Source of the DNA: Bryobacterales bacterium
GTDB taxonomy: Bacteria > Acidobacteriota > Terriglobia > Bryobacterales > Bryobacteraceae
Direction of reading: 5' to 3'
DNA length: 64,000 nt
NCBI GenBank assembly: GCA_016789745.1
Contig: JAEUQF010000118.1
Location: 1-64,000 of the forward strand
In this document: piece by piece, positions 1-64,000 of the stretch
Numbering within the stretch: the first letter of the stretch is position 1
Layout: each line of letters opens with the position of its first letter
Program-made: the position numbers and the translations under genes
The notes under the pieces: generated by a model
What the model saw: only the letters and a program-made list of their open reading frames with translations
Database searches by the model: none
What the model was told of the DNA's origin: nothing

Positions 1-1943
1 AGGTTGGGATGGAAGCCGGTACGGAACAGGAGGTAGGCGTTCTGGCTGGCGGAGGCGGTGACGTGGAGGTCGCCGGAGGCGTCTTTCCACTGTTTTTGGA
101 CCATGCCGGTGGCGAAGGTGTCGGCGGGGGTGGGTGGAGGGATGGGAGCCCACCGGGGGAGGGTGCGCGGGAAGCGATCGGCCGGGGCGTCGCTGGGATA
201 AAGGGCAAGGTAGCGGCCGTACTGGCGCAGGGGGGTGCGGAGCCAGTCGCGGCTGGGCTCGAACCACTGGCGCAGGGGGCCGTTGAAGGCGTGGGGAACG
301 GCGACGACATCGAAGATGCCGGCATTGGGGATTTCATAGAGGAAGTAATCGCCGGAGTTCATGGCGAGTTGGACGCCGGTGGGGGGTTGCCAGGAGCGGG
401 GGGCAAGGACGTAGCGGATGCCGAACAGGTGGAGGTCGGCGAGGTTATGGTCATCGAGGTAGACGGAGGGGTCGGCCAGGGGAGTGAGGCTGTGAAAGAG
501 AAAGCCGACATTGGGGATGCCGCGGGTGGTGAGGATGGCGTAGAGAGGCGTGCTGCCGATTTTGAAGCTGCCGCCCCAGCCTGCGGCCAGTCCGGCATAG
601 ACGCGGCCAGGGTGGGTTTGGAGGTTTTTCTGGAGATGGTTGAGGATGGGTTCGAGAGTGGGGGCGGCGTTGCGATGGGCGATGAGGTTGTCGACGCCCC
701 AAACGGTGTTCTGTTTGAGGAAGGCGGCACGGTCGGCGAACAGCGGGATGAGAACCAGAGCGAGGAAGGCGGTGGCGTAGGGAAGGCGGAGGCGGGAGAG
801 GATGGCAGCCGCGGCGGCACCGGCCAGCAAGACGGCGAAGATTTCGAAGGCGGTCTGGAGGCGGTGCAGGTGCATGCCCTGGGGGATGGCGGCCAGTTTG
901 AGGAGGTGGCCCCAGGTGGTGCGTCCAAAGAAGAGCAGGAACCAGAAGGCGGCCATGGCGAGGGCAGGCGGTATGCGGCGGCGGGTTATAGCGTGGCCGA
1001 TGGCGAGGAGCGTGCCGAAAGTGAACAGGAGGGTGAGGATGGGCCAGCGGCCGGAATCGAGCAGGTCGCCTTTGACCAGTGCTAGAAGAATCGGTTCGGC
1101 GCCGAAGGAATCCCATTTCCAGGGCGATTCCCAGCGGCTGATGTTGATCCAGGCGCCATCGAGGATGAGCGGGATGAGGAAGAAGCCGCTGAGGAGGCCG
1201 CAGAGGACCAGGGATTTGGCGGCGTACGCGAGGCGCTGGCGCAACGGGGCGCCGAGGCTGACCAGCAGGAGGATGGGGACGCTGAGCATGACGACGACGC
1301 CGAGGATGAGGTGCGAGAGGCAGGCGATGGCAAGGGCGACGCCGGCGGTGATCCAGGCGCGGCCGTCGCGCATGGCGCGGGCGAAGGCGCCGAAGGCGAA
1401 CAGGGCGGCCCAGATGCCCCAGAGTTGGGGGTAGAGGCCGGAGCCGCGCCAGGTCTGAGCGCCGTAGCTGAGCGAGAAGCGGCCGAAGTCGCCGGCACCG
1501 GAGAGCATAATGCTGAAGAGGGCGGCAAAGGCGGAGGCGAGGCGGCCCATGCCGAAGGAGCGGGCGAGCCAGTAGAAGGCGATAGGGAGGAAGCTGCAGA
1601 GCAGGTAGTGGATGCCGAGGAAGACGGACCAGGGGTCGAGGAAACGGGCGGAGAGTTGGAGCAGGAGCCCCGTGACGAAGTGGGGGAGGGGGGCATAGGC
1701 GCGCCACATAGGGTAGCCGGCAGCGACATCGGGCAGCCAGGTATCCATGGGATTGGGGCTGGCGAGGAGGCTTTGGCCGGCGCGCACGGAGGCCGCGAAG
1801 TGGAGGGCGTGGTCATTGAGCGGGTAGGCGCCGATGAGCAGTTCGGGACTGAGCAAGACGAGGTTGAACAGAACCGTGAGGGCGATGAGGAGGTAGGCGA
1901 AGGTTCGCTCAAAGCGGCGATGGGTTTGGAGTGTACCCGTCAT
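1..1943 (-). CDS. Polytopic membrane protein, GT-C/YfhO-like (3' end beyond window)
   Basis: A single minus-strand frame stays open from an ATG at 1943 to the window edge, giving at least 647 residues, so the C-terminus is missing. The start reads MTGTLQTHRRFERTF, followed by a first transmembrane segment (LLIALTVLFNLVLL) and then about ten further hydrophobic segments up to roughly residue 430. A soluble, probably periplasmic, C-terminal part follows. The first loop contains YPLNDHALHF and AAGYPMWRAYAPLPH; an acidic/His first loop followed by an aromatic 'GYP' motif is typical of GT-C-type glycosyltransferases and PTPS-related bacterial membrane proteins. A lipid-linked sugar transfer role is inference; the exact family is uncertain. 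Two long ORFs in other frames here are codon-bias shadows of this gene. Confidence 0.75.
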   Translation of the reverse strand, partial: MTGTLQTHRRFERTFAYLLIALTVLFNLVLLSPELLIGAYPLNDHALHFAASVRAGQSLLASPNPMDTWLPDVAAGYPMWRAYAPLPHFVTGLLLQLSARFLDPWSVFLGIHYLLCSFLPIAFYWLARSFGMGRLASAFAALFSIMLSGAGDFGRFSLSYGAQTWRGSGLYPQLWGIWAALFAFGAFARAMRDGRAWITAGVALAIACLSHLILGVVVMLSVPILLLVSLGAPLRQRLAYAAKSLVLCGLLSGFFLIPLILDGAWINISRWESPWKWDSFGAEPILLALVKGDLLDSGRWPILTLLFTFGTLLAIGHAITRRRIPPALAMAAFWFLLFFGRTTWGHLLKLAAIPQGMHLHRLQTAFEIFAVLLAGAAAAAILSRLRLPYATAFLALVLIPLFADRAAFLKQNTVWGVDNLIAHRNAAPTLEPILNHLQKNLQTHPGRVYAGLAAGWGGSFKIGSTPLYAILTTRGIPNVGFLFHSLTPLADPSVYLDDHNLADLHLFGIRYVLAPRSWQPPTGVQLAMNSGDYFLYEIPNAGIFDVVAVPHAFNGPLRQWFEPSRDWLRTPLRQYGRYLALYPSDAPADRFPRTLPRWAPIPPPTPADTFATGMVQKQWKDASGDLHVTASASQNAYLLFRTGFHPN

Positions 1944-2003
1944 GACAGGATGTTGCGTCCACGAACTGTGCATTATTTCTCTTCAAGGAAATAGTTGGAA
2001 ATC

Positions 2004-2564
2004 ATGAAAAAACTTCTCCTTTTTGTTTACTTTGGAGCTGCGATTGCGGCGGTTGGCGAGGATCGGTTCGACTACCGGGTGCTGGCGACTTCGAAGACGT
2101 CGACGATGGAAAAAGAGATGAACGAGGCAGCCGCTGCGGGCTTCGTGTTTTCGAGCGTGATGGGAGGCGAGACGTCAGCGGGGGGCAAGGAGGTGGTGAC
2201 GGTGATGGTGCAGGGGGATGCGGACCGGGGCAAGGCGCAGTACAAGCTGCTGGCGACGTCACGCACCGGGACGATGCAGAAGGAGATGCAGGCGGCGGCG
2301 GATCAGGGGTACCGGTATCGGGGGCAGACGGTATTCGAATCGATGTTCGGGGGCAAGGAGGTGGCGGTGATTCTGGAGCGCTTCGCGGGAGAGGAAGGCA
2401 AGCGTGCGGAGTACCGGCTGCTGGCGACGAGCCGGACGTCGACGATGGAGAAGGAATTGAAGGAAGCCGGGGGTGCCGGCTTCCGGTTGATGGGGATGGT
2501 GGTGGGCCAGACGGCTATGGGTGGCCGGGAACTGGTCTGTATTCTTGAGAAGGCGGCCCAGTAA
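2004..2564 (+). CDS. Secreted protein made of three tandem DUF4177-like repeats
   Basis: The 186-residue product begins with a signal peptide (MKKLLLFVYFGAAIAAVG). The rest is three copies of a roughly 50-residue unit. Each opens with Y-[RK]-[VL]-LATS-[KR]-T-x-TM-x-KE and ends with a GGKE/GGRE turn before a hydrophobic strand (VVTVMV, VAVILE, LVCILE). The unit resembles the strand-helix-strand layout of DUF4177-type domains ('lNe.ga.Gw'), but the assignment is tentative. The ATG at 2004 is chosen because it starts exactly at the signal peptide; an in-frame TTG at 1995, with AAGGA five bases upstream, is possible. It is divergent from the membrane protein on its left. Function unknown. Confidence 0.75.
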   Translation: MKKLLLFVYFGAAIAAVGEDRFDYRVLATSKTSTMEKEMNEAAAAGFVFSSVMGGETSAGGKEVVTVMVQGDADRGKAQYKLLATSRTGTMQKEMQAAADQGYRYRGQTVFESMFGGKEVAVILERFAGEEGKRAEYRLLATSRTSTMEKELKEAGGAGFRLMGMVVGQTAMGGRELVCILEKAAQ

Positions 2565-2573
2565 CAGGCCGAC

Positions 2574-4319
2574 TTACTTTTCGCCGTAGATGGCGATCGA
2601 GATGGCTTCCGGGGTGATGGTGGAGGTGGCGGCGGTGGTGCTGGCCAGGTACCGGTCACCCCAGAGGGCAGAGTCACCCCAGAGGGCGGAGTCCCCCCAG
2701 AGCGCGCTGAAGGCGGTCTGGGAAGCGTCGCCCCAGAGGGCCGAATCGCCCCAGAGGGCGGAGTCCCCCCAAAGGGCGCTGCCGCCGGAGAGGAACTGGG
2801 AGGGGCCCCAGACGTTGGAGAGGGCCCAGCCGGTCTGGTTCCAGGCGAGTTTGGCGCCTTTGTAGCCGCTAAGGGTGACATAGGTATCGCGCTTCTTCTT
2901 GTCGTAGTAGACCTTGGGGGAGAGGGCAACGCCCGTGGGGAGGGCGGTGTTGTTGAGGGCGGCCTGGACGTCGAGGTAGCCGGCGCCGACGGTGAAGATG
3001 TCGTACTGGGAGAGGTAGATCTGGCCGGTGAGCGGGTCCGTTGCAAAGCTAGTGCTGGGGAACGCCTTCGAGGCGGTCTTCATGAGGATGGCCTTGACCT
3101 GGTCGGGCGTGAGGGCCGGATTCTTCTGCAGCAGGAGGGCGGCGGCGCCGGTGACGACGGGTACGGCCATGCTGGTGCCACTGAGTTTGTAGTAGTGGGG
3201 TGAGGTGAACTGGGCCTGGATCACGGAGTAGTAGGAGACCGGGATGACGTTGGAGGAGAAGGAGTCGGGGAGGAAGCCGGCGCCGGAGGTGGAGACGACG
3301 CGGTTGCCAGGGGCGACGAGGTCGGGTTTGACGATGTGGTCAACGGCTGTGGGGCCCTTGGAACTGTAGCTGGCAATGCGGTCATCGGCGCGGGGCGTGG
3401 TCTCGCTGGTTTTCATGGCGCCGACAGTGATGACGTAGGGGTCATTACCGGGGGCGCCGATGAGACCGTAGCCGGAGGTGCCGAAGGTGTTGTTGCGGCC
3501 TTCGTTGCCGGCGGCGGCAATGACGAGGATACCGGCTTTCCAGGCCTGTTCGACGGCTTGGCAGAGCGGGTCGGTGGTGTAGCTCTCGCGCACGGGGCGG
3601 CCGAGCGAGAGGTTGATGATGCGAATGTTGTAGGTGTTCTTAAGGGCGATGGCACGGGCAATGGCGGCGATGACGGCGCTGTCGGTGCCGGAGGCTCGTT
3701 CATCGAGGACGCGGAGGTTAATGAGGCGGGCGCCGCCGGCCAGACCGCGGAAGGTGCGGGTGAAGAGTTTACCGGTGGAAGCCAGCCCGCTTCCAGCGGC
3801 GATGCCGGCAACGTGCGTGCCATGGCCGTTGCGGTCGTCGGTCCAGGTGCCGTTGGGGTGGAAGGACTCGCTGTAGACGATTCGACCGAGCACGTCGGGG
3901 TGGAGGGGGCTGATGCCGGAATCGATGATGGCGATGCCGACACCTGCGCCGGTGAGGCCGCCGGTCTGCTCGGGTAACCCGTTCACGGCGGGGGTGGAAT
4001 ATTCGAGGACGCCGGCTACCGGACGGTCAGGGCTGATGCTGACGACTTCGGGGTCTTTGGCGATGGTATCGATAGCCGCGGCCTTGGTGGTGTAGACCGC
4101 AGCATTGATGAGGTCGAGCGACTTGCGCAGGCCGATGCCGATGCCCAGTGCCTTGTCATGTTGAGGCTTACCCGGTTTGACCGAGTACTGGACGATGATG
4201 TCGACGGACCTTTCGGGGGGCAGGTTCTCCAAGTCTCTGGAAATTTTGGGATTCGCGGCAAAAAGGATGTTAGCAAATGCGGGGCCTATCAGCAGGAGGC
4301 GCAACCACCGATAAATCAT
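2574..4319 (-). CDS. Secreted S8 subtilisin-family serine protease with C-terminal SALWGD repeats
   Basis: The 581-residue protein has a signal peptide (to about residue 21) and a short inhibitor-like propeptide (about 35-100, VDIIVQYSVK). The subtilase domain shows the Asp box AIIDSGI (D133), His box NGHGTHVAG (H166) and Ser box SGTSMAVP near residue 390. The catalytic triad is therefore complete and the enzyme should be active outside the cytoplasm. The last 70 residues carry six copies of the hexapeptide SALWGD in two runs of three, a Trp-rich tail of the type seen on acidobacterial and myxobacterial subtilases, where its role is not established. The gene converges on the triple-repeat gene with only 9 bp between stop codons. 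Confidence 0.93.
   Translation of the reverse strand: MIYRWLRLLLIGPAFANILFAANPKISRDLENLPPERSVDIIVQYSVKPGKPQHDKALGIGIGLRKSLDLINAAVYTTKAAAIDTIAKDPEVVSISPDRPVAGVLEYSTPAVNGLPEQTGGLTGAGVGIAIIDSGISPLHPDVLGRIVYSESFHPNGTWTDDRNGHGTHVAGIAAGSGLASTGKLFTRTFRGLAGGARLINLRVLDERASGTDSAVIAAIARAIALKNTYNIRIINLSLGRPVRESYTTDPLCQAVEQAWKAGILVIAAAGNEGRNNTFGTSGYGLIGAPGNDPYVITVGAMKTSETTPRADDRIASYSSKGPTAVDHIVKPDLVAPGNRVVSTSGAGFLPDSFSSNVIPVSYYSVIQAQFTSPHYYKLSGTSMAVPVVTGAAALLLQKNPALTPDQVKAILMKTASKAFPSTSFATDPLTGQIYLSQYDIFTVGAGYLDVQAALNNTALPTGVALSPKVYYDKKKRDTYVTLSGYKGAKLAWNQTGWALSNVWGPSQFLSGGSALWGDSALWGDSALWGDASQTAFSALWGDSALWGDSALWGDRYLASTTAATSTITPEAISIAIYGEK
2655..2780 (-). repeat. 18-bp coding repeats encoding SALWGD
   Basis: Six near-identical 18-bp units lie in the 3' end of the subtilase gene. 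Two runs of three are separated by a short ASQTAF-encoding spacer. Each unit encodes Ser-Ala-Leu-Trp-Gly-Asp. The units are in frame with the host gene and have no spacers of CRISPR type. Confidence 0.9.
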
Positions 4320-4434
4320 ACATCCTGAGAGTACTGGGCGGGCGTGGCTTTCAGAACATTACGGTGGTTTCAATTTCCTGTCCAACCAAAGTACTGTGGA
4401 GGCGGTATGCTTTACTCTAACTTACTGTATCGAA

Positions 4435-4476
4435 GCGGGATAGCTCCCGCTCCCGAGAGGGGGATACGGCCCTCTC
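4435..4476 (-). terminator. Two stem-loops after the esterase gene (possible terminator)
   Basis: On the minus strand the esterase stop codon lies within a hairpin with a 7-bp stem (GAGAGGG/CCCTCTC, plus-strand 4455-4461 and 4470-4476). A second hairpin follows with a 6-bp stem and 4-nt loop (GCGGGA/TCCCGC, 4435-4450). No U-tract follows, so intrinsic termination is uncertain. The hairpins separate the esterase from the subtilase gene about 120 bp downstream. Confidence 0.35.
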
Positions 4477-5290
4477 AGGGGCGCAGCAGGCCGCGTGTAC
4501 CGAGCCATTCGAGAAACCGCTGGGGCCACTGCGCGACCGGGCCCTGGGTGGTGGCGCGGAAGCCGAAGCCGTGTCCGACACCGGCGTAGACGTGGAGTTC
4601 GGCGGACATGCCGGCTCTCTTCATGGCGAGGTAGAGTTCCGGGAGCCCCTGGCTGATATTTTGGCGGTCATTTTCGCCGCAGACGAGGAACGCGGGGGGC
4701 ATGTCTTTGGCGAGGGTGGCATCTCTGGGGATGGCGGGGTAGATGAGGGCCTGGAAGGCGGGTTTGACGTCGTCCGCGGAGGCGGCGTAGCGAAGGGAGG
4801 CAAGGGCCGCGAGTTCGCCCCCGGCGGAGAAGCCCATGACGCCGAGATTGGCGGGGTTGAGGGAGAAGTCCGCGGCGCGGGCGCGGAGTACGCGGATGGC
4901 CTGTTGCGTGTCGGCGAGGGATTCCTTCTCGATGGCGTAGGTGGAGCCTTTCTCACGGGAAAGGCGGTGCTTGAGGACGAAGCCGGCGACGCCGCGTTCG
5001 GCGAGCCATCGGGCGACGTTGTGGCCTTCGTGATCGGACCAGAGTTCGCGGTGGCCTCCGCCGGGGATGACAATGACGGCGGTGCCGGTGGCTTTGGACT
5101 TTTCGGGCAGGTAGGGGGTGAGTGTCGGGTTGTGGATGTTGCTGACAACGCGCTCGCCGTTGGGCGCGGTGCGGACAGATTCAGCGCCGGACCTGCCCTC
5201 GGAACCGGGAGCGCCGTCTGGCCAGATGGCGAACTCATCGGCGGCTAGCAGGGCGAGGGGGAAGAAGAAGGCGGCGTGTGAGAGGCGCAC
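4475..5290 (-). CDS. Secreted alpha/beta-hydrolase, acetyl-esterase-like
   Basis: The 271-residue product begins at a GTG codon with a signal peptide (RLSHAAFFFPLALLAADE). It has the alpha/beta-hydrolase fold signatures: the oxyanion motif VIVIPGGGH, the nucleophile elbow GFSAGG near residue 155, a late Asp in LVCGENDR and the catalytic His in GVGHGFG. This pattern matches BD-FAE/acetylxylan-esterase-like enzymes that remove acyl groups from polysaccharides. It follows the choice-of-anchor D gene on the same strand with an 18-bp gap, so it may be the last gene of the exopolysaccharide operon and could de-acetylate that polymer; this link is inference from position only. Confidence 0.85.
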   Translation of the reverse strand: MRLSHAAFFFPLALLAADEFAIWPDGAPGSEGRSGAESVRTAPNGERVVSNIHNPTLTPYLPEKSKATGTAVIVIPGGGHRELWSDHEGHNVARWLAERGVAGFVLKHRLSREKGSTYAIEKESLADTQQAIRVLRARAADFSLNPANLGVMGFSAGGELAALASLRYAASADDVKPAFQALIYPAIPRDATLAKDMPPAFLVCGENDRQNISQGLPELYLAMKRAGMSAELHVYAGVGHGFGFRATTQGPVAQWPQRFLEWLGTRGLLRP

Positions 5291-5308
5291 CTGGCTATTG
5301 GATCACGT

Positions 5309-7513
5309 TTACTTTTCGGGGGTGATGACCAGGGTGCGCGGGGCGGAGGTGCCAAGGCTGTTGGTCGCCGTGATTTCGATGGATTTGATAGCGCCGTAGT
5401 CGGCGGTCAGGTCGAAGACGACGGAGGCGCGGAACTGGCCTCCGTAGGGGCGGGAGTTGGCGCTTGAGAACCAGTTTTCGAACTGGCGGGCGACATCGAG
5501 TGGGATGGTGGTGCGCTGGAGCTTGGCGCCGGGGTTAGGGGTGAGGACGAACTGGAAGCGGCTGAGCGTGCGGGTGGTGGCGGCGCCGGTGAGGATCAGT
5601 TCGAAGCTGCGGGCGTTGCGGGGGTTGATCTCGACCAGGCGGAGAACGGGAGCGGCGGGCGGGATGTTGAGGACAGCGACGGGCGGGGTGCTGCGGCTGA
5701 GGTCGATCTTGCCGGTGCTCAACTGGGCGACGAGGGTGATGGCTCCGGCGAGGCTGCCGGTCTGCATGCGGATGGACTGCGAGTTGAGTCCGAAGATGGC
5801 GGTACGGCTGCCGGCGGGGATGCGGAAGTCGATGTTGCGGAGGCCGTTGAGGAACTGCACGGCGGGGTCGTCGATGTAGGTATCGGTGGTGAAGCTGAGG
5901 CGGAGGGCGCCGGTGATGTCGTAGGGATAGGACTGGGCGAGTTCCAGGCCGACGGCGGGTTGTTGGAGGGGTTGCGGGGTGGCGGGGAGGCCGGTGTAGC
6001 GGATGTCGGGCAGGGGTGGCGGTTCGGTGGCGACGCCGATGATCTGGTAGGAAAGGTCCTGGATGGTGAGGAAGCCGAAAATGGAGCCCACCTGTTGGGG
6101 GGTGAAGGTGCCGGCCAGCAGGATGCTGCCGGCGGGGGCGATGCGCAGGGGCAAGGGCGGCGCCTGGGTGAGGGCGAAGCCTTCGCCGGTGAACTGGACG
6201 GCGCTGATGACAGCCGTCTCGTCGCCGGAGTTGGCGACTTCGATGAAGAACTGGCGGCGGCTGCCGACTTCGGTATTGGGGATAACGCCGCGGGTGTTAA
6301 CGCGGAGCGGGAAACGCTCTTCGCCGATGAGGAGAGTGGTGCCGAGGCGGATGCCGGTGCCGCGTCCGGCGAGCGGGAACAGGGCGTTGTCGATGCGGAG
6401 CTGGCCGGTGTAGTCGGCGACGTCGGTGGGGGTGAACTGGATGCGGACGCTGATGGCTTCGCCGGGCTTGAGGAGGATGGGCGGGGGCGGCTGGTCCAGC
6501 AGATAGAAGACGTTGCCGGAGACGACAACGCCGTTGAGCCGGGCTTCGCCATTGCCTTCGTTGCGGAAGCGCACGGTGACGATGTTGCTGCCGCCGCCGG
6601 CGGGGAGGCTGGGGAAGGTGATGGTGGCGCCGGGTTGGACGGGGCTGGATTCGCCGTTGATGAGGCGTTCGTAGGTGATTTGGGAGAACTGGCCGGAGCC
6701 GCTGAGGGTGAAGGTGCGGGTTTGGCCGGCAATGGTGAGGCGGAGTTCGCCGCGGTAGGTGTTCTGGCCGTCGATGGGAACGAAGACGACGTTGAAACGC
6801 AGTTCGCCGCCGGCAATAACGGTGGCCGGAAGCAGAGGAAGGCTGTTCATTTCAAAGCCGGTGCCGGTAAGGGCGGCGGCGGTTACGGTAGTGCCGGCCG
6901 AGCCGCGGTTGGTGAGAACGATGCTGGCCGAAACGCGGGTGCCGGCGGCGGTGGTGGGGAACGGGATGGTATCGCCGGTCGAGATAGGGATGTTGTTGCC
7001 GCGGCCGATGAACATGTAGCTGACAGCGACGTCGGCGGCGGTGGTGGTCGGGGTTGCGGGATTGGTGGGGTTTGCCGGTGTGGTGGTGGGCGGCGCGGCG
7101 GTACCGTTGCCGACGAGGAGGAAGTTGTAATCGGCGGTAATGTTGCTGGCCGTGCGGAGGCGGATGGTGAGGGTGGAAGTGAACAACCCCGGCGCGAGCG
7201 GGGCGAAGCGGATGGGCAGGATATAGGTAGCGTTAGGGGCAAGGCTGGTGCCGGCCGGCGGGGCGAGGGTGTAGGCATCGCCAGTGGCGGCGGCTCCGGC
7301 GAAGAACCAGGTGGTGTTGGGGCTGGTGTTGGTGATGTGGATCTGGGTGGTGACGCTGGCACCCTGGGCGGTGGCGGGTAGGAGGATTGTGCCGTTGCTG
7401 GTGCCGAGCGCGGAGAGGCTGGCTTCGGTGGACAGCTTGTAGCCGAAGGTGAACGACGGGACCTGCGCTTGGGCAGCGAGGGTGGTCAGCAGGGCGGCGG
7501 CGAGTAGGATCAT
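5309..7513 (-). CDS. Large secreted choice-of-anchor D (ASH/HYDIN-like) protein
   Basis: The start is placed at the ATG at 7513, which gives the signal peptide MILLAAALLTTLAAQAQ. This ATG overlaps the upstream stop codon as ATGA (7510-7513), indicating translational coupling. The 734-residue product is a chain of immunoglobulin-like ASH/choice-of-anchor D modules. Typical lines are VRFRNEGNGEARLNG, VRIQFTPTDVADYTGQLRI and a closing 'LAGRGTG', repeated at roughly 110-residue spacing, with Pro/Thr linkers (TPANPTNPATPTTT). No catalytic motif is seen. A structural, cell-surface or matrix role in the Pga-like operon is inferred from position. An upstream in-frame start at 7669 would overlap the previous gene by 160 bp and lacks a signal peptide, so it was rejected. 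Confidence 0.85.
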   Translation of the reverse strand: MILLAAALLTTLAAQAQVPSFTFGYKLSTEASLSALGTSNGTILLPATAQGASVTTQIHITNTSPNTTWFFAGAAATGDAYTLAPPAGTSLAPNATYILPIRFAPLAPGLFTSTLTIRLRTASNITADYNFLLVGNGTAAPPTTTPANPTNPATPTTTAADVAVSYMFIGRGNNIPISTGDTIPFPTTAAGTRVSASIVLTNRGSAGTTVTAAALTGTGFEMNSLPLLPATVIAGGELRFNVVFVPIDGQNTYRGELRLTIAGQTRTFTLSGSGQFSQITYERLINGESSPVQPGATITFPSLPAGGGSNIVTVRFRNEGNGEARLNGVVVSGNVFYLLDQPPPPILLKPGEAISVRIQFTPTDVADYTGQLRIDNALFPLAGRGTGIRLGTTLLIGEERFPLRVNTRGVIPNTEVGSRRQFFIEVANSGDETAVISAVQFTGEGFALTQAPPLPLRIAPAGSILLAGTFTPQQVGSIFGFLTIQDLSYQIIGVATEPPPLPDIRYTGLPATPQPLQQPAVGLELAQSYPYDITGALRLSFTTDTYIDDPAVQFLNGLRNIDFRIPAGSRTAIFGLNSQSIRMQTGSLAGAITLVAQLSTGKIDLSRSTPPVAVLNIPPAAPVLRLVEINPRNARSFELILTGAATTRTLSRFQFVLTPNPGAKLQRTTIPLDVARQFENWFSSANSRPYGGQFRASVVFDLTADYGAIKSIEITATNSLGTSAPRTLVITPEK

Positions 7514-8385
7514 TCTTCGCTCCTGGTGAGTGGGATGAAGAAGGCGTTGCGGTCCTGCGCGAGATCCAGGACGAGCAGCGGCTGGTCGATGTTGACGGCG
7601 GAGCAGGCGAGCAGGCGGCCGTTGGAGAGCCACTGGAGGCGGTCGGGAGGCGTGGGAAGGTCGATCCAATCGCGCGACGGCAGGGCGAGAAGGCGCGGGT
7701 TGTCTTCGAAGGCGGCCAGGACACCGCTGGGGCTGGGGGCGGCAAGAGCGATAGGTGGGGCTTCGGTGTCGAAGGTTGCGGCGGGGGAGGAACCGAAGGG
7801 CTCGCGGATGTGGAGGATCTGGCGCTGGGCGCGGGCGGCGGCGAACAGCGAGTCGCCGGCGATGGCGAGTGCGGTGATGGCCAGGCCGGGAAACGTTCGG
7901 AGGCTTTGGAGTTCGGTGGGGCGGTCGGCGCAGAGGCGGTGCAGGGTGGCGATGTCGTCGGCGTTGGTGGCAAGGATGGCGCAGCGCTGCGAAAACGCTA
8001 CGGCGGCAACGGGCGCGGACAGGGTGACTGGAGGGTCGTTGGGGAAGCGCACCTGGTCCGGCGCTACGGCCAGCAGGGTTTGCGTACCGGTGGCGTCGAG
8101 CCAGACGGCGGTGGCCGGGCCCAGTTCGGTGCGATCGAGATTGGTCAAGCGATGAGCGATGCCTTCGGTGTCAACGACGACACCGGTCGCCCCGCGGAGT
8201 TCAGCCCATCGGATGGCGAAGGGGAGGGCAAGCGGTCGGCCCAGGTAGGCGGAGCCGGGCGTGCCGATGAGGGGACGCAGGGCGCGGCTGGATTCATCAA
8301 GGGCATAGGCAATAGGCGACATGCCTACCTCGACCTGCGCGGTGAGGGTTGCCGTGAATGCCAGGAGAAGCGCCGCAGGCCGCAT
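7510..8385 (-). CDS. Secreted protein, possible beta-propeller, function unknown
   Basis: The 291-residue product has a clear signal peptide (MRPAALLLAFTATLTAQ). The mature part is a succession of short hydrophobic strands with Asp/Gly turns (VVVDTEGIAHRL, TQTLLAVAPDQVRF, LAIAGDSLFAAARA), similar in rhythm to WD/YVTN-type beta-propellers, but no blade motif is clear enough to name a family. Start and stop are tightly spaced with neighbours: 5 bp after the Ig-like gene and a 4-bp ATGA overlap with the choice-of-anchor D gene. Co-translation with those secreted proteins is therefore likely. Confidence 0.8.
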   Translation of the reverse strand: MRPAALLLAFTATLTAQVEVGMSPIAYALDESSRALRPLIGTPGSAYLGRPLALPFAIRWAELRGATGVVVDTEGIAHRLTNLDRTELGPATAVWLDATGTQTLLAVAPDQVRFPNDPPVTLSAPVAAVAFSQRCAILATNADDIATLHRLCADRPTELQSLRTFPGLAITALAIAGDSLFAAARAQRQILHIREPFGSSPAATFDTEAPPIALAAPSPSGVLAAFEDNPRLLALPSRDWIDLPTPPDRLQWLSNGRLLACSAVNIDQPLLVLDLAQDRNAFFIPLTRSEE

Positions 8386-8390
8386 GGAAG

Positions 8391-9035
8391 TTACTGGGGA
8401 CCTCCGACGCTGACACCGCCGATGTTGATGCCGATGGGACCGGCTACGGGGGACGACGCAGACGAGCGCGGGCCGCCGCCTTTCAACGCGAGTACACCGC
8501 CAAGGGCTGCGGCGGCGCCGACACCGACGACCAGCGCCAGGGTACGGCTGCCTCGCGAGCCTCGGGTGGTCAGCTCATAGTTGCGGGAGGTTGCCGTGGG
8601 CACCACGTAGCGGGCATTGGTCTGGGAAACGACGGCGCTCGCTTCCCTACCCTTCGAGATGGCGTCCACCAGGAGGCTGAAACGGCCTTCGTGTTCGTTG
8701 GGAATGAAGGAGCCGACAACGGCGCGGCCGCGCTCATCGGAGTAGACTTCCGCCGCACGGCTGCCATCGGCGAAACGGCCGCCGGGGCCGATGGTGGGCA
8801 ACGTGAAGCGGACACGCGCGCCGGGCACGGGGCGGCTGCGCTCGTCGCGGACTTCGACTTCAATGGGCGCCACCTGCTTGCGAACGAAGTTATTGATGCC
8901 GCCTTCGCCGTTGACCACGATGACGCGGAGGACGCCGGGAGGTTCGGGATCGGCACAGAACGCGGTGGAGGGCAGGGCCAGAGTGATGCAAAGCACGACG
9001 CTCATCGCCGGACGGCAGAACGCTTGGGGTTTCAC
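8391..9035 (-). CDS. Secreted Ig-like (invasin/Big_1-like) protein with C-terminal membrane segment
   Basis: The GTG at 9035 overlaps the stop of the PEGA gene (GTGA) and gives a signal peptide (VLCITLALPSTAFCA). Residues of about 35-140 look like one bacterial Ig-like domain (IEVEVRDERSRPVPGARVRF, then a 'SDERGRAVVGSF' strand). Near the C-terminus LALVVGVGAAAALGG is a hydrophobic helix followed by a Gly/Ser-rich tail, so the 214-residue protein may be membrane-anchored. The longer frame to 9143 overlaps the preceding gene and lacks a signal peptide. A surface or periplasmic accessory role in the operon is inferred. Confidence 0.8.
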   Translation of the reverse strand: MKPQAFCRPAMSVVLCITLALPSTAFCADPEPPGVLRVIVVNGEGGINNFVRKQVAPIEVEVRDERSRPVPGARVRFTLPTIGPGGRFADGSRAAEVYSDERGRAVVGSFIPNEHEGRFSLLVDAISKGREASAVVSQTNARYVVPTATSRNYELTTRGSRGSRTLALVVGVGAAAALGGVLALKGGGPRSSASSPVAGPIGINIGGVSVGGPQ

Positions 9036-9868
9036 GGTTTCTTCTCTCCTTCTTCTTCCTGCTTGCGAACGAGCATGGTGGTTTCGAGCTTGACCTGGAT
9101 GTTGGACTCGCCGCCGGGAGTGACGGCCACCTGGCGCATCCACGGGCTATAGCCGGGCAGCACGAGGCGGATCTGGTGTTCGCCGGGCGGCAGTTTGAGC
9201 ACGGCGGGCGTGTTGCCCATGAAGCGCTCGTTGACGTAGATTTCGGCTTCGCCAGGGGCCGAACGCACGGTGACGGTGGACAGGTCTTCGGTGGTACGGG
9301 CCTCGGCGAGTTGGGGAACGGGCGGAGGGGGTTCGGGCGCGGCGCAGCGTTTGGCGGCGACGGGAGTTCCCTTCCCCGGCGTGACGGCGACGTCTTCGGC
9401 GAGATAGGCAGTGAGTTCGCGCCCTTGCGGGATGCTGACGTCTTTGCCGAAGACGAAGACCATGACAGGCAGAGCGGGCAGCGCGAAGAGGCTGTCGGAG
9501 GCGGAGACTTCGGCGCCATCGGGGTCGACACTGCCTCGGCGGACGGCGCGGAGCGCGGCGGGCCGGCCGGTGGGCAGGCAGACGGCCTGGAGGTCGATAT
9601 CGAGCTTGCCGTTGCGGCGCATGCGGCTGCGGCGTTCGGCGTTGGTGACGATGCCCCAGGCGTAGCTGCCGCGCGGGATGACGATGCGGTCGCCGGCGCG
9701 GACGTCTTCGGCGACCTCGAACTCGACGAGGTCGTTGATCTTGGCGGTGGCCGAGGAGACCCCGGCTTCCAGACGCAGCTCGACGGGCGTGTCCTGGGCG
9801 AGGAGCAGCGGCGAGGCCGCCGGCTCAGCCGCGAAGAGGACGCTCGTGAGTGCGGCAAGCAGGATCAC
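9032..9868 (-). CDS. Secreted PEGA-domain protein
   Basis: The 278-residue product starts at a GTG (9868) that overlaps the stop of the chimeric mini-ORF as GTGA. A signal peptide (ILLAALTSVLFAAEPAAS) is followed by a beta-rich region containing the IPRGSYAWGIVTNAERR stretch. From about residue 200 a PEGA domain follows: VTVRSAPGEAEIYVNERFMG, then LPPGEHQIRLVLPGY. PEGA domains are surface-associated beta modules found beside polysaccharide and S-layer proteins. The C-terminus is charged (KQEEEGEKKP). Its 5' end is duplicated 188 bp upstream (see the repeat at 9808-10114). Confidence 0.85.
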   Translation of the reverse strand: MILLAALTSVLFAAEPAASPLLLAQDTPVELRLEAGVSSATAKINDLVEFEVAEDVRAGDRIVIPRGSYAWGIVTNAERRSRMRRNGKLDIDLQAVCLPTGRPAALRAVRRGSVDPDGAEVSASDSLFALPALPVMVFVFGKDVSIPQGRELTAYLAEDVAVTPGKGTPVAAKRCAAPEPPPPVPQLAEARTTEDLSTVTVRSAPGEAEIYVNERFMGNTPAVLKLPPGEHQIRLVLPGYSPWMRQVAVTPGGESNIQVKLETTMLVRKQEEEGEKKP

Positions 9869-10114
9869 GGGATTGCGAGAGCCTCCGTCCAGATGCTGGG
9901 GTCTTCCTGGCTGCGGCGCCAGGCGGGGCCCAGGGGCGAGGTCGCGGGGCTGCAGTTGCGACGCTTCTGCTTGCCGAGGCGCTGGGCGTGAGTCCGCGGC
10001 GAGGCCGCCGGCTCAGCCGCGAAAAGGACGCTCGTGAGTGCGGCTAGGAGGATCACGGGGTTGCGAGGGCCTCCGTCCAAATGCTGGGGTCTTCCTGGCC
10101 GAGGCGCCAGGCGG
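9808..10114. repeat. Direct repeat (two 119-bp copies, 188-bp period)
   Basis: Positions 9808-9926 and 9996-10114 align without gaps, with about 8 mismatches in 119 bp (about 93% identity by eye). Each copy holds the 3' end of the GH18-like gene joined, through a GTGA overlap, to the 5' end of the PEGA gene. The arrangement is a tandem duplication across the gene junction. The 69 bp between the copies has diverged. Confidence 0.9.
9865..10056 (-). pseudogene. Chimeric 63-aa mini-ORF created by tandem duplication
   Basis: A GTG at 10056, overlapping the GH18 stop as GTGA, opens a 63-residue frame. Its first 18 residues copy the PEGA-protein signal peptide (ILLAALTSVLFAAEPAAS). Its last 14 residues (QEDPSIWTEALAIP) copy the C-terminus of the GH18-like protein. 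It ends at a TGA that overlaps the PEGA start, again as GTGA. The frame is intact and could be translated and exported, but its content is a duplication relic, so it is called a gene fragment. It may still matter by passing ribosomes on to the PEGA gene. Confidence 0.7.
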
Positions 10115-11093
10115 AGAAGCCGCGGAGTCCGTACTGTCGGGCCAGGGAGATGCGGCGGCGCACGCTATCGGCGTTGGAGAACCAGACTTCGTGCGCGGTG
10201 CCGGCGTCACGGACGCGGATAACGGGCTCCTGGTGCAGCAGGTCGAGCCGGGCTCCGGTCTTCCACTTCCAGGCCAGTTCCTGGGCTTCCATCCAGGTGC
10301 CGGTGGTGACGGCGGTGCCGGCCCAGCGGCGGTGATAGAGCGGGATGCCGAGCATGAGCTTGCCGGCGGGGACGACGTCCAGTATGTTGCGGAGGCAGGC
10401 TTCCATCCACTCGATGCCGGCGATAGGGCCCGGGGCCTCGGGGGAGGTGTACTGGTCGTAGGTCATCAAGGTGAGAAACGTGGAGGCTTTGGCGAGCCGC
10501 TGGTAGTCATAGGCGGAGGAGCGCTGGGTGGGCTTCCAGGCCAGGGCGCGGGCGGTGGCGGGGCCGGTACCGTAGATGGGCGATACAACGGCGATGCTGA
10601 GCGTCTTGCCTTTGGCGGCGAGGGCGCGGGAGAGGTTCTCCGAGAACGCGGCGTAGGGATCGCGGTCGGCGGCATCGAGGTTTTCGAAGTCGAGTTGGAG
10701 CCCGGCGTAGTTGTCGCGGACGGCGAGGCTGACGAGCTCTTCGACGAGGACGGGATTGGAGAAGGCGGCACGGGCGGCGTCGGGGCGGAAGTCGTCATTG
10801 ACGATGACCGGATGCAGGATGGCGCCGGATCTGGCGGCGAGGTCGCGAACGCGGTCATCGGCGGTATTGCGAAGCTTGCCGTCGGGCAGCACGTGAAGCC
10901 ACACCGGCGAGAGCAACTGCACGGCGCTGATGTTGCGTTCGAGCGAGGCGAAGGCGGCGTCCTCACCGAGGTAGTAGAAATGCGAGACAAGCGGGACGGC
11001 GGCAGCGGCGGGCGCAGCCGTGTCGTCGGCGGCGTAGGCGAGCAGGGCCGCGGGCAACAGGAGACGCAGTAGATGGCGGCTGGCGATCTTCAT
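10053..11093 (-). CDS. Secreted GH18/YaaH-like glycoside hydrolase of the exopolysaccharide operon
   Basis: The 346-residue protein has a signal peptide (about 1-21) and a TIM-barrel of the GH18 YaaH/SleL type. The active-site strand is YAGLQLDFENLD, where the final D-F-E supplies the catalytic Glu near residue 147. Later barrel strands are recognisable (FLTLMTYDQYT, LMLGIPLYHRRW, GLRGFSAWRLGQED). GH18-like domains act on GlcNAc-containing polymers, and PgaB of the PNAG system also carries a C-terminal hydrolase domain. The ATG overlaps the stop of the NodB-like gene (ATGA), so the two may be a split functional equivalent of PgaB. Polymer identity is inferred. Confidence 0.85.
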   Translation of the reverse strand: MKIASRHLLRLLLPAALLAYAADDTAAPAAAAVPLVSHFYYLGEDAAFASLERNISAVQLLSPVWLHVLPDGKLRNTADDRVRDLAARSGAILHPVIVNDDFRPDAARAAFSNPVLVEELVSLAVRDNYAGLQLDFENLDAADRDPYAAFSENLSRALAAKGKTLSIAVVSPIYGTGPATARALAWKPTQRSSAYDYQRLAKASTFLTLMTYDQYTSPEAPGPIAGIEWMEACLRNILDVVPAGKLMLGIPLYHRRWAGTAVTTGTWMEAQELAWKWKTGARLDLLHQEPVIRVRDAGTAHEVWFSNADSVRRRISLARQYGLRGFSAWRLGQEDPSIWTEALATP

Positions 11094-12958
11094 AGTTCGT
11101 CCAGGGCTACCAGGAAGACCTGGCTGCTTTCGCGCTTGAGCTTGGTGAACTCCAGGCGGAGGATTTCTTCGTCGGCGCGCAGCTCATACTGCGGCGGAGC
11201 TTTGCCGAGCATTTCCGAGAGGAGGCGCACTTTCTTGGGGCGATACGGCAGATGGAGGTCGACAACGTACTTGCCCATTTCGTCGCGGCCGCGATTGGTC
11301 ACCGAGACGCGGATGCGGTGCTGGTGAACGCGGGTGGCTTCGACGCGGATCTTCTCGCGGCGGGACCACCATTGGGCGAGGCCGTCGGCGGTGGTGAGCC
11401 AGGCATCGTCGCGGCGCATGCGGCGGAGCAGGCTGCGGAGGATGTGCTGGTTTTCCGGAGCGCCGAGGAGGTCTTCGCGGATGCCCATGGTGTAGATGCC
11501 GCCGAGGTAGCCGGCGAGTTCGAGATCGCGGACGAAGGGGTCGGCGAGATCTTCCTTCCAGGGGGTGGGACCGGTATAGGCGGCGACGATGTCGACGTCC
11601 TGGGCCCAGCCGGCGGGCAGGCGGGTGAGCTCGGCTCTACGGCCCATAAAGGAGCTGGCGCGGAATTCGATGAGTTCCGGCAGGGCGCGGTCATTCTCGC
11701 CGGAGTCGACCAGGTAGTGGAAGCCGGCACTGCGGAGGGCCATGAGAGTTTCCGGCCCAAACGCGGCCTGCGGCGGTTTGAAGCCGACCAACGGGATCTT
11801 TTCGGTATCGAGTTCGGCTTTGGCTTTTCTGAGGCGCTCGGCCTGTTTGACAAGGTTCTGTCCGGCGAAAGCCTCGGCGCTATCGCCGCTGGTGGCCAGT
11901 TCCACACGTTCGCGAAGGAGGGCGGCATCGGCGGGCCTGCGCAGCGCCGCGCCCGACTGGCAGAACAACGTGGCCGGCACCTGTTCCCGGGCGAAGACTT
12001 CGGAGGCTTTCTGGGCGGCTTCGAGATTGGCGCCGAACTCGCCATAGGGGATGGCGGCGACGGCCTTTTCGTCGGGCCAGGTTTGGGGCAAGGCGAGGGG
12101 TTGGCGGCCGGCCCATTGGAGCGAGGCGTGGAGGTAGCGCTCAAACAGAACGCGGGACTTGGCGTTACCGCTGAGGCGTTCGTTGAAGCCCATCCAAACG
12201 ACGCGGCCCTTGTTGACGGTGCGATGGACGCCGAGCGCGGCTTCGCTGGGCCAATCGACCGAGACGGGGCGCCAGTTGGCGTCGGACCAATAGATATCGG
12301 GGGCGTGACCGATGCCGACCGCAAGCACGTGTTGGGGCAAGGACAAGAGCAGGCCGGCGGGCACGTTGGCGGAGTAGAACTGGTTGCCACGGAAGCTGGC
12401 GTAGGTTTGCTCTTCGGGAGTGATGGAGACCACCTGGAGCAGGCCGGTGAGTTCATTGAGGAACTCCCAGCCCACCCATTCGTTCTTTTCGTCGCGGGCG
12501 CCGACCGGGCCAGTGGCGATGACGCTGTTGCCGGCTTCGAGGAAGGCGCGGATGGCCTGGCGCTGGTCCTTGTCGAGGCAGGTGGTCCAGGGGAGGATAA
12601 GGACGGTGGCCGAATCGCCGAGGCCGCGGGCGAGCTCGGCATCGGTGATGAGGCGGTGCTCGAAGCCAGCGCCATCGGCGAGGAAGTTCCAGAAGGCCGA
12701 GAGGTCGTAGTAGTACTCGGGGTGTTCGCCGGCGAAACCTGCGTTGATATCGCTGCGAAGCACGGCGACCTTCGGTTCGGCCATGTTGTCGCTGACCATG
12801 CGGAGGCGCTTCATGATGGGGAAGGCGCCGATGGTCTGGTCGACGATCTGCACGTAGACCAGGCCCTGGAGGGCGATGACAGGGACGACGAGCAGCGTCA
12901 GGTAGACGCCGAAGGGGCCTTTGAGGCCGAGCCAGGATTTGCCTGCCGCGTTCGCCAT
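11090..12958 (-). CDS. Membrane-anchored polysaccharide-deacetylase-like (NodB fold) protein
   Basis: The 622-residue protein has an N-terminal signal anchor (VYLTLLVVPVIALQGLVYV, about 18-36). A Rossmann/glutamine-amidotransferase-like domain covers about 60-260 (TVLILPWTTCLDKDQRQAI, then NSVIATGPVGARD). From about 300 a NodB-like region follows, recognisable by EQVPATLFCQSG and GFKPPQAAFG. The usual 'TFDDG' metal site is replaced by AIPYGEFG, so the two metal-binding aspartates are missing and classical deacetylation is doubtful. The C-terminus is beta-rich. It sits 6 bp after the small membrane protein and overlaps the GH18 gene, the position PgaB would take in a pga operon. Confidence 0.8.
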   Translation of the reverse strand: MANAAGKSWLGLKGPFGVYLTLLVVPVIALQGLVYVQIVDQTIGAFPIMKRLRMVSDNMAEPKVAVLRSDINAGFAGEHPEYYYDLSAFWNFLADGAGFEHRLITDAELARGLGDSATVLILPWTTCLDKDQRQAIRAFLEAGNSVIATGPVGARDEKNEWVGWEFLNELTGLLQVVSITPEEQTYASFRGNQFYSANVPAGLLLSLPQHVLAVGIGHAPDIYWSDANWRPVSVDWPSEAALGVHRTVNKGRVVWMGFNERLSGNAKSRVLFERYLHASLQWAGRQPLALPQTWPDEKAVAAIPYGEFGANLEAAQKASEVFAREQVPATLFCQSGAALRRPADAALLRERVELATSGDSAEAFAGQNLVKQAERLRKAKAELDTEKIPLVGFKPPQAAFGPETLMALRSAGFHYLVDSGENDRALPELIEFRASSFMGRRAELTRLPAGWAQDVDIVAAYTGPTPWKEDLADPFVRDLELAGYLGGIYTMGIREDLLGAPENQHILRSLLRRMRRDDAWLTTADGLAQWWSRREKIRVEATRVHQHRIRVSVTNRGRDEMGKYVVDLHLPYRPKKVRLLSEMLGKAPPQYELRADEEILRLEFTKLKRESSQVFLVALDEL

Positions 12959-12964
12959 GGGGAT

Positions 12965-13207
12965 CTAGTTCGCCGGCTCGTAGGGTTTGAAGAAGCGCGG
13001 CCGTGCCGGTTCGGGGATGGGGGCCGCGGCGGCTACTGGTGTTGGCGCCGGGGCGGGAGCCGGGGCATGGACGGAGGCTTTCTTGCGCTGCAGCTTGCGA
13101 TGCTCGCGGATGCGGAAGAGCATGTAGCTGGCGAAGGCAAAGACGACGCTCGCGAGGGTGGCCACCAGGACCAGGGTTGCCAATAGGGAGTAGAGTTCGA
13201 TGTTCAT
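12965..13207 (-). CDS. Small membrane protein with Pro/Ala-rich tail (PgaD-position)
   Basis: This 80-residue protein has one strong transmembrane helix (LLATLVLVATLASVVFAFAS, about 8-27), a basic stretch (RIREHRKLQRKK) and a Pro/Ala-rich cytoplasmic tail ending in PRFFKPYEPAN. It lies directly after the PgaC-like synthase with a 9-bp gap. In pga and ica operons a small membrane partner (PgaD/IcaD) assists the synthase; the same role is inferred here from size, topology and position, without sequence recognition. Confidence 0.75.
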   Translation of the reverse strand: MNIELYSLLATLVLVATLASVVFAFASYMLFRIREHRKLQRKKASVHAPAPAPAPTPVAAAAPIPEPARPRFFKPYEPAN

Positions 13208-13216
13208 CGCGGTTCC

Positions 13217-14530
13217 TTAGATGCGGCCCATGCGTTGCTGCGTGAACCAGCCCATACGGACATTGAACAGTTCGTCGAGGGTGGCAAAGAAGCGCATGCC
13301 GTCGACAAAGGGAATGAAGAACAGCCGGTACAGGATGGCGTAGAAGGCGAGGCGGAGGTCTTCCTTCTCGCGAGCGATGCAGTAAACGGCGGCCACCATG
13401 TCGAGGATGGTGAGTTCGGTCCACCAGAGGAATACCAGCGACGACAACCCGCCGCTGAGCGCCATCAGGAAGAACAACCCGATGCCGCAGAAATCCATGG
13501 CGACCAGGGCCACCGATTCGAAGACCATGTTCCAGAGCATGAGCCAGGCGATGGGGTCCTGGGTGGGCTTCCAGAGTTGGGCGCGGTGTTTCATGAGGGC
13601 CTGGAGAATGCCGCGGCCCCAGCGATAGCGCTGCTTGAAGAGGGCTTCGACTTTTTCCGGGGCTTCGGTCCAGGCAATGGCGTTGGCCTCGTACTTGATG
13701 CGCTTCCCGGCGATCATCATGCGGAGGGTGAGATCGCAGTCTTCGGCGAAGGTATCGCTCAGGTAGCCGCCCATCTCTTCGAGGACCGACTTGCGAAACA
13801 CGCCGATGGGTCCGGGGATAACGGTGATGCGGCGGGTGAGGGCCTGGGCGGAGCGGATGAGGTTGAGGCCTTCGATGTATTCGAGCGCCTGGAGGCGGGT
13901 GAGCATGTTCAGGCGGTTGGCGATCTTGACGTTGCCGGCAACGGCGGCGACTTCCGGGTCGGCAAAGTGCTTGACGGCTTCGCGCAGGGTTTGCGGTTCG
14001 AGTTTGGAATCGGCATCGGTGCAGAGCACGAGTTCGCCGCGGGCGCGGCTGATGCCGTTGTTGAGCGCGGTGGACTTGCCGCCGTTCGGTTGGGTGATGA
14101 CAGTGAGGCGCGAGCCATACATCTGGCGCAGCTTGCAGGCGCGCTCATAGGTGTCGTCGGTGGAGCCATCATCCACCACCATCACTTCGAAGGCCGGATA
14201 GTCCATGTTCATGGCGCCGTGAATGGAAGACTCGATGACCGGGCCTTCATTGTGGGCCGGAAGGATCATCGTCACCATGGGATAGTCCTTGAGATCCACG
14301 GTCTCGCCAACGGTTTCGAGGTGCTGCAGGAAGGCCATCAGCAGCAGCGTGGCGTAGCGGAAGATGAGCATCAGCAGGAAGACGAAGAAAATGGCTCCGG
14401 CCACCTGGAGGAAGGCGTCGGTGACCACCATCAGCGAGAGGTAGATATCGAAGTAGATGGCGGCGGCCAGCCCCAGGAAGAAGCAGATTGTGGCGGCGAT
14501 GACCAGGCCTTGTAAGATGCGTCGAACCAT
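13217..14530 (-). CDS. Processive family 2 glycosyltransferase, PgaC/IcaA-like
   Basis: The 437-residue inner-membrane synthase has two N-terminal transmembrane segments (about 5-60), a cytoplasmic GT2 domain and three to four C-terminal segments. GT2 signatures are all present: MILPAHNEG, VVDDGSTDDT (nucleotide-binding Asp), NGGKSTALN, TDADS (DxD-like), the catalytic-base motif AEDCDLT and the processivity motif QRYRWGRG. This set matches PgaC/IcaA N-acetylglucosaminyltransferases and related beta-glycan synthases. It is the catalytic core of the operon: TPR porin upstream, small PgaD-like protein downstream. The actual sugar is not provable from sequence. Confidence 0.93.
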   Translation of the reverse strand: MVRRILQGLVIAATICFFLGLAAAIYFDIYLSLMVVTDAFLQVAGAIFFVFLLMLIFRYATLLLMAFLQHLETVGETVDLKDYPMVTMILPAHNEGPVIESSIHGAMNMDYPAFEVMVVDDGSTDDTYERACKLRQMYGSRLTVITQPNGGKSTALNNGISRARGELVLCTDADSKLEPQTLREAVKHFADPEVAAVAGNVKIANRLNMLTRLQALEYIEGLNLIRSAQALTRRITVIPGPIGVFRKSVLEEMGGYLSDTFAEDCDLTLRMMIAGKRIKYEANAIAWTEAPEKVEALFKQRYRWGRGILQALMKHRAQLWKPTQDPIAWLMLWNMVFESVALVAMDFCGIGLFFLMALSGGLSSLVFLWWTELTILDMVAAVYCIAREKEDLRLAFYAILYRLFFIPFVDGMRFFATLDELFNVRMGWFTQQRMGRI

Positions 14531-14539
14531 GTGCCTTCC

Positions 14540-17500
14540 TTAACGGATCTCGATGCGATTGGGATTGACGGCGGGCATGGCCGGCGTCCAGAAGTTGCTC
14601 ATGCCGAAGTCGAGGATGCCGGTGCTGTAGACGGGCGATCCGAAGCTGCTGCTACGGCCGCGGCCGTAGCGGTAGCCGAGGCGGAGGGTGAGGTCGGGGC
14701 GGATGTCCCAGGCGATACCGGCGCTGAGCGAGAACTCGGCGACGTTGACGTTGACGTTATTGAACTGATTGATGCGGCCGTAGCCGAACTCCATTTCGCC
14801 GATGCTGCGAAGGCCGCGCGTCATGGGCTTTTCCCAGAAGTAGCGGAGGCCGGTGGTGCCGTAGAAGCGCGGCGAGAAGTAGAGCGGCGATTGATCGGTG
14901 AAGCCGGAGGCGCGGATGAAGTAGCCGGCGGTCATCCAGGGCAGCACCTGGTAGTCGATGCGGGCGGCGGCGCGGCGCTGGATGTTGTTGTTGAACAGGC
15001 GTTCGGTGCCGCCGTCATAGCGGGCCACGCCGCCCGAACCCCACAGGCGCCAACGATCGCTGAGCGGCTGCTGGTAGCTGAGCAGGACGCCGGTTTGTTG
15101 GATGCCGGCGAACAGGGAGCCGACGGTGTTGACGTCGAAGACGGCGTCGCGCCGGACGAGGCTGAGCATGAGGGTGGAGAGAGGTTTGGGGCTGAAGGCG
15201 AGTTCGGCGCTGGCGTTGAGGCTGGTGCGCTGGGACATGGCGTCGAGGCGCATGGCGGCCACTTCGCCGGTTAAGGAAAACGCGCGGTTGGGCATCAGTT
15301 CAAAGCGCACGCCGCCTCCCAGGGTGGACACGGTGCCGTTAGCTCCGCAGACGGATTCCGATACGGCCAGCACGGACTCGCCGGCATTGGACGCCGCGGC
15401 CTGTCCGGTGCCGCAGTAGCCGCCGCCCACTTCGCGGTACTGGCGGAAGTAGCCGTGGCGCACCAGGGGCGACAGCTTCAAGCCGCCGCGGAAGGGGATG
15501 CCGACTTCGGCGGTACTGATCTGGCGGCCGAAGTCGTCCGAGTCATGGAAGTTGTTGGTGGTTACCTTGAGGGAAGGCGATACGGCGGGGACGATTTCGC
15601 TGAGTCGCTGGCGGGCGATCTGGTGGCCGGGATCGCGGGCGAGCAGTTCTCGGTAGGCGCCGTAGACCTCGAAGCGGTCGTCGCCGCGGGAATCGGCGAT
15701 GGCTGTCTTGCCGAACAGGGCCTGGGTATTGTTGGGCTGTGACTTCAGCACCTGTTCGTACTCGGCTTCGGCGGCCTGGTAGCGGCCGGACCAGCGTTCG
15801 AGTTCGGCTAACTCCAGGCGGGCGGTGAGGTCGCGGGGGTAGCGTGAGAGGTATTCGTGATAGGCCTGAACGGCCTTCGGTGCCTGCTTGTTCCAGCCGT
15901 AGAGGCGCGCAGTGGCGAGTTCGACGTCCCAGGTGGCGCCGTGCTCAGAGGCAAACTGGCGGTAGGCGGAGATGGCCTCTTTGTACTTGCGGGCGGAGGC
16001 CAGACGCTGCGCGGCTTCCAGATCCTGGCGGCGCTTGGTGTTGTTGACGGTGGCGAGAGCCTTTTTGCCGGTGGGGTTGTCAGGATCAAGCTGCAGCAGT
16101 CGCTCCACAAAGGGGCGGGCCGAATCGAGCTGGCCATCCCACAGATGCGAGTTCACCAGGCCTTCGTAGTCTTCCACCTTGGCTTTGCCGGAGTTGACGA
16201 TGGTGGAGTAGGTTTCCCGCGCGGAGGCGAAGTCCGGCATGGAGATCTGGATGCGACCGAGTTCACGGCGGGCGACGAGGTCTTCGGGCTGCTTGTTCAG
16301 ATAGGCGGCGTAGTAAGGGACGGCATCGGCGGGCTGCTTGGACCATGCATGGAGGCGGCCCACCTGCAGTTGCAGCTTCTCGTCGGCGGGGAACTTCTTC
16401 AGGTAGGAGGTGAAGGCGTCGAGGGCGCCCTGGAAGTCGTTCTTTTCCTGTTTCGCATAGCCGGCCTGGAGTAGGACGAGGCCGGTGACGCGTTCGCGGC
16501 CCTCAATGGCGTCGGCATTGTTGGGGTCGGCGGCGAGGGCCAGATCATAGGCGGCCAGCGCGCGTTCGGGATGCTTGGTCTGCTCCAGGCTCTTGGCGAT
16601 GAGCAGGTCCACCATGATGTCCGGAGGCAGTTGCTTCTTGGCTTCGGCGAAAGCGGTGTAGGCTTCCTCAGACTTGCCGGACCAAAGCAGGGCACGGCCG
16701 TAGTTGAGGCGGGCGTTGGCGTCTTCCGGCTTCAGGTCCAGGTAGCGGCGATAGGCTTCGGCCGACTCAGGCAGACGGTCGGACCAGAACAGCACCTGAG
16801 CGAGGCCGAGTTGAGCGTCGGCGTCCTTGGCGTGCTTCTTGAGGTACTGTTCGAAGCTCATGGCACTGTCGGCATAGCGCTTGCCCCAGGAGTAGTTCAG
16901 AGCTTGGCGAAGACGGAAGTCGCCCTGGCCTTCGCGATCGGCAAGGATGCCGTAGTGGCGGGCGGCTTCCGGGAACAGCTTCTTGGTGCTGTAGATTTCG
17001 GCCAGCCGGAGGCGGGGCAGGACGAGGTCCGGCTTGGCTTCCACCAGCGGTTCCAGCAGCTTTTGGGCGTCGTCGTATTTCTTGGCTTTGATGAGGCGCT
17101 CGGCGGCAAGGAAGGTTTGGCCCGCGGCCTCGCGTTCGCGCGATTCGGCGCTGGGGGGCGGAGCGGGTACCGCAGGCATGCCCTGGGCGGCTGGAGGCGG
17201 GGGAGCTACGGCCAGTGCCAGAGCGGGCTCCTGTGCAGGCGCGGTGCCCGCTTTCGGAGCAACGGACGCCGCGCGCTTTTTGCGGTTAGGCTTGGCGGCA
17301 GTGTCGGCAGGCGGAGCCACGGGTTCCTGCGCCGCGGGTCCCACGCCTTGCAGCAGCCGTTGGGGATTCTCCCCCTTCAGCACCGCTTGGGCAACCTTCA
17401 CGGGGGAGCGGTCCGGCGTGGTGGGCGGGAGTGCCTTACGGCCCTTGTCGGCGGGCGTTTCGGTGACCGGACGGCGAGCGCCGGTGCGCGCTTCGTTCAA

Positions 17501-17737
17501 AGTGAGCGCAGGCTGCGATTCGGAGGGTTTGGCGGCGCACCGTTCGATGAGACGGGCGTAAGTGCGGTTACGGGGTTCGGCATCCTGCAGGCGATGCAGA
17601 ATGGGCAGCGCTTCTTTGCAGTTGCCGCGGCGCTGGAGTTCCAACGCGCGTGCCAGCGTGTCGGCGGCGTCGAGCGCGGCCGGTGCGAAGAGAGCTGCGG
17701 CGGCGGCCAGCAGCAGGGTGCGGCGATACTCAGCCAT
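14540..17737 (-). CDS. Outer-membrane exopolysaccharide export protein: TPR array plus beta-barrel (PgaA/BcsC-like)
   Basis: The start is the ATG at 17737, which gives the signal peptide MAEYRRTLLLAAAAALFAP and overlaps the regulator stop by 8 bp. The 1065-residue protein has a Pro/Ala-rich linker (about 75-200) and then some twelve TPR units to about residue 700 (typical lines DADAQLGLAQVLFWSDRLPE and PEDANARLNYGRALLWSGK). A C-terminal beta-barrel of about 330 residues follows, with alternating strands such as LTLRLGYRYGRG and a terminal FWTPAMPAVNP region. This is the PgaA/BcsC plan: a periplasmic TPR scaffold that binds modifying enzymes and an outer-membrane pore for the polymer. Confidence 0.88.
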   Translation of the reverse strand: MAEYRRTLLLAAAAALFAPAALDAADTLARALELQRRGNCKEALPILHRLQDAEPRNRTYARLIERCAAKPSESQPALTLNEARTGARRPVTETPADKGRKALPPTTPDRSPVKVAQAVLKGENPQRLLQGVGPAAQEPVAPPADTAAKPNRKKRAASVAPKAGTAPAQEPALALAVAPPPPAAQGMPAVPAPPPSAESREREAAGQTFLAAERLIKAKKYDDAQKLLEPLVEAKPDLVLPRLRLAEIYSTKKLFPEAARHYGILADREGQGDFRLRQALNYSWGKRYADSAMSFEQYLKKHAKDADAQLGLAQVLFWSDRLPESAEAYRRYLDLKPEDANARLNYGRALLWSGKSEEAYTAFAEAKKQLPPDIMVDLLIAKSLEQTKHPERALAAYDLALAADPNNADAIEGRERVTGLVLLQAGYAKQEKNDFQGALDAFTSYLKKFPADEKLQLQVGRLHAWSKQPADAVPYYAAYLNKQPEDLVARRELGRIQISMPDFASARETYSTIVNSGKAKVEDYEGLVNSHLWDGQLDSARPFVERLLQLDPDNPTGKKALATVNNTKRRQDLEAAQRLASARKYKEAISAYRQFASEHGATWDVELATARLYGWNKQAPKAVQAYHEYLSRYPRDLTARLELAELERWSGRYQAAEAEYEQVLKSQPNNTQALFGKTAIADSRGDDRFEVYGAYRELLARDPGHQIARQRLSEIVPAVSPSLKVTTNNFHDSDDFGRQISTAEVGIPFRGGLKLSPLVRHGYFRQYREVGGGYCGTGQAAASNAGESVLAVSESVCGANGTVSTLGGGVRFELMPNRAFSLTGEVAAMRLDAMSQRTSLNASAELAFSPKPLSTLMLSLVRRDAVFDVNTVGSLFAGIQQTGVLLSYQQPLSDRWRLWGSGGVARYDGGTERLFNNNIQRRAAARIDYQVLPWMTAGYFIRASGFTDQSPLYFSPRFYGTTGLRYFWEKPMTRGLRSIGEMEFGYGRINQFNNVNVNVAEFSLSAGIAWDIRPDLTLRLGYRYGRGRSSSFGSPVYSTGILDFGMSNFWTPAMPAVNPNRIEIR

Positions 17738-19466
17738 GGGCAACTCCGGAGGGGCGTCCATTGGACCCGGCAGCGGCGGCCGAAGCCAACCACGCTGATT
17801 CCACGGTGGCGCCGATTTCGTCGGCCAGGAAGGCGCAGGCCGCATCCAGGAACTGCTCCTGGCCCTCATAGCGCATGCGTTTCAGTTGCGGCACAGGACC
17901 GGCCCAGACGGCGGCGAAGGAATCGAGGAAGCCGTCGGCCGAAGGGAGTTCGGCCAGCAGACAGGCGATGCCGCGGGCACCGATTAGCAGTACGTCGGTG
18001 GCACGCAGCAGGGTGCGGGCGCTGCAGGCCAGGTCGGTAACGGTGCTCGATTCGGTGGTCCGCATGGTGAGCAGGACAAACGGCACGCCGTGCTGGCGGC
18101 CGTGGGAGATTTCGCGCTGGAGGCGGGAATACAGGACGTTCAGATCGTCGGTACAGGGCGCCTCGGCGGACACAAGCCCGGTTGCGGGGCGCGCGGCCTC
18201 AGGAGCGGGCAGCGCTGGCAGTTCCGGGCGCGCGTTGCGAAGGCGGCAAAGGGAGTTGAATACGGTGAGGCGAAGGATGCGGCCGTCGATAGGCTGGCTA
18301 AGGCAATGGTCGGCGCCGGCAGCAAGCGCGGCAAGATGATCGGCATTGGTTCTGGCTCGGCAGGTGGTGATGATGGGGAGGTTCCAGCCGTTCTGGCGAA
18401 GGCGGGAGACCAATTCGATGCCGCTTTCGCCGTCGAGTTCGAGCGACAGGACAATGGCATCGGGGGCGGCGGAGGCGAACACCTGGGCGGCGTCGGCGGC
18501 GCCGCAGGCTTCGACGACGGTGAAGCTGCGCTGGAGTTCCTGGCGGAGAGCGGAGCGCCATTTGCCATCGGGCTCGATCAGCAGCAGGCGGCCCTCGCTT
18601 TCGGCGACCAACGGCAGCGGCGTGCGCGGGCGGACGGCGACGGTCGTGGTGTTGACGGCTGGAGACACGATAGGACGCACGGGTGCAATCGGCGCGGGCA
18701 CGGCCCCCCGCCAAGTGACGATTTCCGGGCTGTCCGTTTCACGGCTGATGCGTTTGATGGAGGCCAGGCGCGGCGGGTCAGCGGGGTGGGCGTCCATGGT
18801 TTCGGCTTCCGCGGCATCGATGAAGCCGTTGTCGGGCTCGAGCACAAAGCGGTACAGCCCTTCGGCGGCGGGGCGGCGGCGGTGCTTTTCGACACGCAGG
18901 TAGCGCGGCCCCCCCGGCTGATTGGCCGGAGCAAAGCGCAGGACGCACTCCACCAAATCCTTGGCGGAGCCGAGCACGCGATCGCTGCGTTCCCCGTTGA
19001 CCACGGCCAGGGTGACGCCGGCCATTCCGGCGAGCGGCTCGATAATGGCGCGGAGCCGATCCTGCGGCAGGACGCCGCCGCTTTCCACCAACGGGGTTAC
19101 GGGGTCGAAGACCAGGCGATCGACCGGGCTCGAGCCCAGCAGTTGCCGCAGTTCGGCGATGGCTTGCGCGGGTTCGGAGGCAGCCGCGATATCTTCGATC
19201 TCGTCGGGATATTCGAGCAGGGTGAACTGCCGGGCGCGAAGGTAGCGGCTGAGGTTCCAGCCGAAGAAGTCGGCCATTTCGAGCAGATGTGTGGGGCGTC
19301 CGGCGGTGATGAGGGCGACGTGCTCTCCGGCGCTAAGGCCCTGGTGGAGGAAGCTGAGGCAGAAGGCGGTTTTTCCGCTCCCGCGCGGGCCGTATAGCAG
19401 GCATGCCGAACGCGGCTCAAACCCGCCGGTAGCCGCGTCCAATCTGCCGAATCCCGAAGCTTGCAT
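17730..19466 (-). CDS. Regulator: KaiC-like P-loop ATPase + pseudo-receiver + degenerate GGDEF
   Basis: The ATG at 19466 is chosen over a GTG at 19475 because AGAGGTG sits six bases before it. The 578-residue protein has a RecA/KaiC-like domain with an intact Walker A (GPRGSGKT, residues 26-33) and a Walker-B-like LVFDP strand. A receiver fold follows (RLLLIEPDGKWRSAL onward), in which the phosphorylatable Asp is Ser (IVLSLEL) and the conserved Lys is Gln (LSQPID). The C-terminal domain has a GGDEF-like fold whose signature reads GARGI. It therefore looks like a regulator that binds nucleotide but cannot be phosphorylated or make c-di-GMP. It is first in the exopolysaccharide operon, so it probably controls it. 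Confidence 0.8.
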   Translation of the reverse strand: MQASGFGRLDAATGGFEPRSACLLYGPRGSGKTAFCLSFLHQGLSAGEHVALITAGRPTHLLEMADFFGWNLSRYLRARQFTLLEYPDEIEDIAAASEPAQAIAELRQLLGSSPVDRLVFDPVTPLVESGGVLPQDRLRAIIEPLAGMAGVTLAVVNGERSDRVLGSAKDLVECVLRFAPANQPGGPRYLRVEKHRRRPAAEGLYRFVLEPDNGFIDAAEAETMDAHPADPPRLASIKRISRETDSPEIVTWRGAVPAPIAPVRPIVSPAVNTTTVAVRPRTPLPLVAESEGRLLLIEPDGKWRSALRQELQRSFTVVEACGAADAAQVFASAAPDAIVLSLELDGESGIELVSRLRQNGWNLPIITTCRARTNADHLAALAAGADHCLSQPIDGRILRLTVFNSLCRLRNARPELPALPAPEAARPATGLVSAEAPCTDDLNVLYSRLQREISHGRQHGVPFVLLTMRTTESSTVTDLACSARTLLRATDVLLIGARGIACLLAELPSADGFLDSFAAVWAGPVPQLKRMRYEGQEQFLDAACAFLADEIGATVESAWLASAAAAGSNGRPSGVAHG

Positions 19467-19659
19467 GCACGTCACCTCTGGTCAGAAAGCCGGGTCCGGC
19501 GCCTACTAGGCAGGGCATCCGGTTCCCCGCGATTGTGCATCTTGCGAATCTTTCTGTACTGCAACTATCGGACGGGTAGGCGAGGAACCTTAGGGGGGTT
19601 CGTTAAGATTCAGTAGGAATTAATGGGGCGGGAACTATAGGAATAGGGACGATCGAACG

Positions 19660-21969
19660 ATGGATAGACAGGTGCTATCTCGTACGCTCTATTTCAGTTT
19701 ACTTTTGTTGCCAGTCTGGCTCCAAGCGCAGGCAGGCCCCGGTGCGGTGGCGGTTTCCTACCGGACGACGGCGGATTGGGGCAACGGCTTTAATGGGGAG
19801 ATCACCTTACGAAACGACACGGGTACGGCCTTAACCGATTGGGCGGTGGAGATGGTCTTCGACCGCGATCTGACCACCATTTGGGATGCGCGGATCGCGC
19901 AGCGGGACGGCGCGCGGTATGTGATCCGCGCGATGGACTATAACCGGGTAATCGAGGTGGGCCGATCGGTGACGTTCGGGTTTGGCGGCTCGCCGGGGAA
20001 CGTATTGACAGGGCCACGGGAGATCACGGCCAGCGCCGGCGGGGAAACGGTACAGCCCGGGCCGGGGCGGGTCAGGGTGACGCTGACAGAGAAGACGCGG
20101 ACCGGGAGCGGCTACCAGGCGGAACTAATGCTGGAGAACCCCGGGCCCGAGAAGGTACCGGGGTGGGAGTTGGCATTAGCCGGGACGCTGGAGTTGGTAG
20201 GGGCACGGGGCATAGTGGTAGAACGGCGGGGCGTCACGACAGTGCTGCGGGGTGAGGATACGATTGACGGACGGAGTTCGCTGCGGGTGACGGTGGATGG
20301 AGTGGGGCGGCTGACGGCGGGCGCGGTGACGGGTTGCCGGTTCAATAATCAGGATTGCGTGGCGCAGGTGTTTGTACTGAGTGCGCCGGTGGTGCCGGCC
20401 GGGCCGGTGCTGTTGGATTTCGATACGAATGGGGCCGAGACGCAGATCACGGTGGCGCAGGGGGTGTCGCGATTCGCGTTCCGGAATGCGGGGAACTACG
20501 CGGCGGTATCGAATAACCCGGGCGTGGCGTCGGTAGCGGTGGAAGGCGGAACGCTGGTGGTGACGGCGGGCGCGGCGGGACGGGCGGCGGTGCGACTGAC
20601 CGAGCAGGGCGGCGCGGCACGCTGGCTGGGAGTGCGCGTGAAGCATGCCGATGGGAGCCTGCCGGAGTTGCCGGGATACCTGTCGCTAGGCGCCATGAGT
20701 GAGGATACCGAAGAGCACCTGAAATTCTGGCGCGGGTTTGAGGCAGGGGCGCGGAACCGGCGCAGCGACGTCCGGTATATCTATCTGAACGGTGGGCCGT
20801 ATAACGGGTGGGATACGTGGGGCGCGTCGCCTGGGTCGCGGGCAGTGAACTATATCCGCAACAGCCGGATGCTGGGGATGGTGCCGTTCTTCGTGTTCTA
20901 TAACATTCCGGATGGCAGCGAGAGCTATGAGTTGGACTTGGCGCACGTGCAGGACGCGACCTATATGGCCGCCTATTTCCGGAATCTGAAGCTGTTTCTG
21001 GATATTGTGCGGCGGGAAGCGCCAGATGAGATGGTGGGGGTGGTGCTGGAGCCGGATTTTCTGGGCTACCTGGCGCAGAATGCGGGCAAGCCGGCGTCGG
21101 AGATTCGGGCCGTGACGCGCATGGCGTATGAGACCGGTGTGCTGGATGGCAGCGATCCGCGATTTCCGGATACGGTACAGGGGTTGGTGCAGGCGATCAA
21201 CCGCAGCATTTCGAAACACGCGCCGCAGGTGTATTTCGGCTGGCAGATGAATCTGTGGGCGTCGCCGGCGGGAGGGTTTACGACGCCGATTCCGGGGCGC
21301 GGGATTATCCGGATGACGGACGACAGGGGTATCGAACAGGGGCGCGCGGTGCTGCGGCGCGAGGCGGCGGCCATCACACAGTATTACCTGGACGCGGGGA
21401 TTGGGTCGTATGGGGCACGGTTTGTGTCCATTGATAAGTATGGGCTGGATGCGGTGGGGTTGGAGTCGGGAGCGGCGGAGAATCCGGCCGGGTCGATCTG
21501 GTTCTGGAATAACGACCATTGGAATAACTACCTGGCGTTTGTAGAGGTGATGCGGTCCACCAGCGGGTTGCCGGTGATTCTGTGGCAACTGCCGGTGGGG
21601 CGGATCAACCGCACGGCGCAGGAGAATCCCTACGCGGCGTCGGGGCGGTTTGCGGACCTGAGTAATACGCACCAGAGGTATGAGGACTCGGCGCCGGTGT
21701 TCTTCTTCGGCGATACCTTCACGACGGGCGGGGCGCGGCGTGATTACTTCGCCACGAACCGCGGGGAGGACGCAACGCTACAGGTGGACGGTGACACCAT
21801 CACCTGGGGGGCGCATATGCAGCAGGCGGCCGATGCGGGCGTGGTGTCGATCCTATTCGGAGCGGGAGTGGGGGCGAGTACGTCGAGTATCGGCGACCCG
21901 CCCACGGATGGGTACTGGTGGATTACCAAAGCGCAGCGGTATTACGAACGGCCGGTGCCGCTGCGGTAG
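19660..21969 (+). CDS. Secreted CBM2-CBM2-Ig-like protein with unassigned hydrolase-like domain
   Basis: The 769-residue protein carries a signal peptide (about 1-25) and two CBM2-like cellulose-binding modules (about 28-125, VSYRTTADWGNGFNGEITL; and 136-235, GSGYQAELMLENPGP). An Ig-like domain covers 245-330 and a large C-terminal domain 340-769. The latter shows barrel-like strands with acidic ends: MVGVVLEPDFLGYLAQNAG, ARFVSIDKYGLDAVG and GLPVILWQLPVG, plus several Trp-rich stretches. I cannot assign it to a known GH family. The convergent neighbour is a clear paralogue. A role in cellulose or other beta-glucan attack is inferred from the CBM2 modules. Confidence 0.85.
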   Translation: MDRQVLSRTLYFSLLLLPVWLQAQAGPGAVAVSYRTTADWGNGFNGEITLRNDTGTALTDWAVEMVFDRDLTTIWDARIAQRDGARYVIRAMDYNRVIEVGRSVTFGFGGSPGNVLTGPREITASAGGETVQPGPGRVRVTLTEKTRTGSGYQAELMLENPGPEKVPGWELALAGTLELVGARGIVVERRGVTTVLRGEDTIDGRSSLRVTVDGVGRLTAGAVTGCRFNNQDCVAQVFVLSAPVVPAGPVLLDFDTNGAETQITVAQGVSRFAFRNAGNYAAVSNNPGVASVAVEGGTLVVTAGAAGRAAVRLTEQGGAARWLGVRVKHADGSLPELPGYLSLGAMSEDTEEHLKFWRGFEAGARNRRSDVRYIYLNGGPYNGWDTWGASPGSRAVNYIRNSRMLGMVPFFVFYNIPDGSESYELDLAHVQDATYMAAYFRNLKLFLDIVRREAPDEMVGVVLEPDFLGYLAQNAGKPASEIRAVTRMAYETGVLDGSDPRFPDTVQGLVQAINRSISKHAPQVYFGWQMNLWASPAGGFTTPIPGRGIIRMTDDRGIEQGRAVLRREAAAITQYYLDAGIGSYGARFVSIDKYGLDAVGLESGAAENPAGSIWFWNNDHWNNYLAFVEVMRSTSGLPVILWQLPVGRINRTAQENPYAASGRFADLSNTHQRYEDSAPVFFFGDTFTTGGARRDYFATNRGEDATLQVDGDTITWGAHMQQAADAGVVSILFGAGVGASTSSIGDPPTDGYWWITKAQRYYERPVPLR

Positions 21970-21972
21970 GAC

Positions 21973-24321
21973 CTACTGGCGCGGTGTAGGTGCGGCCAGA
22001 TAGCGCTGCACCTTCGTCATCCACCACAGCTTGTCACCCGGATTGGCGCCGATGCTCGTGGTGCTGATGCCCACACCGGGACCGAACAGCACGGCGAAGA
22101 CACCACTGGCGGCGGCTTCCTGCATATGGCTGCCCCAGGTGATGGCGTTGGCGTTGACGCGCAGTTTCGGATCATTGCCCTGATTGGAGGCAAACCAGGT
22201 AAACCGGGATCCGGTGGTGACGAACGTATCGCCGAAGAAGTAAGTAGGCGCGGAGTCTTCGTAGCGATTGGTGGTGTTGATCAGGTCCGGGAAGAGGCCC
22301 AGCGGGTCGAAGGGATTGGGTTCCCGCGTGCTGTTGATATGGCCGACGGGGATCTGCCAGAGGACGACCGGCAGGTTGCTCGTCTGCTTCAACGCATTGG
22401 CGAAGATCAGGTAGTTACCCCACAGGTCGTTGTTCCAGAACCAGATGGCATTGGCGGGATTGGTGGCGGCGCTGGCTTCGGCGCCGACGGCGTCCAGGCC
22501 GTACTTGTCGATGGAGAGGAACTTGGCGCCATGCGTACCGACGCCGGCGGCCAGGTAGTAGTTGGCGATGGCGGCGGCCTCCTGGGCGATCTGCTGGCGG
22601 CCAAGCGTGATGCCGGACGTGAGCGTCTTCTGGATGATGCCCTTGCCCGGGATAGAGGTGGTGAAGCCGCCGGGGGGCGACGCCCACAGGTTCACCTGCC
22701 AGCCGAAATCGACTTGCGGGGTGTACTTGCGGATGCAGTAGTTGATGGCCTGAACCAAGCCCTGGACAGTGTCGGCGAACGCCGGATCGGCGCCCTGGGT
22801 CAGCAGTCCAGCCTCATACACGCCGCGTGTGGAGGCGTAGATGGCCGATGCCGGCGCATTGGCGTTCTGCGCCAGGTAGCCGAGGAAATCCGGCTCGATA
22901 ATCATGCCGACGGTGTCGTTGGGCGATTCCTGCTGGATCAGGTCCAGCGCCAGTTTCAGGTTCTGGAAGTAAGCCTTCATGTAAGCCGGGTCGGCGACGT
23001 TCTGGCGCACCACCCAGTAACTTTCGCTCGCCGCCGGGATGTTGTACCAGACAAAGAAAGGCACGAAGCCTAACTGGCGGCTGTTGCGGATGTATTCCAC
23101 CAGGCGGCTGCCGTTGTAGTTGCCCCAGGTATTCCAGCCGTTGACGGGGCCACCATTGAGGTAGATGTAGCGGACGTCGACGTAGCGGTTAGCATCGCCG
23201 GTGCCGAAGCCTTTCCAGAAGTTGAGGTGATCGGTGGTGTCTTCGCTGACCGAGCCGACGGCCACATAGGAGGGCATGCCGGGGGCGCTGCCATCGGCCT
23301 TGGCCACGCGGACGCCGACATAGCGGACGGACTTGGTGGCGGTTTCTTCGATGCGCAGGCCGCTGCGTCCGGCGGCGATGCCGGTGAGAGTGAGAGTGCT
23401 GCCGTTGACCGAGGCCGTGACCACGCGAGGGTTATTGGCCGTTACTTTGAAGGCCGGGCTGCTGACGTTGGGCAGGCGCAGCGTGTAGGTGTTGGTGACC
23501 TGGCGGATGGGGATCTGGTTGACGGCTCCGTTGGTGTCGACGGTGTCGATGGTGATGGCGCCGGGGGTGTTGGTGGGAGGCGGCGGACTGGTGGTGCCGC
23601 CGGTGACGATGGTGATGCCGCAGGCGGTGCCGTTGAAGGTGCAGTTGGCGGCCTGGGCGAGGGATCCGTTGCCGGTGAAGCCGAGTTGCACGCTACCGCC
23701 GATGGGGATGGATCCGTTCCAGGAGGCGTTGCGCACCACGTTAGTGCCGTTGGCGACGGTCAGGGTGCCGTTCCAGAGGCTGGTGATGGTGGAGCCAAGG
23801 GTGAACGACAGCGTCCAGCCGTTGACCGCCTGGGTGCCGTTGTTATGGATGATGAGGTCGGCCGTGTAGCCGGTGCTCCAACTGCTGGCGGCGCGGAGGT
23901 TCACCTGGATGGTACCGGCCGGGGGCGGAGGCGGCGTAGTTGGCGGCGGCGTCGTGGGAGGCGGTGTGGAGGGAGTGCCGTTGAGGGCGTAGTTCGTGGG
24001 GCCAGTGACGACGTTGCCGGAGGCGCCGCAGAAGCCGAACGAGACCGAGGCGCCGACGGCCAGCGCTGCATTCCACGATGCCGGCGATACGGTGTAGCGA
24101 TTACCGCTGCGGGTGGCGGTGGCGTCCCAGATGGAGGAGAGCGTGCGATCGAAGTCGAACTGCAGGCTCCACGGGTTGAGGGCGGCGGCGGTATCGTTGG
24201 TGACAGTGATGGTGCCGCAAAAGCCGCTCCCCCAATCAGACGTTGTCTGGTAACGCACCGCAGACCAGCCGGGCACGGTGATGGCGAGGCTCAGAACGAA
24301 TAAGTGACGTAGCACACGCAT
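21973..24321 (-). CDS. Paralogous CBM2-CBM2-hydrolase-like secreted protein
   Basis: The ATG at 24321 gives MRVLRHLFVLSLAITVPGW, a signal peptide, with GGAG just upstream; the protein is 782 residues. Domain order equals the neighbour's: CBM2 (AVRYQTTSDWGSGFCGTITV), a Pro/Thr linker (PPPTTPPPTTPPPPP), a second CBM2 (SSWSTGYTADLIIHNNGTQ), an Ig-like domain and the same C-terminal domain with VGMIIEPDFLGYLAQNA, LSIDKYGLDAVG and NLPVVLWQIPVG. The stop codons of the two genes are only 3 bp apart in convergent orientation, so they form a tail-to-tail paralogue pair. This copy keeps a real inter-CBM linker and Cys pairs that the other copy has lost. Confidence 0.85.
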   Translation of the reverse strand: MRVLRHLFVLSLAITVPGWSAVRYQTTSDWGSGFCGTITVTNDTAAALNPWSLQFDFDRTLSSIWDATATRSGNRYTVSPASWNAALAVGASVSFGFCGASGNVVTGPTNYALNGTPSTPPPTTPPPTTPPPPPAGTIQVNLRAASSWSTGYTADLIIHNNGTQAVNGWTLSFTLGSTITSLWNGTLTVANGTNVVRNASWNGSIPIGGSVQLGFTGNGSLAQAANCTFNGTACGITIVTGGTTSPPPPTNTPGAITIDTVDTNGAVNQIPIRQVTNTYTLRLPNVSSPAFKVTANNPRVVTASVNGSTLTLTGIAAGRSGLRIEETATKSVRYVGVRVAKADGSAPGMPSYVAVGSVSEDTTDHLNFWKGFGTGDANRYVDVRYIYLNGGPVNGWNTWGNYNGSRLVEYIRNSRQLGFVPFFVWYNIPAASESYWVVRQNVADPAYMKAYFQNLKLALDLIQQESPNDTVGMIIEPDFLGYLAQNANAPASAIYASTRGVYEAGLLTQGADPAFADTVQGLVQAINYCIRKYTPQVDFGWQVNLWASPPGGFTTSIPGKGIIQKTLTSGITLGRQQIAQEAAAIANYYLAAGVGTHGAKFLSIDKYGLDAVGAEASAATNPANAIWFWNNDLWGNYLIFANALKQTSNLPVVLWQIPVGHINSTREPNPFDPLGLFPDLINTTNRYEDSAPTYFFGDTFVTTGSRFTWFASNQGNDPKLRVNANAITWGSHMQEAAASGVFAVLFGPGVGISTTSIGANPGDKLWWMTKVQRYLAAPTPRQ

Positions 24322-24436
24322 TAGCTCCAAACCTCATAGTACCGAAGGCACAGCGGGCTGGTACCCGATAGGGTAAGCGAGTGCAGGAAAACAGGGTGGA
24401 CCTGATCCGGCTTCCTAAGTGTTCCAGCCGATAGGG

Positions 24437-24997
24437 TCAGGCTTCGCGCCGGTACTGGCTGTAGACGGCCTCAAACTCCGCCAGCAGGGTTGGGTTCGGC
24501 GCCCGCATGCCGCTGATCACACGCTTGGCCCATTCGAAGTACTCGCGGCAGCGCGGCTCATCCCAGCCGACCGGCCGGTTGTGCATGACGCCGCGCAGGT
24601 TGGAGATCTTGTCGGCGAGTTTGATGAGCTGGGCCCCGGCGGAAAGGTGCGGTGCGTGTTCCACCTGCTTCTGCTTGCGAACGGCCTTGGGCAGGGATTT
24701 GTCATCGGTGACTTCGTCCACCATGCTGGCCACGGCATCGCCGAACTGTTCGGCGATTTCGGCGCTGGTGACGCCGGCATCTTCCACCACATCGTGCAGC
24801 AGGGCGGCCATGAGCACGATCGGGTCGGGATCGGGCGTGGCCTGGCTGATGAGGTCGGCCACTTCGAGCAGATGATTGACATAGGGTTCGGCCGATTCCC
24901 CTTTGCGCCGCTGGTTTTTGTGGCGCTCGGCTGCAAACCGCGCAGCGGCCAGAACGTCGCGAAGCGGGGCGGTGGTTCCGGTTCCGTTGGTTTCCAT
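24437..24997 (-). CDS. MESH1-like small alarmone hydrolase ((p)ppGpp hydrolase, HD domain)
   Basis: The 186-residue protein is a stand-alone HD domain matching the SpoT/RelA hydrolase half and the MESH1 family in order. Motifs are ARFAAERHKNQRRKG, YVNHLLEVADL (metal His), ALLHDVVEDAGVT (the HD motif plus ED), VTDDKSLPK and KLADKISNLRGV. Length equals that of MESH1 (about 180) and no synthetase or TGS/ACT region is present. Such enzymes remove the 3'-pyrophosphate of (p)ppGpp or, in metazoan MESH1, also dephosphorylate NADPH. It is followed on the other side by a 98-aa gene 20 bp upstream, forming a small operon. Confidence 0.9.
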   Translation of the reverse strand: METNGTGTTAPLRDVLAAARFAAERHKNQRRKGESAEPYVNHLLEVADLISQATPDPDPIVLMAALLHDVVEDAGVTSAEIAEQFGDAVASMVDEVTDDKSLPKAVRKQKQVEHAPHLSAGAQLIKLADKISNLRGVMHNRPVGWDEPRCREYFEWAKRVISGMRAPNPTLLAEFEAVYSQYRREA

Positions 24998-25017
24998 GCC
25001 CTATTTTAGAACTGCCG

Positions 25018-25314
25018 CTATTCCGGCGGCAGCATCTGGCGCAGCCGTTCCTTAACGAGTTTTTCCTTCGGGCTGGCGGTAACGCCGTCCACCCACTGGC
25101 GCACCTGGCGGACCGAAAGCTGGTGGCGGACGATGGGGGCGCGGACCTCGATTTCGAGCTGGGTGATGGTGGCGGCGACGGCACCGGAGGACTGGGCGAT
25201 GGCGGCGATGCCCAGGACGGCAGCTTCGAAGAGACTTTCGGCGGTGACCTCGGCGGAGTGGCGGACGCCGGTAAGGTCGGAGAAGGAGACGAGGCAGGTA
25301 CGGAGGTTGGGCAC
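25018..25314 (-). CDS. Conserved-looking 98-aa protein, unknown function
   Basis: The GTG at 25314 opens a 98-residue soluble protein (VPNLRTCLVSFSDLTG). It has a central alanine-rich helix (SLFEAAVLGIAAIAQSSG) and a basic C-terminal helix (QWVDGVTASPKEKLVKERLR). It is cytoplasmic, with no signal or membrane segment. It lies 20 bp upstream of the alarmone-hydrolase gene on the same strand and is probably co-transcribed. No family recognised. Confidence 0.65.
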   Translation of the reverse strand: MPNLRTCLVSFSDLTGVRHSAEVTAESLFEAAVLGIAAIAQSSGAVAATITQLEIEVRAPIVRHQLSVRQVRQWVDGVTASPKEKLVKERLRQMLPPE

Positions 25315-25375
25315 GGGAACAGGTTAGCATTTTCGCTTTTTGTTCGCTATACCCAACCTCGCCACTGCGGACGGC

Positions 25376-28300
25376 TTACTGGAAATAGCCGTTGATGTCG
25401 AGGATGACGTGCGTCTGGTCGGTAACAAAGGCGCTGACGACTCCGTTGGTGCCGGCCGGGACGATGGCGGCATTAGCAACGACGCGCCCAAGGAACGAAT
25501 TCAGGGTAGAGACCAGGGGTTGTGGTTTACCGGCGGGCCACAGCGTGAGGTAGCTGAGGGCACTGGTAGGAACGACCGTGACGTTGAGCGAGTAGGCTTT
25601 GGCGGCGGCCGGGACGTTGCAAACGCCGGCGACAGGGAAGTCGCGTTGGGCGCCGGCGGCGAGGATGGGCGCGCCCTGGCCGGTGAGCCGGGTATCGGCG
25701 ACGCGGCAGGGTGGCACGGGTTGGAAGCGCAGTTCGTTAGGAGAGCCCGGTGCGCTGAAGTAGCCGTTGACGTCGAGGATGGTGTCGGCGGTGTGAGTAA
25801 CGAAGGCGGACACGGCGCCAGCGACTCCCGCGGGCACAATGGCGGCATTGGCGACGATGGCGGCGTCGAAGGAATTGAGGGTGGAGACCAGCGGCTGGGC
25901 TTGGCCGGTGGGAAAGATGGTGAGGTAGCTGAGCGGCGCCGGGGGAACGACGGTGACATTGAGGGAGTAGGCGGCCGCGGTGGGCAGCCCGCAGTTACCG
26001 GGGAGCGGGTAACTGCGGGTGCTGCCGGGGCCGGGCGTAGGAGCCCCAAAGGGGCCGGTAGACCCGGAACCTGGTCGCGTATCGGCAAGGCGGCAGGGAT
26101 CAACGGTGTAGAAGGAGAAGGCGTTCGGGGCAGCGTTGGAATCGAAGTAGCCGTTGATGTCGATGATGAAATCGGCACGGTTGGTGACAAAGACGCTGAT
26201 GGCGCGATTGAGGCCGGCCGGGACGATGGCGGCGTTGGCGACGACCCCGCCATGGAACGAGTTGAGGGTGGACACCAGGGGTTGGGGCTGACCGGTGGGC
26301 CACATGGTGAGATACGACAGCGGTTCGGCCGGCAGCACGGTGACGTTGAGGGAGTAAGCGGCGGCCGAAGGCGGGATACCGCAATTGCCGGCGGGCACCG
26401 GGATCTCGCGCGTTGTGTTGGGGGTAGGGGTGGGTGGGCCGAAGGCGCCGCTGAAGCCCGATCCTGTACGGGTGTCGGCAATGCGGCAGGGCAGCACAGG
26501 GACGAAGTAGAGGGTATTGGGTGACGTGCCGGTGCTGGTGGTGAATCGCCAGGTAGGACTGCTGGCCGAGAGGGCACCATTGCGGGCGACGATGCGCCAG
26601 TAGTAAAGGGTGCCGGCCGTGAGGGCGCCGGGGTTATAGACAGGGGTATTGACGGTGGCAACCAGCGGGGGCGTGGAGGAAACGCCGAAGTAGACGTCGT
26701 AGGAGGTGGCGTTGGTGGCGGTCCAGGCGAGCGCCGTGTTCACGGGGAGATTGCCGGCCGCGTCGGCAGGTTGCGGATTGGCAGGCGTGCCGGGGGTTAC
26801 CGGGCCTCCAATCTGGAAGGTAACGCTGTTGGAGGTTCCTCCGGCCGGGTCAAATACGGTAATCGCGGCACTGGCAACGGCGGTCACATCGAGCGCTGGA
26901 ATCTGCGCCCGCAGCGTGGTGGCATTCACGAATGTGGTGGTACGCGCGGCTCCGTTCCAGCGCACTACCGATTGGGCCGTGAAGTTCGTGCCGGCGACTT
27001 CCAGGGTGAAAGCAGCGGCGCCTGCGGTGGTGCCCGCCGGGGTGAGGGACGTAATGGTAGGCGCAGTGACGGTGGAACCGACCTGAAGGGAGACGGGCAC
27101 GGTCATCACCATGCCCCCGCTGACAAAGAAGATCTCCCCGCCATAGGTACCGGCGGCGAGCGCCTGCGTATCCTGGGCACTGACCGTGATGCCCCAGGGA
27201 GTCTGGCAATTGCCGCAGGAATTGCCGTTGGTGTTGCTGACGCGAAGCCAGTCGCCACCGCCGCTGGTGAACGAATCGCGAACGAAGAAGAAGTTGGCGG
27301 CGGTGCTGTTGATGGTCACGGCCTGGGTCTGGGGGTTGGGCGCGCCGACGTTTTTGGTGAAGGCGATGGGCGGGAGTTGGACGAACAGATCGGGTCCGGT
27401 CGTGACGGTAACGGGGACGGTCATGCTGGAGCCGGGCGCCTGGAAGTGGAGGTTGCCGGTGTAGGTGCCGGCGACGAGTCCGGCGTTGGGCAGGAGTTGG
27501 CGGTTCACGGTGACCGTGACCGTAGAAGGTGCGGTGCCGTTGGGCGGGGTGGCGCTGAGCCAGGCGGCGCCGTCGGCAGTGGTGGCGGTGACGGTCCAGT
27601 TCAGGGCGCCGGTGCCGCCGTTGCGCACTTCGACGGTTTGGGAGGGGATGGCGGCGGCGCCCGGAGTGGCCAGGAAGCTCATATGGCCCCGCGTACTGGC
27701 AAAGAAGGCCGATGCCGGCGGTGCCACGGTGAGCGTTACGGGCACCACCATGGTGAAGCCGGCGCTGGCCATCTCGATCTGGCCGGTGTAGGTTCCAGCG
27801 GCCAGGGTTGGGGGCGCCTGCACCTTCACGACAAGGCCGAAGGGAGTCTGGCAGTTGCCGCAGGAGTTGAAGTTAGCGTTGGTGACGCTGAGCCAGTCGC
27901 CGCCGGTAGCGGTGGAGACATTTCGGACGAAGAAGAACTCGGCGCCGGTGCTGGCCACGGTGATGAGTTGGGGCAAGGGGTTGGGCCCGGCAAAGGGCAT
28001 GGTGAAGTGAAGTCCGTTGATCTGGCGGAAGACGTCGTCGCCGACGGTGACGCGCACGGGGATGGTGAGGCTGTTCTGGCCGGACTGGAGTCGAATCTGG
28101 CCGGTGAAGGTGCCGGCGACGAGACCGCCATTGGGGAGGCTGGAGCGAAGGATGGAAACCGAAGGTTGGGAGGGCGCGGTGCCGGAGGTGGCGGATATGC
28201 CCAGCCAGCCGCCGCCGTCGGCGGTGGTGGCGGTGGCTGTCCAATCGAGGGTGCCGGTGCCGCCGTTGCGGATCGGGAGCAGTTGGGGTGGCGGAGTTTG

Positions 28301-30040
28301 GCCGCCGGTGCGAAGGGAGAAAGCGATTTCGCCGGGGACGTTGTCGAAGAAGGCGGAGTCGGGGGCGGCAACCGTCAGGGTTACGGGGATCGTCATGGAC
28401 ATGCCGCCGCTGGCGGCAATGATCTGTCCGGTGTAGGTGCCGGCGGCGAGCGTGGGCGGGGCGTTGACGGACACGCTGATGCCGAACGGCGTCTGGCAGT
28501 TGCCGCAGGAGTTGAAGTTGGTATTGGCGGCGGAAAGCCAGTTGCCCCCGGTGGCGGTGCGGACTTCGCGGACGGCAAAGAACTCGGCACCGGCGCTGGC
28601 AATAGTCACGACTTGCGGCAGGGGATTGGGGCCGCCAAACGGCTTCGAGAAGCTCAAGCCATTGACCTGCTGGAAGGTGTCGGGGCCGACGGTAACGGTG
28701 ACGGGAATGGTGACGGAGCCGTTGGCAGAGCGGAACAGCAACTGGCCGACGACGGTCTTCGTCACCAGTACGATGCTGGGGAGGTTGTTGTGGTTGACAC
28801 GGACTTCGAGCGTAGAGGGCGTAGTGCCGTTGGCCGGGGCGGCGCTGAGCCAGGGGCGGTTGTCGGCGGTGGTGGTGGTGAGGGTCCAGTCAAGGAAGGG
28901 AGCGGGGCCACCGTGGCGGATCTGGATCTGTTGGGGGGAGGGGGAGGGCCCGCCAACGGGCAGGGAGAAGTTCAAGGCGCCGGGAGGGTTATCGAAGTAC
29001 GTAGAGCCGGGGGCGGCGACGGTGAGGTTGACCGGAACCACCATAATATTGCCGCCGGAGGCGAAGACGATCTGGCCGGTGTAGGAGCCGGCGGCAAGAG
29101 TGGGAGCGGCGGTGATGCTGACGGTTTTGGTAAAGGGCGTCTGGCAATTCCGGCAGGAGTTGAAGTTGGCGTTGGTGACCTGGAGCCAGTCGTTGCCGGT
29201 GGCGGTGGCTTCGTCCTGGACGAAGAAGAAACTGGCGCCGGTGCTGCTGACACTGAGGACTTGGGGCAAGGGATTGGCCCCGGAGAATGGCTTGGTGAAG
29301 CTGATGGGGTTGAGTTGGAGGAAGACATCGTCGCCAACGGTGACACTGACCGGTACGGTTACGACGGTGCCGCCGCCTTCGAATCGCAACATGCCGAGAA
29401 ACACGCCGGCGACGGCGCCCGCGGAGGGGAGGTTTTGGTTATTGATGGAGACGGTGACAAGGGAAGGGGCGGTGCCGGAGGCGGGGGTAACGTTGAGCCA
29501 GTTGCCGCCGTCGGCCGTGGAGGTGGTGAGGGTCCAGTTGAGGGCACCGGGGCCGCCGTTGCGGACCTGCAGGGATTGGGCCGGGGAGGTGTCGCCCGGG
29601 CGGAACGAGAAGGTAAGTTTGCCGGGTAAGTTATCGAGGAAGACGGCGCCGGGGGCCGTGATCTGGAGCGTGACGGGGATGGTAAGTGTGCGTTGTCCGG
29701 AAGTAAGGACAATCTGTCCGGTATAAGTGCCGGCGGCGAGCGTGGAAGCGGGGTTGACGCTGACGTTCAGACCCCAGGGTGTCTGGCAGTTTCCGCAGGA
29801 ATTGAAGTTGGTATTGGACAAGGTGAGCCAGTTGCCGCCGCTGCTGGTGCTGACCGCGTTAGTGAAGAAGAACGGCGCGCCGGTGCTGTTGACGGTAATG
29901 ATCTGCGGCAGGGGATTGGCGCCGCCGAATGACTTAGTAAAGGACAGCGCCGGAATTGGGGCGAAATCCTGGGACAGGCCCGGGGCCGCCATCGCCAGAA
30001 GCACACAAGTTACCAGGGAGAAGGGAGAGAAAGAACGCAT
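25376..30040 (-). CDS. Giant secreted BACON-like repeat protein with IPT, FN3-like and triple C-terminal domains
   Basis: The ATG at 30040 gives the signal peptide MRSFSPFSLVTCVLLAM; the product has 1554 residues. The first 1000 residues alternate two BACON-like modules as A-B-A-B-A-B-A-B-A. Module A begins like ALSFTKSFGGANPLPQ and contains N-[FG]-NSC-[GR]-NCQTP. Module B contains NGG-[PT]-GALNWT...TADG and NGTAPS. An IPT/TIG domain (PTITSLTPAGTTAG) and an FN3-like domain (YYWRIVARNG) follow. The last 400 residues are three copies of a domain with PCR-[ILV]-ADTR, YSLNVTV, LVSTLNSF and DINGYF, as on many secreted actinobacterial and acidobacterial enzymes. No catalytic site; an adhesive or surface role is inferred. 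Confidence 0.9.
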   Translation of the reverse strand: MRSFSPFSLVTCVLLAMAAPGLSQDFAPIPALSFTKSFGGANPLPQIITVNSTGAPFFFTNAVSTSSGGNWLTLSNTNFNSCGNCQTPWGLNVSVNPASTLAAGTYTGQIVLTSGQRTLTIPVTLQITAPGAVFLDNLPGKLTFSFRPGDTSPAQSLQVRNGGPGALNWTLTTSTADGGNWLNVTPASGTAPSLVTVSINNQNLPSAGAVAGVFLGMLRFEGGGTVVTVPVSVTVGDDVFLQLNPISFTKPFSGANPLPQVLSVSSTGASFFFVQDEATATGNDWLQVTNANFNSCRNCQTPFTKTVSITAAPTLAAGSYTGQIVFASGGNIMVVPVNLTVAAPGSTYFDNPPGALNFSLPVGGPSPSPQQIQIRHGGPAPFLDWTLTTTTADNRPWLSAAPANGTTPSTLEVRVNHNNLPSIVLVTKTVVGQLLFRSANGSVTIPVTVTVGPDTFQQVNGLSFSKPFGGPNPLPQVVTIASAGAEFFAVREVRTATGGNWLSAANTNFNSCGNCQTPFGISVSVNAPPTLAAGTYTGQIIAASGGMSMTIPVTLTVAAPDSAFFDNVPGEIAFSLRTGGQTPPPQLLPIRNGGTGTLDWTATATTADGGGWLGISATSGTAPSQPSVSILRSSLPNGGLVAGTFTGQIRLQSGQNSLTIPVRVTVGDDVFRQINGLHFTMPFAGPNPLPQLITVASTGAEFFFVRNVSTATGGDWLSVTNANFNSCGNCQTPFGLVVKVQAPPTLAAGTYTGQIEMASAGFTMVVPVTLTVAPPASAFFASTRGHMSFLATPGAAAIPSQTVEVRNGGTGALNWTVTATTADGAAWLSATPPNGTAPSTVTVTVNRQLLPNAGLVAGTYTGNLHFQAPGSSMTVPVTVTTGPDLFVQLPPIAFTKNVGAPNPQTQAVTINSTAANFFFVRDSFTSGGGDWLRVSNTNGNSCGNCQTPWGITVSAQDTQALAAGTYGGEIFFVSGGMVMTVPVSLQVGSTVTAPTITSLTPAGTTAGAAAFTLEVAGTNFTAQSVVRWNGAARTTTFVNATTLRAQIPALDVTAVASAAITVFDPAGGTSNSVTFQIGGPVTPGTPANPQPADAAGNLPVNTALAWTATNATSYDVYFGVSSTPPLVATVNTPVYNPGALTAGTLYYWRIVARNGALSASSPTWRFTTSTGTSPNTLYFVPVLPCRIADTRTGSGFSGAFGPPTPTPNTTREIPVPAGNCGIPPSAAAYSLNVTVLPAEPLSYLTMWPTGQPQPLVSTLNSFHGGVVANAAIVPAGLNRAISVFVTNRADFIIDINGYFDSNAAPNAFSFYTVDPCRLADTRPGSGSTGPFGAPTPGPGSTRSYPLPGNCGLPTAAAYSLNVTVVPPAPLSYLTIFPTGQAQPLVSTLNSFDAAIVANAAIVPAGVAGAVSAFVTHTADTILDVNGYFSAPGSPNELRFQPVPPCRVADTRLTGQGAPILAAGAQRDFPVAGVCNVPAAAKAYSLNVTVVPTSALSYLTLWPAGKPQPLVSTLNSFLGRVVANAAIVPAGTNGVVSAFVTDQTHVILDINGYFQ
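27190..29830 (-). repeat. Direct repeats of about 645 bp encoding BACON-like A/B module pairs
   Basis: A near-identical CxxC-encoding segment (plus strand starts gtctggcagttgccgcagg) recurs near 27199, 27847, 28491, 29140 and 29781, a spacing of roughly 642-649 bp or 215 codons. These are coding tandem repeats inside the giant secreted protein and could recombine or confuse short-read assembly. Confidence 0.85.
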
Positions 30041-30240
30041 GGCATCCTCGTAGATACGGAATCTTTGAGCAGGTACAAAACAGTATGCGTTCGGAGAGGC
30101 AACAACTGGACACAAATGTGGAAGCGTTGCAAGCCCCCGGTACCGTTCCACACGATTCGCAGGCGGCCGCGGTTGTCCCTGTTCGTTCGCCGACTTGTCC
30201 GGCGTTGGCGTGATCCCAACCGCAGCTGGTCTGCGTCACA

Positions 30241-30711
30241 ATGGCTGCTATGGATTTCCGGCTTGCGCGTGTGGAGGAAGAAGCGGCGTTGCGCCAGATG
30301 ATTCTCGATAGCTTTGAGCCAATCACCTGGTACAAGAAACTGGACGCCCGGGTGGGGCCGCTGAACGGATTGGACTGGCGGGAGCGGTGGCAGTTGCGGC
30401 TGAACAAGATCTTCGCCACGCAGATCATCCTGGTGGGCGAAGTGGACGGGCGTGTGGTGGCTTGCGCCACTGGTACGGTGGATGAGGCGGCAAAGCTGGG
30501 GTATGTGGATCTGTTGGCGGTAGACCAGGGCGAGCAGGGCAAGGGGTATGGGCGCGATATGCTGCGGGGAATGATGGATCATTTCCGGGCGCTGGGGATG
30601 CAGCAGGCGCATCTGGAATGTCTGCAAGATAACGACCGCGGCAACGCGCTGTACCGGGGGGAAGGCTGGGAGTTGGTGGCGGCGCAGTACCACTGGTTTC
30701 GGAAGCTGTAA
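30241..30711 (+). CDS. GNAT-family N-acetyltransferase
   Basis: This 156-residue protein has the GNAT fold. Motif A reads VDLLAVDQGEQGKGYGRDML, in which Q-x-x-G-x-G supplies the acetyl-CoA pyrophosphate loop. It is followed by a beta5 strand (AHLECLQDNDRGNALY) and the C-terminal Y-x-x-x-GW-x-L. Two start codons are possible, ATG at 30241 or 30250; the first is used here. It is divergent from the giant BACON protein across a 200-bp region. The substrate cannot be predicted. Confidence 0.88.
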   Translation: MAAMDFRLARVEEEAALRQMILDSFEPITWYKKLDARVGPLNGLDWRERWQLRLNKIFATQIILVGEVDGRVVACATGTVDEAAKLGYVDLLAVDQGEQGKGYGRDMLRGMMDHFRALGMQQAHLECLQDNDRGNALYRGEGWELVAAQYHWFRKL

Positions 30712-30767
30712 CAAAGGGTGGGCAGGCGAGATGCCGCATCGGGCGAGTCGTGCTATGTATAGAGACG

Positions 30768-31271
30768 ATGGTGAGATTGGAAGCTGTGCTCCACTCCTGG
30801 CGGACCGTGCGCGCCGACGCCGCGCAAGCGGTCGAAGACTTTCCAGCCGATCAGTTGGAATTCCGCGCAACCGAAGACCTGATGACGTTTCGTCAGCTTG
30901 CGATGCACATCCTGAACGCCGGCAACGGGCTGATCGGCCTGCTGCTGGACGAAGAGAACAACTTCTCAACACCGGAATTTCGAGAGAAGCTGAAGCACTA
31001 CGCTTCGGCGCTGGGTGCGGAGAGCAGCGCCGCGGAGATCGCGGCGGAGCTTCGCTCCAGTTGGGACCAGTGGGAGACGAAGCTGGCGGCCGCCCCGCCC
31101 GAGTTTTGGGGTGGGATGATGACCCGCATGGACGGCCAGCAGGTAACCAGGCTGGAGATGCTGCAGTACGCCAAGGAGCACGAAATCACCCACCGGTCGC
31201 AGATGTTTGTGTACCTGCGGCTAAAAGGGGTGGTGCCACCCACGACGCGCCGGCGTATGGCAAAGAAATAG
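30768..31271 (+). CDS. DinB-superfamily protein
   Basis: The 167-residue protein is a four-helix-bundle DinB/YfiT-type protein. Putative metal ligands are the His in LAMHILNAG and the pair in EHEITHRSQMF, which matches the H-x3-H helix 4 signature of the superfamily. The family includes bacillithiol/mycothiol transferases and uncharacterised metal hydrolases. The ATG at 30768 is preferred to a GTG at 30750. No Shine-Dalgarno lies upstream, but a -10-like TATAGA (30757-30762) does, so the message may be leaderless. A second partial DinB-like gene lies at the right window edge. Confidence 0.85.
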   Translation: MVRLEAVLHSWRTVRADAAQAVEDFPADQLEFRATEDLMTFRQLAMHILNAGNGLIGLLLDEENNFSTPEFREKLKHYASALGAESSAAEIAAELRSSWDQWETKLAAAPPEFWGGMMTRMDGQQVTRLEMLQYAKEHEITHRSQMFVYLRLKGVVPPTTRRRMAKK

Positions 31272-31282
31272 CAAGATAGGGA

Positions 31283-31311
31283 TTGCAAGCGCGATCCCGT
31301 TCCGATACAAA
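31283..31311 (+). promoter_or_regulatory. Candidate sigma-70 promoter of the LysW-like gene
   Basis: TTGCAA (31283-31288) and TACAAA (31306-31311) are separated by exactly 17 bp and precede a strong ribosome-binding site (GAGGAGG) and the ATG at 31344. Each hexamer matches consensus at four of six positions. Confidence 0.4.
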
Positions 31312-31343
31312 ATAGAGGCAGTTTTTGTGAGGAGGACGAGGCA

Positions 31344-31577
31344 ATGATCAACTGTCCCGCATGTGATGCGGTGATCGATGTGGATGAAGACGAACTGGAC
31401 GAGGGAGACCCGCTGAGCTGTGATGAGTGTGGCGCCAGCCTGCGCGTGGTGAGCGTCGACCCGGTGGAGTTGGAATCCGACGACGACGACGACGACGATG
31501 AGGACGAGGACTTCGACGACTTCGACGAGGACGACGAAGACGAGGAGGAAGAGGAAGAAGAGGAAGAGAACTGGTAG
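31344..31577 (+). CDS. LysW-like zinc-ribbon protein with very acidic tail
   Basis: The 77-residue protein starts MINCPACDAVIDVDEDEL and continues LSCDECGASLRVVSVDPVEL. This is the two-CxxC zinc ribbon of LysW amino-group carrier proteins, including the VVS-x-DP stretch. The second half is almost pure Asp/Glu (about 30 residues) and ends EEENW. Classical LysW ends EDWGE, where the last Glu is the attachment site for alpha-aminoadipate or glutamate; that terminal GE is absent here, and no lysX/lysZ/lysY neighbours are seen. A carrier role is therefore doubtful; a zinc-ribbon nucleic-acid or protein-binding role is possible. A strong Shine-Dalgarno is present. Confidence 0.8.
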   Translation: MINCPACDAVIDVDEDELDEGDPLSCDECGASLRVVSVDPVELESDDDDDDDEDEDFDDFDEDDEDEEEEEEEEENW

Positions 31578-31589
31578 GGCGGTCTGAAG

Positions 31590-31985
31590 GTGGTGTTGCG
31601 ACGCCGGACAGCATTGTACCGAGTGGCGAGCCTGGGCGCGGTATGCCTGGGCTGCCCTGGTTTTGTATCCTGGGCCGCCGGCAAGGAGCGGAAAAAGAAG
31701 GCGCTGGCGACGATTGCCGGGACGGTGTTCCGGGATCCGGGCTTTGCGTTACGCGGGGCCGAAGTGATTCTGGAACCGGCACCGGAGGGTGCTACGTCAG
31801 TTAAGGTGAAGAAGATGCGTGCGGTAAGCGACGGACGCGGCGAGTTTGCCTTTTACGTGCCGGCCGCCCAGATGCGATACCAGCTGACGGTGCAGGCGCA
31901 GGGCTTGCAGCCGGAAAAGCGCTACGTGACGATTGCGGGCGAAGAGCGGCAGGATGTGTACGTGACCCTGAAGCCCGCCAATTGA
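31590..31985 (+). CDS. Secreted carboxypeptidase-regulatory-like (CNA-B-like) protein, 131 aa
   Basis: A Cys-containing hydrophobic N-terminus (ASLGAVCLGCPGFVSWAAG) serves as signal peptide. The mature part is one carboxypeptidase-regulatory-like beta domain: ATIAGTVFRDPGFALRGAEV, then VSDGRGEFAFYVP, YQLTVQAQGLQP and a final VYVTLKPAN. The start is ambiguous among GTG 31590, GTG 31593 and TTG 31596, with GAAGG just upstream. It sits 12 bp after the LysW-like gene and 13 bp before a second small protein of the same kind. Confidence 0.75.
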   Translation: MVLRRRTALYRVASLGAVCLGCPGFVSWAAGKERKKKALATIAGTVFRDPGFALRGAEVILEPAPEGATSVKVKKMRAVSDGRGEFAFYVPAAQMRYQLTVQAQGLQPEKRYVTIAGEERQDVYVTLKPAN

Positions 31986-31998
31986 GGAGATTCGGCCA

Positions 31999-32409
31999 AT
32001 GAGAGCGACCAAATGGTTGGGGTTTGCGGCAGTGGCGCTGGCCGCGGTGGCGGTGGATGCCGTCGTAGCCCAGATTGTGCCCCAGCAGAAGAACGCGCCC
32101 TTCTTCAAAGGGGATAAGAAGAACAAGGACGATGACGCCAAGACGCGCAGCCTGAGCGGGCTGGTGCGGGACGACAAGGACAACCTTGCCGAAGGCGCCG
32201 TGGTGCAACTGAAGGACACCAAGAGCCTGCAGGTGCGGTCGTTCATCGTGAAGGAAGACGGTAAGTTCCAGTTCCATGGCCTGAGCCAGGAAGTGGATTA
32301 CCAGGTGAAGGCGGACCTGCGCAACATGACCAGCGACGTTAAGACGCTGAGCGTGTTTGATTCGCGCAAGGCCGCGGTGATCAACCTGAAGCTGGAACCG
32401 AAGAAATGA
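31999..32409 (+). CDS. Secreted carboxypeptidase-regulatory-like protein, 136 aa
   Basis: A signal peptide (MRATKWLGFAAVALAAVAV) is followed by a lysine-rich stretch (KGDKKNKDDDAK) and one carboxypeptidase-regulatory-like domain with SGLVRDDKDNLAEGAVVQLK, DGKFQFHGLSQ and YQVKADL. GAGGA precedes the ATG. Its TGA overlaps the next ATG (ATGA, 32406-32409), so it is translationally coupled to the redoxin gene. Function unknown; probably a periplasmic or surface beta domain. Confidence 0.8.
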   Translation: MRATKWLGFAAVALAAVAVDAVVAQIVPQQKNAPFFKGDKKNKDDDAKTRSLSGLVRDDKDNLAEGAVVQLKDTKSLQVRSFIVKEDGKFQFHGLSQEVDYQVKADLRNMTSDVKTLSVFDSRKAAVINLKLEPKK

Positions 32410-32960
32410 AGCGCCGGGAGTGGTTGGCGGCACTGGCGCTGCCGTGGGCTTTACCGGGTGCGGTGCGGGTGGATGAGGTGACCCTATTCGCCGACAGGAA
32501 GCCATCGGTGTTCGTGCTGCGGGATCGCGTCACGGTGATGATTTTCCTTTCCACCGTATGTCCCATTTCGAACGACTACAACGACCGCATGGGTGCGCTT
32601 TATCGTGAATTGAGCGCCAAGGGCGTGCAGTGGCTGGCCATCAACGCAAACCAGAATGAGCCGTGGAGCGAAGTGGACCAGCACCGGCAGCAGGCTGGCT
32701 ATCCGTTCCCGGTGTGGAAGGATCGCAATAACGTGGTGGCGGACAAGGTGGGTGCCTCGGTGACGCCGGAGGTTTTCGTCTTCGATAAAGATGCGGCGCT
32801 GCGCTACCAGGGCCAGATTGACGACAGCCGCAACCCGGCACGCACGCAGGTGCTTGGACTGAAGAATGCGGTGGAGCAGTTGCTCGCTGGGCAGCCGGTA
32901 ACGAAGACGCAGACGAAAGCGTTCGGCTGCACCATTAAACGAGTGAGGAAGAGTTCCTGA
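32406..32960 (+). CDS. Exported redoxin/AhpC-TSA-like protein
   Basis: The 184-residue protein has a twin-arginine-like N-terminus (MKRREWLAALALPWALPG). A thioredoxin fold follows, with FLSTVCPISNDYN, in which a single active-site Cys replaces CxxC, and the cis-Pro motif ASVTPEVFVFD. The CPISN-x-Y signature belongs to redoxins often fused to or encoded beside copper/haem proteins. It overlaps its neighbours on both sides (ATGA and TGATG). It probably works with the adjacent TlpA-like protein in periplasmic thiol or metal chemistry. Confidence 0.85.
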   Translation: MKRREWLAALALPWALPGAVRVDEVTLFADRKPSVFVLRDRVTVMIFLSTVCPISNDYNDRMGALYRELSAKGVQWLAINANQNEPWSEVDQHRQQAGYPFPVWKDRNNVVADKVGASVTPEVFVFDKDAALRYQGQIDDSRNPARTQVLGLKNAVEQLLAGQPVTKTQTKAFGCTIKRVRKSS

Positions 32961-33427
32961 TGCTTCGCGTAGTGGCGTGTTTGTTACTTGGCGCTTTGCT
33001 GGCGTTGCCGGCAAACCTGGCACCCGTGGATCCGCCGGCCTACCAGAAGATGGTGGCGGCGCAGAAGGGCAAAGTGGTGCTGGTGAATTTCTGGGCCACC
33101 TACTGTATTCCGTGCCGCAAGGAAATGCCGGCGCTGGTGCAGTTGGCCGAGAAGTACCGGGCCAAGGGTTTCGTGTTCGTGACCGTGTCGGCCGATGAGC
33201 CGGAGGATGCGGCGAAGGCGGGGAACTTCCTGGATGCGGTAAAGGTGCCTGGACCGCACTATCTGCGCAAGGGCGACGAGGAAGCGTTCATCAACGCCCT
33301 GGATCCGAAATGGAGCGGGGCGCTGCCGGCAAGTTTCCTGTATGACCGCGCCGGCAAGAAGGTGAAGGCTTACTACGGCGAAGTTGGTTTGAAGGAGTTG
33401 GAAGCGGCTCTAGTGAAGCTGCTGTAG
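32960..33427 (+). CDS. TlpA/ResA-like periplasmic thioredoxin
   Basis: The 155-residue protein has a signal peptide (MLRVVACLLLGALLALPAN) and a thioredoxin domain with the active site NFWATYCIPCRKEMP (C-I-P-C) and cis-Pro in ALPASFLYD. This is the TlpA/ResA class that reduces apocytochrome or other exported thiols. Its ATG overlaps the redoxin stop codon (TGATG). Cytochrome c and PQQ dehydrogenase genes lie 1.2 kb downstream, consistent with but not proof of a cytochrome-maturation role. Confidence 0.9.
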   Translation: MLRVVACLLLGALLALPANLAPVDPPAYQKMVAAQKGKVVLVNFWATYCIPCRKEMPALVQLAEKYRAKGFVFVTVSADEPEDAAKAGNFLDAVKVPGPHYLRKGDEEAFINALDPKWSGALPASFLYDRAGKKVKAYYGEVGLKELEAALVKLL

Positions 33428-33445
33428 AGCAGGCGTGATAGGATC

Positions 33446-34633
33446 ATGCTTCTCCCCATGATCCTGCCCATCCTTTCCCTAGTCCTGGCGGTGCATGCCG
33501 CCGATTTTCCCATTGCCAAACCAGAATCCGTTGGCATGTCCGCCGAACGCCTGGCGCACATCGGCACATGGCTGCGCGGCGTGGTGGAACATAAGCAGGC
33601 GGCTGGTTTCGTCACGCTGGTGGCGCGGCGGGGCAAGGTGGTGCATCACGAAGCCTTCGGCACCATGGGTCTGAATGACCCGCGCCCCATGCCGCGTAAC
33701 GCGCTGTTCGACCTTGCGTCGATGACCAAGCCCATCACCGTGGCCGCCGCGCTTACGCTGCTGGAAGAGGGCAAGATCACGCTGAACGACAACATCGGCG
33801 ACTATCTTCCCGAGTTTCGCAATCCGAGACTGGCCATCGGGCGCGGGGAAGGATCGGTAGCGACGCGCGGGCCGATTACGGTGCGGCACCTGTTCAATCA
33901 CACCTCCGGCGTGACGGACGCCGCCACCCGCGCCGATACCTTCAAACACCCCACGCTTGAAGCCTACATGCAGGAACTGGCCCGCAAGCCCATCGCGCAT
34001 GAGCCGGGCACGGCGTATCTCTACGGCAACTCGCACAACGTGCTGGGCTATCTGGTGCAGAAGGTCTCGGGGCAGCCGCTGGACCGCTACGTCGCCGATC
34101 GCATTTTGACGCCGTTGGGCATGCGCGATACCTGGTACTGGCCGCCGCACGACACCGATTCGCGCCGTGCCGTACTGGTGGTGCGCGGCAAAGACGACCC
34201 GCAATCGCTCTCGCGCATTCCGCCCGAAGCCGCCAAGGCACGCACGTTCATCGGCGGCGCCAGCGGGCTCTATTCCACTGCCGCCGACTACTGGCGGTTT
34301 GCGCAGATGCTGCTGAACGGCGGGCAACTCGACGGCAAGCGCGTGTTGGGGCCGCGCACGATTGCCTGGATCGCCGAGAACCATATCGGCGACCTGGCGT
34401 TCAGTACACCGGGCCACCGCTTCGGACTGGGCATGGCGGTGACGACGGATCGCGGCAAGTCGAACATGCCGTATTCGAACGGCACCTACTACTGGAGCGG
34501 GTCACAGGGGACGTTGTTCTGGATTGACCCGAAGGAAGAATTGATCGGCGTGCTGATGGTGCAGTTGACGCCCAGCCCGCTGAAGCTGCGCGAACGCTTC
34601 AGCCAGATCGTCTACAGCGCCATCCTCGAGTAA
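33446..34633 (+). CDS. Secreted class C beta-lactamase-fold esterase/peptidase
   Basis: The 395-residue protein has a signal peptide (MLLPMILPILSLVLAVHAAD) and the serine beta-lactamase/DD-peptidase fold. The S-x-x-K motif is ASMTKPI (near residue 95), the Y-x-N motif is YGNSHN (near 193) and a late H-x-G-like region precedes the C-terminus. The family includes esterases such as EstB, DD-peptidases and true AmpC enzymes. The GMSAERL start of the domain is typical of the esterase branch, so antibiotic hydrolysis should not be assumed. Confidence 0.9.
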   Translation: MLLPMILPILSLVLAVHAADFPIAKPESVGMSAERLAHIGTWLRGVVEHKQAAGFVTLVARRGKVVHHEAFGTMGLNDPRPMPRNALFDLASMTKPITVAAALTLLEEGKITLNDNIGDYLPEFRNPRLAIGRGEGSVATRGPITVRHLFNHTSGVTDAATRADTFKHPTLEAYMQELARKPIAHEPGTAYLYGNSHNVLGYLVQKVSGQPLDRYVADRILTPLGMRDTWYWPPHDTDSRRAVLVVRGKDDPQSLSRIPPEAAKARTFIGGASGLYSTAADYWRFAQMLLNGGQLDGKRVLGPRTIAWIAENHIGDLAFSTPGHRFGLGMAVTTDRGKSNMPYSNGTYYWSGSQGTLFWIDPKEELIGVLMVQLTPSPLKLRERFSQIVYSAILE

Positions 34634-34650
34634 CGCAGCGCCCAGTTTTA

Positions 34651-34656
34651 TATACT
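34651..34656 (+). promoter_or_regulatory. -10-like TATACT immediately upstream of cytochrome gene
   Basis: TATACT lies 9 bp before the ATG at 34666 and no Shine-Dalgarno is present between them. If this is the -10 box, transcription would begin about at the start codon, a leaderless message. No convincing -35 is seen. Confidence 0.3.
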
Positions 34657-34665
34657 GTCCAGACC

Positions 34666-35433
34666 ATGATTCCGGTCCTGCTGTGGTTTCTGTTCCAGGC
34701 GGCTCCCCTGATGGATCTGCCGAACGTCACCGAAAACCCGTACGCCGCGGCCGCCGACATTGCGCTGGGACAGAAGCTGTACAAGGGGCGCTGCGCCGGC
34801 TGCCATGGTTTGACGGGCGATGGCGGAAAGGGGGCAAACCTGGCGGTGCGCGATCTGCCGAGGGCGCAGACCGAACAGGCGCTGTATCGCGTGGTGCGCT
34901 ATGGCATTCCGGAGACCGAAATGCCAGCGACGTTGATGGCGCCGCGCGAGGTGTGGCAGATTGCGGCGTTTGTGCGGTCACTGGGGTCGGCGTCGCAGGA
35001 CGCCACGAGGGGGAATGCAGCGGCGGGCGAGCAGGTGGTGTCGGCCAAGGGCGGGTGTCTGCAATGCCACGCCATCGGGTTGAAGGGCGGACGCATGGGC
35101 CCGGCACTCAGCGATATCGGCGGCAAACGCAGTCCGGGACATCTGCGAGGGAAACTGCTGGATCCGGCGGCCGACCTGGTGGACACGTTCCGCCTGGCGA
35201 CGGTAACGACGAAAGACGGGCGCAAGATTACCGGCGTGCGGCTAAACGAAGATCCGTTTTCGATTCAGATCCGTGATTTCTCCGACGGCATCCACTCCTT
35301 CTTCAAGGAGCAACTGGCATCGGTGCACGTGGAGCGGCGCACGACGATGCCGTCCTACAAGGGCCGCCTGAGCGCGGCGGAGATTGAGGATGTGGTGGCG
35401 TATCTGCTGACCCTGCGAGGTAACGTGCAATGA
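34666..35433 (+). CDS. Exported di-haem cytochrome c
   Basis: The 255-residue protein has an N-terminal hydrophobic export segment and two cytochrome c domains. The first haem motif is CAGCH in KGRCAGCHGLTGDGG (near residue 44) and the second CLQCH in AKGGCLQCHAIG (near residue 128). Probable axial Met residues follow each. The second domain and its C-terminus (TTKDGRKITGVRLNEDPFSIQ, MPSYKGRLS) match the cytochrome domain found on PQQ-type dehydrogenases. Its TGA overlaps the next ATG (35430-35433), so it probably accepts electrons from that dehydrogenase. Confidence 0.92.
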   Translation: MIPVLLWFLFQAAPLMDLPNVTENPYAAAADIALGQKLYKGRCAGCHGLTGDGGKGANLAVRDLPRAQTEQALYRVVRYGIPETEMPATLMAPREVWQIAAFVRSLGSASQDATRGNAAAGEQVVSAKGGCLQCHAIGLKGGRMGPALSDIGGKRSPGHLRGKLLDPAADLVDTFRLATVTTKDGRKITGVRLNEDPFSIQIRDFSDGIHSFFKEQLASVHVERRTTMPSYKGRLSAAEIEDVVAYLLTLRGNVQ

Positions 35434-37013
35434 AGATCCCTGCGATTCTGCTGGTTTGCGCGCTGGCCGCCGCGGCGCAGCAACTCACATACGAACGGCT
35501 GCTGCATCCGGAGAAGGAGCCGTCGAACTGGCTGACCTATTCGGGCAATTACGCGGGGCATCGCCATTCGCCGCTGACGCAGATCAACGACAGCAACGTC
35601 GGCAAGCTCAAGGTGGCGTGGGTGTACCAGACCAACTCGCTGCAGAAGTTCGAGGCCACGCCGATTGTCATCGACGGCATCATGTACGTCTCCGAACCGC
35701 CCAGCAACATGGCCGCCATCGACACGCGCACGGGGCGTGCGTTGTGGCGCTACCGGCGGCAGTTGCCCGATGACCTGCGTGTCTGCTGCGGGCAGGTGAA
35801 CCGCGGCGTGGCGGTGCTGGGGGATCTTGTCTATCTCGGCACGCTCGATGGGCACCTGCTGGCGCTGGACACGAAGACCGGAGCCATTCGTTGGGACACG
35901 GTGGTGGTCGATTACAAGCTCGGCTATTCGATCACGGTGGCCCCGCTGGCGGTGAAGGACAAGATCGTCATCGGCGTGGCTGGCGGCGAGTACGGCGCGC
36001 GCGGCGTGCTGGATGCGTACCACGCCAGGACGGGCAAGCAAGCGTGGCGCTTCTGGACCGTTCCGGGGCCTGGCGAGCCCGGCAACGAAACGTGGAAGGG
36101 CGACAGCTGGAAGAGCGGCGCGGCGGATACATGGGTGACGGGCGCGTTTGATCCGGCGACAAACCTCATCTACTGGGGCACCGGCAATCCAGGCCCCGAT
36201 TGGAATGGGGAAGTGCGCCTTGGCGACAACCTCTATTCCGATTCGATCGTCGCCGTGGATGCAGACTCCGGCAAGTTGAAGTGGTACTTTCAATTCACGC
36301 CGCATGACGTTCATGATTGGGATGCAACGGAAGTGCCCGTGCTGATTGACGCCGAGGTGCGGGGCGAAAAGCGCAAGCTGCTGCTGTTTCCGAATCGCAA
36401 TGCGTTCTACTACGTGCTGGACCGGGTGACGGGCAAGTTCCTGCTAGGCAAGCCGTACGCCAAGCAGACTTGGGCGAAGGGCCTGGACGACAGCGGGCGG
36501 CCGATCCGGGTGGAAGGTACCACGCCGACGCTGCAGGGGGTGAAGGTATGGCCTTCAGTGGCGGGCGCGAACAACTGGTATAGCCCGGCGTATTCCCCGG
36601 TGACGAATCTGTTTTACGTGGCGGTGCGCGATTCCGGCGCGGTTTATTACACCGGCGAAGCTGTCTATAAGCCCGGCGAGCGTTTCGATGGCGGCGGCTT
36701 CCGGGCCATCGCCGGGGAAGAAGAGCAAGGCTTCATCCGTGCCTATAAGCCCACTACGGCGGAAGTGGCGTGGGAGTACAAGCTGCATTCGGCGCCGTGG
36801 GCAGGCGTGCTGTCGACGGCCGGAAACCTGGTCTTCGGAGCCACTAACGAAGGGCAGATCTTTGCATTGAATGCCCGGACCGGCGCGCCGCTGTGGCGCT
36901 TCCAGGCCACCAGCCTGCTGGTGCGCTCCAACCCCATGACGTATGCGGTGGATGGCAAGCAGTATATTGCCATGACCCTGGGCAACTCGCTTTACGCATT
37001 CACCATTGAATAA
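35430..37013 (+). CDS. PQQ-dependent alcohol dehydrogenase (quinoprotein beta-propeller)
   Basis: The 527-residue periplasmic enzyme has a signal peptide (MKIPAILLVCALAAAA) and an eight-bladed PQQ propeller with W-docking motifs such as TGRALWRYRR, TGAIRWDT and TGAPLWRFQ. The vicinal disulfide of the family is present (RVCCGQVNRG, near residue 117), as are GNPGPDWNGE (metal/PQQ region) and HDVHDWDATEVP with the catalytic Asp. It oxidises a primary alcohol or sugar alcohol and passes electrons to cytochrome c, here encoded by the overlapping upstream gene. The haem domain is a separate protein rather than fused. Substrate not predictable. Confidence 0.93.
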   Translation: MKIPAILLVCALAAAAQQLTYERLLHPEKEPSNWLTYSGNYAGHRHSPLTQINDSNVGKLKVAWVYQTNSLQKFEATPIVIDGIMYVSEPPSNMAAIDTRTGRALWRYRRQLPDDLRVCCGQVNRGVAVLGDLVYLGTLDGHLLALDTKTGAIRWDTVVVDYKLGYSITVAPLAVKDKIVIGVAGGEYGARGVLDAYHARTGKQAWRFWTVPGPGEPGNETWKGDSWKSGAADTWVTGAFDPATNLIYWGTGNPGPDWNGEVRLGDNLYSDSIVAVDADSGKLKWYFQFTPHDVHDWDATEVPVLIDAEVRGEKRKLLLFPNRNAFYYVLDRVTGKFLLGKPYAKQTWAKGLDDSGRPIRVEGTTPTLQGVKVWPSVAGANNWYSPAYSPVTNLFYVAVRDSGAVYYTGEAVYKPGERFDGGGFRAIAGEEEQGFIRAYKPTTAEVAWEYKLHSAPWAGVLSTAGNLVFGATNEGQIFALNARTGAPLWRFQATSLLVRSNPMTYAVDGKQYIAMTLGNSLYAFTIE

Positions 37014-37027
37014 GGGAAAGCGGACCG

Positions 37028-37590
37028 ATGGCCTACTTATTGGCAGGATTGCTTAGCATGCTGTGGCTGATATGCGGGGCCCATTACTGGCACATGACCA
37101 CCCGCCGCGCACGGTTTGGAAGGCAACTCTGAGCCGCGCCGGACAGAACACGGTGGGGTTTCGGCGTCGCGGTCCTGTGGGGAGTTTGGCGTCTCGCAAA
37201 GGCTGTCATTGGGACGCCGCCGGAAACTGCCGAGGCCGCCTGGATGACCGCGTCTGAATACGCGATGCGCGCAACGTGTCTGTTTGTTTCACCACTGTTG
37301 TCGTCGGCCGTGCGTTTTCGCGTGATTGAGCAGGGAATCATCAACGGCGTCCTTCATCTCCAGTGGGACGAGATCACGGGGTGGGATTGGGGGCAGGGGG
37401 AGCAAGCTACGAGCCGAATACGAATGCCGCACCGAACCTGTATCTCTGGACAACCTCGCCCTGGCGCCTGCTGGTGACCCTGGATCGCTCCAAACCCCTG
37501 CGGACCGAGACACCCTACGCAGCAGATCACGATGAGCTTCTGAAGCTTCACATTACCCGCAAGGAAAAGGCCGACGGTAAGGCGGTGTAA
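37028..37590 (+). pseudogene. Decayed paralogue of the downstream membrane protein (nonsense plus frameshift)
   Basis: From ATG 37028 the frame reads MAYLLAGLLSMLWLICGA and stops at TGA 37130-37132. In the intact tandem paralogue (37694-38245) that position is Trp (KLLWEAPRA versus RQL-stop-AAPDR), so a TGG to TGA change is the simplest cause. The same frame continues to GIINGVLHLQWDEITGW, matching GIIHSFLVMPWKDIRGW of the paralogue. A shift in a G-rich run near 37390-37402 then moves the match to another frame (NLYLWTTSPWRLLVTL versus ELYLWSGAAWRWYLTL). Two independent lesions indicate a pseudogene rather than a sequencing slip, although the poly-G shift alone could be an error. Confidence 0.8.
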
Positions 37591-37610
37591 CCAGCGCGTT
37601 GCCGCCCGGC

Positions 37611-37634
37611 CGCGGCTAGCTATAGCTAGCCGCG
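37611..37634. repeat. 24-bp perfect palindrome
   Basis: The 24 bases from 37611 to 37634 equal their own reverse complement; the centre is CTAGCTATAGCTAG. It lies 21 bp after the pseudogene stop and 60 bp before the intact paralogue. With no loop it is more like a protein-binding site or cruciform than a terminator. Confidence 0.7.
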
Positions 37635-37693
37635 CAAGAACGGAAGCGGTGAGGTGTTTTCCGCTCGCTTTACGCATTCACTATCGGGAAGCA

Positions 37694-38245
37694 ATGAAAT
37701 ACCTACCCGGTGTCGTGCTGGCGTGTGTGGTGGTTGGAGATGTGCTGTTTGCCGCGCTGCTGTGGCAGTTTCTCCAACGGCGGAACAGCCTCGGTAAACT
37801 GCTGTGGGAGGCACCCCGTGCGCGTTCCTGGCTAACGATATTCTGGCTGGTGTACGGCGCCGGGAACGTTGCCAACGCACTATACCGCGGGCCAGGCCTG
37901 GATCCCGCCGACCCGCTGGATCATGCCTTCGACTACGGGTTCGGCGGCACCCTGGTCGCCATCTCCTTATCCTCGCTCCTCCTCACTCGCGGGTTACGCG
38001 TATATGAAGCCGGCATCATTCATTCGTTTCTGGTGATGCCGTGGAAAGACATCCGCGGTTGGGCGTGGGAAGATCACGGACCGCCGGCAGGCAGAGAACT
38101 GTATCTGTGGAGTGGAGCGGCGTGGCGCTGGTATCTGACGTTGCGTTCGAAGTCGCCCGTCAAAACCAGCACTGCTTATGACGATCAGTTGGACGGCCTG
38201 CTGCAACACTACGCCCCAACGGCCACAACCGCCACCCGCACATAG
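37694..38245 (+). CDS. Small membrane protein, unknown function (intact paralogue)
   Basis: The ATG at 37694 is preceded by GGGAAG four bases upstream. The 183-residue protein has three transmembrane segments (VVLACVVVGDVLFAALLW; TIFWLVYGAGNVANALY; GGTLVAISLSSLLLTRG). A C-terminal PH-like beta region (IIHSFLVMPWKDIRGWAWE, ELYLWSGAAWRWYLTL) resembles bacterial 'bPH' membrane-protein domains that read W-x-x-I-x-xW. The gene upstream is a decayed copy. Its 3' end overlaps that of convergent rtcA by 37 bp. Confidence 0.75.
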   Translation: MKYLPGVVLACVVVGDVLFAALLWQFLQRRNSLGKLLWEAPRARSWLTIFWLVYGAGNVANALYRGPGLDPADPLDHAFDYGFGGTLVAISLSSLLLTRGLRVYEAGIIHSFLVMPWKDIRGWAWEDHGPPAGRELYLWSGAAWRWYLTLRSKSPVKTSTAYDDQLDGLLQHYAPTATTATRT

Positions 38246-39234
38246 CCCTCTTCTTCCGCCGTCTCAAAGCGCACCGGCAGAAAGCGCGGGATCACTTCCA
38301 TGTTGGTTTGCGCGTGACGGCTGATCTTCAATGCCGCGAAAGACCCGCGACCCGCCAGCGCCATCGGCAGCAGCAGTTGATCGGTGAGATGCTCGCCCGC
38401 CACCGCGCGCGATACCAGGTACTCGCGCGTCTCCCGGGCCGCCGTTGCCGCTACCTTCTCCGCAGTCACGCCGAGTTGCCCAAAGGCGGTGAACACTTCG
38501 GTTCCCTGCGCCGATCCGGCTTCAATCATGACCACGTTCCCCGGGCCGGGCGATTCGCGCGTTTGCACAATCTCGCCGGCTTCAGGCGCCCAGTTCAGCA
38601 TGGACAAGGCGGTATCCACTTCGCGGCGGCCGATGTGGCGCTGCAGGTTCGCCAATACGGCCGTCACCTTGCGAGTGACAATGTCGCCGCGCGGTTCCAA
38701 GTGGACCGGCCGCAGCGCAGGGCAAGGCTCTACCGACACGGTAAACCTCCCTCCCCCGGCCGGATAGAAGCCATAGCGTTCCAAGGCTACCGTGACCTTC
38801 GGCCCCATGCGCTCCACCAGGGGAAGAAAGGCCTTCGCGAGGAACTCGAAGGGCGGCGCCGCCTGGTTGTGCGTACCGCCTTCGATGATCACGCGGCTGG
38901 GCCCATCGGCCAGCAGCAGCGCCGGCAGCACGGTCTGCAGCACCAGCGTCCCGCTGCCCGCCGTCCCCACCGCGAAATGATACTCGCCGGCCCGCACGCG
39001 CCCCGGCGTGAACGTCAGAGCCTGCGATCCCAGTTCCGCGCCGTCCGCCTGCCCAGCACCGACTTCAGCCGCCGCCAGCACGGCCGTCAAATGCTGCCGC
39101 AGCAGCCCAGGCTTGACGCGCCCGGCGCGGATGTTTTCGATCGCGAAGGGCTGCCCGGTAACCAGGGAGAGGCTGAGCGACGTGCGCAGAATCTGCCCGC
39201 CGCCCTCGCCGAACGATCCATCGATCCGAATCAT
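38209..39234 (-). CDS. rtcA: RNA 3'-terminal phosphate cyclase RtcA
   Basis: The 341-residue protein starts MIRIDGSFGEGGGQILRTS, the family N-terminal signature. It has the other RtcA motifs: AGTAGSGTLVLQT-type glycine loop (read as GTAGSGTLVLQTVLP), EGGTHNQAAPPFEFL and YPAGGGRFT. A His in the C-terminal part would carry AMP. RtcA converts RNA 3'-phosphates to 2',3'-cyclic phosphates via AMP transfer. Length equals the E. coli enzyme (about 340). Strong ribosome-binding site GGGAGGA. It follows rtcB by 17 bp and is the last gene of the RNA-repair operon. Confidence 0.96.
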   Translation of the reverse strand: MIRIDGSFGEGGGQILRTSLSLSLVTGQPFAIENIRAGRVKPGLLRQHLTAVLAAAEVGAGQADGAELGSQALTFTPGRVRAGEYHFAVGTAGSGTLVLQTVLPALLLADGPSRVIIEGGTHNQAAPPFEFLAKAFLPLVERMGPKVTVALERYGFYPAGGGRFTVSVEPCPALRPVHLEPRGDIVTRKVTAVLANLQRHIGRREVDTALSMLNWAPEAGEIVQTRESPGPGNVVMIEAGSAQGTEVFTAFGQLGVTAEKVAATAARETREYLVSRAVAGEHLTDQLLLPMALAGRGSFAALKISRHAQTNMEVIPRFLPVRFETAEEEGYVRVAVVAVGA

Positions 39235-39251
39235 ATTCCTCCCTCATGGTT

Positions 39252-40484
39252 CTAACCCTTCACGCAGACAACCTGGCGCAGCGTATGCACAATCTCCACC
39301 AGGTCCGTCTGCGCCGCCATCACGGCGTCAATCGACTTGTAGGCCGCCGGCGTTTCGTCGATCACGTCGGCGTCCTTACGGCACTCCACTCCTTCGGTCA
39401 TGCGCGCATGATCGGCCACCGTGAAGCGCCGCTTGGCCTCATTGCGGGACATGGCCCGGCCCGCCCCGTGGCTGCACGAATGGAAGCTTTCCGGGTTGCC
39501 CTTGCCGCGCACAATATAGGATCGCGCACCCATGCTGCCGGGGATGATCCCCATATCGCCCTCGCGCGCCCGCACCGCGCCCTTGCGGGTGATGAGGACG
39601 TTCTGGCCATAGTGCGATTCGCGCGCCACATAGTTGTGATGGCAGTTGATGGCCTGCACTTCGGCGGTAAACTCGGGCACCTCGCCCGAACGCCGCACGG
39701 CGCCCACGATCTGCTGCATCATCAGGTGCCGATTCCAGCGCGCGAACTCCTGCGCCCACTCAACGGCCTCCACGTAGTCGGCGAAATGGTCCGTGCCTTC
39801 CGGGAAGTACGCCAGATCGATGTCGGGCAGGTTGATGAAGTGGCGCCGCATGTCCTGGCGCGCGAGTTCGATGAAGTAGGTGCCCATGCGGTTCCCTACC
39901 CCGCGCGAGCCGCTATGCAGCATGAACCACACGGTCTCGGCTTCATCCAGGCACACCTCAATGAAATGATTCCCGGTGCCGAGGGTGCCAAGGTGGTTGG
40001 CGTGGTTGCCGCGCGCGAGTTTGGGATGCTTGGCCAGGATCGCGTTGTAGCGCGGCTCCAGTTCGGCCGTCCAGACCTGCTCGTTGCGCTCCGGAATGTT
40101 GTGCCAGGCGCCGCGGTCGCCGGCCTTGCCGTGATTGGTGCGGCCGTGCGGGACGGCGTTCTCGATGGCGGCACGAATGGCCTTGAGATTGTCCGGCAGG
40201 TCGCGGGCATTGAGGCTGGTCTGCACGGCCATCATGCCACAGCCGATGTCGACCCCCACGGCAGCCGGAATGATGGCGCCCTTGGTGGGGATGACGCTTC
40301 CGATCGTGGCGCCGACGCCCCAATGCACGTCGGGCATAGCAGCGATCCACTTGTAGATGAACGGCAACTGCGCCGCATTTACCAACTGCCGGCGCGCTTC
40401 ATCTTCCAACGGGACGCCCTTGGTCCAGGCCTTGATGGGCAGCCCGTTCTCGGGGGTGATGATGTTGTATGTTGTCTCGGCCAT
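39252..40484 (-). CDS. rtcB: RNA ligase RtcB
   Basis: This 410-residue RtcB has the metal and guanylylation signatures: MPDVHWGVGATIGSVIP, VGVDIGCGMMAV (Cys/Asp metal site), GTLGTGNHFIEVC, HSGSRGVGN and the C-terminal GAGRAMSR that precedes the catalytic guanylylated His region. RtcB joins 2',3'-cyclic phosphate or 3'-phosphate RNA ends to 5'-OH ends using GTP and Mn2+. AGGGAGGA lies eight bases before the ATG. The leader between rsr and rtcB carries two Y RNAs, the nearer ending 33 nt upstream of the start codon. It is shorter than E. coli-clade archaeal enzymes but typical of bacterial Rtc operons. Confidence 0.96.
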   Translation of the reverse strand: MAETTYNIITPENGLPIKAWTKGVPLEDEARRQLVNAAQLPFIYKWIAAMPDVHWGVGATIGSVIPTKGAIIPAAVGVDIGCGMMAVQTSLNARDLPDNLKAIRAAIENAVPHGRTNHGKAGDRGAWHNIPERNEQVWTAELEPRYNAILAKHPKLARGNHANHLGTLGTGNHFIEVCLDEAETVWFMLHSGSRGVGNRMGTYFIELARQDMRRHFINLPDIDLAYFPEGTDHFADYVEAVEWAQEFARWNRHLMMQQIVGAVRRSGEVPEFTAEVQAINCHHNYVARESHYGQNVLITRKGAVRAREGDMGIIPGSMGARSYIVRGKGNPESFHSCSHGAGRAMSRNEAKRRFTVADHARMTEGVECRKDADVIDETPAAYKSIDAVMAAQTDLVEIVHTLRQVVCVKG

Positions 40485-40517
40485 GGTTGCGTTCCTCCCT
40501 AATCATTGTTAAATCTT

Positions 40518-40638
40518 CCCTGGCGACAAAGAAAGAAGAGACATGTGCTCTGCCAACTGAGCTACCGCCCCGCAAGGTGGTGGAGCGGCCCGGACTCGAA
40601 CCGGGGACGCCATGTAGTCCCTTCGGCATTCGCCAGGA
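40518..40638 (-). ncRNA. Y RNA (YrlA type) containing a complete circularly permuted tRNA
   Basis: The 121-nt RNA is closed by a 9-bp helix, UCCUGGCGA (40638-40630) with UCGCCAGGG (40526-40518). An internal loop and a second helix follow (GAAGGGAC 40624-40617 with GUCUCUUC 40542-40535). Inside lies a full tRNA in permuted order: anticodon-stem 3' strand ACAUG (40615-40611), 5-nt variable loop, T-stem CCCGG/CCGGG with loop UUCGAGU, acceptor CCGCUCC, then A-CCA (40581-40578), a 6-nt linker, acceptor GGGGCGG (40571-40565), UA, D-stem GCUC/GAGC with loop AGUUGGCA, and CAUGU (40545-40541). All stems pair and all spacings are canonical. The Ro stem replaces the anticodon loop, as in YrlA. Position between rsr and rtcB supports it. 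Confidence 0.9.
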
Positions 40639-40654
40639 GTTGTTCCTGGGTTAA

Positions 40655-40780
40655 GCCCTGGCGACAAGAAGTGGCAGAGAGTTAATCCGCACCTTGCGGC
40701 GCGGCCGCGGGACTTGAACTCCGCTCAGCTAACCTTTTGGGCAGCCTTACCATGTACTCCCAACCTGCATTCGCCAGGGC
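40655..40780 (-). ncRNA. Second, diverged Y RNA with tRNA-like module
   Basis: The 126-nt RNA is closed by a perfect 10-bp helix, GCCCUGGCGA (40780-40771) with UCGCCAGGGC (40664-40655). It shares CUGGCGAAUGC near the 5' end and CUUCUU..GUCGCCAGGG near the 3' end with the other Y RNA. Inside are a T-arm-like hairpin (GCGG and CCGC around GUUCAAGUC, with one extra A) and a 7-bp acceptor-like stem closed by a GCAA tetraloop (CCGCGCC-GCAA-GGUGCGG). A canonical D-arm is not seen. It lies 16 nt upstream of the second Y RNA in the same transcript. Confidence 0.75.
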
Positions 40781-40785
40781 TTTGT

Positions 40786-40832
40786 GGGGCAGGCGTCCAC
40801 GCCTGCGCGCGACGTCCACGTCGCGCCCCGTC
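40786..40832. repeat. REP-like double-hairpin element, copy 1
   Basis: Two adjacent hairpins share a TCCA loop: GCAGGCG-TCCA-CGCCTGC (40789-40806) and GCGCGACG-TCCA-CGTCGCGC (40807-40826). GGGGC and GCCCC enclose them. A second copy with compensatory stem changes is at 57148-57194. Here it separates the rsr stop from the first Y RNA and might mark an RNA-processing or termination point. Confidence 0.7.
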
Positions 40833-42359
40833 CTACGCCCGCACGCGTTCTATCTCGCCCACCCAGTGCCACGCTTGCAGCTTACCTCCCGCAAACAGCG
40901 ACACCAGTTCGAACACCGCGTCGGAAAACCCACCGACATTCAGTACTTCGTCGCGATCGGCCACCTGCACGGTCCGGTTCGGCTGGATATCCAAACACAC
41001 CAACCGCGCCCGCGGATTGCGCTTCCGCAGTTTCTCCCATTGCATCAGCATCGCCGTGCTACGCCCGCGGCCCGGGTCCACCCACGATTCGTTATCGGAA
41101 ACGAAGATCGCCAGGTCTACCTTGGCCTCCATCCGATTCAGCACCTTTAATGGGGCACTGCAATCGGTTCCGCCTCCGCCCACCGCGGCCAGCCTCTCGG
41201 CATTGGCCAGGATGCGGCCTTCGGGCTTCAGTTCCACCCGCACCACGTTCTGCTCAAACGGCAGCACCATGGCTTTTGGGTTCTTGCGCAGCACGGCGGC
41301 CGCGACCAGCGCGGCGACATCCACACAGCGGACAGCCGTTGTCGATCCCTTGCGACCGCCGGTCACCGGGCTCAACATGGAGCCCGATACATCGGGGCAT
41401 ACCACGACGCGTCCGGCCACCTCCGGCACTTGGTCCACGGCCAGTTCCATGGCGGCCTGCAGTGCATCACTGATCTCCTGCGGCGCGCGGCCTTTCGAAG
41501 CCTGAAACGCGGCCAGCAGTTGATACGGGAAGACACGAGCCTTCCGGATCTCGTCCTTATCGCACAGACGCTCGGCCAGGCGGCGAGTTAATGCCGCATC
41601 GGTAAACACGCCCTGGCGCAGAAACGTATTCAGGTTCATGCGCAGCGTCTGCCAGGAAGCACGGCGCGCCACGGCCCGCCAATCGTCCCCAGTCAACGAC
41701 AACGACGACAGCAGCGTAAACGGCACGTCGGGCGTCTGGCTGCGGTCGCCGGCCTTGAAGGCTTCGTACTGCCGCACCAGTTCGGGCAGCCGGTTCGCAG
41801 CATGCTCACGGCCCAGCAGATACCCATAGAATGCCTCGCGCTCTCGGCCGGCCGGCTTGGGGTGCACCATCTTCACCAGATCCGCCAGCGACGGGCTCTG
41901 GCCGGCGCTGGAGCGAAACAGCGATTCCTCGCGCTGGCTTTCCAGCCATTGCCGCACCAGGCGCTTCGGCGCCGTCCCTAACGAACGCCGGCCCACCACG
42001 CCCGACCGCAGAATCTGCACGTAATTGCGGAGCATGCGCAGGTTGTCGATGACGCGCCCGAACACGGCTTCGTGCAGCCGCGCATCGCGCTTCGACAGCC
42101 ACGCGCACAGCAAAGCCGGCATATCCTTCATGAATCCCCGCGTGCGGCTGTAGACGGCCGTGCGGGCCACGAACTCCGGCTCCACCTGCTCGCAGAGGCG
42201 CAGCACTTCGGCCAATTGCGCCTCGCCGGTGGCGTAGAAGGTGCGCGAGAAGCAGCCGGTGGCGGCGTATTGGGCCAGCGCGTGCTTGGCGGGCATGGCG
42301 TAGGCCAAAGCGCCGGCCTGATTGCGGGTCCTGGTCGCGAACAGCGTCTGGTTGGCCAT
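40833..42359 (-). CDS. rsr: Ro60/Rsr, TROVE-domain RNA-binding protein with vWA domain
   Basis: The start MANQTLF at 42359 lies nine bases after AAGGAG; an ATG at 42365 is only three bases from it. The 508-residue protein is a TROVE HEAT-repeat ring (about 1-330; YAATGCFSRTFYATGEAQLA, FMKDMPALLCAWLSKRD, LLSSLSLTGDDW). A von Willebrand A domain follows, with an intact MIDAS: DVSGS, GGGGTDCS and VSDNESW. Bacterial Rsr binds Y RNA on the outside of the ring and misfolded or damaged RNA in the hole, and tethers PNPase in Deinococcus. It is first in the operon, ahead of the Y RNAs, rtcB and rtcA. Confidence 0.96.
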   Translation of the reverse strand: MANQTLFATRTRNQAGALAYAMPAKHALAQYAATGCFSRTFYATGEAQLAEVLRLCEQVEPEFVARTAVYSRTRGFMKDMPALLCAWLSKRDARLHEAVFGRVIDNLRMLRNYVQILRSGVVGRRSLGTAPKRLVRQWLESQREESLFRSSAGQSPSLADLVKMVHPKPAGREREAFYGYLLGREHAANRLPELVRQYEAFKAGDRSQTPDVPFTLLSSLSLTGDDWRAVARRASWQTLRMNLNTFLRQGVFTDAALTRRLAERLCDKDEIRKARVFPYQLLAAFQASKGRAPQEISDALQAAMELAVDQVPEVAGRVVVCPDVSGSMLSPVTGGRKGSTTAVRCVDVAALVAAAVLRKNPKAMVLPFEQNVVRVELKPEGRILANAERLAAVGGGGTDCSAPLKVLNRMEAKVDLAIFVSDNESWVDPGRGRSTAMLMQWEKLRKRNPRARLVCLDIQPNRTVQVADRDEVLNVGGFSDAVFELVSLFAGGKLQAWHWVGEIERVRA

Positions 42360-42388
42360 TGTCATCGTCTCCTTACGCCTTATCTCAA

Positions 42389-42404
42389 TGCACCTGGCGT
42401 GCCA
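42389..42404 (-). promoter_or_regulatory. Sigma-54 (-24/-12) promoter of the rsr-Y RNA-rtcBA operon
   Basis: On the minus strand the site reads TGGCACGCCAGGTGCA. This matches TGGCAC-N5-TTGCA at every position but one (G for T), with invariant GG and GC at the correct spacing. It lies 30 bp before the rsr start codon and opposite the divergent rtcR gene, whose product is a sigma-54 activator. Confidence 0.85.
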
Positions 42405-42445
42405 AACGTAAGTCTTTGATAATAGGCACCACCGACCCAGATGAC

Positions 42446-42481
42446 TTATCCTATACGATAAACTCATAGATCTAGAGCTAT
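42446..42481. promoter_or_regulatory. Two 16-bp near-palindromes, candidate RtcR binding sites
   Basis: TTATCCTATACGATAA (42446-42461) and ATAGATCTAGAGCTAT (42466-42481) each match their reverse complement at 14 of 16 positions. Their centres are 20 bp apart, about two helical turns. They lie about 42-77 bp upstream of the -24 element of the rsr promoter, the usual place for a sigma-54 activator, and also cover the rtcR start region. Confidence 0.45.
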
Positions 42482-44069
42482 GAAGCATCGCAACGTGGTC
42501 ATCGGCCTGCTTGGCACCCAACTCGATATTGGCCGCAAACCCGATCGCTGGCAGGAGTGGCGCCCTTCGGTGGCTCTGTGCCGCCAGCCTGACATGGTGA
42601 TCAAGCGATTCGAACTACTGCATGGCTCGCGCGAGCAGACCGCTGCCGAATTGGTAGCGAAGGACATCGCGACGGTATCGCCGGAAACCGATGTGCGGCG
42701 CCACGTCATCGATTTCGGCGACCCCTGGGATTTCGAGCAGGTGTTCGAAGCGCTATTCGAGTTCGCCCGGGCGTATCCCTTCGATACGGACGCCGAAGAC
42801 TACCTCATCCACATCACCACGGGCACGCACGTAGCGCAGATCTGCCTGTTCCTGCTGACCGAATCGCGCTATCTGCCGGGAAGGTTGCTGCAGGCGTCGC
42901 CCGAACGCGACCGCAGCGCCCCGGGTGAGGCGAAGATCATCGATCTCGATCTGTCACGGTATGACCGCATTGCATCGCGCCACCAGCAGGAACGCCGCAA
43001 TGCTTTGTCTTATCTGAAGAACGGCATCGCCACCCGCAACGCCGGCTTCAACCGGCTGATGGAACGTATTGAGCAGGTGGCCATCGCCACGCGTGATCCG
43101 CTGCTGCTGACAGGTCCCACGGGCGCGGGCAAGTCGCAACTGGCACGGCGGATCTATGAGTTGAAGAAGATGCGCCATGCGGTGAAGGGCGACTTCGTCG
43201 ATGTGAACTGTGCAACGCTCCGCGGGGACGGCGCCATGTCGACGCTGTTCGGCCATACCAAGGGCGCGTTCACCGGCGCGTTGAAGGATCGGCCGGGGCT
43301 GCTGCGCACGGCCGACCAGGGAGTGTTGTTTCTCGATGAGATCGGCGAACTCGGCCTGGACGAACAGGCGATGTTGTTGCGGGCGCTGGAAGACAAAACC
43401 TTCCTTCCGCTTGGCTCCGACCGTCCCAGCCGCAGCGATTTCCAACTGATTGCAGGCACCAATCGCGACCTGCAGGCCGGTGTGCGCGACGGCCGGTTTC
43501 GAGAAGACCTGCTGGCGCGGATCAACCTGTGGACCTTCAGTTTGCCCGGCCTGCGCCAGCGGCCGGAGGACATTGAGCCGAACCTGGCGTATGAGTTGGA
43601 CTGCGCGGCTAGGCGCACGGGCCACCAGGTGACGTTCAGCAAAGAGGCGCGGCAGAGGTTTCTGGACTTTGCGCTGTCGCCGGCGGCGGCGTGGAACGGC
43701 AACTTCCGGGATTTGAATGCCGCGGTGGCGCGGATGGGCACGCTGGCGCCCGGAGGCCGCATTTCCGTGGAGGTGGTGGAAGAAGAGATCGCAAGGTTGG
43801 CGGCTGGGTGGTCGGGTCCGGAGGCGCGGGAGGACGACCCGCTGGCGGCGATCCTGAGCGAGGAACAACGGGCGGAGTTGGATCCCTTCGACCGGGTGCA
43901 ATTGGAACATGTCGTGGAGGTTTGTGCGAAGTCGCGGAGTTTGTCGGAGGCGGGGCGGCAGTTGTTTCGCGCCTCGCGTAGCCGGAAGGCGAGCACCAAT
44001 GATGCCGACCGGCTGCGGAAGTACCTGCAGCGATTCGGCCTGGACTGGAGCACTCTCCAGTTTCCATAG
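42480..44069 (+). CDS. rtcR: RtcR, CARF-domain sigma-54-dependent activator of the rtc operon
   Basis: The 529-residue protein has an N-terminal CARF-like RtcR domain (about 1-180; NVVIGLLGTQLDIG, IDFGDPWDFEQVFEALFEFA, IHITTGTHVAQICLFLLTES). The AAA+ bEBP domain covers about 185-430: Walker A TGPTGAGKS, the sigma-54 contact loop GAFTGA, Walker B VLFLDEIGEL and TNRDLQAGVRDGRFREDLL. A helix-turn-helix region ends the protein (LVEVCAKSRSLSEAGRQLF-like stretch near 490). In E. coli the CARF domain senses RNA with 2',3'-cyclic phosphate ends, releasing the activator. Divergent from rsr with 120 bp between start codons. Confidence 0.96.
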   Translation: MKHRNVVIGLLGTQLDIGRKPDRWQEWRPSVALCRQPDMVIKRFELLHGSREQTAAELVAKDIATVSPETDVRRHVIDFGDPWDFEQVFEALFEFARAYPFDTDAEDYLIHITTGTHVAQICLFLLTESRYLPGRLLQASPERDRSAPGEAKIIDLDLSRYDRIASRHQQERRNALSYLKNGIATRNAGFNRLMERIEQVAIATRDPLLLTGPTGAGKSQLARRIYELKKMRHAVKGDFVDVNCATLRGDGAMSTLFGHTKGAFTGALKDRPGLLRTADQGVLFLDEIGELGLDEQAMLLRALEDKTFLPLGSDRPSRSDFQLIAGTNRDLQAGVRDGRFREDLLARINLWTFSLPGLRQRPEDIEPNLAYELDCAARRTGHQVTFSKEARQRFLDFALSPAAAWNGNFRDLNAAVARMGTLAPGGRISVEVVEEEIARLAAGWSGPEAREDDPLAAILSEEQRAELDPFDRVQLEHVVEVCAKSRSLSEAGRQLFRASRSRKASTNDADRLRKYLQRFGLDWSTLQFP

Positions 44070-44116
44070 GCCGAAAGTCACTGTTACTGAGCCATTAACT
44101 TCAGAACCCGCCTGTC

Positions 44117-46540
44117 TCAGTGACTGGCCACAAAGGGCGAACTCATTCCCGGATGTGCGAGTCTGACGTTTGCGACATCGCGATCTGGCGGTATCACGGC
44201 AAACCCGGGTGAGAGGTCAACCAGATCGGAGATCGCATAGAGCGCCAGTGACAACGATTGGATCCCATTCCCGGACAGAACAATCGACTCCAGCTTCTGC
44301 AGCCGGGACAGAGGCACGGCCACATCGCGCAGACGGTTCTCCCCGAGGTTTGCCACTTTGAGTTCCTGGAGATCTCCGAACCCCTGCGGGAGGTGCTCCA
44401 GATGGTTTCTACTCACGTCGAGCGTTTCCAGTGCCGTCAGCCGTTCGATTCCCGCGGGCAGCTGATCCAACCCGCAGCCGGCGAGATTGAGCCACCGCAA
44501 TTCCGTCAACTGGGCGAGACAATCCGTGGCGAACGGCACTTTGTTATCGCTAAGGTCCAGGTGCCGCAAGTGCCTGAAGCCACGCAGGTTGGCAGGCAGA
44601 TGGCGCAGGCCGTTGGACGCAATCCCCAGGTGTTCCAGATCCGGTAGTGGGGGAAGCTGGCGAAGTCCGTTCTGGAGGTCATTCCCGCCCAGTTCCAATT
44701 TCTTCAGACTTCGCAGATCCTGCAGGCTCGTCGGAATCTGACGAAGTTTGTTCTGAGAGAGGATTAGCGTCTTCAGGTTCCGGAGCTTGCCGATGGTCTC
44801 GGGAAGGGCCGCCAGACTCCCAAGCACCGTCAATGTCTCAAGGTTCTCCAAGCCGCCGGTTTCGTCAGGAAGAGCGGTAAGCTCGCCTGCCGAAACGCTC
44901 AGATCCTTCAGTTTCCCCAGTTCGCCAATCCAGGCCGGCAAACGGCGAAGCGTCGGAGACTTCAGTGACAGGACCTCAAGATCAGCGCAGTCGCGCACCC
45001 AGTCCGGAAGGCTGTCGGAACCCCAATCTTCCAGGTCCAGCGCCTTCAAGCCGGCGGGTGCGACGCCACCCGTGCAGCGCGCTTGCAAGAGGGCGAGACG
45101 CTCGACTTTCGGAAGGCGCTCCGGATTCCAATCACCGCCGCTCACACACAGCGTCGGGATCCCGTCCATACCCCGGATCGCCTGCGACAACGCCTGCGAG
45201 CCGCGTGCCTGTAGCGTTTCCAGGCGCAACTGGCGGAGAGACGGCAGCGTATCCACAGGGTTATCGCCCAGATATAGGTATTTCAGAGCCGGAAGGCCCC
45301 CAACCCATGCGGGCAGGCTGGTCAGCCGATTCCCCCACAGGGCCAAAATCTCCAGATGGCGCAATCCGGCGATGCTCTCGGGAAGTTCCTCCAGGTCGTT
45401 CGCCGCTAGTGTCACGTCCCGCAGTAGCGGATTCCCGCCAATGAGCTCTCCCAGAGCCGCGGGCCGCATGCCGTTCGACTGAAGCGAGAGAACCTCCAAC
45501 CCGCCGCATTGGCCCATCAATTCAGGTACTGCCCCGTTCGAGACGGTGAGAGACTTCAGGACGGCAAACGGACGGTTCCCGCTGTCAGGTGGAAGCGGCT
45601 CAAACTCGAACATCTGCTGCTGGTGGCCGAAGCCGCAGTTCAACAGCACGAGACTCGAGAGCCGGGGTAAACGGGCAACAAATGCCGGGATCCTCACTGG
45701 CAAGACCGGGTTCAGACACAACGCCTCCAACTCCGAACTACGTTCCAGCGACGCCGGGACACAAATCGCGTGCCGGCCGCAGTCGTTTGTTACGGACCCC
45801 ACTTCGATGGCGAACGTCCGCAGCCGCGGCAGATCGGGAAGATCAAAGGCATCCATCCCGGTTTTGCGGACACGGAGGTTCTCCACATGGCCGAGGGCGT
45901 CGAGCCATCGGGGAGACCGGTTGTGGATGTCCAGCACGGGAGTCGAATCCCCGGCTTGCAGGGCCCGCCGAAACCGGTACTCCCAGACTTCCTCCTGGCT
46001 GGGTGGTACGTTCGAACGGTAAGACTCAAGCAGCGCCGGCGGGAGGACGTTCACCTGCGGTGGGCCCACGAAAATCGTCAGCCCCCGCCGGCTGCTGAGT
46101 TCCGCGGAAACGGATTGCACCGGGTTTGAGGTGACCACCAGCCGCTTCAACCGCGGTAACGCCGCGAGGTGCCCGGGCACCTCTCGAAGCCGGTTCGCGG
46201 CGATGTCCAACTCCTCGAGGGAGGCCCAAGCGTGGGGGATCTCCGGCCACGCCTCAATCCGGTTCTGATACACCCAGAGCGTGCGTAGAGCGGGCAGTCC
46301 GGCCAACACCCCTGGTACTGACGAAAGCTGGTTGTCAAACAGCCAGAGTTCCCGCAGATTCTGAAGGGCGGCCATTTGCTCTGGCAGGCTGGTCAGGGCA
46401 TTGTTCGATACCGAGAGGAACTCCAGACTCTCGCATGCGAACAACGACGGCGGGAGTTCCGTCAATTCCATGCGGGATAAGTCGAGTCTCCTGGCACCCG
46501 ACTGTCTGGCACTTCGAATCGCCGCTTCTGCCCTGCTCAT
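44117..46540 (-). CDS. Cytoplasmic leucine-rich-repeat protein
   Basis: The 807-residue protein lacks a signal peptide or membrane segment and consists of about 25-30 LRRs. A typical unit is L-x-x-LxLxxNxLxxLPxxxxxL (for example LEFLSVSNNALTSLPEQM). Two less regular inserts occur near 160-300 and 430-520. This is the bacterial 'Ras-LRR'-like plant-type pattern but without GTPase, kinase or E3 domain. It is convergent with rtcR (47 bp between stop codons). No evidence ties it to RNA repair beyond proximity. Protein-protein interaction scaffold by inference. Confidence 0.85.
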   Translation of the reverse strand: MSRAEAAIRSARQSGARRLDLSRMELTELPPSLFACESLEFLSVSNNALTSLPEQMAALQNLRELWLFDNQLSSVPGVLAGLPALRTLWVYQNRIEAWPEIPHAWASLEELDIAANRLREVPGHLAALPRLKRLVVTSNPVQSVSAELSSRRGLTIFVGPPQVNVLPPALLESYRSNVPPSQEEVWEYRFRRALQAGDSTPVLDIHNRSPRWLDALGHVENLRVRKTGMDAFDLPDLPRLRTFAIEVGSVTNDCGRHAICVPASLERSSELEALCLNPVLPVRIPAFVARLPRLSSLVLLNCGFGHQQQMFEFEPLPPDSGNRPFAVLKSLTVSNGAVPELMGQCGGLEVLSLQSNGMRPAALGELIGGNPLLRDVTLAANDLEELPESIAGLRHLEILALWGNRLTSLPAWVGGLPALKYLYLGDNPVDTLPSLRQLRLETLQARGSQALSQAIRGMDGIPTLCVSGGDWNPERLPKVERLALLQARCTGGVAPAGLKALDLEDWGSDSLPDWVRDCADLEVLSLKSPTLRRLPAWIGELGKLKDLSVSAGELTALPDETGGLENLETLTVLGSLAALPETIGKLRNLKTLILSQNKLRQIPTSLQDLRSLKKLELGGNDLQNGLRQLPPLPDLEHLGIASNGLRHLPANLRGFRHLRHLDLSDNKVPFATDCLAQLTELRWLNLAGCGLDQLPAGIERLTALETLDVSRNHLEHLPQGFGDLQELKVANLGENRLRDVAVPLSRLQKLESIVLSGNGIQSLSLALYAISDLVDLSPGFAVIPPDRDVANVRLAHPGMSSPFVASH

Positions 46541-46575
46541 CTTGTCTGCTCCGCGTGGTTAACCGGCAGATTGCG

Positions 46576-47892
46576 CTACATCCAAGCCAACGCGGGATCC
46601 CCAATCGCTTTCAGCCGCGCCCGTAGCTTTGCTTCCATCCGCTGCCGCAAGGCCGTGCTGCGCGGGTCGTTGATGAGATTGAGATGTTCGCCCACATCGG
46701 TGATGCAGTCGTACAACTCCTTCTTGCGGGACTCGAACACCACCAGTTTGTAGCGGTCGGTGCGCACCAGCCGGTAGGGCTCCACAGCGACGCCCGTGGT
46801 TAGCCCTTCCTTGCGCCCGTCCACCCAGGAGCAGAACGCGCCGTCGACAGTTCCCTTCCCCGTCTTCAAATAACTCACCAGGCTGCGACCGGCGAGCGGC
46901 CGCTCCGGTTTCACACCGGCCAGATCCAGCCAGGTCGCCGAGACATCGATGGTACCCACCGCATCATTGACGACGGCTTTCTTCACCGGCCCACCGCCGG
47001 CCAGCAGCGGCACCCGGATCGACTCATCCCAGTGCACCACCTTCCCATTCCAGCCGCGTGTGCCGCACATGAAGCCGTTGTCGCCCACGAAGAAGATCAC
47101 GGTGTTGTCCCACTGGCCGGCGGCTTCGATGGCTTGGAAGAGGCGCCCGATGGCGTCGTCCAGTTGCGAGATGGCTGCGTAGTACAGGCCCCAGTTGAAC
47201 GGCGTCCCGCCGCTGGCGTGCAGCGGCGGCGCCAGTTGCGCGTTGCTTTTGGCCGCATAGAGATCGGTGAACTTCTCGTCGGCATAGAGTGGCCCGTGCG
47301 GCGCGTTATAGGCCAGCCAGAGGAAGTAGGGCTCCTGGCGCGGGCGCTTGACCTCTTCGATGGCGGCGTTGGTGAACAGGTCCGTGATGTGCCCTTCCAC
47401 CACCTCATCGGCGCCATCCAGGCCACGGCGCAGTTTCGGATCCTGGTATTTGCTGGATCCGCCGGCCAGCCACAGCGGGGCGCGGTTGAAGCCCATCGCC
47501 TTCTGTTTCGGGGTGACGTGCCACTTGCCGATCTGCACCGTATCGTAGCCGGAGCGGCGCAGTTGCTCCACTACGCTGGGGCCGATGTCTTTGGTGAAAT
47601 CGGTGCGCCCGTTGCTTTCGAGACCAGTCTGCACCGCCTCGCGTCCGCTGAGCATAATGCCGCGGCTGGGATTACATTGCGACGTCGACACAACGCCGTT
47701 CACGAATCGCACCCCGCCAGCGGCCAGGCGATCGAGGTTCGGGGTCTTGATATGCGGATTCCCGGCGGCACCCAAAGCCTGGAAGTGATGATCGTCGGAG
47801 AACAGGAAGACGATGTTCGGGCGTTTCGCGCCGGTTTGGGCCAGCAACGGCGCGGCTAACGACTGCGATAACAACTGCCGGCGGGTGAGCAT
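46576..47892 (-). CDS. Exported sulfatase (formylglycine type)
   Basis: The start MLTRRQLLSQSLAAPLLAQ at 47892 gives a twin-arginine-type signal peptide; the upstream in-frame extension overlaps pyrF. The 438-residue enzyme has the sulfatase core: NIVFLFSDDHHF (metal Asp pair), the formylglycine motif CNPSR in STSQCNPSRGIMLSG, GKWHV and FFVGDNGF. Cys in CxPSR is oxidised to formylglycine by a separate maturase not seen here. Likely substrate is a sulfated polysaccharide or aryl sulfate. It lies 13 bp after pyrF on the same strand. Confidence 0.92.
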   Translation of the reverse strand: MLTRRQLLSQSLAAPLLAQTGAKRPNIVFLFSDDHHFQALGAAGNPHIKTPNLDRLAAGGVRFVNGVVSTSQCNPSRGIMLSGREAVQTGLESNGRTDFTKDIGPSVVEQLRRSGYDTVQIGKWHVTPKQKAMGFNRAPLWLAGGSSKYQDPKLRRGLDGADEVVEGHITDLFTNAAIEEVKRPRQEPYFLWLAYNAPHGPLYADEKFTDLYAAKSNAQLAPPLHASGGTPFNWGLYYAAISQLDDAIGRLFQAIEAAGQWDNTVIFFVGDNGFMCGTRGWNGKVVHWDESIRVPLLAGGGPVKKAVVNDAVGTIDVSATWLDLAGVKPERPLAGRSLVSYLKTGKGTVDGAFCSWVDGRKEGLTTGVAVEPYRLVRTDRYKLVVFESRKKELYDCITDVGEHLNLINDPRSTALRQRMEAKLRARLKAIGDPALAWM

Positions 47893-47905
47893 GTCCCGGA
47901 TGGTA

Positions 47906-48592
47906 TCACGCGCCCGCGCGAATCTCCTCCAGCACGCGCAGGGCTTCGGCGCGGGGGTCGGCGGCACGCGTGATCTGCCGTCCAATGACGACATGGCTGG
48001 CCCCGGCGCGGAGGGCTTCAGCAGGGGTGGCGACACGCTTCTGGTCGCCGGCGGCGGCGCCTGCCGAACGCACGCCGGGCGTTACGATGAGCGCATCGGG
48101 GCCGAGCGTGGCGCGCACCTGCGCGGCCTCCAGCGCCGAGCAGACAATGCCATCGATGCCGGCTTCCTTGGCCTTCTGGACGCGCAGCGCCACCAGATCC
48201 TCCACCTTGCAGGGATAGCCGAGGTCGGCCAGGTCAGACTGATCGAAGCTGGTCAATACCGTCACCCCCAGCAGTCGCAGCGCCGCAGCGCCACGCCCTT
48301 CGCGGGCGGCCTTCATGACGGCCTGGCTGCCATGCACGGTGAGCAGTTGCACGCCTTTCGACGCCACCTGCGCCGTGGCGCGCTTTACGGTTTCGGGGAT
48401 GTCGTAGAACTTCAAATCCAGGAACACCTGGTGGCCTTCGCCGAGCAGCTCCTCGACAAACGAGATACCGGCGGCCGCGTACAGCTCCATGCCGACTTTA
48501 TAGAAGCCGGCGGCATCGCCGATGGCAGTCACCAGGGCACGCGCCTCGGCGCGATTCGCCACATCCAGGGCAACAATAATCGGGTTACTCAT
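47906..48592 (-). CDS. pyrF: Orotidine 5'-phosphate decarboxylase
   Basis: The 228-residue enzyme has the OMP decarboxylase signatures: VALDVANRAEA (first Asp), FYKVGMELY (Lys), the catalytic DLKFYDIPETVKRA with D-x-K-x-x-D, and VTPGVRSAGA plus VIGRQITRA for the phosphate site. It catalyses the last step of UMP synthesis. The length is normal for the bacterial class I enzyme. Its ATG overlaps the selD stop as ATGA (48589-48592), so the two are translationally coupled. This pairing has no obvious metabolic logic. Confidence 0.96.
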   Translation of the reverse strand: MSNPIIVALDVANRAEARALVTAIGDAAGFYKVGMELYAAAGISFVEELLGEGHQVFLDLKFYDIPETVKRATAQVASKGVQLLTVHGSQAVMKAAREGRGAAALRLLGVTVLTSFDQSDLADLGYPCKVEDLVALRVQKAKEAGIDGIVCSALEAAQVRATLGPDALIVTPGVRSAGAAAGDQKRVATPAEALRAGASHVVIGRQITRAADPRAEALRVLEEIRAGA

Positions 48593-49587
48593 AAGATTCG
48601 AATGGCTTTCTGCTGCCGCGGGGTGACGCGGCCAATCACGGGATACTCGGGCGGCGGATCGCTCAACGCCGCCAGCAAGCCGCCGGAAGTCTGCGGGTCA
48701 TACAGAATGGCAAGCAGGTCCTCGTCGATCTGGCCGGCCACCGCCACGTCGCAGGAGGCGAAGTCGCGATTGTTGCGCAACCCGCCGGGGATGGCACCGG
48801 CGCGGGCATAATCGCGTACGCCGTCGAGCAGCGGCACCGCGGCGGCGTCGATCTCCAGCGTCACCTGCGACCCCAACGCCATCTCCCGCCCATGGCCCAG
48901 CAGCCCAAATCCGGTAATGTCCGTACAGCCATGCACGCCGCAACCGGCCAGCCGTTCGGCAGCCGCGCGGTTCAGCCGGAGCATGCTCTCGACGGCCCCC
49001 GCCAAGTGCACTTCGCTCGCGGCGCCGCGTTTTCCGGCGGTGGCGATGATGCCGGTGCCGATCGGCTTGGTCAGCACCAGAAGATCGCCGGCGCGCGCTC
49101 CGGCATTGGCCCACACCTTGTCGGGGTGTACAACCCCAGTCACGGAGTATCCGAACTTCACTTCCGGATCCGACACGCTATGGCCGCCGACCACGGTACA
49201 GCCGGCTTCCACCATCTTCGACAACCCACCCTGCAGGATGGACGCCAACACCGCCGCGTCGCCATTGCCGGGGAAGGCTACGATACTCAAAGCGGTAATC
49301 GGCCGCCCGCCCATGGCGTACACGTCACTCAACGAGTTGGCGGCGGCAATGGCCCCGTAAGTATAAGGATCGTCGACAATTGGCGTAAAAAAATCGACGG
49401 TCTGCACGAGGGCACACTCCGGGCTTAGCCGGTATACGCCCGCGTCGTCGGAGGTGTCAAACCCCACCAGCACGTTCGCATCGGCCTGTGGCGGCAGTTG
49501 GCGTAAGACGGAGTCCAAAACCTTTGGACTAAGCTTGCTCGCTCAACCGGCAGCTTTCACATGCTCGGTTAGCCGGATGGTGGCCAT
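48589..49587 (-). CDS. selD: Selenide, water dikinase SelD, itself a selenoprotein (in-frame UGA)
   Basis: A conventional ORF begins only at 49518, but the frame extends upstream through a TGA (49545-49543) to ATG 49587, reading MATIRLTEHVKAAG-U-ASKLSPKVLDSVL. This is the SelD N-terminus, where E. coli has [20 protein letters not shown]. The TGA stands exactly at catalytic Cys17 and the essential Lys follows three residues later (K18). A SECIS hairpin follows the TGA. Remaining motifs are intact: GFDTSDDAGVY, TVDFFTPIVDDPY, GGHSVSDPE, TDITGFGLLGH and DPQTSGGLL. The 332-residue enzyme makes selenophosphate from selenide and ATP. Overlaps pyrF. Confidence 0.92.
49505..49545 (-). promoter_or_regulatory. 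Bacterial SECIS element in selD
   Basis: Immediately after the UGA codon (49545-49543) an 8-bp hairpin forms: AGUCCAAA (49530-49523), loop GGU, UUUGGACU (49519-49512). Twenty nucleotides separate the UGA from the loop, within the 16-37 nt bacterial range, and the apical loop carries the G/U bases recognised by SelB. It directs selenocysteine insertion. Confidence 0.8.
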
Positions 49588-49644
49588 CGTTTCAGCGTAG
49601 CATCCACATCAGGTGATTTCGTGGGTCGGATTCCGGCCCCTCTC

Positions 49645-49653
49645 TGTTATCAT
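49645..49653 (+). promoter_or_regulatory. Extended -10 promoter of the 6S RNA gene
   Basis: TGTTATCAT is an extended -10 (TG-N-TATCAT). It ends seven bases before the G at 49660 where the terminal helix of the 6S RNA begins. No clear -35 is seen, as is common with extended -10 sites. Confidence 0.5.
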
Positions 49654-49659
49654 GCCTGT

Positions 49660-49876
49660 GGGGCGTTCCTGCGAAGTTAGTGATTTGTCCCTAAAAATTG
49701 ATCCGATAGTCAATGTCTAGGAACCCGTCTCGTTCTTTATAGATAGCGCCGGTGAGCAAGCTCGGCGGTGATGAGCCGCGGCAGAGAAGCCTGAAGGCGC
49801 ACGGAGGGTTCCCCCCTTGTTGAGTTTAGGGGTCAATAGACGGGGATGGACACGGCCCAGCGGTGCGCCCCTTTTT
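49660..49876 (+). ncRNA. ssrS: 6S RNA
   Basis: The roughly 215-nt RNA is closed by GGGGCG (49660-49665) with the 3' CGCCCC (49867-49871 region), followed by UUUUU (49872-49876) as terminator. The most conserved 6S segment is present: GGUGAGCAAGCUCGG (49751-49765; E. coli GGUGAGCAUGCUCGG), followed by GAGAAGCCUGAAGGCGCACGG (split here as GAGAAGCCU and GCGCACGG) as in E. coli GAGAAGCCUUAAAACUGCGACG. 6S RNA mimics an open promoter and inhibits sigma-70 RNA polymerase in stationary phase. It lies directly upstream of ymdB. Confidence 0.85.
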
Positions 49877-49919
49877 CTCCTCCCTTTGGTCATTGGCCGT
49901 CGGCGAACGGCACGTTTTC

Positions 49920-50705
49920 ATGCGAATCCTCTTCATTGGTGACATCTTTGCGTCCACTGGACGGCGTCTGGTGGCCGAGCACCTGCCTTTCATCCGCGAC
50001 AACGAGCAGATCGACTTTGTAATTGCGAATGCGGAGAATGCCGCCGGCGGTTTCGGCCTGACGCCGCCGCTGGCGCAGGATCTATTCGACCTGGGCATCG
50101 ACGTACTCACCAGCGGCAATCATATCTGGGACAAGCGCGAGATCTACGACTATCTGGACAAGCAGCCGCGCCTGCTGCGTCCCGCCAACTACCCCGCCGA
50201 CATGAACGGCCGCGGCGTGGTCGTGGTGGATTCCCGCAAGGGAGTGCGGGTGGCGGTGCTCAATCTACAGGGGCGCACCTATATGCCCAGCACGGATTGC
50301 CCGTTCCGCAAGGCCGACGAACTACTGAAGTCCATTGAGGGCGTGAAGGTGATCTTTGTCGATTTTCATGCCGAGGTGACCAGCGAGAAGATCGCCATGG
50401 GCTGGCATTTGGATGGGCGGGTTTCGGCGATGGTCGGCACCCATACCCATATCCCGACCGCCGACTCCCGCATTCTGCCGCACGGCACCGCCTATCAGAC
50501 CGACTGCGGGATGACCGGCCCCTATGACGGCGTTATTGGCGTGGAGAAGGAGCCGGTGATTCGCAAGTTCATGACGGCACTGCCGGTACGCTTTGAAGCC
50601 GCGCGCGGGATGGCCGAACTGCACGCCGTGATTGTAGACGTCGAAGAGGCCACCGGCCGCGCGCTGGCGATCAAACGTTATACGGTGAAGCAGAACGGAA
50701 ACTAG
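49920..50705 (+). CDS. ymdB: YmdB-family metallophosphoesterase
   Basis: The ATG at 49920 gives MRILFIGDIFASTGRR, the family N-terminus with the first metal Asp. The longer frame from 49863 overlaps the 6S RNA. The 261-residue protein keeps the YmdB motifs NAENAAGG, LTSGNHIWDKRE, FVDFHAEVTSEK and VGTHTHIPTAD, the last with the metal-binding HxH. YmdB enzymes hydrolyse 2',3'-cyclic AMP and act on RNA turnover and biofilm switching in Bacillus. Cyclic-phosphate chemistry links it loosely with the Rtc island 6 kb away, but the two are not one operon. Confidence 0.94.
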   Translation: MRILFIGDIFASTGRRLVAEHLPFIRDNEQIDFVIANAENAAGGFGLTPPLAQDLFDLGIDVLTSGNHIWDKREIYDYLDKQPRLLRPANYPADMNGRGVVVVDSRKGVRVAVLNLQGRTYMPSTDCPFRKADELLKSIEGVKVIFVDFHAEVTSEKIAMGWHLDGRVSAMVGTHTHIPTADSRILPHGTAYQTDCGMTGPYDGVIGVEKEPVIRKFMTALPVRFEAARGMAELHAVIVDVEEATGRALAIKRYTVKQNGN

Positions 50706-50780
50706 TCAAAGCCGATTCAAAACAAGGAGCTTTTCTGCGTTCATCGGCGGCCTACAGATGTTTTGTCGCAGCCCGCTAGC

Positions 50781-51467
50781 CTAGCGGCCCCGGCGGCGGC
50801 CCAGTACCACAGCGCCTAGTCCCACCAGCACCACCGCCCACGTGCCGGGTTCCGGCGTCATGGTCACTTCCCCACTCCAATTCGCCTGCGCCACCAATGA
50901 GCCGAGCAAGCCGTTGGCCGCAAAGGTGGCCGGCAGCTTGGTGGTGACGTAACCCGGTCCGCCTAAGGTGACCCACAACTGAATGCCCGCCAGTTCCGGT
51001 CCGGTGTTGGTGGCATTGGCAGTAATGCAGGCCACCGTCGCAAGCGTACCGAGACCCGCGCAGGACACCGTCTGATCCACATCGCCGGTATGCGAGTAGG
51101 CCTCCCCGGCTCCGAAGTTCGTAAACGAAAGGGTCACCAGTGTTTGGCCATCGAGAGCGCCATTGGACGGAGTGGCCCCGGCATAGCCGGTCAGCGCCGC
51201 GCCAGCAACCGAGCCGATCCCTTGGCCCAGCAGTGCGCCCGGTCCTCCCGTGACGGTGTCGAAAATAAGACCCGTACCGCCCAGATCAATGCTGATCTGC
51301 TCGATCTGCAGTCCGGGGGCGCCCCCAGTGTAGGTATGTACCCAAACGGCCAGCAATCCACCGGTGACAACGGAGGTACCGGAGACGGAGATGGTAGCAG
51401 CCTGGGTGGGGAAACCCAGGGAAAGGCACACCAAGACGGGGAGAGAGCGTAAGAGAAATCGCAGCAC
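50781..51467 (-). CDS. PEP-CTERM sorted extracellular protein
   Basis: The 228-residue protein has a signal peptide (MLRFLLRSLPVLVCLSLGF) and a beta-rich, Gly/Thr-rich body. At the C-terminus is a complete PEP-CTERM signal: the MTPEPGTWAVVLVGLGAVVL stretch (PEP box, transmembrane helix) followed by GRRRGR. Such proteins are exported and cut by exosortase, often in exopolysaccharide-producing bacteria; the exosortase is not in this window. Two Cys near residues 135-147 may form a disulfide. Function of the body unknown. Confidence 0.92.
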   Translation of the reverse strand: MLRFLLRSLPVLVCLSLGFPTQAATISVSGTSVVTGGLLAVWVHTYTGGAPGLQIEQISIDLGGTGLIFDTVTGGPGALLGQGIGSVAGAALTGYAGATPSNGALDGQTLVTLSFTNFGAGEAYSHTGDVDQTVSCAGLGTLATVACITANATNTGPELAGIQLWVTLGGPGYVTTKLPATFAANGLLGSLVAQANWSGEVTMTPEPGTWAVVLVGLGAVVLGRRRGR

Positions 51468-51621
51468 AATCAGACAAAGATACCTTAACCGCTACTAAAA
51501 AGTCCTGTAAATTTCCCGACCGAAAGTACCGGTACTTGGACGAAGCCTATTCCCCGGCGCGCGCGGCGAGACGGCTCCGCCCGGCGCAGCATCGTACCGT
51601 AAGGGAACAGAACATCAATGA

Positions 51622-51642
51622 CCGTGGGCGCGAGGCCCACGG
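51622..51642. terminator. Strong stem-loop between PEP-CTERM and BNR genes
   Basis: CCGTGGGC (51622-51629) pairs perfectly with GCCCACGG (51635-51642) around a 5-nt loop. It is 24 bp beyond the BNR-protein stop codon on the minus strand. No U-tract follows; it may be a terminator or mRNA-stabilising hairpin. The remaining 190 bp between the two genes shows nothing else. Confidence 0.4.
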
Positions 51643-51665
51643 CCATGGAAAGAGCGTCGAGCCGG

Positions 51666-52910
51666 TCAGCGCGCCCGCCCGCGCAACAGCACGGCCTGCG
51701 GTCCTTTCTCGCCCCGGGTTTCCGTCCAACCGACGAAGGTCCGGCCCGACATCCCCAACGCCAGCGACGGATAGTTCACCGCCCCCACCTTCGGCACCCC
51801 CACCTTCTGGAGCGCCGTCAGGGTGCCGTTGGCGCCCACTTCGCGGTAGTAGATGCTCATCTTGCCCCAGGAATCGTCTGCCTTGGCATCACGCGCCTGG
51901 AAGGCGATGCCGAGGCGGTTCTCGTAAGCGGCCACGAAGGGGTGTGTCGCATCGGTCGTACCATCGGAAATGGCGCGCTTGGGCGCAAAGTCGACCCCGT
52001 TGGTGGTGGAAGAAAGGAAGATGCCGGGTTTGCCGCCGGCTTCGGTGAACCAGATAGCGTAAAGTTTGTCGCCGGCGGTGGCGAGGCTGGCACCGACGTG
52101 CGGGCAGCCCTTGATCTTCCAGTTGTCGACGCCGATGGGCTTGGGCGTGGTCCAGGTGCTGCCTTTGTCGGCGGAGGAGACGAAGTGGATGTCGCGGATG
52201 TCGCCGGTAACAACCGCGCGCCAGGACACCACCACACGGCCGCCGACGAAGCCGAATGAGACACGGCAGCAGGGGCAGACATCAGTGGCCAGCCGCTGGT
52301 TCTTCGACCAGGTCTTGCCGCCATCGGTGGACTTGGTGAGGTAAACGGAGGCCGCGCTGGCGGTGTAATCGCCGGTCTTGGCGGCATCGGCGTCGCGCAT
52401 ATCCAGCCACGCAGCGTACAGTGTACCGTCGGGGCCCACCGCCGCGCCCTGGAAGCCATGCGAGTTCGGCGCCGGGTCATCGTCGATGGTGATCGCTGGC
52501 GACCACGTGGTCATCATGGCGCCGCCGCGCGAGAAGCGCACATGCGAGCCGCCCTTCGGATCACGGGCATTCCAGAACGCATAGATCGTCATTTCATCGG
52601 GTGACAGGAAAAACTGCGGGGAGTTCTCGCCATGGTCCGACACTTCGCCCAGCACGTGGTTCACGCGCTGCGGCTCACTCCAGGTTTCGCCGACATCGGC
52701 GCTGGAGACGAAGAATAGATCGGCACCGCGTTCGGCCGGAGCCGTGTAGATGCCCAACAGCCCCTGCGCGCGCCGGGAGATGATCTTCGGGCTCTTGCTG
52801 GACTTGCCGTTATGGAAAGCCTGCGGCTCCTTTTCGAAACTGACGCCCGAGGGCGGCACTGTGGCCGCCCCCAGCAAAAGACACACCGGAATCAGGAGGA
52901 ATTTCTTCAT
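51666..52910 (-). CDS. Secreted BNR/sialidase-like beta-propeller protein
   Basis: The 414-residue protein has a signal peptide (MKKFLLIPVCLLLGAATV) and a six-bladed-type propeller with Asp-box repeats: SADVGETWSEP, STDGGKTWSKN, SADKGSTWTTP and the weaker STTNGVDFAP. An unusual CPCC pair occurs in DVCPCCRVSFG, which could bind metal or form a vicinal disulfide. The catalytic Arg triad and Tyr of true sialidases are not evident, so the function may be another glycan or non-enzymatic role. It follows the TonB receptor gene by 15 bp and is probably co-transcribed. Confidence 0.85.
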   Translation of the reverse strand: MKKFLLIPVCLLLGAATVPPSGVSFEKEPQAFHNGKSSKSPKIISRRAQGLLGIYTAPAERGADLFFVSSADVGETWSEPQRVNHVLGEVSDHGENSPQFFLSPDEMTIYAFWNARDPKGGSHVRFSRGGAMMTTWSPAITIDDDPAPNSHGFQGAAVGPDGTLYAAWLDMRDADAAKTGDYTASAASVYLTKSTDGGKTWSKNQRLATDVCPCCRVSFGFVGGRVVVSWRAVVTGDIRDIHFVSSADKGSTWTTPKPIGVDNWKIKGCPHVGASLATAGDKLYAIWFTEAGGKPGIFLSSTTNGVDFAPKRAISDGTTDATHPFVAAYENRLGIAFQARDAKADDSWGKMSIYYREVGANGTLTALQKVGVPKVGAVNYPSLALGMSGRTFVGWTETRGEKGPQAVLLRGRAR

Positions 52911-52925
52911 CGCGAGTCTCCTTGG

Positions 52926-55808
52926 TTAAAACACCAGTCGCAGGGCCAATTGGGCCTGGCGCGGATCATTGGCCGTCAGCGCCTGTCCGAAATTCGGAGA
53001 GGTCAACACGCTGTCCGGTGGGTTGTAGTTGACGGTGTTGGTGAGGTTGAAGACCTCGCCACGCAGTTCCATCTGGAACATCTCCGTAAGCCGGAACGTT
53101 TTGTGCACACCGAGGTTGAGGCCGATCATCGAGTCGGCATAAGCGGTGTTGCGTCCGGTGGTGCCGAACACGCCGCGAGCGGGGGTCAACTGGCTGCGCA
53201 GCGCCGGGTCCATCGAGATGACGCGCCGTGCGGCGGGATCGAACGATAGCGCCCCAGGCACGGCCATGATGCGGTTGTTGTTCGTGCCGAAGGGCGAATC
53301 GGTACCCGAATAGAGCGTGTAGGGGCGGCCGGTCTGCAGGGTAACGATGCCCTGCAGGCGGAAGCCCCACGGCAGTTCGTAGCTGGCGGCGTGCGACATG
53401 ACGTGGCGCATGTCGAAGTCTGACGGGCCGCGGTTCAGCCGCCAGTTGCGCTCGTCCAGCGCGAGGATGCCGCGGTCGATGCCACTGTTGGAGTTGGGAA
53501 AGTCGCTAACCTCGTCGATGAACTTCGACCAGGTGTAGGAAGTCCGCGACATGAGCTTGCCGAAGCGGGCATTGAAGCTCATCTGGAGGCCGTTGTAGTT
53601 GGAGTTGGCGGCGGTTTCGAGCACGTTCACGACACCCACGGTTGGATCCGGACGCGAGGCCTGCGCCAAGCCATCGCCGCCGTTAGGACGGGAAGCGCGG
53701 GGCATCTTCCGGCCCAGCGTGCCGACATAGGCGACGCTCAGCACCGTCTGCGGATTGAAGATCTGCCGTTCGACGGTGAGGTTGATGTGCTGGGAATAGG
53801 GCTGGCGGGCGTTGGCCTGGGGCAGCACGATGCCGGTGGGCAGTCCGGCCTGCGCGGTGGCCAGCAAATCGGGGAACTGCGGGCTGGCGGCGGCAAAGTT
53901 GCGGATGCGCGGGGCGTTGAAGCGGGTGAGGCCGACGAAGCTCAACTCCAACACGTTGTAATAGAGCCCGTAGCCGCCGCGGACCACCGTCTTGCCGCTG
54001 TTGTCGGCCTGCCAGGCAAAGCCGATGCGCGGCGCAAAGTTGTTGCGGTCCGGCGCAAAGCGATAGCGCTCTTCGATGAGGCCGTTCACCTCGCGTGGCA
54101 CGGAGTTGAACTCATAGCGCAGGCCGAGGTTCAACGTCAGGCGGCGATGCACGCGCCAGTCATCCTGGAAGTAGGCGTTGTACTCGGTGGCGCGCAGGCC
54201 GATGTAGGGGTTGCCGATGTTGCGCGTGTAGGAGGCGGCGCGGCCGGCCAGGAAATCCGGGATGGAGTTGAAGCGCAGCACGCCGGTGAACGAAGGCGCG
54301 AAGGTGCCGTTGTTCAACTGCAGGCGCCGCACATTCACACCGGCCTTGAAGCCATGCGTGCCACGCGTGATGCTGAGGTCATCGGCGTACTGGAAGGTGT
54401 TCTGCGCGGTCTTCCGAGCCATGAAGGCAAACTGGCCCAGCGAACTCAGCCCGTTCACTGCCAGCGTGCCGATAAGGCCGTTACGGGCGGGATCGCCGAG
54501 GGCCACCGGATCCAGGAAGTCGTCATTGAGGTTGAAGCGCGTGTAGTTCAGGCGGGCTTCGTTGAGAATGGACGGGCCCGGCGTCCAGATGTGCTGCAGG
54601 GAGTGGCCGATAGGGCCGACGGCGCTTTCATAGCGGGCGAAGGATGCCCCGCTGGTGCCCTTGTTGATAGCGCTGAGCCGCGTCATGCGCCAGAAGACGC
54701 GCTGGGTGGCGGTGAGTTCATGATCGACGCGAAGGACTTGGCTGTTCTGATCCACCGAAGAGCCTGGATTGGCGCGATGCAGGTTGGTGCCCGGAATATT
54801 CGGTTCCGGCAGTAATGCGGCCAGGGCAGCAACGGCAGGCACCGCCTGGGCTTTCTGCGCGCCAGTCAGCGTCTGGATGGTGGCCGGCTGCGTGCTGCGG
54901 CGGATGTTCCATTCGCTGTTGGCGAAGAAGAACGTCTTGTTGCGGCGGATGGGGCCGCCGAAGTTGAAGCCGAAGTTGTTGGCACGCAGCGGAGCGCGGG
55001 TCAGGTCGAAGGTGTTGCGCGCGTCCAGCTTTTCGTTGCGCAGGTAGTTGAACGCCAGTCCGTGGAAATCATTGCCGCCGCGCTTGGTAACGATGCTGAC
55101 CACCGATCCGTTCTGCCGGCCGTGTTCGGCTTTGAAGTTGTGCGTCAGCACCTGCATGCCTTCGATGGCCTCGGTGGAGATGAGTTGTTCGGAGGCGCCG
55201 CGGCCCATCAGCAGGCCACCCTCGGCTTCGTTGAAGTCGTTGGAATCCACCAGGTAGTTGTTGTTGCGGTTGCGCGCTCCGGAGACGGCAAACGGCCGAT
55301 GCGCGGCGGTGGATAAGGAAACGCCGGGCGTCAGATACGCCTGCGTGCGGAAGTTGCGCCCGGTGCCGCCGCCCAGCATCGGCAGGTCGTTCATCAGCGC
55401 GGCGTTGTAGCTGGCGCCTTTGTCCGGCGCGTCGGTACGCAGCGCGGACACCTCGGCCGTGACGGTGACCGATTGCGCCGAAGCCACCGGCACCATCGTC
55501 AGCTTCACATTCGGCGACTCGCCGATGGCTACCCGCACCTCACCCACCGAGGCAGCCGCAAAGCCGGCCTTTTCGGCGGTAACTTTGTAGAACGATTGCG
55601 GCAGACTGGGCACAACAAAGCGCCCCGACCGGTCGCTACGCGCTTCGGTCTTCTGACCCGAAGCAAGATTGACAACTTCGATTTTGGCCTCTTCGACAGC
55701 CAAGCCCTGTGTATCCAGGACCAGGCCGGAGATGGACCCGCCAATGTTTTGCGCCCACGCGGAGAGGGCGCAGAGAAATACCGCAGTCACGCGAGAACGC
55801 GTGGACAT
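52926..55808 (-). CDS. Oar-type TonB-dependent receptor
   Basis: The 960-residue outer-membrane protein has a signal peptide and an N-terminal carboxypeptidase-regulatory domain (GGSISGLVLDTQGLAVEEAK, then GRFVVPSLPQSFYKV). A plug domain follows (VTVTAEVSALRTDAPDKGA, with ALMNDLPMLGGG) and then a long beta-barrel ending in LALRLVF, the terminal aromatic signature. Such receptors are greatly expanded in Acidobacteria and are thought to import large glycans or proteins. With the BNR protein downstream and the haem/copper and MFS genes upstream it forms a probable uptake locus. Confidence 0.94.
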   Translation of the reverse strand: MSTRSRVTAVFLCALSAWAQNIGGSISGLVLDTQGLAVEEAKIEVVNLASGQKTEARSDRSGRFVVPSLPQSFYKVTAEKAGFAAASVGEVRVAIGESPNVKLTMVPVASAQSVTVTAEVSALRTDAPDKGASYNAALMNDLPMLGGGTGRNFRTQAYLTPGVSLSTAAHRPFAVSGARNRNNNYLVDSNDFNEAEGGLLMGRGASEQLISTEAIEGMQVLTHNFKAEHGRQNGSVVSIVTKRGGNDFHGLAFNYLRNEKLDARNTFDLTRAPLRANNFGFNFGGPIRRNKTFFFANSEWNIRRSTQPATIQTLTGAQKAQAVPAVAALAALLPEPNIPGTNLHRANPGSSVDQNSQVLRVDHELTATQRVFWRMTRLSAINKGTSGASFARYESAVGPIGHSLQHIWTPGPSILNEARLNYTRFNLNDDFLDPVALGDPARNGLIGTLAVNGLSSLGQFAFMARKTAQNTFQYADDLSITRGTHGFKAGVNVRRLQLNNGTFAPSFTGVLRFNSIPDFLAGRAASYTRNIGNPYIGLRATEYNAYFQDDWRVHRRLTLNLGLRYEFNSVPREVNGLIEERYRFAPDRNNFAPRIGFAWQADNSGKTVVRGGYGLYYNVLELSFVGLTRFNAPRIRNFAAASPQFPDLLATAQAGLPTGIVLPQANARQPYSQHINLTVERQIFNPQTVLSVAYVGTLGRKMPRASRPNGGDGLAQASRPDPTVGVVNVLETAANSNYNGLQMSFNARFGKLMSRTSYTWSKFIDEVSDFPNSNSGIDRGILALDERNWRLNRGPSDFDMRHVMSHAASYELPWGFRLQGIVTLQTGRPYTLYSGTDSPFGTNNNRIMAVPGALSFDPAARRVISMDPALRSQLTPARGVFGTTGRNTAYADSMIGLNLGVHKTFRLTEMFQMELRGEVFNLTNTVNYNPPDSVLTSPNFGQALTANDPRQAQLALRLVF

Positions 55809-55852
55809 AAAGGTAGCCCCTTTCTTTCAAAGACCCAGATTTGTAGTTGGAA

Positions 55853-56269
55853 TCAGAGGGAAAGAAAGGGGGGCGGGGGGCGTTGGAACAGCGACGTGGA
55901 CCGGGGAGACGGCCGCAGACGGCCCGTGCCAGCCAGCAGCAGCGGTGTGATCTGTTCCACACGCGCGACCACGTGCGGCGCGCGGGAGGCCACGATGGGA
56001 CTCGCCGAGGGCGACGCCTGGCAGCATTTGGCACACTTGGTGCCGCAGGGCGGCGCGGCTTCCAGAGTGGGATTCCCCACCTTGGCTTGCGCCTTGCGTT
56101 TGCAGCAGGCATGCCGGCTCCGCTTGCAGCAGGCCATGGCCGGTTGCGAGGCGGCCATGTATTGCAACAGCGGCCCGGCTAACAGGGCGATCAACACAGC
56201 AAGCCCGGACACACGTCGGGCCAGAAAGCTGTGTTGAACCCAGGAAGGCACTGAACGGTACGATAACAC
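55853..56269 (-). CDS. Small secreted or membrane Cys-rich protein
   Basis: The 138-residue product has one hydrophobic segment (VSGLAVLIALLAGPLLQYMA, about 20-40). A Cys-rich, basic region follows: ACCKRSRHACCKRK and CGTKCAKCCQ, nine Cys within 50 residues. The C-terminal half is Pro/Ser-rich. The paired CC motifs suggest metal binding (zinc or copper). It lies 6 bp after the copper-monooxygenase-like gene and 44 bp before the TonB receptor on the same strand. Family unknown, and because codon bias here yields many spurious ORFs, existence is only moderately certain. Confidence 0.6.
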   Translation of the reverse strand: MLSYRSVPSWVQHSFLARRVSGLAVLIALLAGPLLQYMAASQPAMACCKRSRHACCKRKAQAKVGNPTLEAAPPCGTKCAKCCQASPSASPIVASRAPHVVARVEQITPLLLAGTGRLRPSPRSTSLFQRPPPPFLSL

Positions 56270-56275
56270 AAGACG

Positions 56276-57472
56276 CTACGGACGAGTGAAGTAATGGCGC
56301 TTGTCCATGTCCGGCGGCACGGCAACATCGAAGAATCCGATCATCATTTCCTGCCAGCTTTGCTCGCCCCAGGTGACTTCGGCATCGGGGTCGGGATTGC
56401 GCGGGTTGTTCGGCGAGTTGTCGTAATAGGCGGTGAGCAGCAGGCGCGCCCCGGCGGCGAGCGGGCGCGGTTCGGCCAATTGATAGTGGATCTGCCAGTA
56501 GAAGTTGTAGGGCTTCACGCGCAGCAGGGTTTCGACACGGCCGCTCGCACCGGCGATCTGGTACTCAAAGGCCGAGCCGCGCAGGTGCATGTGGGGCAGC
56601 ATGCTCAATAGCAATGCAGGCTGCGGGAGGGTCCCAGAAACCGAAAGCCGGTAGTCGCCGTCACCAGGCGGAATGCGGATATGGTCGTTGCCCATCTGCA
56701 GCGTCAGAACGCGGTGCGTGGGCTGGCCCTGGTACCACCGAAGCGCCACCTGCATCTGGTCAACGGCGGCTTGCTTGGGTTTGGCGGTGTAGTGGATCTG
56801 GAGAATCAGATCGGCGCCGGCGGGGATGAGTTTCGCCATACCGAGGCGCAGCGTGACCGGACCGCTGCCTGGCGTGTAGACGGCAAGGATATCGCTGGTC
56901 GTGCGGCTGCTGGGGCCATCGGCGGTGAAGTAAACGCCGGGAGTCGCGGAGCGCAGCCAGGGGTCGGATCTCTCGCGGACGTAGAGGACAGCGTGGTGAA
57001 CCACGGCGCGGTCTTTGGGGATAAGGTGGATGGCGGAAACCCAACGGGGGATGGAAGTGTCCAGAGGAAGAATCAGGAACTGATACGGCACCTCGGCACC
57101 GGCCGGAATCCGAAACGGCCGCGGCGCGGTGATCCGCAGATTCATATGGGGCAGGCCTCCCGGCCTGCGCGCGACGTCCACGTCTCGCCCTGCCACGGGG
57201 TAAGAAGCCCACTCGATCAGCGCCTTCCGCTCCGCCTCCGTCAACGTAGGATCATTCGCAAAGTGCCCGTATCGCGGGTCCGCGAACCACGGCGGCATAC
57301 GCTTGCTCAGCACAGCTTCCCGGATCGCCTTCGCCCACGGCCGCGCCTGCGCGAACGTCTCCAGCGGCATCGGCCCGATGTCGCCCTTGCGGTGACAGTT
57401 CACGCAGCGGCGTTCGAGGATCGGCTGGATGTCGGCAAAGGTGGTCAGGGCAAGCAGCGCCGGAGCCCACAT
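56276..57472 (-). CDS. Copper type II monooxygenase-like protein with N-terminal cytochrome c motif
   Basis: The start at 57472 (MWAPALLALTTFADIQP) overlaps the MFS stop as TAATG; the 398-residue protein has a short export segment. A single haem site CVNCH (residues 23-27) lies in a short cytochrome domain with MPLETF and MPPWFADP. The rest resembles the peptidylglycine monooxygenase/dopamine-beta-hydroxylase-like fold: AVVHHAVLYV, LILQIHYTAKP and SMLPHMHLRGS are the His/Met copper-binding motifs. It is predicted to be a redox enzyme of the cell envelope. A REP-like element inserts about 16 codons (RDVDVARRPGG region, near residue 97-108). Confidence 0.85.
   Translation of the reverse strand: MWAPALLALTTFADIQPILERRCVNCHRKGDIGPMPLETFAQARPWAKAIREAVLSKRMPPWFADPRYGHFANDPTLTEAERKALIEWASYPVAGRDVDVARRPGGLPHMNLRITAPRPFRIPAGAEVPYQFLILPLDTSIPRWVSAIHLIPKDRAVVHHAVLYVRERSDPWLRSATPGVYFTADGPSSRTTSDILAVYTPGSGPVTLRLGMAKLIPAGADLILQIHYTAKPKQAAVDQMQVALRWYQGQPTHRVLTLQMGNDHIRIPPGDGDYRLSVSGTLPQPALLLSMLPHMHLRGSAFEYQIAGASGRVETLLRVKPYNFYWQIHYQLAEPRPLAAGARLLLTAYYDNSPNNPRNPDPDAEVTWGEQSWQEMMIGFFDVAVPPDMDKRHYFTRP
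57148..57194. repeat. REP-like double-hairpin element, copy 2 (inside a coding sequence)
   Basis: This copy aligns with 40786-40832 with about five mismatches. Two of these are compensatory in the first stem (GCAGGCC-TCCC-GGCCTGC), while the second hairpin keeps GCGCGACG-TCCA-CGTC. It lies in frame within the copper-monooxygenase-like gene, whose surrounding residues stay homologous in style on both sides. Confidence 0.7.
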
Positions 57473-58701
57473 TACTCCAGTTTGCGGCCTTTCGTTTCGG
57501 GAATCCAAATCCAGAACAACGAGGCGAGCACGAACACGCCGGCCAGGATGGCAAAAGCCGAACCAAAACCCTGCCTGTCGGCCAGGCTGCCGACGGTAAA
57601 TGGCGCCGCGGCGCTGGCTATGCGGCCCATGTTGTACGTGAAGCCCTGTCCGGTGGCGCGAATGCGCGTGGCGTACAGTTCGCTGGTGACGGTGCCCAGG
57701 CCGGTGTAGTAGCCGGTGCCGAAGAAGGCCACCAGCGGTCCCAGGGCCAGCAGTAGCACGGGCTGTCGCACCTGGCTGTACGCCAACAGAACAAGCGCCG
57801 CGCACAGGAGGTAGCCGACATAGGTGCGCTTGCGCCCAATACGGTCACTGACGAAGCCGAACGTGACATAGCCTAGCCACATGCCCACCTGCATCGCCAC
57901 GACTAGCATCGACATCACCTGCGCCGGCAGGCCAATGCCGCCGCTCGCCTGCGGCAGCGAGAGAAACGCCGGCACCCAAAGATTGAAGCCCCACCAGGCG
58001 AACAGCGTGCAGGAGTTCATCAGCGTGATCGCAATGGTGATGGGCGCCAGACCGTTGCGAAACAGTTCAGCGAACTTCGCCAGCACGGGTTCGGCGGTGC
58101 CGCGCGTGCGCTTCCACACTTCCGGTTCTTCCACATTGCGGCGCACCCAGATGGTGAGAAACGCGGGCAGCACGCCGATAAAGAAGACGGCACGCCACCC
58201 GGCGATGGGCAACACGAGTCCCGTGACCGTAGCGGCCAGCGCATAGCCGATCGCCCAGGAACTCTGCATCAGGCCCAGCGCTTTGCCGCGGTGTTCGGCA
58301 GGCCAGGATTCCGATACCAGCGAGGCGCCGGCGGCCCATTCGCCACCCATGCCGAAGCCAAGAAAGATGCGCAGGATGGCGAGTTGCGTCACGTTCTGCG
58401 CCAGGCCGCAGGCGCCGGTGAAGACGGCGTACATCAGCATGCTGCCCATCAGGGCTTTGGTGCGGCCGAAGCGATCGGCAATGGCGCCGAAGGTGAGGCC
58501 ACCGGCGGCGGCGGCAATGAGCGTGATGGAGCCCAGCACGCCCGCGGTGGCCTTATCCATACCCAGATCCTTCATCAGGGACGCCAGCACCAGGGAGTAG
58601 AGCATGACGTCGAACGAATCGAGCATCCAGCCGAGGGAAGCGGCGAGCAGGGCACGGCGGGCGCGGGGCGTCGATTCACTGAGCCAAGGGAGAACGGGCA
58701 C
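57472..58701 (-). CDS. MFS transporter of the metabolite:H+ symporter/sialate type
   Basis: The GTG at 58701 directly abuts the stop of the AAA gene. The 409-residue protein has twelve transmembrane segments and the MFS signature loops GAIADRFGRTKAL (between TM2 and TM3) and GFVSDRIGRKRTY (between TM8 and TM9). The DSFDVMLYSLVLASL TM1 motif and GFGMGGEWAAG are typical of the MHS subfamily that carries aromatic acids, sugars or sialic acid. It lies between an AAA ATPase and the copper-monooxygenase-like gene. Substrate unknown; the nearby BNR protein makes a sugar acid plausible. Confidence 0.93.
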   Translation of the reverse strand: MPVLPWLSESTPRARRALLAASLGWMLDSFDVMLYSLVLASLMKDLGMDKATAGVLGSITLIAAAAGGLTFGAIADRFGRTKALMGSMLMYAVFTGACGLAQNVTQLAILRIFLGFGMGGEWAAGASLVSESWPAEHRGKALGLMQSSWAIGYALAATVTGLVLPIAGWRAVFFIGVLPAFLTIWVRRNVEEPEVWKRTRGTAEPVLAKFAELFRNGLAPITIAITLMNSCTLFAWWGFNLWVPAFLSLPQASGGIGLPAQVMSMLVVAMQVGMWLGYVTFGFVSDRIGRKRTYVGYLLCAALVLLAYSQVRQPVLLLALGPLVAFFGTGYYTGLGTVTSELYATRIRATGQGFTYNMGRIASAAAPFTVGSLADRQGFGSAFAILAGVFVLASLFWIWIPETKGRKLE

Positions 58702-60081
58702 CTACGCTCCTTGCCCCGTAGCGATACCGTCTCCGCCGAGTAGTTTGCGGTTGAGGGACCCGCCGTCGAAGAGCATCTCGCCGAGCGCGCTTTCGAGGTG
58801 CATTGTATGGAGCGCAGTATCGCCGATTTCGAGCAGAAATTGCGCGGCGCGGCGCATGAGTTCCTTGAGGAAGGCACCGCTGACGCCCTGCGTGCGGCGG
58901 ACGATGAAATCGAGCAGGTTGGGATCAATGGCCACGTCGGCGCTGTAGAGGCGGGCCAGGCGGCGGCGTCCCTCGTCGTCCGGCAGCGGGAATTCGATGG
59001 CCTGGTCGATGCGGCCGAGGCGGGAAGCAAGCGCGGCTTCCAGATGTTCCGGCCGATTTGTGGTGAGCACGAAGAGGATCTCGGCGTCTTCCCGCAGTCC
59101 GTCCATTTCGTTGAGAAGCTTGTTGAGCAGGACTTCTTCGCACGCACTCCCCATCGACTCGCGGCTGCGCGCGATCAGGTCGGCATCTTCGATGACGAGG
59201 ATGGCCGGCTGGAGGAAGCGCGCCAGTTGGAAGTACTGATCGAGAAGGCCGACCTGCTCGGAGGTGATGAGCAGCATCGTGTGGCCTTCCAGGCGTGAGG
59301 CGAGATAGTGCAGTGTGTGTGTCTTGCCCGTGCCAGGCGGGCCGTAAAACAGCAGCCCTTTCCTGGCGGGAAGGCCGAGCGCACGCAGCTTTTCGCGCTG
59401 CGCGACAAAGCCGATGACATTGCGATCCAGCAGGGCGAGCGTGCGCTGCGGCAGGATAACGTGGTTCTGCTCGACGCGCCGCAGTTTGTGGACGCGGATG
59501 GCGCCGGCACCGCCGTCGTAGCGGTCCGTCTGTTCAAGCGAGATCACGCGGCCGCGATAGGCAGGCGCGCGGCGGACGCGCTCGTCCAGTTGCAGGAGCA
59601 ACCTGCGGGCGAGTTCCGCGCCGGCCTCGCCCGGCGGAACTGCGACTTCAATCAACAAGCCGCTTTCGCGCCCGTGGTGTTTCGCCTGCCCGGCAATCAC
59701 CGCAAACGGCAGTCTACGGTGCTGGGCCACCCAGAGTGCCCGCTTGGTGCAGTTGACGGGCTCGTCTTCGCCGAGGTCGACTTGCTCGGACTGCAGCGGA
59801 CCGATGTAGACTTCGGCGTTGCGGTTACCGAGCATATGACTGAGAGTAAGGGCTTCCCAGAGATGCTCGACGTGCAGGCTCAAATGGCGGGCGTTCCGGT
59901 ACTGCGGCAGCAGCTCGTTGAGTGCGCGGTCGAGATCGACACGGGCGGGCGTGGGATACTCGCGCGACGAACTCATGATGGTGGCAAGCGGGATTCGGCC
60001 GAAATGCCGCGCGAGCACGGCCGAGGCCTTCGTCAGCCGACCCGCCGCCTGCCTCTTCTTCGCTGCTTTCTTCGCCGCCAT
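58702..60081 (-). CDS. AAA+ ATPase, classical FtsH/Cdc48-like domain with unknown N-terminus
   Basis: The 459-residue cytoplasmic protein has a basic start (MAAKKAAKKRQAAGR) and an N-terminal domain of about 230 residues that I cannot name. An AAA module follows (about 235-450): Walker A FYGPPGTGKTHT, Walker B AILVIEDADL, sensor LTTNRPEHLEAAL and arginine-finger-containing RLGRIDQAIEFP. Closest style is the small bacterial AAA proteins used in remodelling. No protease or transmembrane segment is present. It is first in a minus-strand run that continues directly into the MFS gene. Confidence 0.85.
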   Translation of the reverse strand: MAAKKAAKKRQAAGRLTKASAVLARHFGRIPLATIMSSSREYPTPARVDLDRALNELLPQYRNARHLSLHVEHLWEALTLSHMLGNRNAEVYIGPLQSEQVDLGEDEPVNCTKRALWVAQHRRLPFAVIAGQAKHHGRESGLLIEVAVPPGEAGAELARRLLLQLDERVRRAPAYRGRVISLEQTDRYDGGAGAIRVHKLRRVEQNHVILPQRTLALLDRNVIGFVAQREKLRALGLPARKGLLFYGPPGTGKTHTLHYLASRLEGHTMLLITSEQVGLLDQYFQLARFLQPAILVIEDADLIARSRESMGSACEEVLLNKLLNEMDGLREDAEILFVLTTNRPEHLEAALASRLGRIDQAIEFPLPDDEGRRRLARLYSADVAIDPNLLDFIVRRTQGVSGAFLKELMRRAAQFLLEIGDTALHTMHLESALGEMLFDGGSLNRKLLGGDGIATGQGA

Positions 60082-60116
60082 GTGTAGATGGTAGCCGAGA
60101 GGCGTAAGCTGGAGCT

Positions 60117-60731
60117 ATGCTGCGCGTTGCGTTGACGGGCGGGTTGGCTTCGGGCAAGTCGACCGTGGGACGTAACTTTGAGCAGTTGGGCTGTCTGCTG
60201 GTGAAGTTGGACGAGTTGGGCCATCAGGTGCTGATGCGGGGCGGCGATGCCTATGATGCCGTGCTGGCGGAGTTCGGGCCGGGCGTGCTGAGTATGGGCG
60301 GAACCATTGACCGAAAGGCGCTGGCGGCGCTGGTGTTCGGGCATCCGGCGCAGTTGGAGAAGTTGAACCGGATTGTGCATCCGCCGGTGCGCCGGTTGGC
60401 CGAGCGGATTCTGGGCGGCTACCAAAAGGAGCATCCGGACGGCATCGCAGTGGTGGAGGCGGCCATCCATATCGAGACGGGCGGCTATCGCGAGTATCAC
60501 TGTGTGGTGCTGGCGGTGTGTACGCCGGAACAGCAGATGGAACGGGCGATGCATCGCGATGGAGCCACGCGGGAAGATGTGCTGGCGCGGCTGGCGCGCC
60601 AGATGCCGCTCGAAGAGAAACGAAAGTATGCTGACTACGTCATTGATACTTCCGGAACACGAGAAGCGGCGGCCCGGCAGACCGAAGCCGTCTACCGGCA
60701 GTTACTGCTGCGGCCTGAACGGTACAATTAG
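60117..60731 (+). CDS. coaE: Dephospho-CoA kinase
   Basis: The 204-residue kinase begins MLRVALTGGLASGKSTVGRNF with the P-loop at residues 8-15. It has the CoaE lid/substrate motifs LGCLLVKLDELGHQV (a DAD-type site varied to DEL), LNRIVHPPVRR and EAAIHIETGGYREY. It phosphorylates dephospho-CoA at the 3'-OH in the last step of CoA synthesis. Length normal. It is divergent from the AAA gene across 35 bp and 21 bp ahead of the HtrA-like protease. Confidence 0.93.
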   Translation: MLRVALTGGLASGKSTVGRNFEQLGCLLVKLDELGHQVLMRGGDAYDAVLAEFGPGVLSMGGTIDRKALAALVFGHPAQLEKLNRIVHPPVRRLAERILGGYQKEHPDGIAVVEAAIHIETGGYREYHCVVLAVCTPEQQMERAMHRDGATREDVLARLARQMPLEEKRKYADYVIDTSGTREAAARQTEAVYRQLLLRPERYN

Positions 60732-60752
60732 ACATAGAGAGCCATTGAACAG

Positions 60753-61904
60753 ATGAGACTGCGAACCCTGGGGATCGCCGCGCTGATTGCGGGCACATTC
60801 GTGTGGGTAACGACGACGCGGAAGTGGGATCCGCCGAGCTGGCTGCGGCCTTCGGCGCAATCGAACGGACCACTGTGGGCGGAGCCGCCCGTGTCGGCGG
60901 CCGGATTGAGCGCCGATGAGCTGAATAATATCGACATCTATAAGTCAGCGCACTTGGCGACCGTGAATATTTCGAGCACGGTGTACAAGCGCGGCTGGTT
61001 CGGCCAGGTGATTCCGGAGCCGGGCACCGGTTCTGGATTTATCATCGACGCGCAAGGGCGCATTCTGACGAACTACCACGTGGTGAGCGGGCGCGCGCCC
61101 GAAGTGATGGTGACGATGGCGGACAAGACGCGCTACAAGGCGACGATCCTGGCCCGCGATCCCAGCAATGACCTGGCGCTGATCAAGATCGTCCCGAAGG
61201 GCAAGCTGCCGTTCCTGCGGTTGGGCGATTCCGATCCGCTGCAGGTGGGCCAGAAGGTGCTGGCCATCGGCAACCCGTTTGGACTGGAAGGGACGCTTAC
61301 CACCGGCATCATCAGTTCGCTAGGCCGCACGCTGAATGACGAAAGCGGCCGGCAGTTGGAAGGCATGGTGCAGACCGACGCGGCCATCAATCCGGGCAAT
61401 TCGGGTGGGCCGCTGCTGGATTCCGCCGGCAACGTGATTGGAATCAACACGGCCATTTACGGACCGGGCAGCAACATCGGCATTGGCTTCGCGCTGCCGA
61501 TCAACCGCGCCAAGACGATGCTCGAAGACTACCAGGCGGGACGGAAGTTCGGGCGCCCGTGGTTGGGGGTCAGTGTGCTGCCGGTCTTCGGCGATCTGGC
61601 GGAGTTGCTGGAGTTGCCCACTGAGGGCGGACTGCTGATTCAGGACATTACGCCGGGGTCGGCCGCCGATGGCGCCGGCCTACGCAGTGCGCGGCGGTAT
61701 GTGATTGTGGGAAATACGGAAGTGGGAATCGGCGGTGACCTGATTCTGTCGATTGATGGGCAGAAGGTGGACCGCGCCGATGCCTTGACGCGGGCGCTGT
61801 CGAAGAAGCGGCCCGGGGATAAGCTGGCGATCACGATCCACCGCGCGGGTCGGCAACAGCAGTTGTCGGTGACGCTAGGCGAACGGCCCGACGACGGCAT
61901 GTAG
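60753..61904 (+). CDS. HtrA/DegP-like periplasmic serine protease with PDZ domain
   Basis: The 383-residue protein has an N-terminal signal anchor (LGIAALIAGTFVWVT). The trypsin-like domain has the complete triad: TNYHVVSG (His near 111), DPSNDLALIKI (Asp near 144) and NPGNSGGPLL (Ser near 216). One PDZ domain follows (GRPWLGVSVLPVF, QDITPGSAADGAGL). This is the DegS/HhoB-like plan with one PDZ. It removes misfolded envelope proteins or cuts a signalling substrate. A second, divergent protease of the same clan follows 114 bp downstream. Confidence 0.94.
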   Translation: MRLRTLGIAALIAGTFVWVTTTRKWDPPSWLRPSAQSNGPLWAEPPVSAAGLSADELNNIDIYKSAHLATVNISSTVYKRGWFGQVIPEPGTGSGFIIDAQGRILTNYHVVSGRAPEVMVTMADKTRYKATILARDPSNDLALIKIVPKGKLPFLRLGDSDPLQVGQKVLAIGNPFGLEGTLTTGIISSLGRTLNDESGRQLEGMVQTDAAINPGNSGGPLLDSAGNVIGINTAIYGPGSNIGIGFALPINRAKTMLEDYQAGRKFGRPWLGVSVLPVFGDLAELLELPTEGGLLIQDITPGSAADGAGLRSARRYVIVGNTEVGIGGDLILSIDGQKVDRADALTRALSKKRPGDKLAITIHRAGRQQQLSVTLGERPDDGM

Positions 61905-62018
61905 CGCTACCCGGACACGCCTTCGCTAAAGCTTCGGCGGGCAAGGCCGCGCGGGTAGACGGGAGGGGGCCGCCCTCCATCAAGCCCGCTGGTCTACTTC
62001 GCTTACACTGAGAGTTAT

Positions 62019-63038
62019 ATGCTCTCGGGGATAGGCCTTGTGTTGCCGGTTGCCGCTTTGTTGGCGGTGGTCCCACAAGCCAACGCGCAAACCGTAAAGG
62101 AATTGTTCCGGAAAGTCCGCACTTCGGTAGTAGTAATCAAGACCGAAGAGGTGGAGGTTTCCCCGGAGACGGACTTTCGCCCGGTCAGTCTGGAAAGTAT
62201 CGGATCCGGGGTATTGATCGACTCGCGGCGCGTGCTGACGGCGGCACACGTGGTGGAGGTGGCCACCAATGTGGTGGTGCAGTTCTATGACGGAACCGAG
62301 GTGCGGGCGTCCGTGCTGTCCTCTTCGGTACCCGAGGACATTGCGCTGCTGGAGTTGGAGCGCGCGCAACCGCAAATGGCAGCGGCTACGATCGGCGATT
62401 CAGCATTAATGGAAGTTGGCGACCCGCTGGTGATCGTGGGGGCGCCGTTTGGATTGGGATTCAGCGTCGCGCCGGGAATCCTGAGTGGGCGGTATCTGCC
62501 GCCGCGGGTGACCTCGGATTTGTATCCGGTGGAATATCTGCAAACCGATGCAAAGGTAAATCAGGGCAATTCCGGCGGACCGCTATTTGATATGCAAGGC
62601 CGGGTGATGGGAATCGTGAGCTCGATTTTAACGACAACCGGGGGCTACGAAGGGGTGGCCTTCGCGGTGCCGGTCAGCACGGCGAAGCGGCTGCTGTGGG
62701 ATAAGCACCATCACTGGTTGGGGGCGGACGGGTTGCGGCTTTCGCCGAAGCTGGCGGGGCTGCTGCATGTGGTGCAGAAGGACGCCATCCTGGTGCAACA
62801 GGTGGTACCGAACTCGCCGGCGGCGCGGGCCGGGGTGCGGCCGAGTACCATCTCGGCGACAGTGGGCGAGGATGCCATCAAGCTGGGAGGGGACGTGATT
62901 CTGAGTATTGGCGGGGTGCGCACGGACCAGCGCGACTTCCTCAGAAGGGCGCGCCAGGAACTGTCGATGCCGGGCAAGGAAGTCGAGATGGTGGTGCAGC
63001 GGGAAGGCAAGGCAGTGAAGCTGCTGCTGCGGCCGTGA
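62019..63038 (+). CDS. Second trypsin-like serine protease with PDZ-like C-terminus
   Basis: The 339-residue protein has a signal peptide (MLSGIGLVLPVAALLAVVP) and a complete triad: LTAAHVVE (His near 77), PEDIALLEL (Asp near 108) and NQGNSGGPLF (Ser near 189). The C-terminal part (VVPNSPAARAGVRP, GGDVILSIGGVRT) is one PDZ. It is about as distant from the upstream protease as separate families are, so it is not a recent duplicate. No Shine-Dalgarno is seen; TACACT (62004-62009) just upstream could be a -10 of a leaderless message. Its stop overlaps the next start as GTGA. Confidence 0.92.
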   Translation: MLSGIGLVLPVAALLAVVPQANAQTVKELFRKVRTSVVVIKTEEVEVSPETDFRPVSLESIGSGVLIDSRRVLTAAHVVEVATNVVVQFYDGTEVRASVLSSSVPEDIALLELERAQPQMAAATIGDSALMEVGDPLVIVGAPFGLGFSVAPGILSGRYLPPRVTSDLYPVEYLQTDAKVNQGNSGGPLFDMQGRVMGIVSSILTTTGGYEGVAFAVPVSTAKRLLWDKHHHWLGADGLRLSPKLAGLLHVVQKDAILVQQVVPNSPAARAGVRPSTISATVGEDAIKLGGDVILSIGGVRTDQRDFLRRARQELSMPGKEVEMVVQREGKAVKLLLRP

Positions 63039-63775
63039 GCGACGCCCTGTCCCGTTACAGCCGGCGGGAGTTCCAACAACTGGCACTGGCGGCCTTTGCA
63101 CCCTCCACCCGGCACCGCACACTGGCCGGCGTGCGCTTCGAGGTGATCCGCAACGGACGGTCGAAAACGCGGGCGTACCTGCTGATCCACGGCAACGAGC
63201 AGACCGCGCGCGAGGTGTTGCGCGAGCACATGAAGGCGCACCGGGGCACGGCTCACCTGGTGGAGCAGGACACTCGGATGGTCCCGGTGGGGAACGGCGG
63301 CAAGCTGGATCCGAACCGGCTGTTCAGCCGGGCGGGTGCCGAGCGCAATCTGAAGCGCTTCAACAGCGGCTGGAGCGACGGCGCGATCGCCCGCGAGTTA
63401 CACCGGCTGGACCGTGAGCGCGGAAAGCTGATCGCCGCACTGCTGCCGCCACGGGGCGGGCTGCTGGTGACGCTGCACAACAACAGCGAAGGCTATTCGG
63501 TGAAGGACGAGATCGAGATCAGCAACGCGACGTCCATCCGTAAGCCAGACGAGCCCCACGAGTTCTTCCTGGCGACCGCGAAGGCGGATTTCGAGGCGCT
63601 GGCGAAGTCGCCCTATAACGTGGTGCTGCAGAGCGAGGCTGCGGGCGAGGATGACGGGTCGCTGAGCCGGCTGATGGCGGCGCGCGGGGTGCGCTACGTG
63701 AATCTGGAAGTGGAACTGGGCAAACGGGCAATGCAGCACGAGATGCTGAACTGGCTGGAAGCGAATGTGCCGTAG
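63035..63775 (+). CDS. M14/AstE-like zinc hydrolase (putative deacylase)
   Basis: The GTG at 63035 overlaps the protease stop (GTGA). The 246-residue cytoplasmic protein has a His/Glu pair in LLIHGNEQTAREVL, then KLDPNRLFSRAG (as in the D-x-NR-x-F of AstE/M14 enzymes) and VTLHNNSEG (third ligand). A late NLEVELG may carry the catalytic Glu. This is the arrangement of succinylglutamate desuccinylase/zinc carboxypeptidase-like enzymes, though the overall sequence is divergent. Natural substrate unknown. Coupled translation with the periplasmic protease suggests a linked role in peptide handling. Confidence 0.7.
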   Translation: MSDALSRYSRREFQQLALAAFAPSTRHRTLAGVRFEVIRNGRSKTRAYLLIHGNEQTAREVLREHMKAHRGTAHLVEQDTRMVPVGNGGKLDPNRLFSRAGAERNLKRFNSGWSDGAIARELHRLDRERGKLIAALLPPRGGLLVTLHNNSEGYSVKDEIEISNATSIRKPDEPHEFFLATAKADFEALAKSPYNVVLQSEAAGEDDGSLSRLMAARGVRYVNLEVELGKRAMQHEMLNWLEANVP

Positions 63776-63809
63776 GGCTCGCGGCACGGGCGTGGTAACG
63801 TAGCGATTG

Positions 63810-64000
63810 ATGCTGCCTTTGCTGCTACTCGCACTGGCTCCGCTGGTATCGGCCGAGCCGCTCAAACAGGATGAACGGAATCGCGTGATGAGCCATCTGC
63901 ACGCCACCAGGAAGCAGTTTCTGGATGCGCTCGCCAAGGTGAGTGACGCGCAGTGGCACTGGAAACCCGCGCCCGACGAATGGTCGGTAGCAGAGGTGGC
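63810..64000 (+). CDS. Exported DinB-like protein (3' end beyond window)
   Basis: From the ATG at 63810 the frame is open to the window edge (63 codons). It encodes a signal peptide (MLPLLLLALAPLVSAE) and the start of a DinB-superfamily bundle: LHATRKQFLDALAKVSDAQW and HWKPAPDEWSVAEVA, whose 'W-x-W/K-P-x-x-xxWSV-x-E' is the usual helix 1-2 region. The protein is exported, unlike the DinB-type protein at 30768. Confidence 0.75.
   Translation, partial: MLPLLLLALAPLVSAEPLKQDERNRVMSHLHATRKQFLDALAKVSDAQWHWKPAPDEWSVAEV

What the first reader, a model, noticed from the sequence alone, without database searches (positions are those of the whole stretch)
40518..40638. Y RNA that is a full, canonical tRNA in circularly permuted form with an encoded CCA
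Acceptor (7 bp), D-stem (4 bp), anticodon-stem (5 bp) and T-stem (5 bp) all pair; variable loop (5 nt), T-loop UUCGAGU and discriminator plus CCA are standard. Only the order is permuted: the 3' half precedes the 5' half, joined by a 6-nt linker after CCA, and the Ro-binding helix replaces the anticodon loop. Known YrlA RNAs mimic tRNA, but such perfect retention, including a genomic CCA that is internal to the RNA, suggests recent origin from a tRNA gene or strong selection for processing by tRNA enzymes. Cleavage in the linker would produce a nicked, tRNA-like two-piece RNA.
Basis: partly seen in the sequence, partly recalled or inferred. Interest (0 to 1): 0.92.

Follow-up and report, generated by a model that had tools for sequence, protein, structure and literature searches.

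The report
Y RNA carrying a permuted tRNA
Next to a Ro60-type protein gene and RNA-repair genes, this soil bacterium encodes a small RNA that is a transfer RNA with its two halves swapped and its usual CCA tail left inside the molecule; related RNAs in many bacteria share the swap, a quarter of the comparable ones share the buried CCA, and many even keep an anticodon loop, so they may be cut and handled like tRNAs.

Summary
40636-40517 (minus) is a YrlA-class Y RNA (Rfam RF02553, 70.8 bits, gathering 69) in an rsr-Y RNA-YrlA-rtcB-rtcA cluster with rtcR. Its tRNA-like domain has a 7-bp acceptor, D stem, T stem, tRNA tertiary positions, A73 and an encoded internal CCA, in permuted order.

Comparison changes the reading. 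Permutation is the family norm. In 133 parsed YrlAs from Proteobacteria, Verrucomicrobia, Planctomycetes and Acidobacteria, the acceptor and T stems and the 15:48 tertiary pair covary. In 59 the anticodon arm is also complete (2+3 bp, 7-nt loop, U33, R37), with the Ro helix inserted after nt 28. Rfam models neither this arm nor the CCA. The window RNA lacks the anticodon loop, so it is not the most complete case.

CCA sits exactly at 74-76 in 20 of 85 comparable RNAs (about 1 expected), after a purine in 19, and needs at least 10 changes on an Rsr tree. The window's two nearest relatives have CUA and GCA instead, but keep the tRNA-Ala signature G3:U70 plus A73.

Recent origin from a tRNA gene is not supported. 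My mechanism (RNase P opens the RCCA-bearing acceptor loop, giving a nicked two-piece tRNA mimic) is inference; nothing was tested biochemically.

The parts
40517..40638 (-). YrlA-class Y RNA, whole
   Evidence: Rfam RF02553 70.8 bits at 40636-40517; fold
40630..40637 (-). Ro/Rsr-binding helix, 5' strand (CCUGGCGA), followed by the conserved AUGC
   Evidence: fold; GCGAAUGC motif shared by all relatives
40519..40537 (-). Ro/Rsr-binding helices, 3' strands
   Evidence: fold; Rfam alignment
40611..40615 (-). nt 39-43 (ACAUG), 3' strand of the stem that stands in the place of the anticodon stem; runs into the Ro helix
40606..40610 (-). variable loop, nt 44-48 (GCGUC), C48 forms the Levitt pair with G15
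40589..40605 (-). T arm, nt 49-65 (CCCGG UUCGAGU CCGGG)
40582..40588 (-). acceptor stem 3' strand, nt 66-72 (CCGCUCC); U70 pairs with G3
40578..40581 (-). discriminator A73 and encoded internal CCA (nt 74-76)
   Evidence: family-wide enrichment of CCA at this exact place
40572..40577 (-). 6-nt linker CCUUGC between CCA and nt 1
40565..40571 (-). acceptor stem 5' strand, nt 1-7 (GGGGCGG); predicted RNase P cut would be 5' of G1 at 40571
   Evidence: the cut is inference
40547..40562 (-). D arm, nt 10-25 (GCUC AGUUGGCA GAGC)
40541..40545 (-). nt 27-31 (CAUGU), partner of 39-43
40655..40780 (-). second Y RNA (YrlB-like position): same Ro helix, T-arm-like hairpin, no D arm
   Evidence: sequence, fold
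40833..42521 (-). rsr, Ro60 orthologue (TROVE and Ro60 vWA domains)
39252..40484 (-). rtcB RNA ligase
38209..39234 (-). rtcA RNA 3'-phosphate cyclase
42480..44069 (+). rtcR sigma-54 activator, divergent

Best explanation
The RNA is the YrlA of an rsr-yrlB-yrlA-rtcBA RNA-repair operon. SHOWN by sequence: a Ro-binding helix carries a circularly permuted tRNA domain whose acceptor and T stems and tertiary pair 15:48 are held by covariation across phyla, with an encoded purine-CCA at nt 73-76 in this RNA and in about a quarter of comparable YrlAs. INFERRED: Rsr binds the Ro helix, and the tRNA fold is the effector module recognised by tRNA-binding enzymes (pseudouridine and dihydrouridine synthases, PNPase tethering), as in characterised YrlAs. 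MOST LIKELY for the CCA-bearing subset: RNase P reads the folded acceptor/T helix plus R73-C-C-A and cuts 5' of G1, exonucleases or another tRNA 3' nuclease trim back to CCA, and a nicked two-piece tRNA mimic with a free 3' CCA results, by the route proposed for two-piece tmRNA.
For: Rfam YrlA hit and gene context. Covariation of acceptor, T and anticodon pairs against shuffles and by RNAalifold (16 of 29 pairs with compensatory changes). Levitt pair G15:C48 or A15:U48 in 123 of 133 against at most 103 in 2000 shuffles. CCA at 74-76 in 20 of 85 (p 4e-18 against 1/64; 0-1 at any other offset), N73 purine in 19 of 20. At least 10 changes of the CCA state on the Rsr tree, while linkers after CCA differ in length and letters. 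Linkers are longer when CCA is present (p 1.5e-4), including 34-45 nt linkers with a hairpin. More CCA cases in two further genome samples. Bacterial RNase P cleavage depends on a 3' RCCA motif (PMC12710915); processing of permuted tmRNA precursors by RNase P and tRNase Z is proposed in PMC3985003. YrlA is a DusA and TruB substrate and tethers Rsr to PNPase (PMC8394870).
Against: No RNA or biochemical data here; no published YrlA nicking known to me. In Salmonella no YrlA fragments were seen after DNA damage, though that concerns an anticodon nuclease (PMC7790460). The window's nearest relatives have CUA (L032) and GCA (L061) at 74-76, so CCA is dispensable in this clade. Most YrlAs lack CCA, and some close the acceptor with a short loop. 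The binomial p value ignores relatedness of the sequences. The pattern used to collect relatives fixes the Ro motif and T loop, and the parser fixes the D arm, so those elements are not independent tests.
Confidence: 0.45

Rival explanations
1. Ordinary YrlA: the acceptor loop stays closed, the RNA tethers Rsr to PNPase or gates Rsr, and the CCA in this species is inherited or fortuitous and has no function.
For: Rfam consensus has a closed short acceptor loop. Nearest relatives lack CCA. PNPase tethering needs no CCA (PMC8394870).
Against: CCA stands exactly at 74-76 after a purine far more often than chance and repeatedly on the Rsr tree. A chance triplet would not be tied to one offset.
Confidence: 0.35
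2. The opened RNA is charged with alanine: G1:C72, G2:C71, G3:U70, A73 and CCA make it an AlaRS substrate, as in tmRNA.
For: The window has the full set. G3:U70 is kept in the three Bryobacterales orthologues W, L032 and L061 while pair 6:67 changes G-C to A-U. Across 85 RNAs G3:U70 goes with A73 and G1:C72, G2:C71 (12 of 18 against 9 of 67, p 2e-5). G-U at pair 3 is completely conserved in tmRNA as AlaRS determinant (PMC3985003).
Against: G3:U70 and CCA are not significantly associated (6 of 18 against 14 of 67, p 0.21). Most CCA-bearing YrlAs have other 3:70 pairs. Two of the three Bryobacterales orthologues lack CCA.
Confidence: 0.15
3. The tRNA domain is a decoy or sensor for tRNA-damaging nucleases: cleavage of the mimic spares tRNAs and feeds RtcR, RtcA and RtcB.
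For: Operon context with RtcR, RtcA and RtcB. Many relatives keep a canonical anticodon loop with varied anticodons. RtcR responds to tRNA fragments, and a competitive-inhibitor role was proposed (PMC7790460).
Against: The window RNA has no anticodon loop. Salmonella YrlA was not cut by the RecA-dependent nuclease.
Confidence: 0.1
4. A tRNA gene recently moved next to rsr and was permuted; CCA and the perfect pairs are relics.
For: All 30 tRNA genes read out in this genome encode CCA, so a relic would carry it. Tandem tRNA genes give the same 3'-half, spacer, 5'-half order and fool the YrlA model.
Against: The RNA is closer to sister-species Y RNAs than to any own tRNA gene examined. The permuted layout and pairs are family-wide.
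Confidence: 0.03

Closest known systems
YrlA Y RNAs (Rfam RF02553; Salmonella and Deinococcus Rsr RNPs)
   Same: Ro helix with GCGAAUGC and UUGUCGC, T arm, acceptor-like stem, D arm in the same permuted order; rsr and rtcBA neighbourhood.
   Different: Rfam consensus has a short acceptor loop without CCA and no anticodon hairpin. Here a 7-bp acceptor, A73, CCA and linker; in many relatives a full anticodon arm that Rfam aligns as an unmodelled insertion.
Permuted two-piece tmRNA (Rfam RF04321)
   Same: Order T arm, acceptor 3' strand, CCA, linker, acceptor 5' strand; G3:U70 and A73; the window scores 27.6 bits, below the cut-off of 47.
   Different: No tag reading frame or pseudoknots, a canonical D arm (deformed in tmRNA), a Ro helix; the host has its own one-piece tmRNA.
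Circularly permuted tRNA genes (red and green algae, Thermofilum pendens)
   [quoted passage not shown] two T. pendens genes also encode CCA, one with a 1-nt spacer (PMC3978253), like CCA-U-G1 in L091 and L100.
   Different: Those mature into translating tRNAs through a bulge-helix-bulge splice. YrlA keeps a Ro helix at the break point; the window has no anticodon.
tRNA-Ala
   Same: G3:U70, G1:C72, G2:C71, A73, CCA.
   Different: Permuted, no anticodon loop, joined to a Ro helix.

Membership tests
YrlA (RF02553) | Covariance model score at or above gathering | tested here: met
   70.8 against 69 bits
YrlA (RF02553) | Ro-binding helix with GCGAAUGC / UUGUCGC | tested here: met
YrlA (RF02553) | Encoded beside an rsr/Ro60 gene | tested here: met
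   TROVE and Ro60 vWA domains 40833-42521
YrlA (RF02553) | tRNA-like domain with D, T and acceptor arms | tested here: met
YrlA (RF02553) | Binds Rsr; modified by tRNA enzymes; tethers PNPase | not testable with these tools
   known for characterised YrlAs (PMC8394870)
Permuted tmRNA (RF04321) | Covariance model score at or above gathering | tested here: not met
   27.6 against 47 bits, acceptor/T part only
Permuted tmRNA (RF04321) | Host lacks another tmRNA | tested here: not met
   one-piece tmRNA with tag ANNQQFAYAA
Circularly permuted tRNA gene | Acceptor, D and T arms and tRNA tertiary positions in permuted order | tested here: met
Circularly permuted tRNA gene | Anticodon loop | tested here: not met
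   absent in the window; present in 59 of 133 relatives
Circularly permuted tRNA gene | Matures to a linear, charged tRNA | not testable with these tools
   needs RNA work
tRNA-Ala-like acceptor | G3:U70 and A73 | tested here: met
tRNA-Ala-like acceptor | Alanylation | not testable with these tools
   needs assay

The most novel reading that the evidence does not exclude
A large share of bacterial YrlA RNAs are complete circularly permuted tRNAs, anticodon arm included, parked on Ro60. A subset with encoded RCCA is opened by RNase P and 3' processing into two-piece tRNAs that carry a free CCA and can be aminoacylated (alanine for the G3:U70 class, the window among them). In arm-bearing species the RtcB of the same operon could even seal the break and release a bacterial permuted tRNA.
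Probability: 0.15. Interest if true: 0.93.

Novelty: new variant of a known kind. Interest (0 to 1): 0.68.

Why it matters
YrlA is known as a partial tRNA mimic (D, T, acceptor arms). The data here say that the mimicry goes to the whole molecule in many lineages: the anticodon arm with U33 and R37, the tertiary pair 15:48, the tRNA-Ala wobble, and a purine-CCA at its exact tRNA position, although that triplet is internal. An internal CCA has no obvious use unless the RNA is cut next to it, which makes a simple, long-open question (what are bacterial Y RNAs mimicking tRNA for?) testable by one northern blot or RNase P assay.

Tried and rejected
Permuted tmRNA: sub-threshold, and the host has a one-piece tmRNA. 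Recent tRNA capture: rejected by similarity. Many weak Rfam YrlA hits in relatives were tandem tRNA-Gly/tRNA-Thr gene pairs, not Y RNAs. The Acidobacteria phylum pattern search gave only 4 positive genomes of 396. Link of G3:U70 with CCA: not significant, also on independent pairs of the Rsr tree. Link of CCA with a permuted tmRNA in the host: all 16 alphaproteobacterial hosts have one, so it carries no information. The primary YrlA papers (Chen 2014, Wang 2018, Sim and Wolin 2018) are not in the library; whether they mention CCA or the anticodon arm is unknown to me. No held paper contains both 'permuted tRNA' and 'Y RNA'. No tRNA-Ala(UGC) gene was among the tRNA genes I read.

Full report
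WHAT IS THERE. The unconstrained fold recovers all its helices: Ro helix, 5-bp ACAUG/CAUGU stem, 5-bp T stem, 7-bp acceptor, 4-bp D stem (-52.7 kcal/mol; z -2.7, 3 of 200 shuffles fold as well). Rfam calls it YrlA above the gathering score. In tRNA numbering: acceptor GGGGCGG/CCGCUCC (6 Watson-Crick pairs and G3:U70), U8-A9, D arm GCUC-AGUUGGCA-GAGC, A26, stem 27-31/39-43 (CAUGU/ACAUG), variable loop GCGUC, T arm CCCGG-UUCGAGU-CCGGG, A73, CCA, then a linker CCUUGC and nt 1. The tertiary positions U8:A14, G15:C48, G18G19 and U54:A58 are all tRNA-like. Put back into tRNA order with the Ro helix replaced by an arbitrary 7-nt loop, ARAGORN calls a tRNA in 50 of 50 trials; in the native order it finds nothing.

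CONTEXT. Upstream is rsr (Ro60 orthologue, 40833-42521), then a second Y RNA without D arm (40780-40655), then this RNA, rtcB and rtcA; rtcR is divergent. This is the rsr-yrlBA-rtcBA arrangement of Salmonella, induced by tRNA fragments through RtcR (PMC7790460). The host genome (10 Mb; nearest Rsr sequences come from Bryobacterales) has a one-piece tmRNA, and all 30 tRNA genes read out encode CCA.

RELATIVES. With genus and family relatives and two viral contigs, 133 YrlA-type RNAs could be parsed into tRNA coordinates. Of 109 loci with such an RNA (the window's own rsr, is not counted in this search), 96 show an rsr homologue on the same fetched stretch and 90 a match to rtcB at E below 1e-5, some of these only about 27% identical.

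THE PERMUTED tRNA FOLD IS REAL AND OLD. Acceptor pairs 2:71 to 6:67 are paired in 101-105 of 105 RNAs (a set chosen to have at least 6 acceptor pairs), with six pair types each, against shuffle means of 47-59 and maxima of 60-72; pair 1:72 is paired in 90 of 105. T-stem pairs 49:65 and 51:63 also covary. Without that filter 80 of 133 have all 7 acceptor pairs. D-stem pairs and the two inner T-stem pairs are fixed by the search and are no test. The Levitt pair is G15:C48 or A15:U48 in 123 of 133, against a maximum of 103 in 2000 shuffles. RNAalifold on 12 diverse members independently predicts the Ro-proximal helix, anticodon hairpin, T, acceptor and D stems, with 16 of 29 pairs showing compensatory changes.

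MANY YrlAs ALSO KEEP THE ANTICODON ARM. Where at least 20 nt lie between ACUA and the T stem (74 RNAs), 59 have pairs 29-31:39-41 closing exactly 7 nt, against 1 of 70 in the neighbouring register; pairs 27:43 and 28:42 form in 70 and 69 of 74 with covariation. Among the 59, U33 holds in 57, R37 in 56, Y32 in 57; anticodons vary, CUU being commonest. ARAGORN accepts 71 of the 74 unpermuted sequences, all 17 CCA-bearing ones included (CCA was added to the others, and A73 where the linker was empty). In these RNAs the Ro helix is inserted between nt 28 and 29, so the molecule is a complete permuted tRNA. Rfam treats the hairpin as a 13-nt unmodelled insert, and a review describes only D, T and acceptor mimicry (PMC8394870). 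The window RNA lacks this loop; L033 and one of the two YrlAs in L061, both Bryobacterales, have an initiator-like CUCAUAA loop.

THE INTERNAL CCA. Among 85 non-identical YrlAs with at least 6 acceptor pairs and a linker of at least 4 nt, CCA occupies 74-76 in 20 (1.3 expected; p 4e-18), with 0-1 CCA at other linker offsets; N73 is A in 12, G in 7, U in 1. Carriers are Rhodobacterales, Sphingomonadales, Hyphomicrobiales, Verrucomicrobia and the window. On an Rsr tree of 84 rows the CCA state needs at least 10 changes (quick tree). What follows CCA is variable, from a single U to 39-41 nt with a hairpin, and linkers are longer with CCA than without (p 1.5e-4). Two further genome samples gave additional cases (G654, G706, G882, G1018). 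In the window's own clade L032 has CUA and one YrlA of L061 has GCA, each one letter from CCA; an ancestral CCA lost twice is the shortest history, but it shows that CCA can be lost here.

ALANINE SIGNATURE. G3:U70 occurs in 18 of 85 (U3:G70 in 3) and goes with G1:C72, G2:C71 and A73 (12 of 18 against 9 of 67, p 2e-5). W, L032 and L061 all keep it while other acceptor pairs change. These are the AlaRS determinants that tmRNA conserves (PMC3985003). The link with CCA is not significant, so charging is a minority hypothesis.

MECHANISM. Shown: fold, covariation, RCCA enrichment, context. Inferred: Rsr binding, tRNA modification and PNPase tethering by analogy. Proposed: RNase P, which reads acceptor/T helix and RCCA (PMC12710915), cuts before G1 and the 3' side is trimmed to CCA, as suggested for two-piece tmRNA precursors (PMC3985003). 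The purine at 73 fits the RNase P contact. The alternative that CCA is idle in a closed loop remains close behind for the window species, because its nearest relatives lack it.

ORIGIN. The RNA matches L032 at 53 of 59 compared positions and its own tRNA genes at no more than about 46. It is an inherited Y RNA, not a fresh tRNA capture.

LIMITS. No RNA data; relatedness inflates the simple p values; the genome scan stopped early; the primary YrlA papers could not be read, so the anticodon arm or CCA may already have been noted there.

Noticed in passing
L119:2768-2843, L115:378-453, L134:2547-2622, L091:5865-6212, L085:153-228: Rhodobacterales and alphaproteobacterial rsr/Y RNA loci also carry ordinary-looking tRNA genes (mostly Gln-UUG, also Asn, Pro), one 5 nt after the YrlA 3' end: spare tRNAs inside an RNA-repair locus?
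   Followed up: partly
L067, L074, L123, L131, L142, L161 (Betaproteobacteria): The acceptor linkers share NNAUCAGG, a conserved loop of unknown meaning in YrlAs without CCA.
   Followed up: no
L096, L129, L167 (Erythrobacteraceae): Linkers of 34-45 nt after the acceptor, beginning ACCA, contain a GCGCU...AGCGC hairpin, like an intervening segment.
   Followed up: no
L040-L046, L048: Tandem tRNA-Gly/tRNA-Thr gene pairs score as weak YrlA hits because 3' half, spacer and 5' half mimic a permuted tRNA; also a hint how permuted tRNAs can arise.
   Followed up: partly
window 40655-40780: Second Y RNA (YrlB-like), with T-arm-like hairpin GCGGAGUUCAAGUCCCGC and a separate GC hairpin, no D arm.
   Followed up: partly
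window 44117-46540: 807-aa leucine-rich-repeat protein next to rtcR.
   Followed up: no
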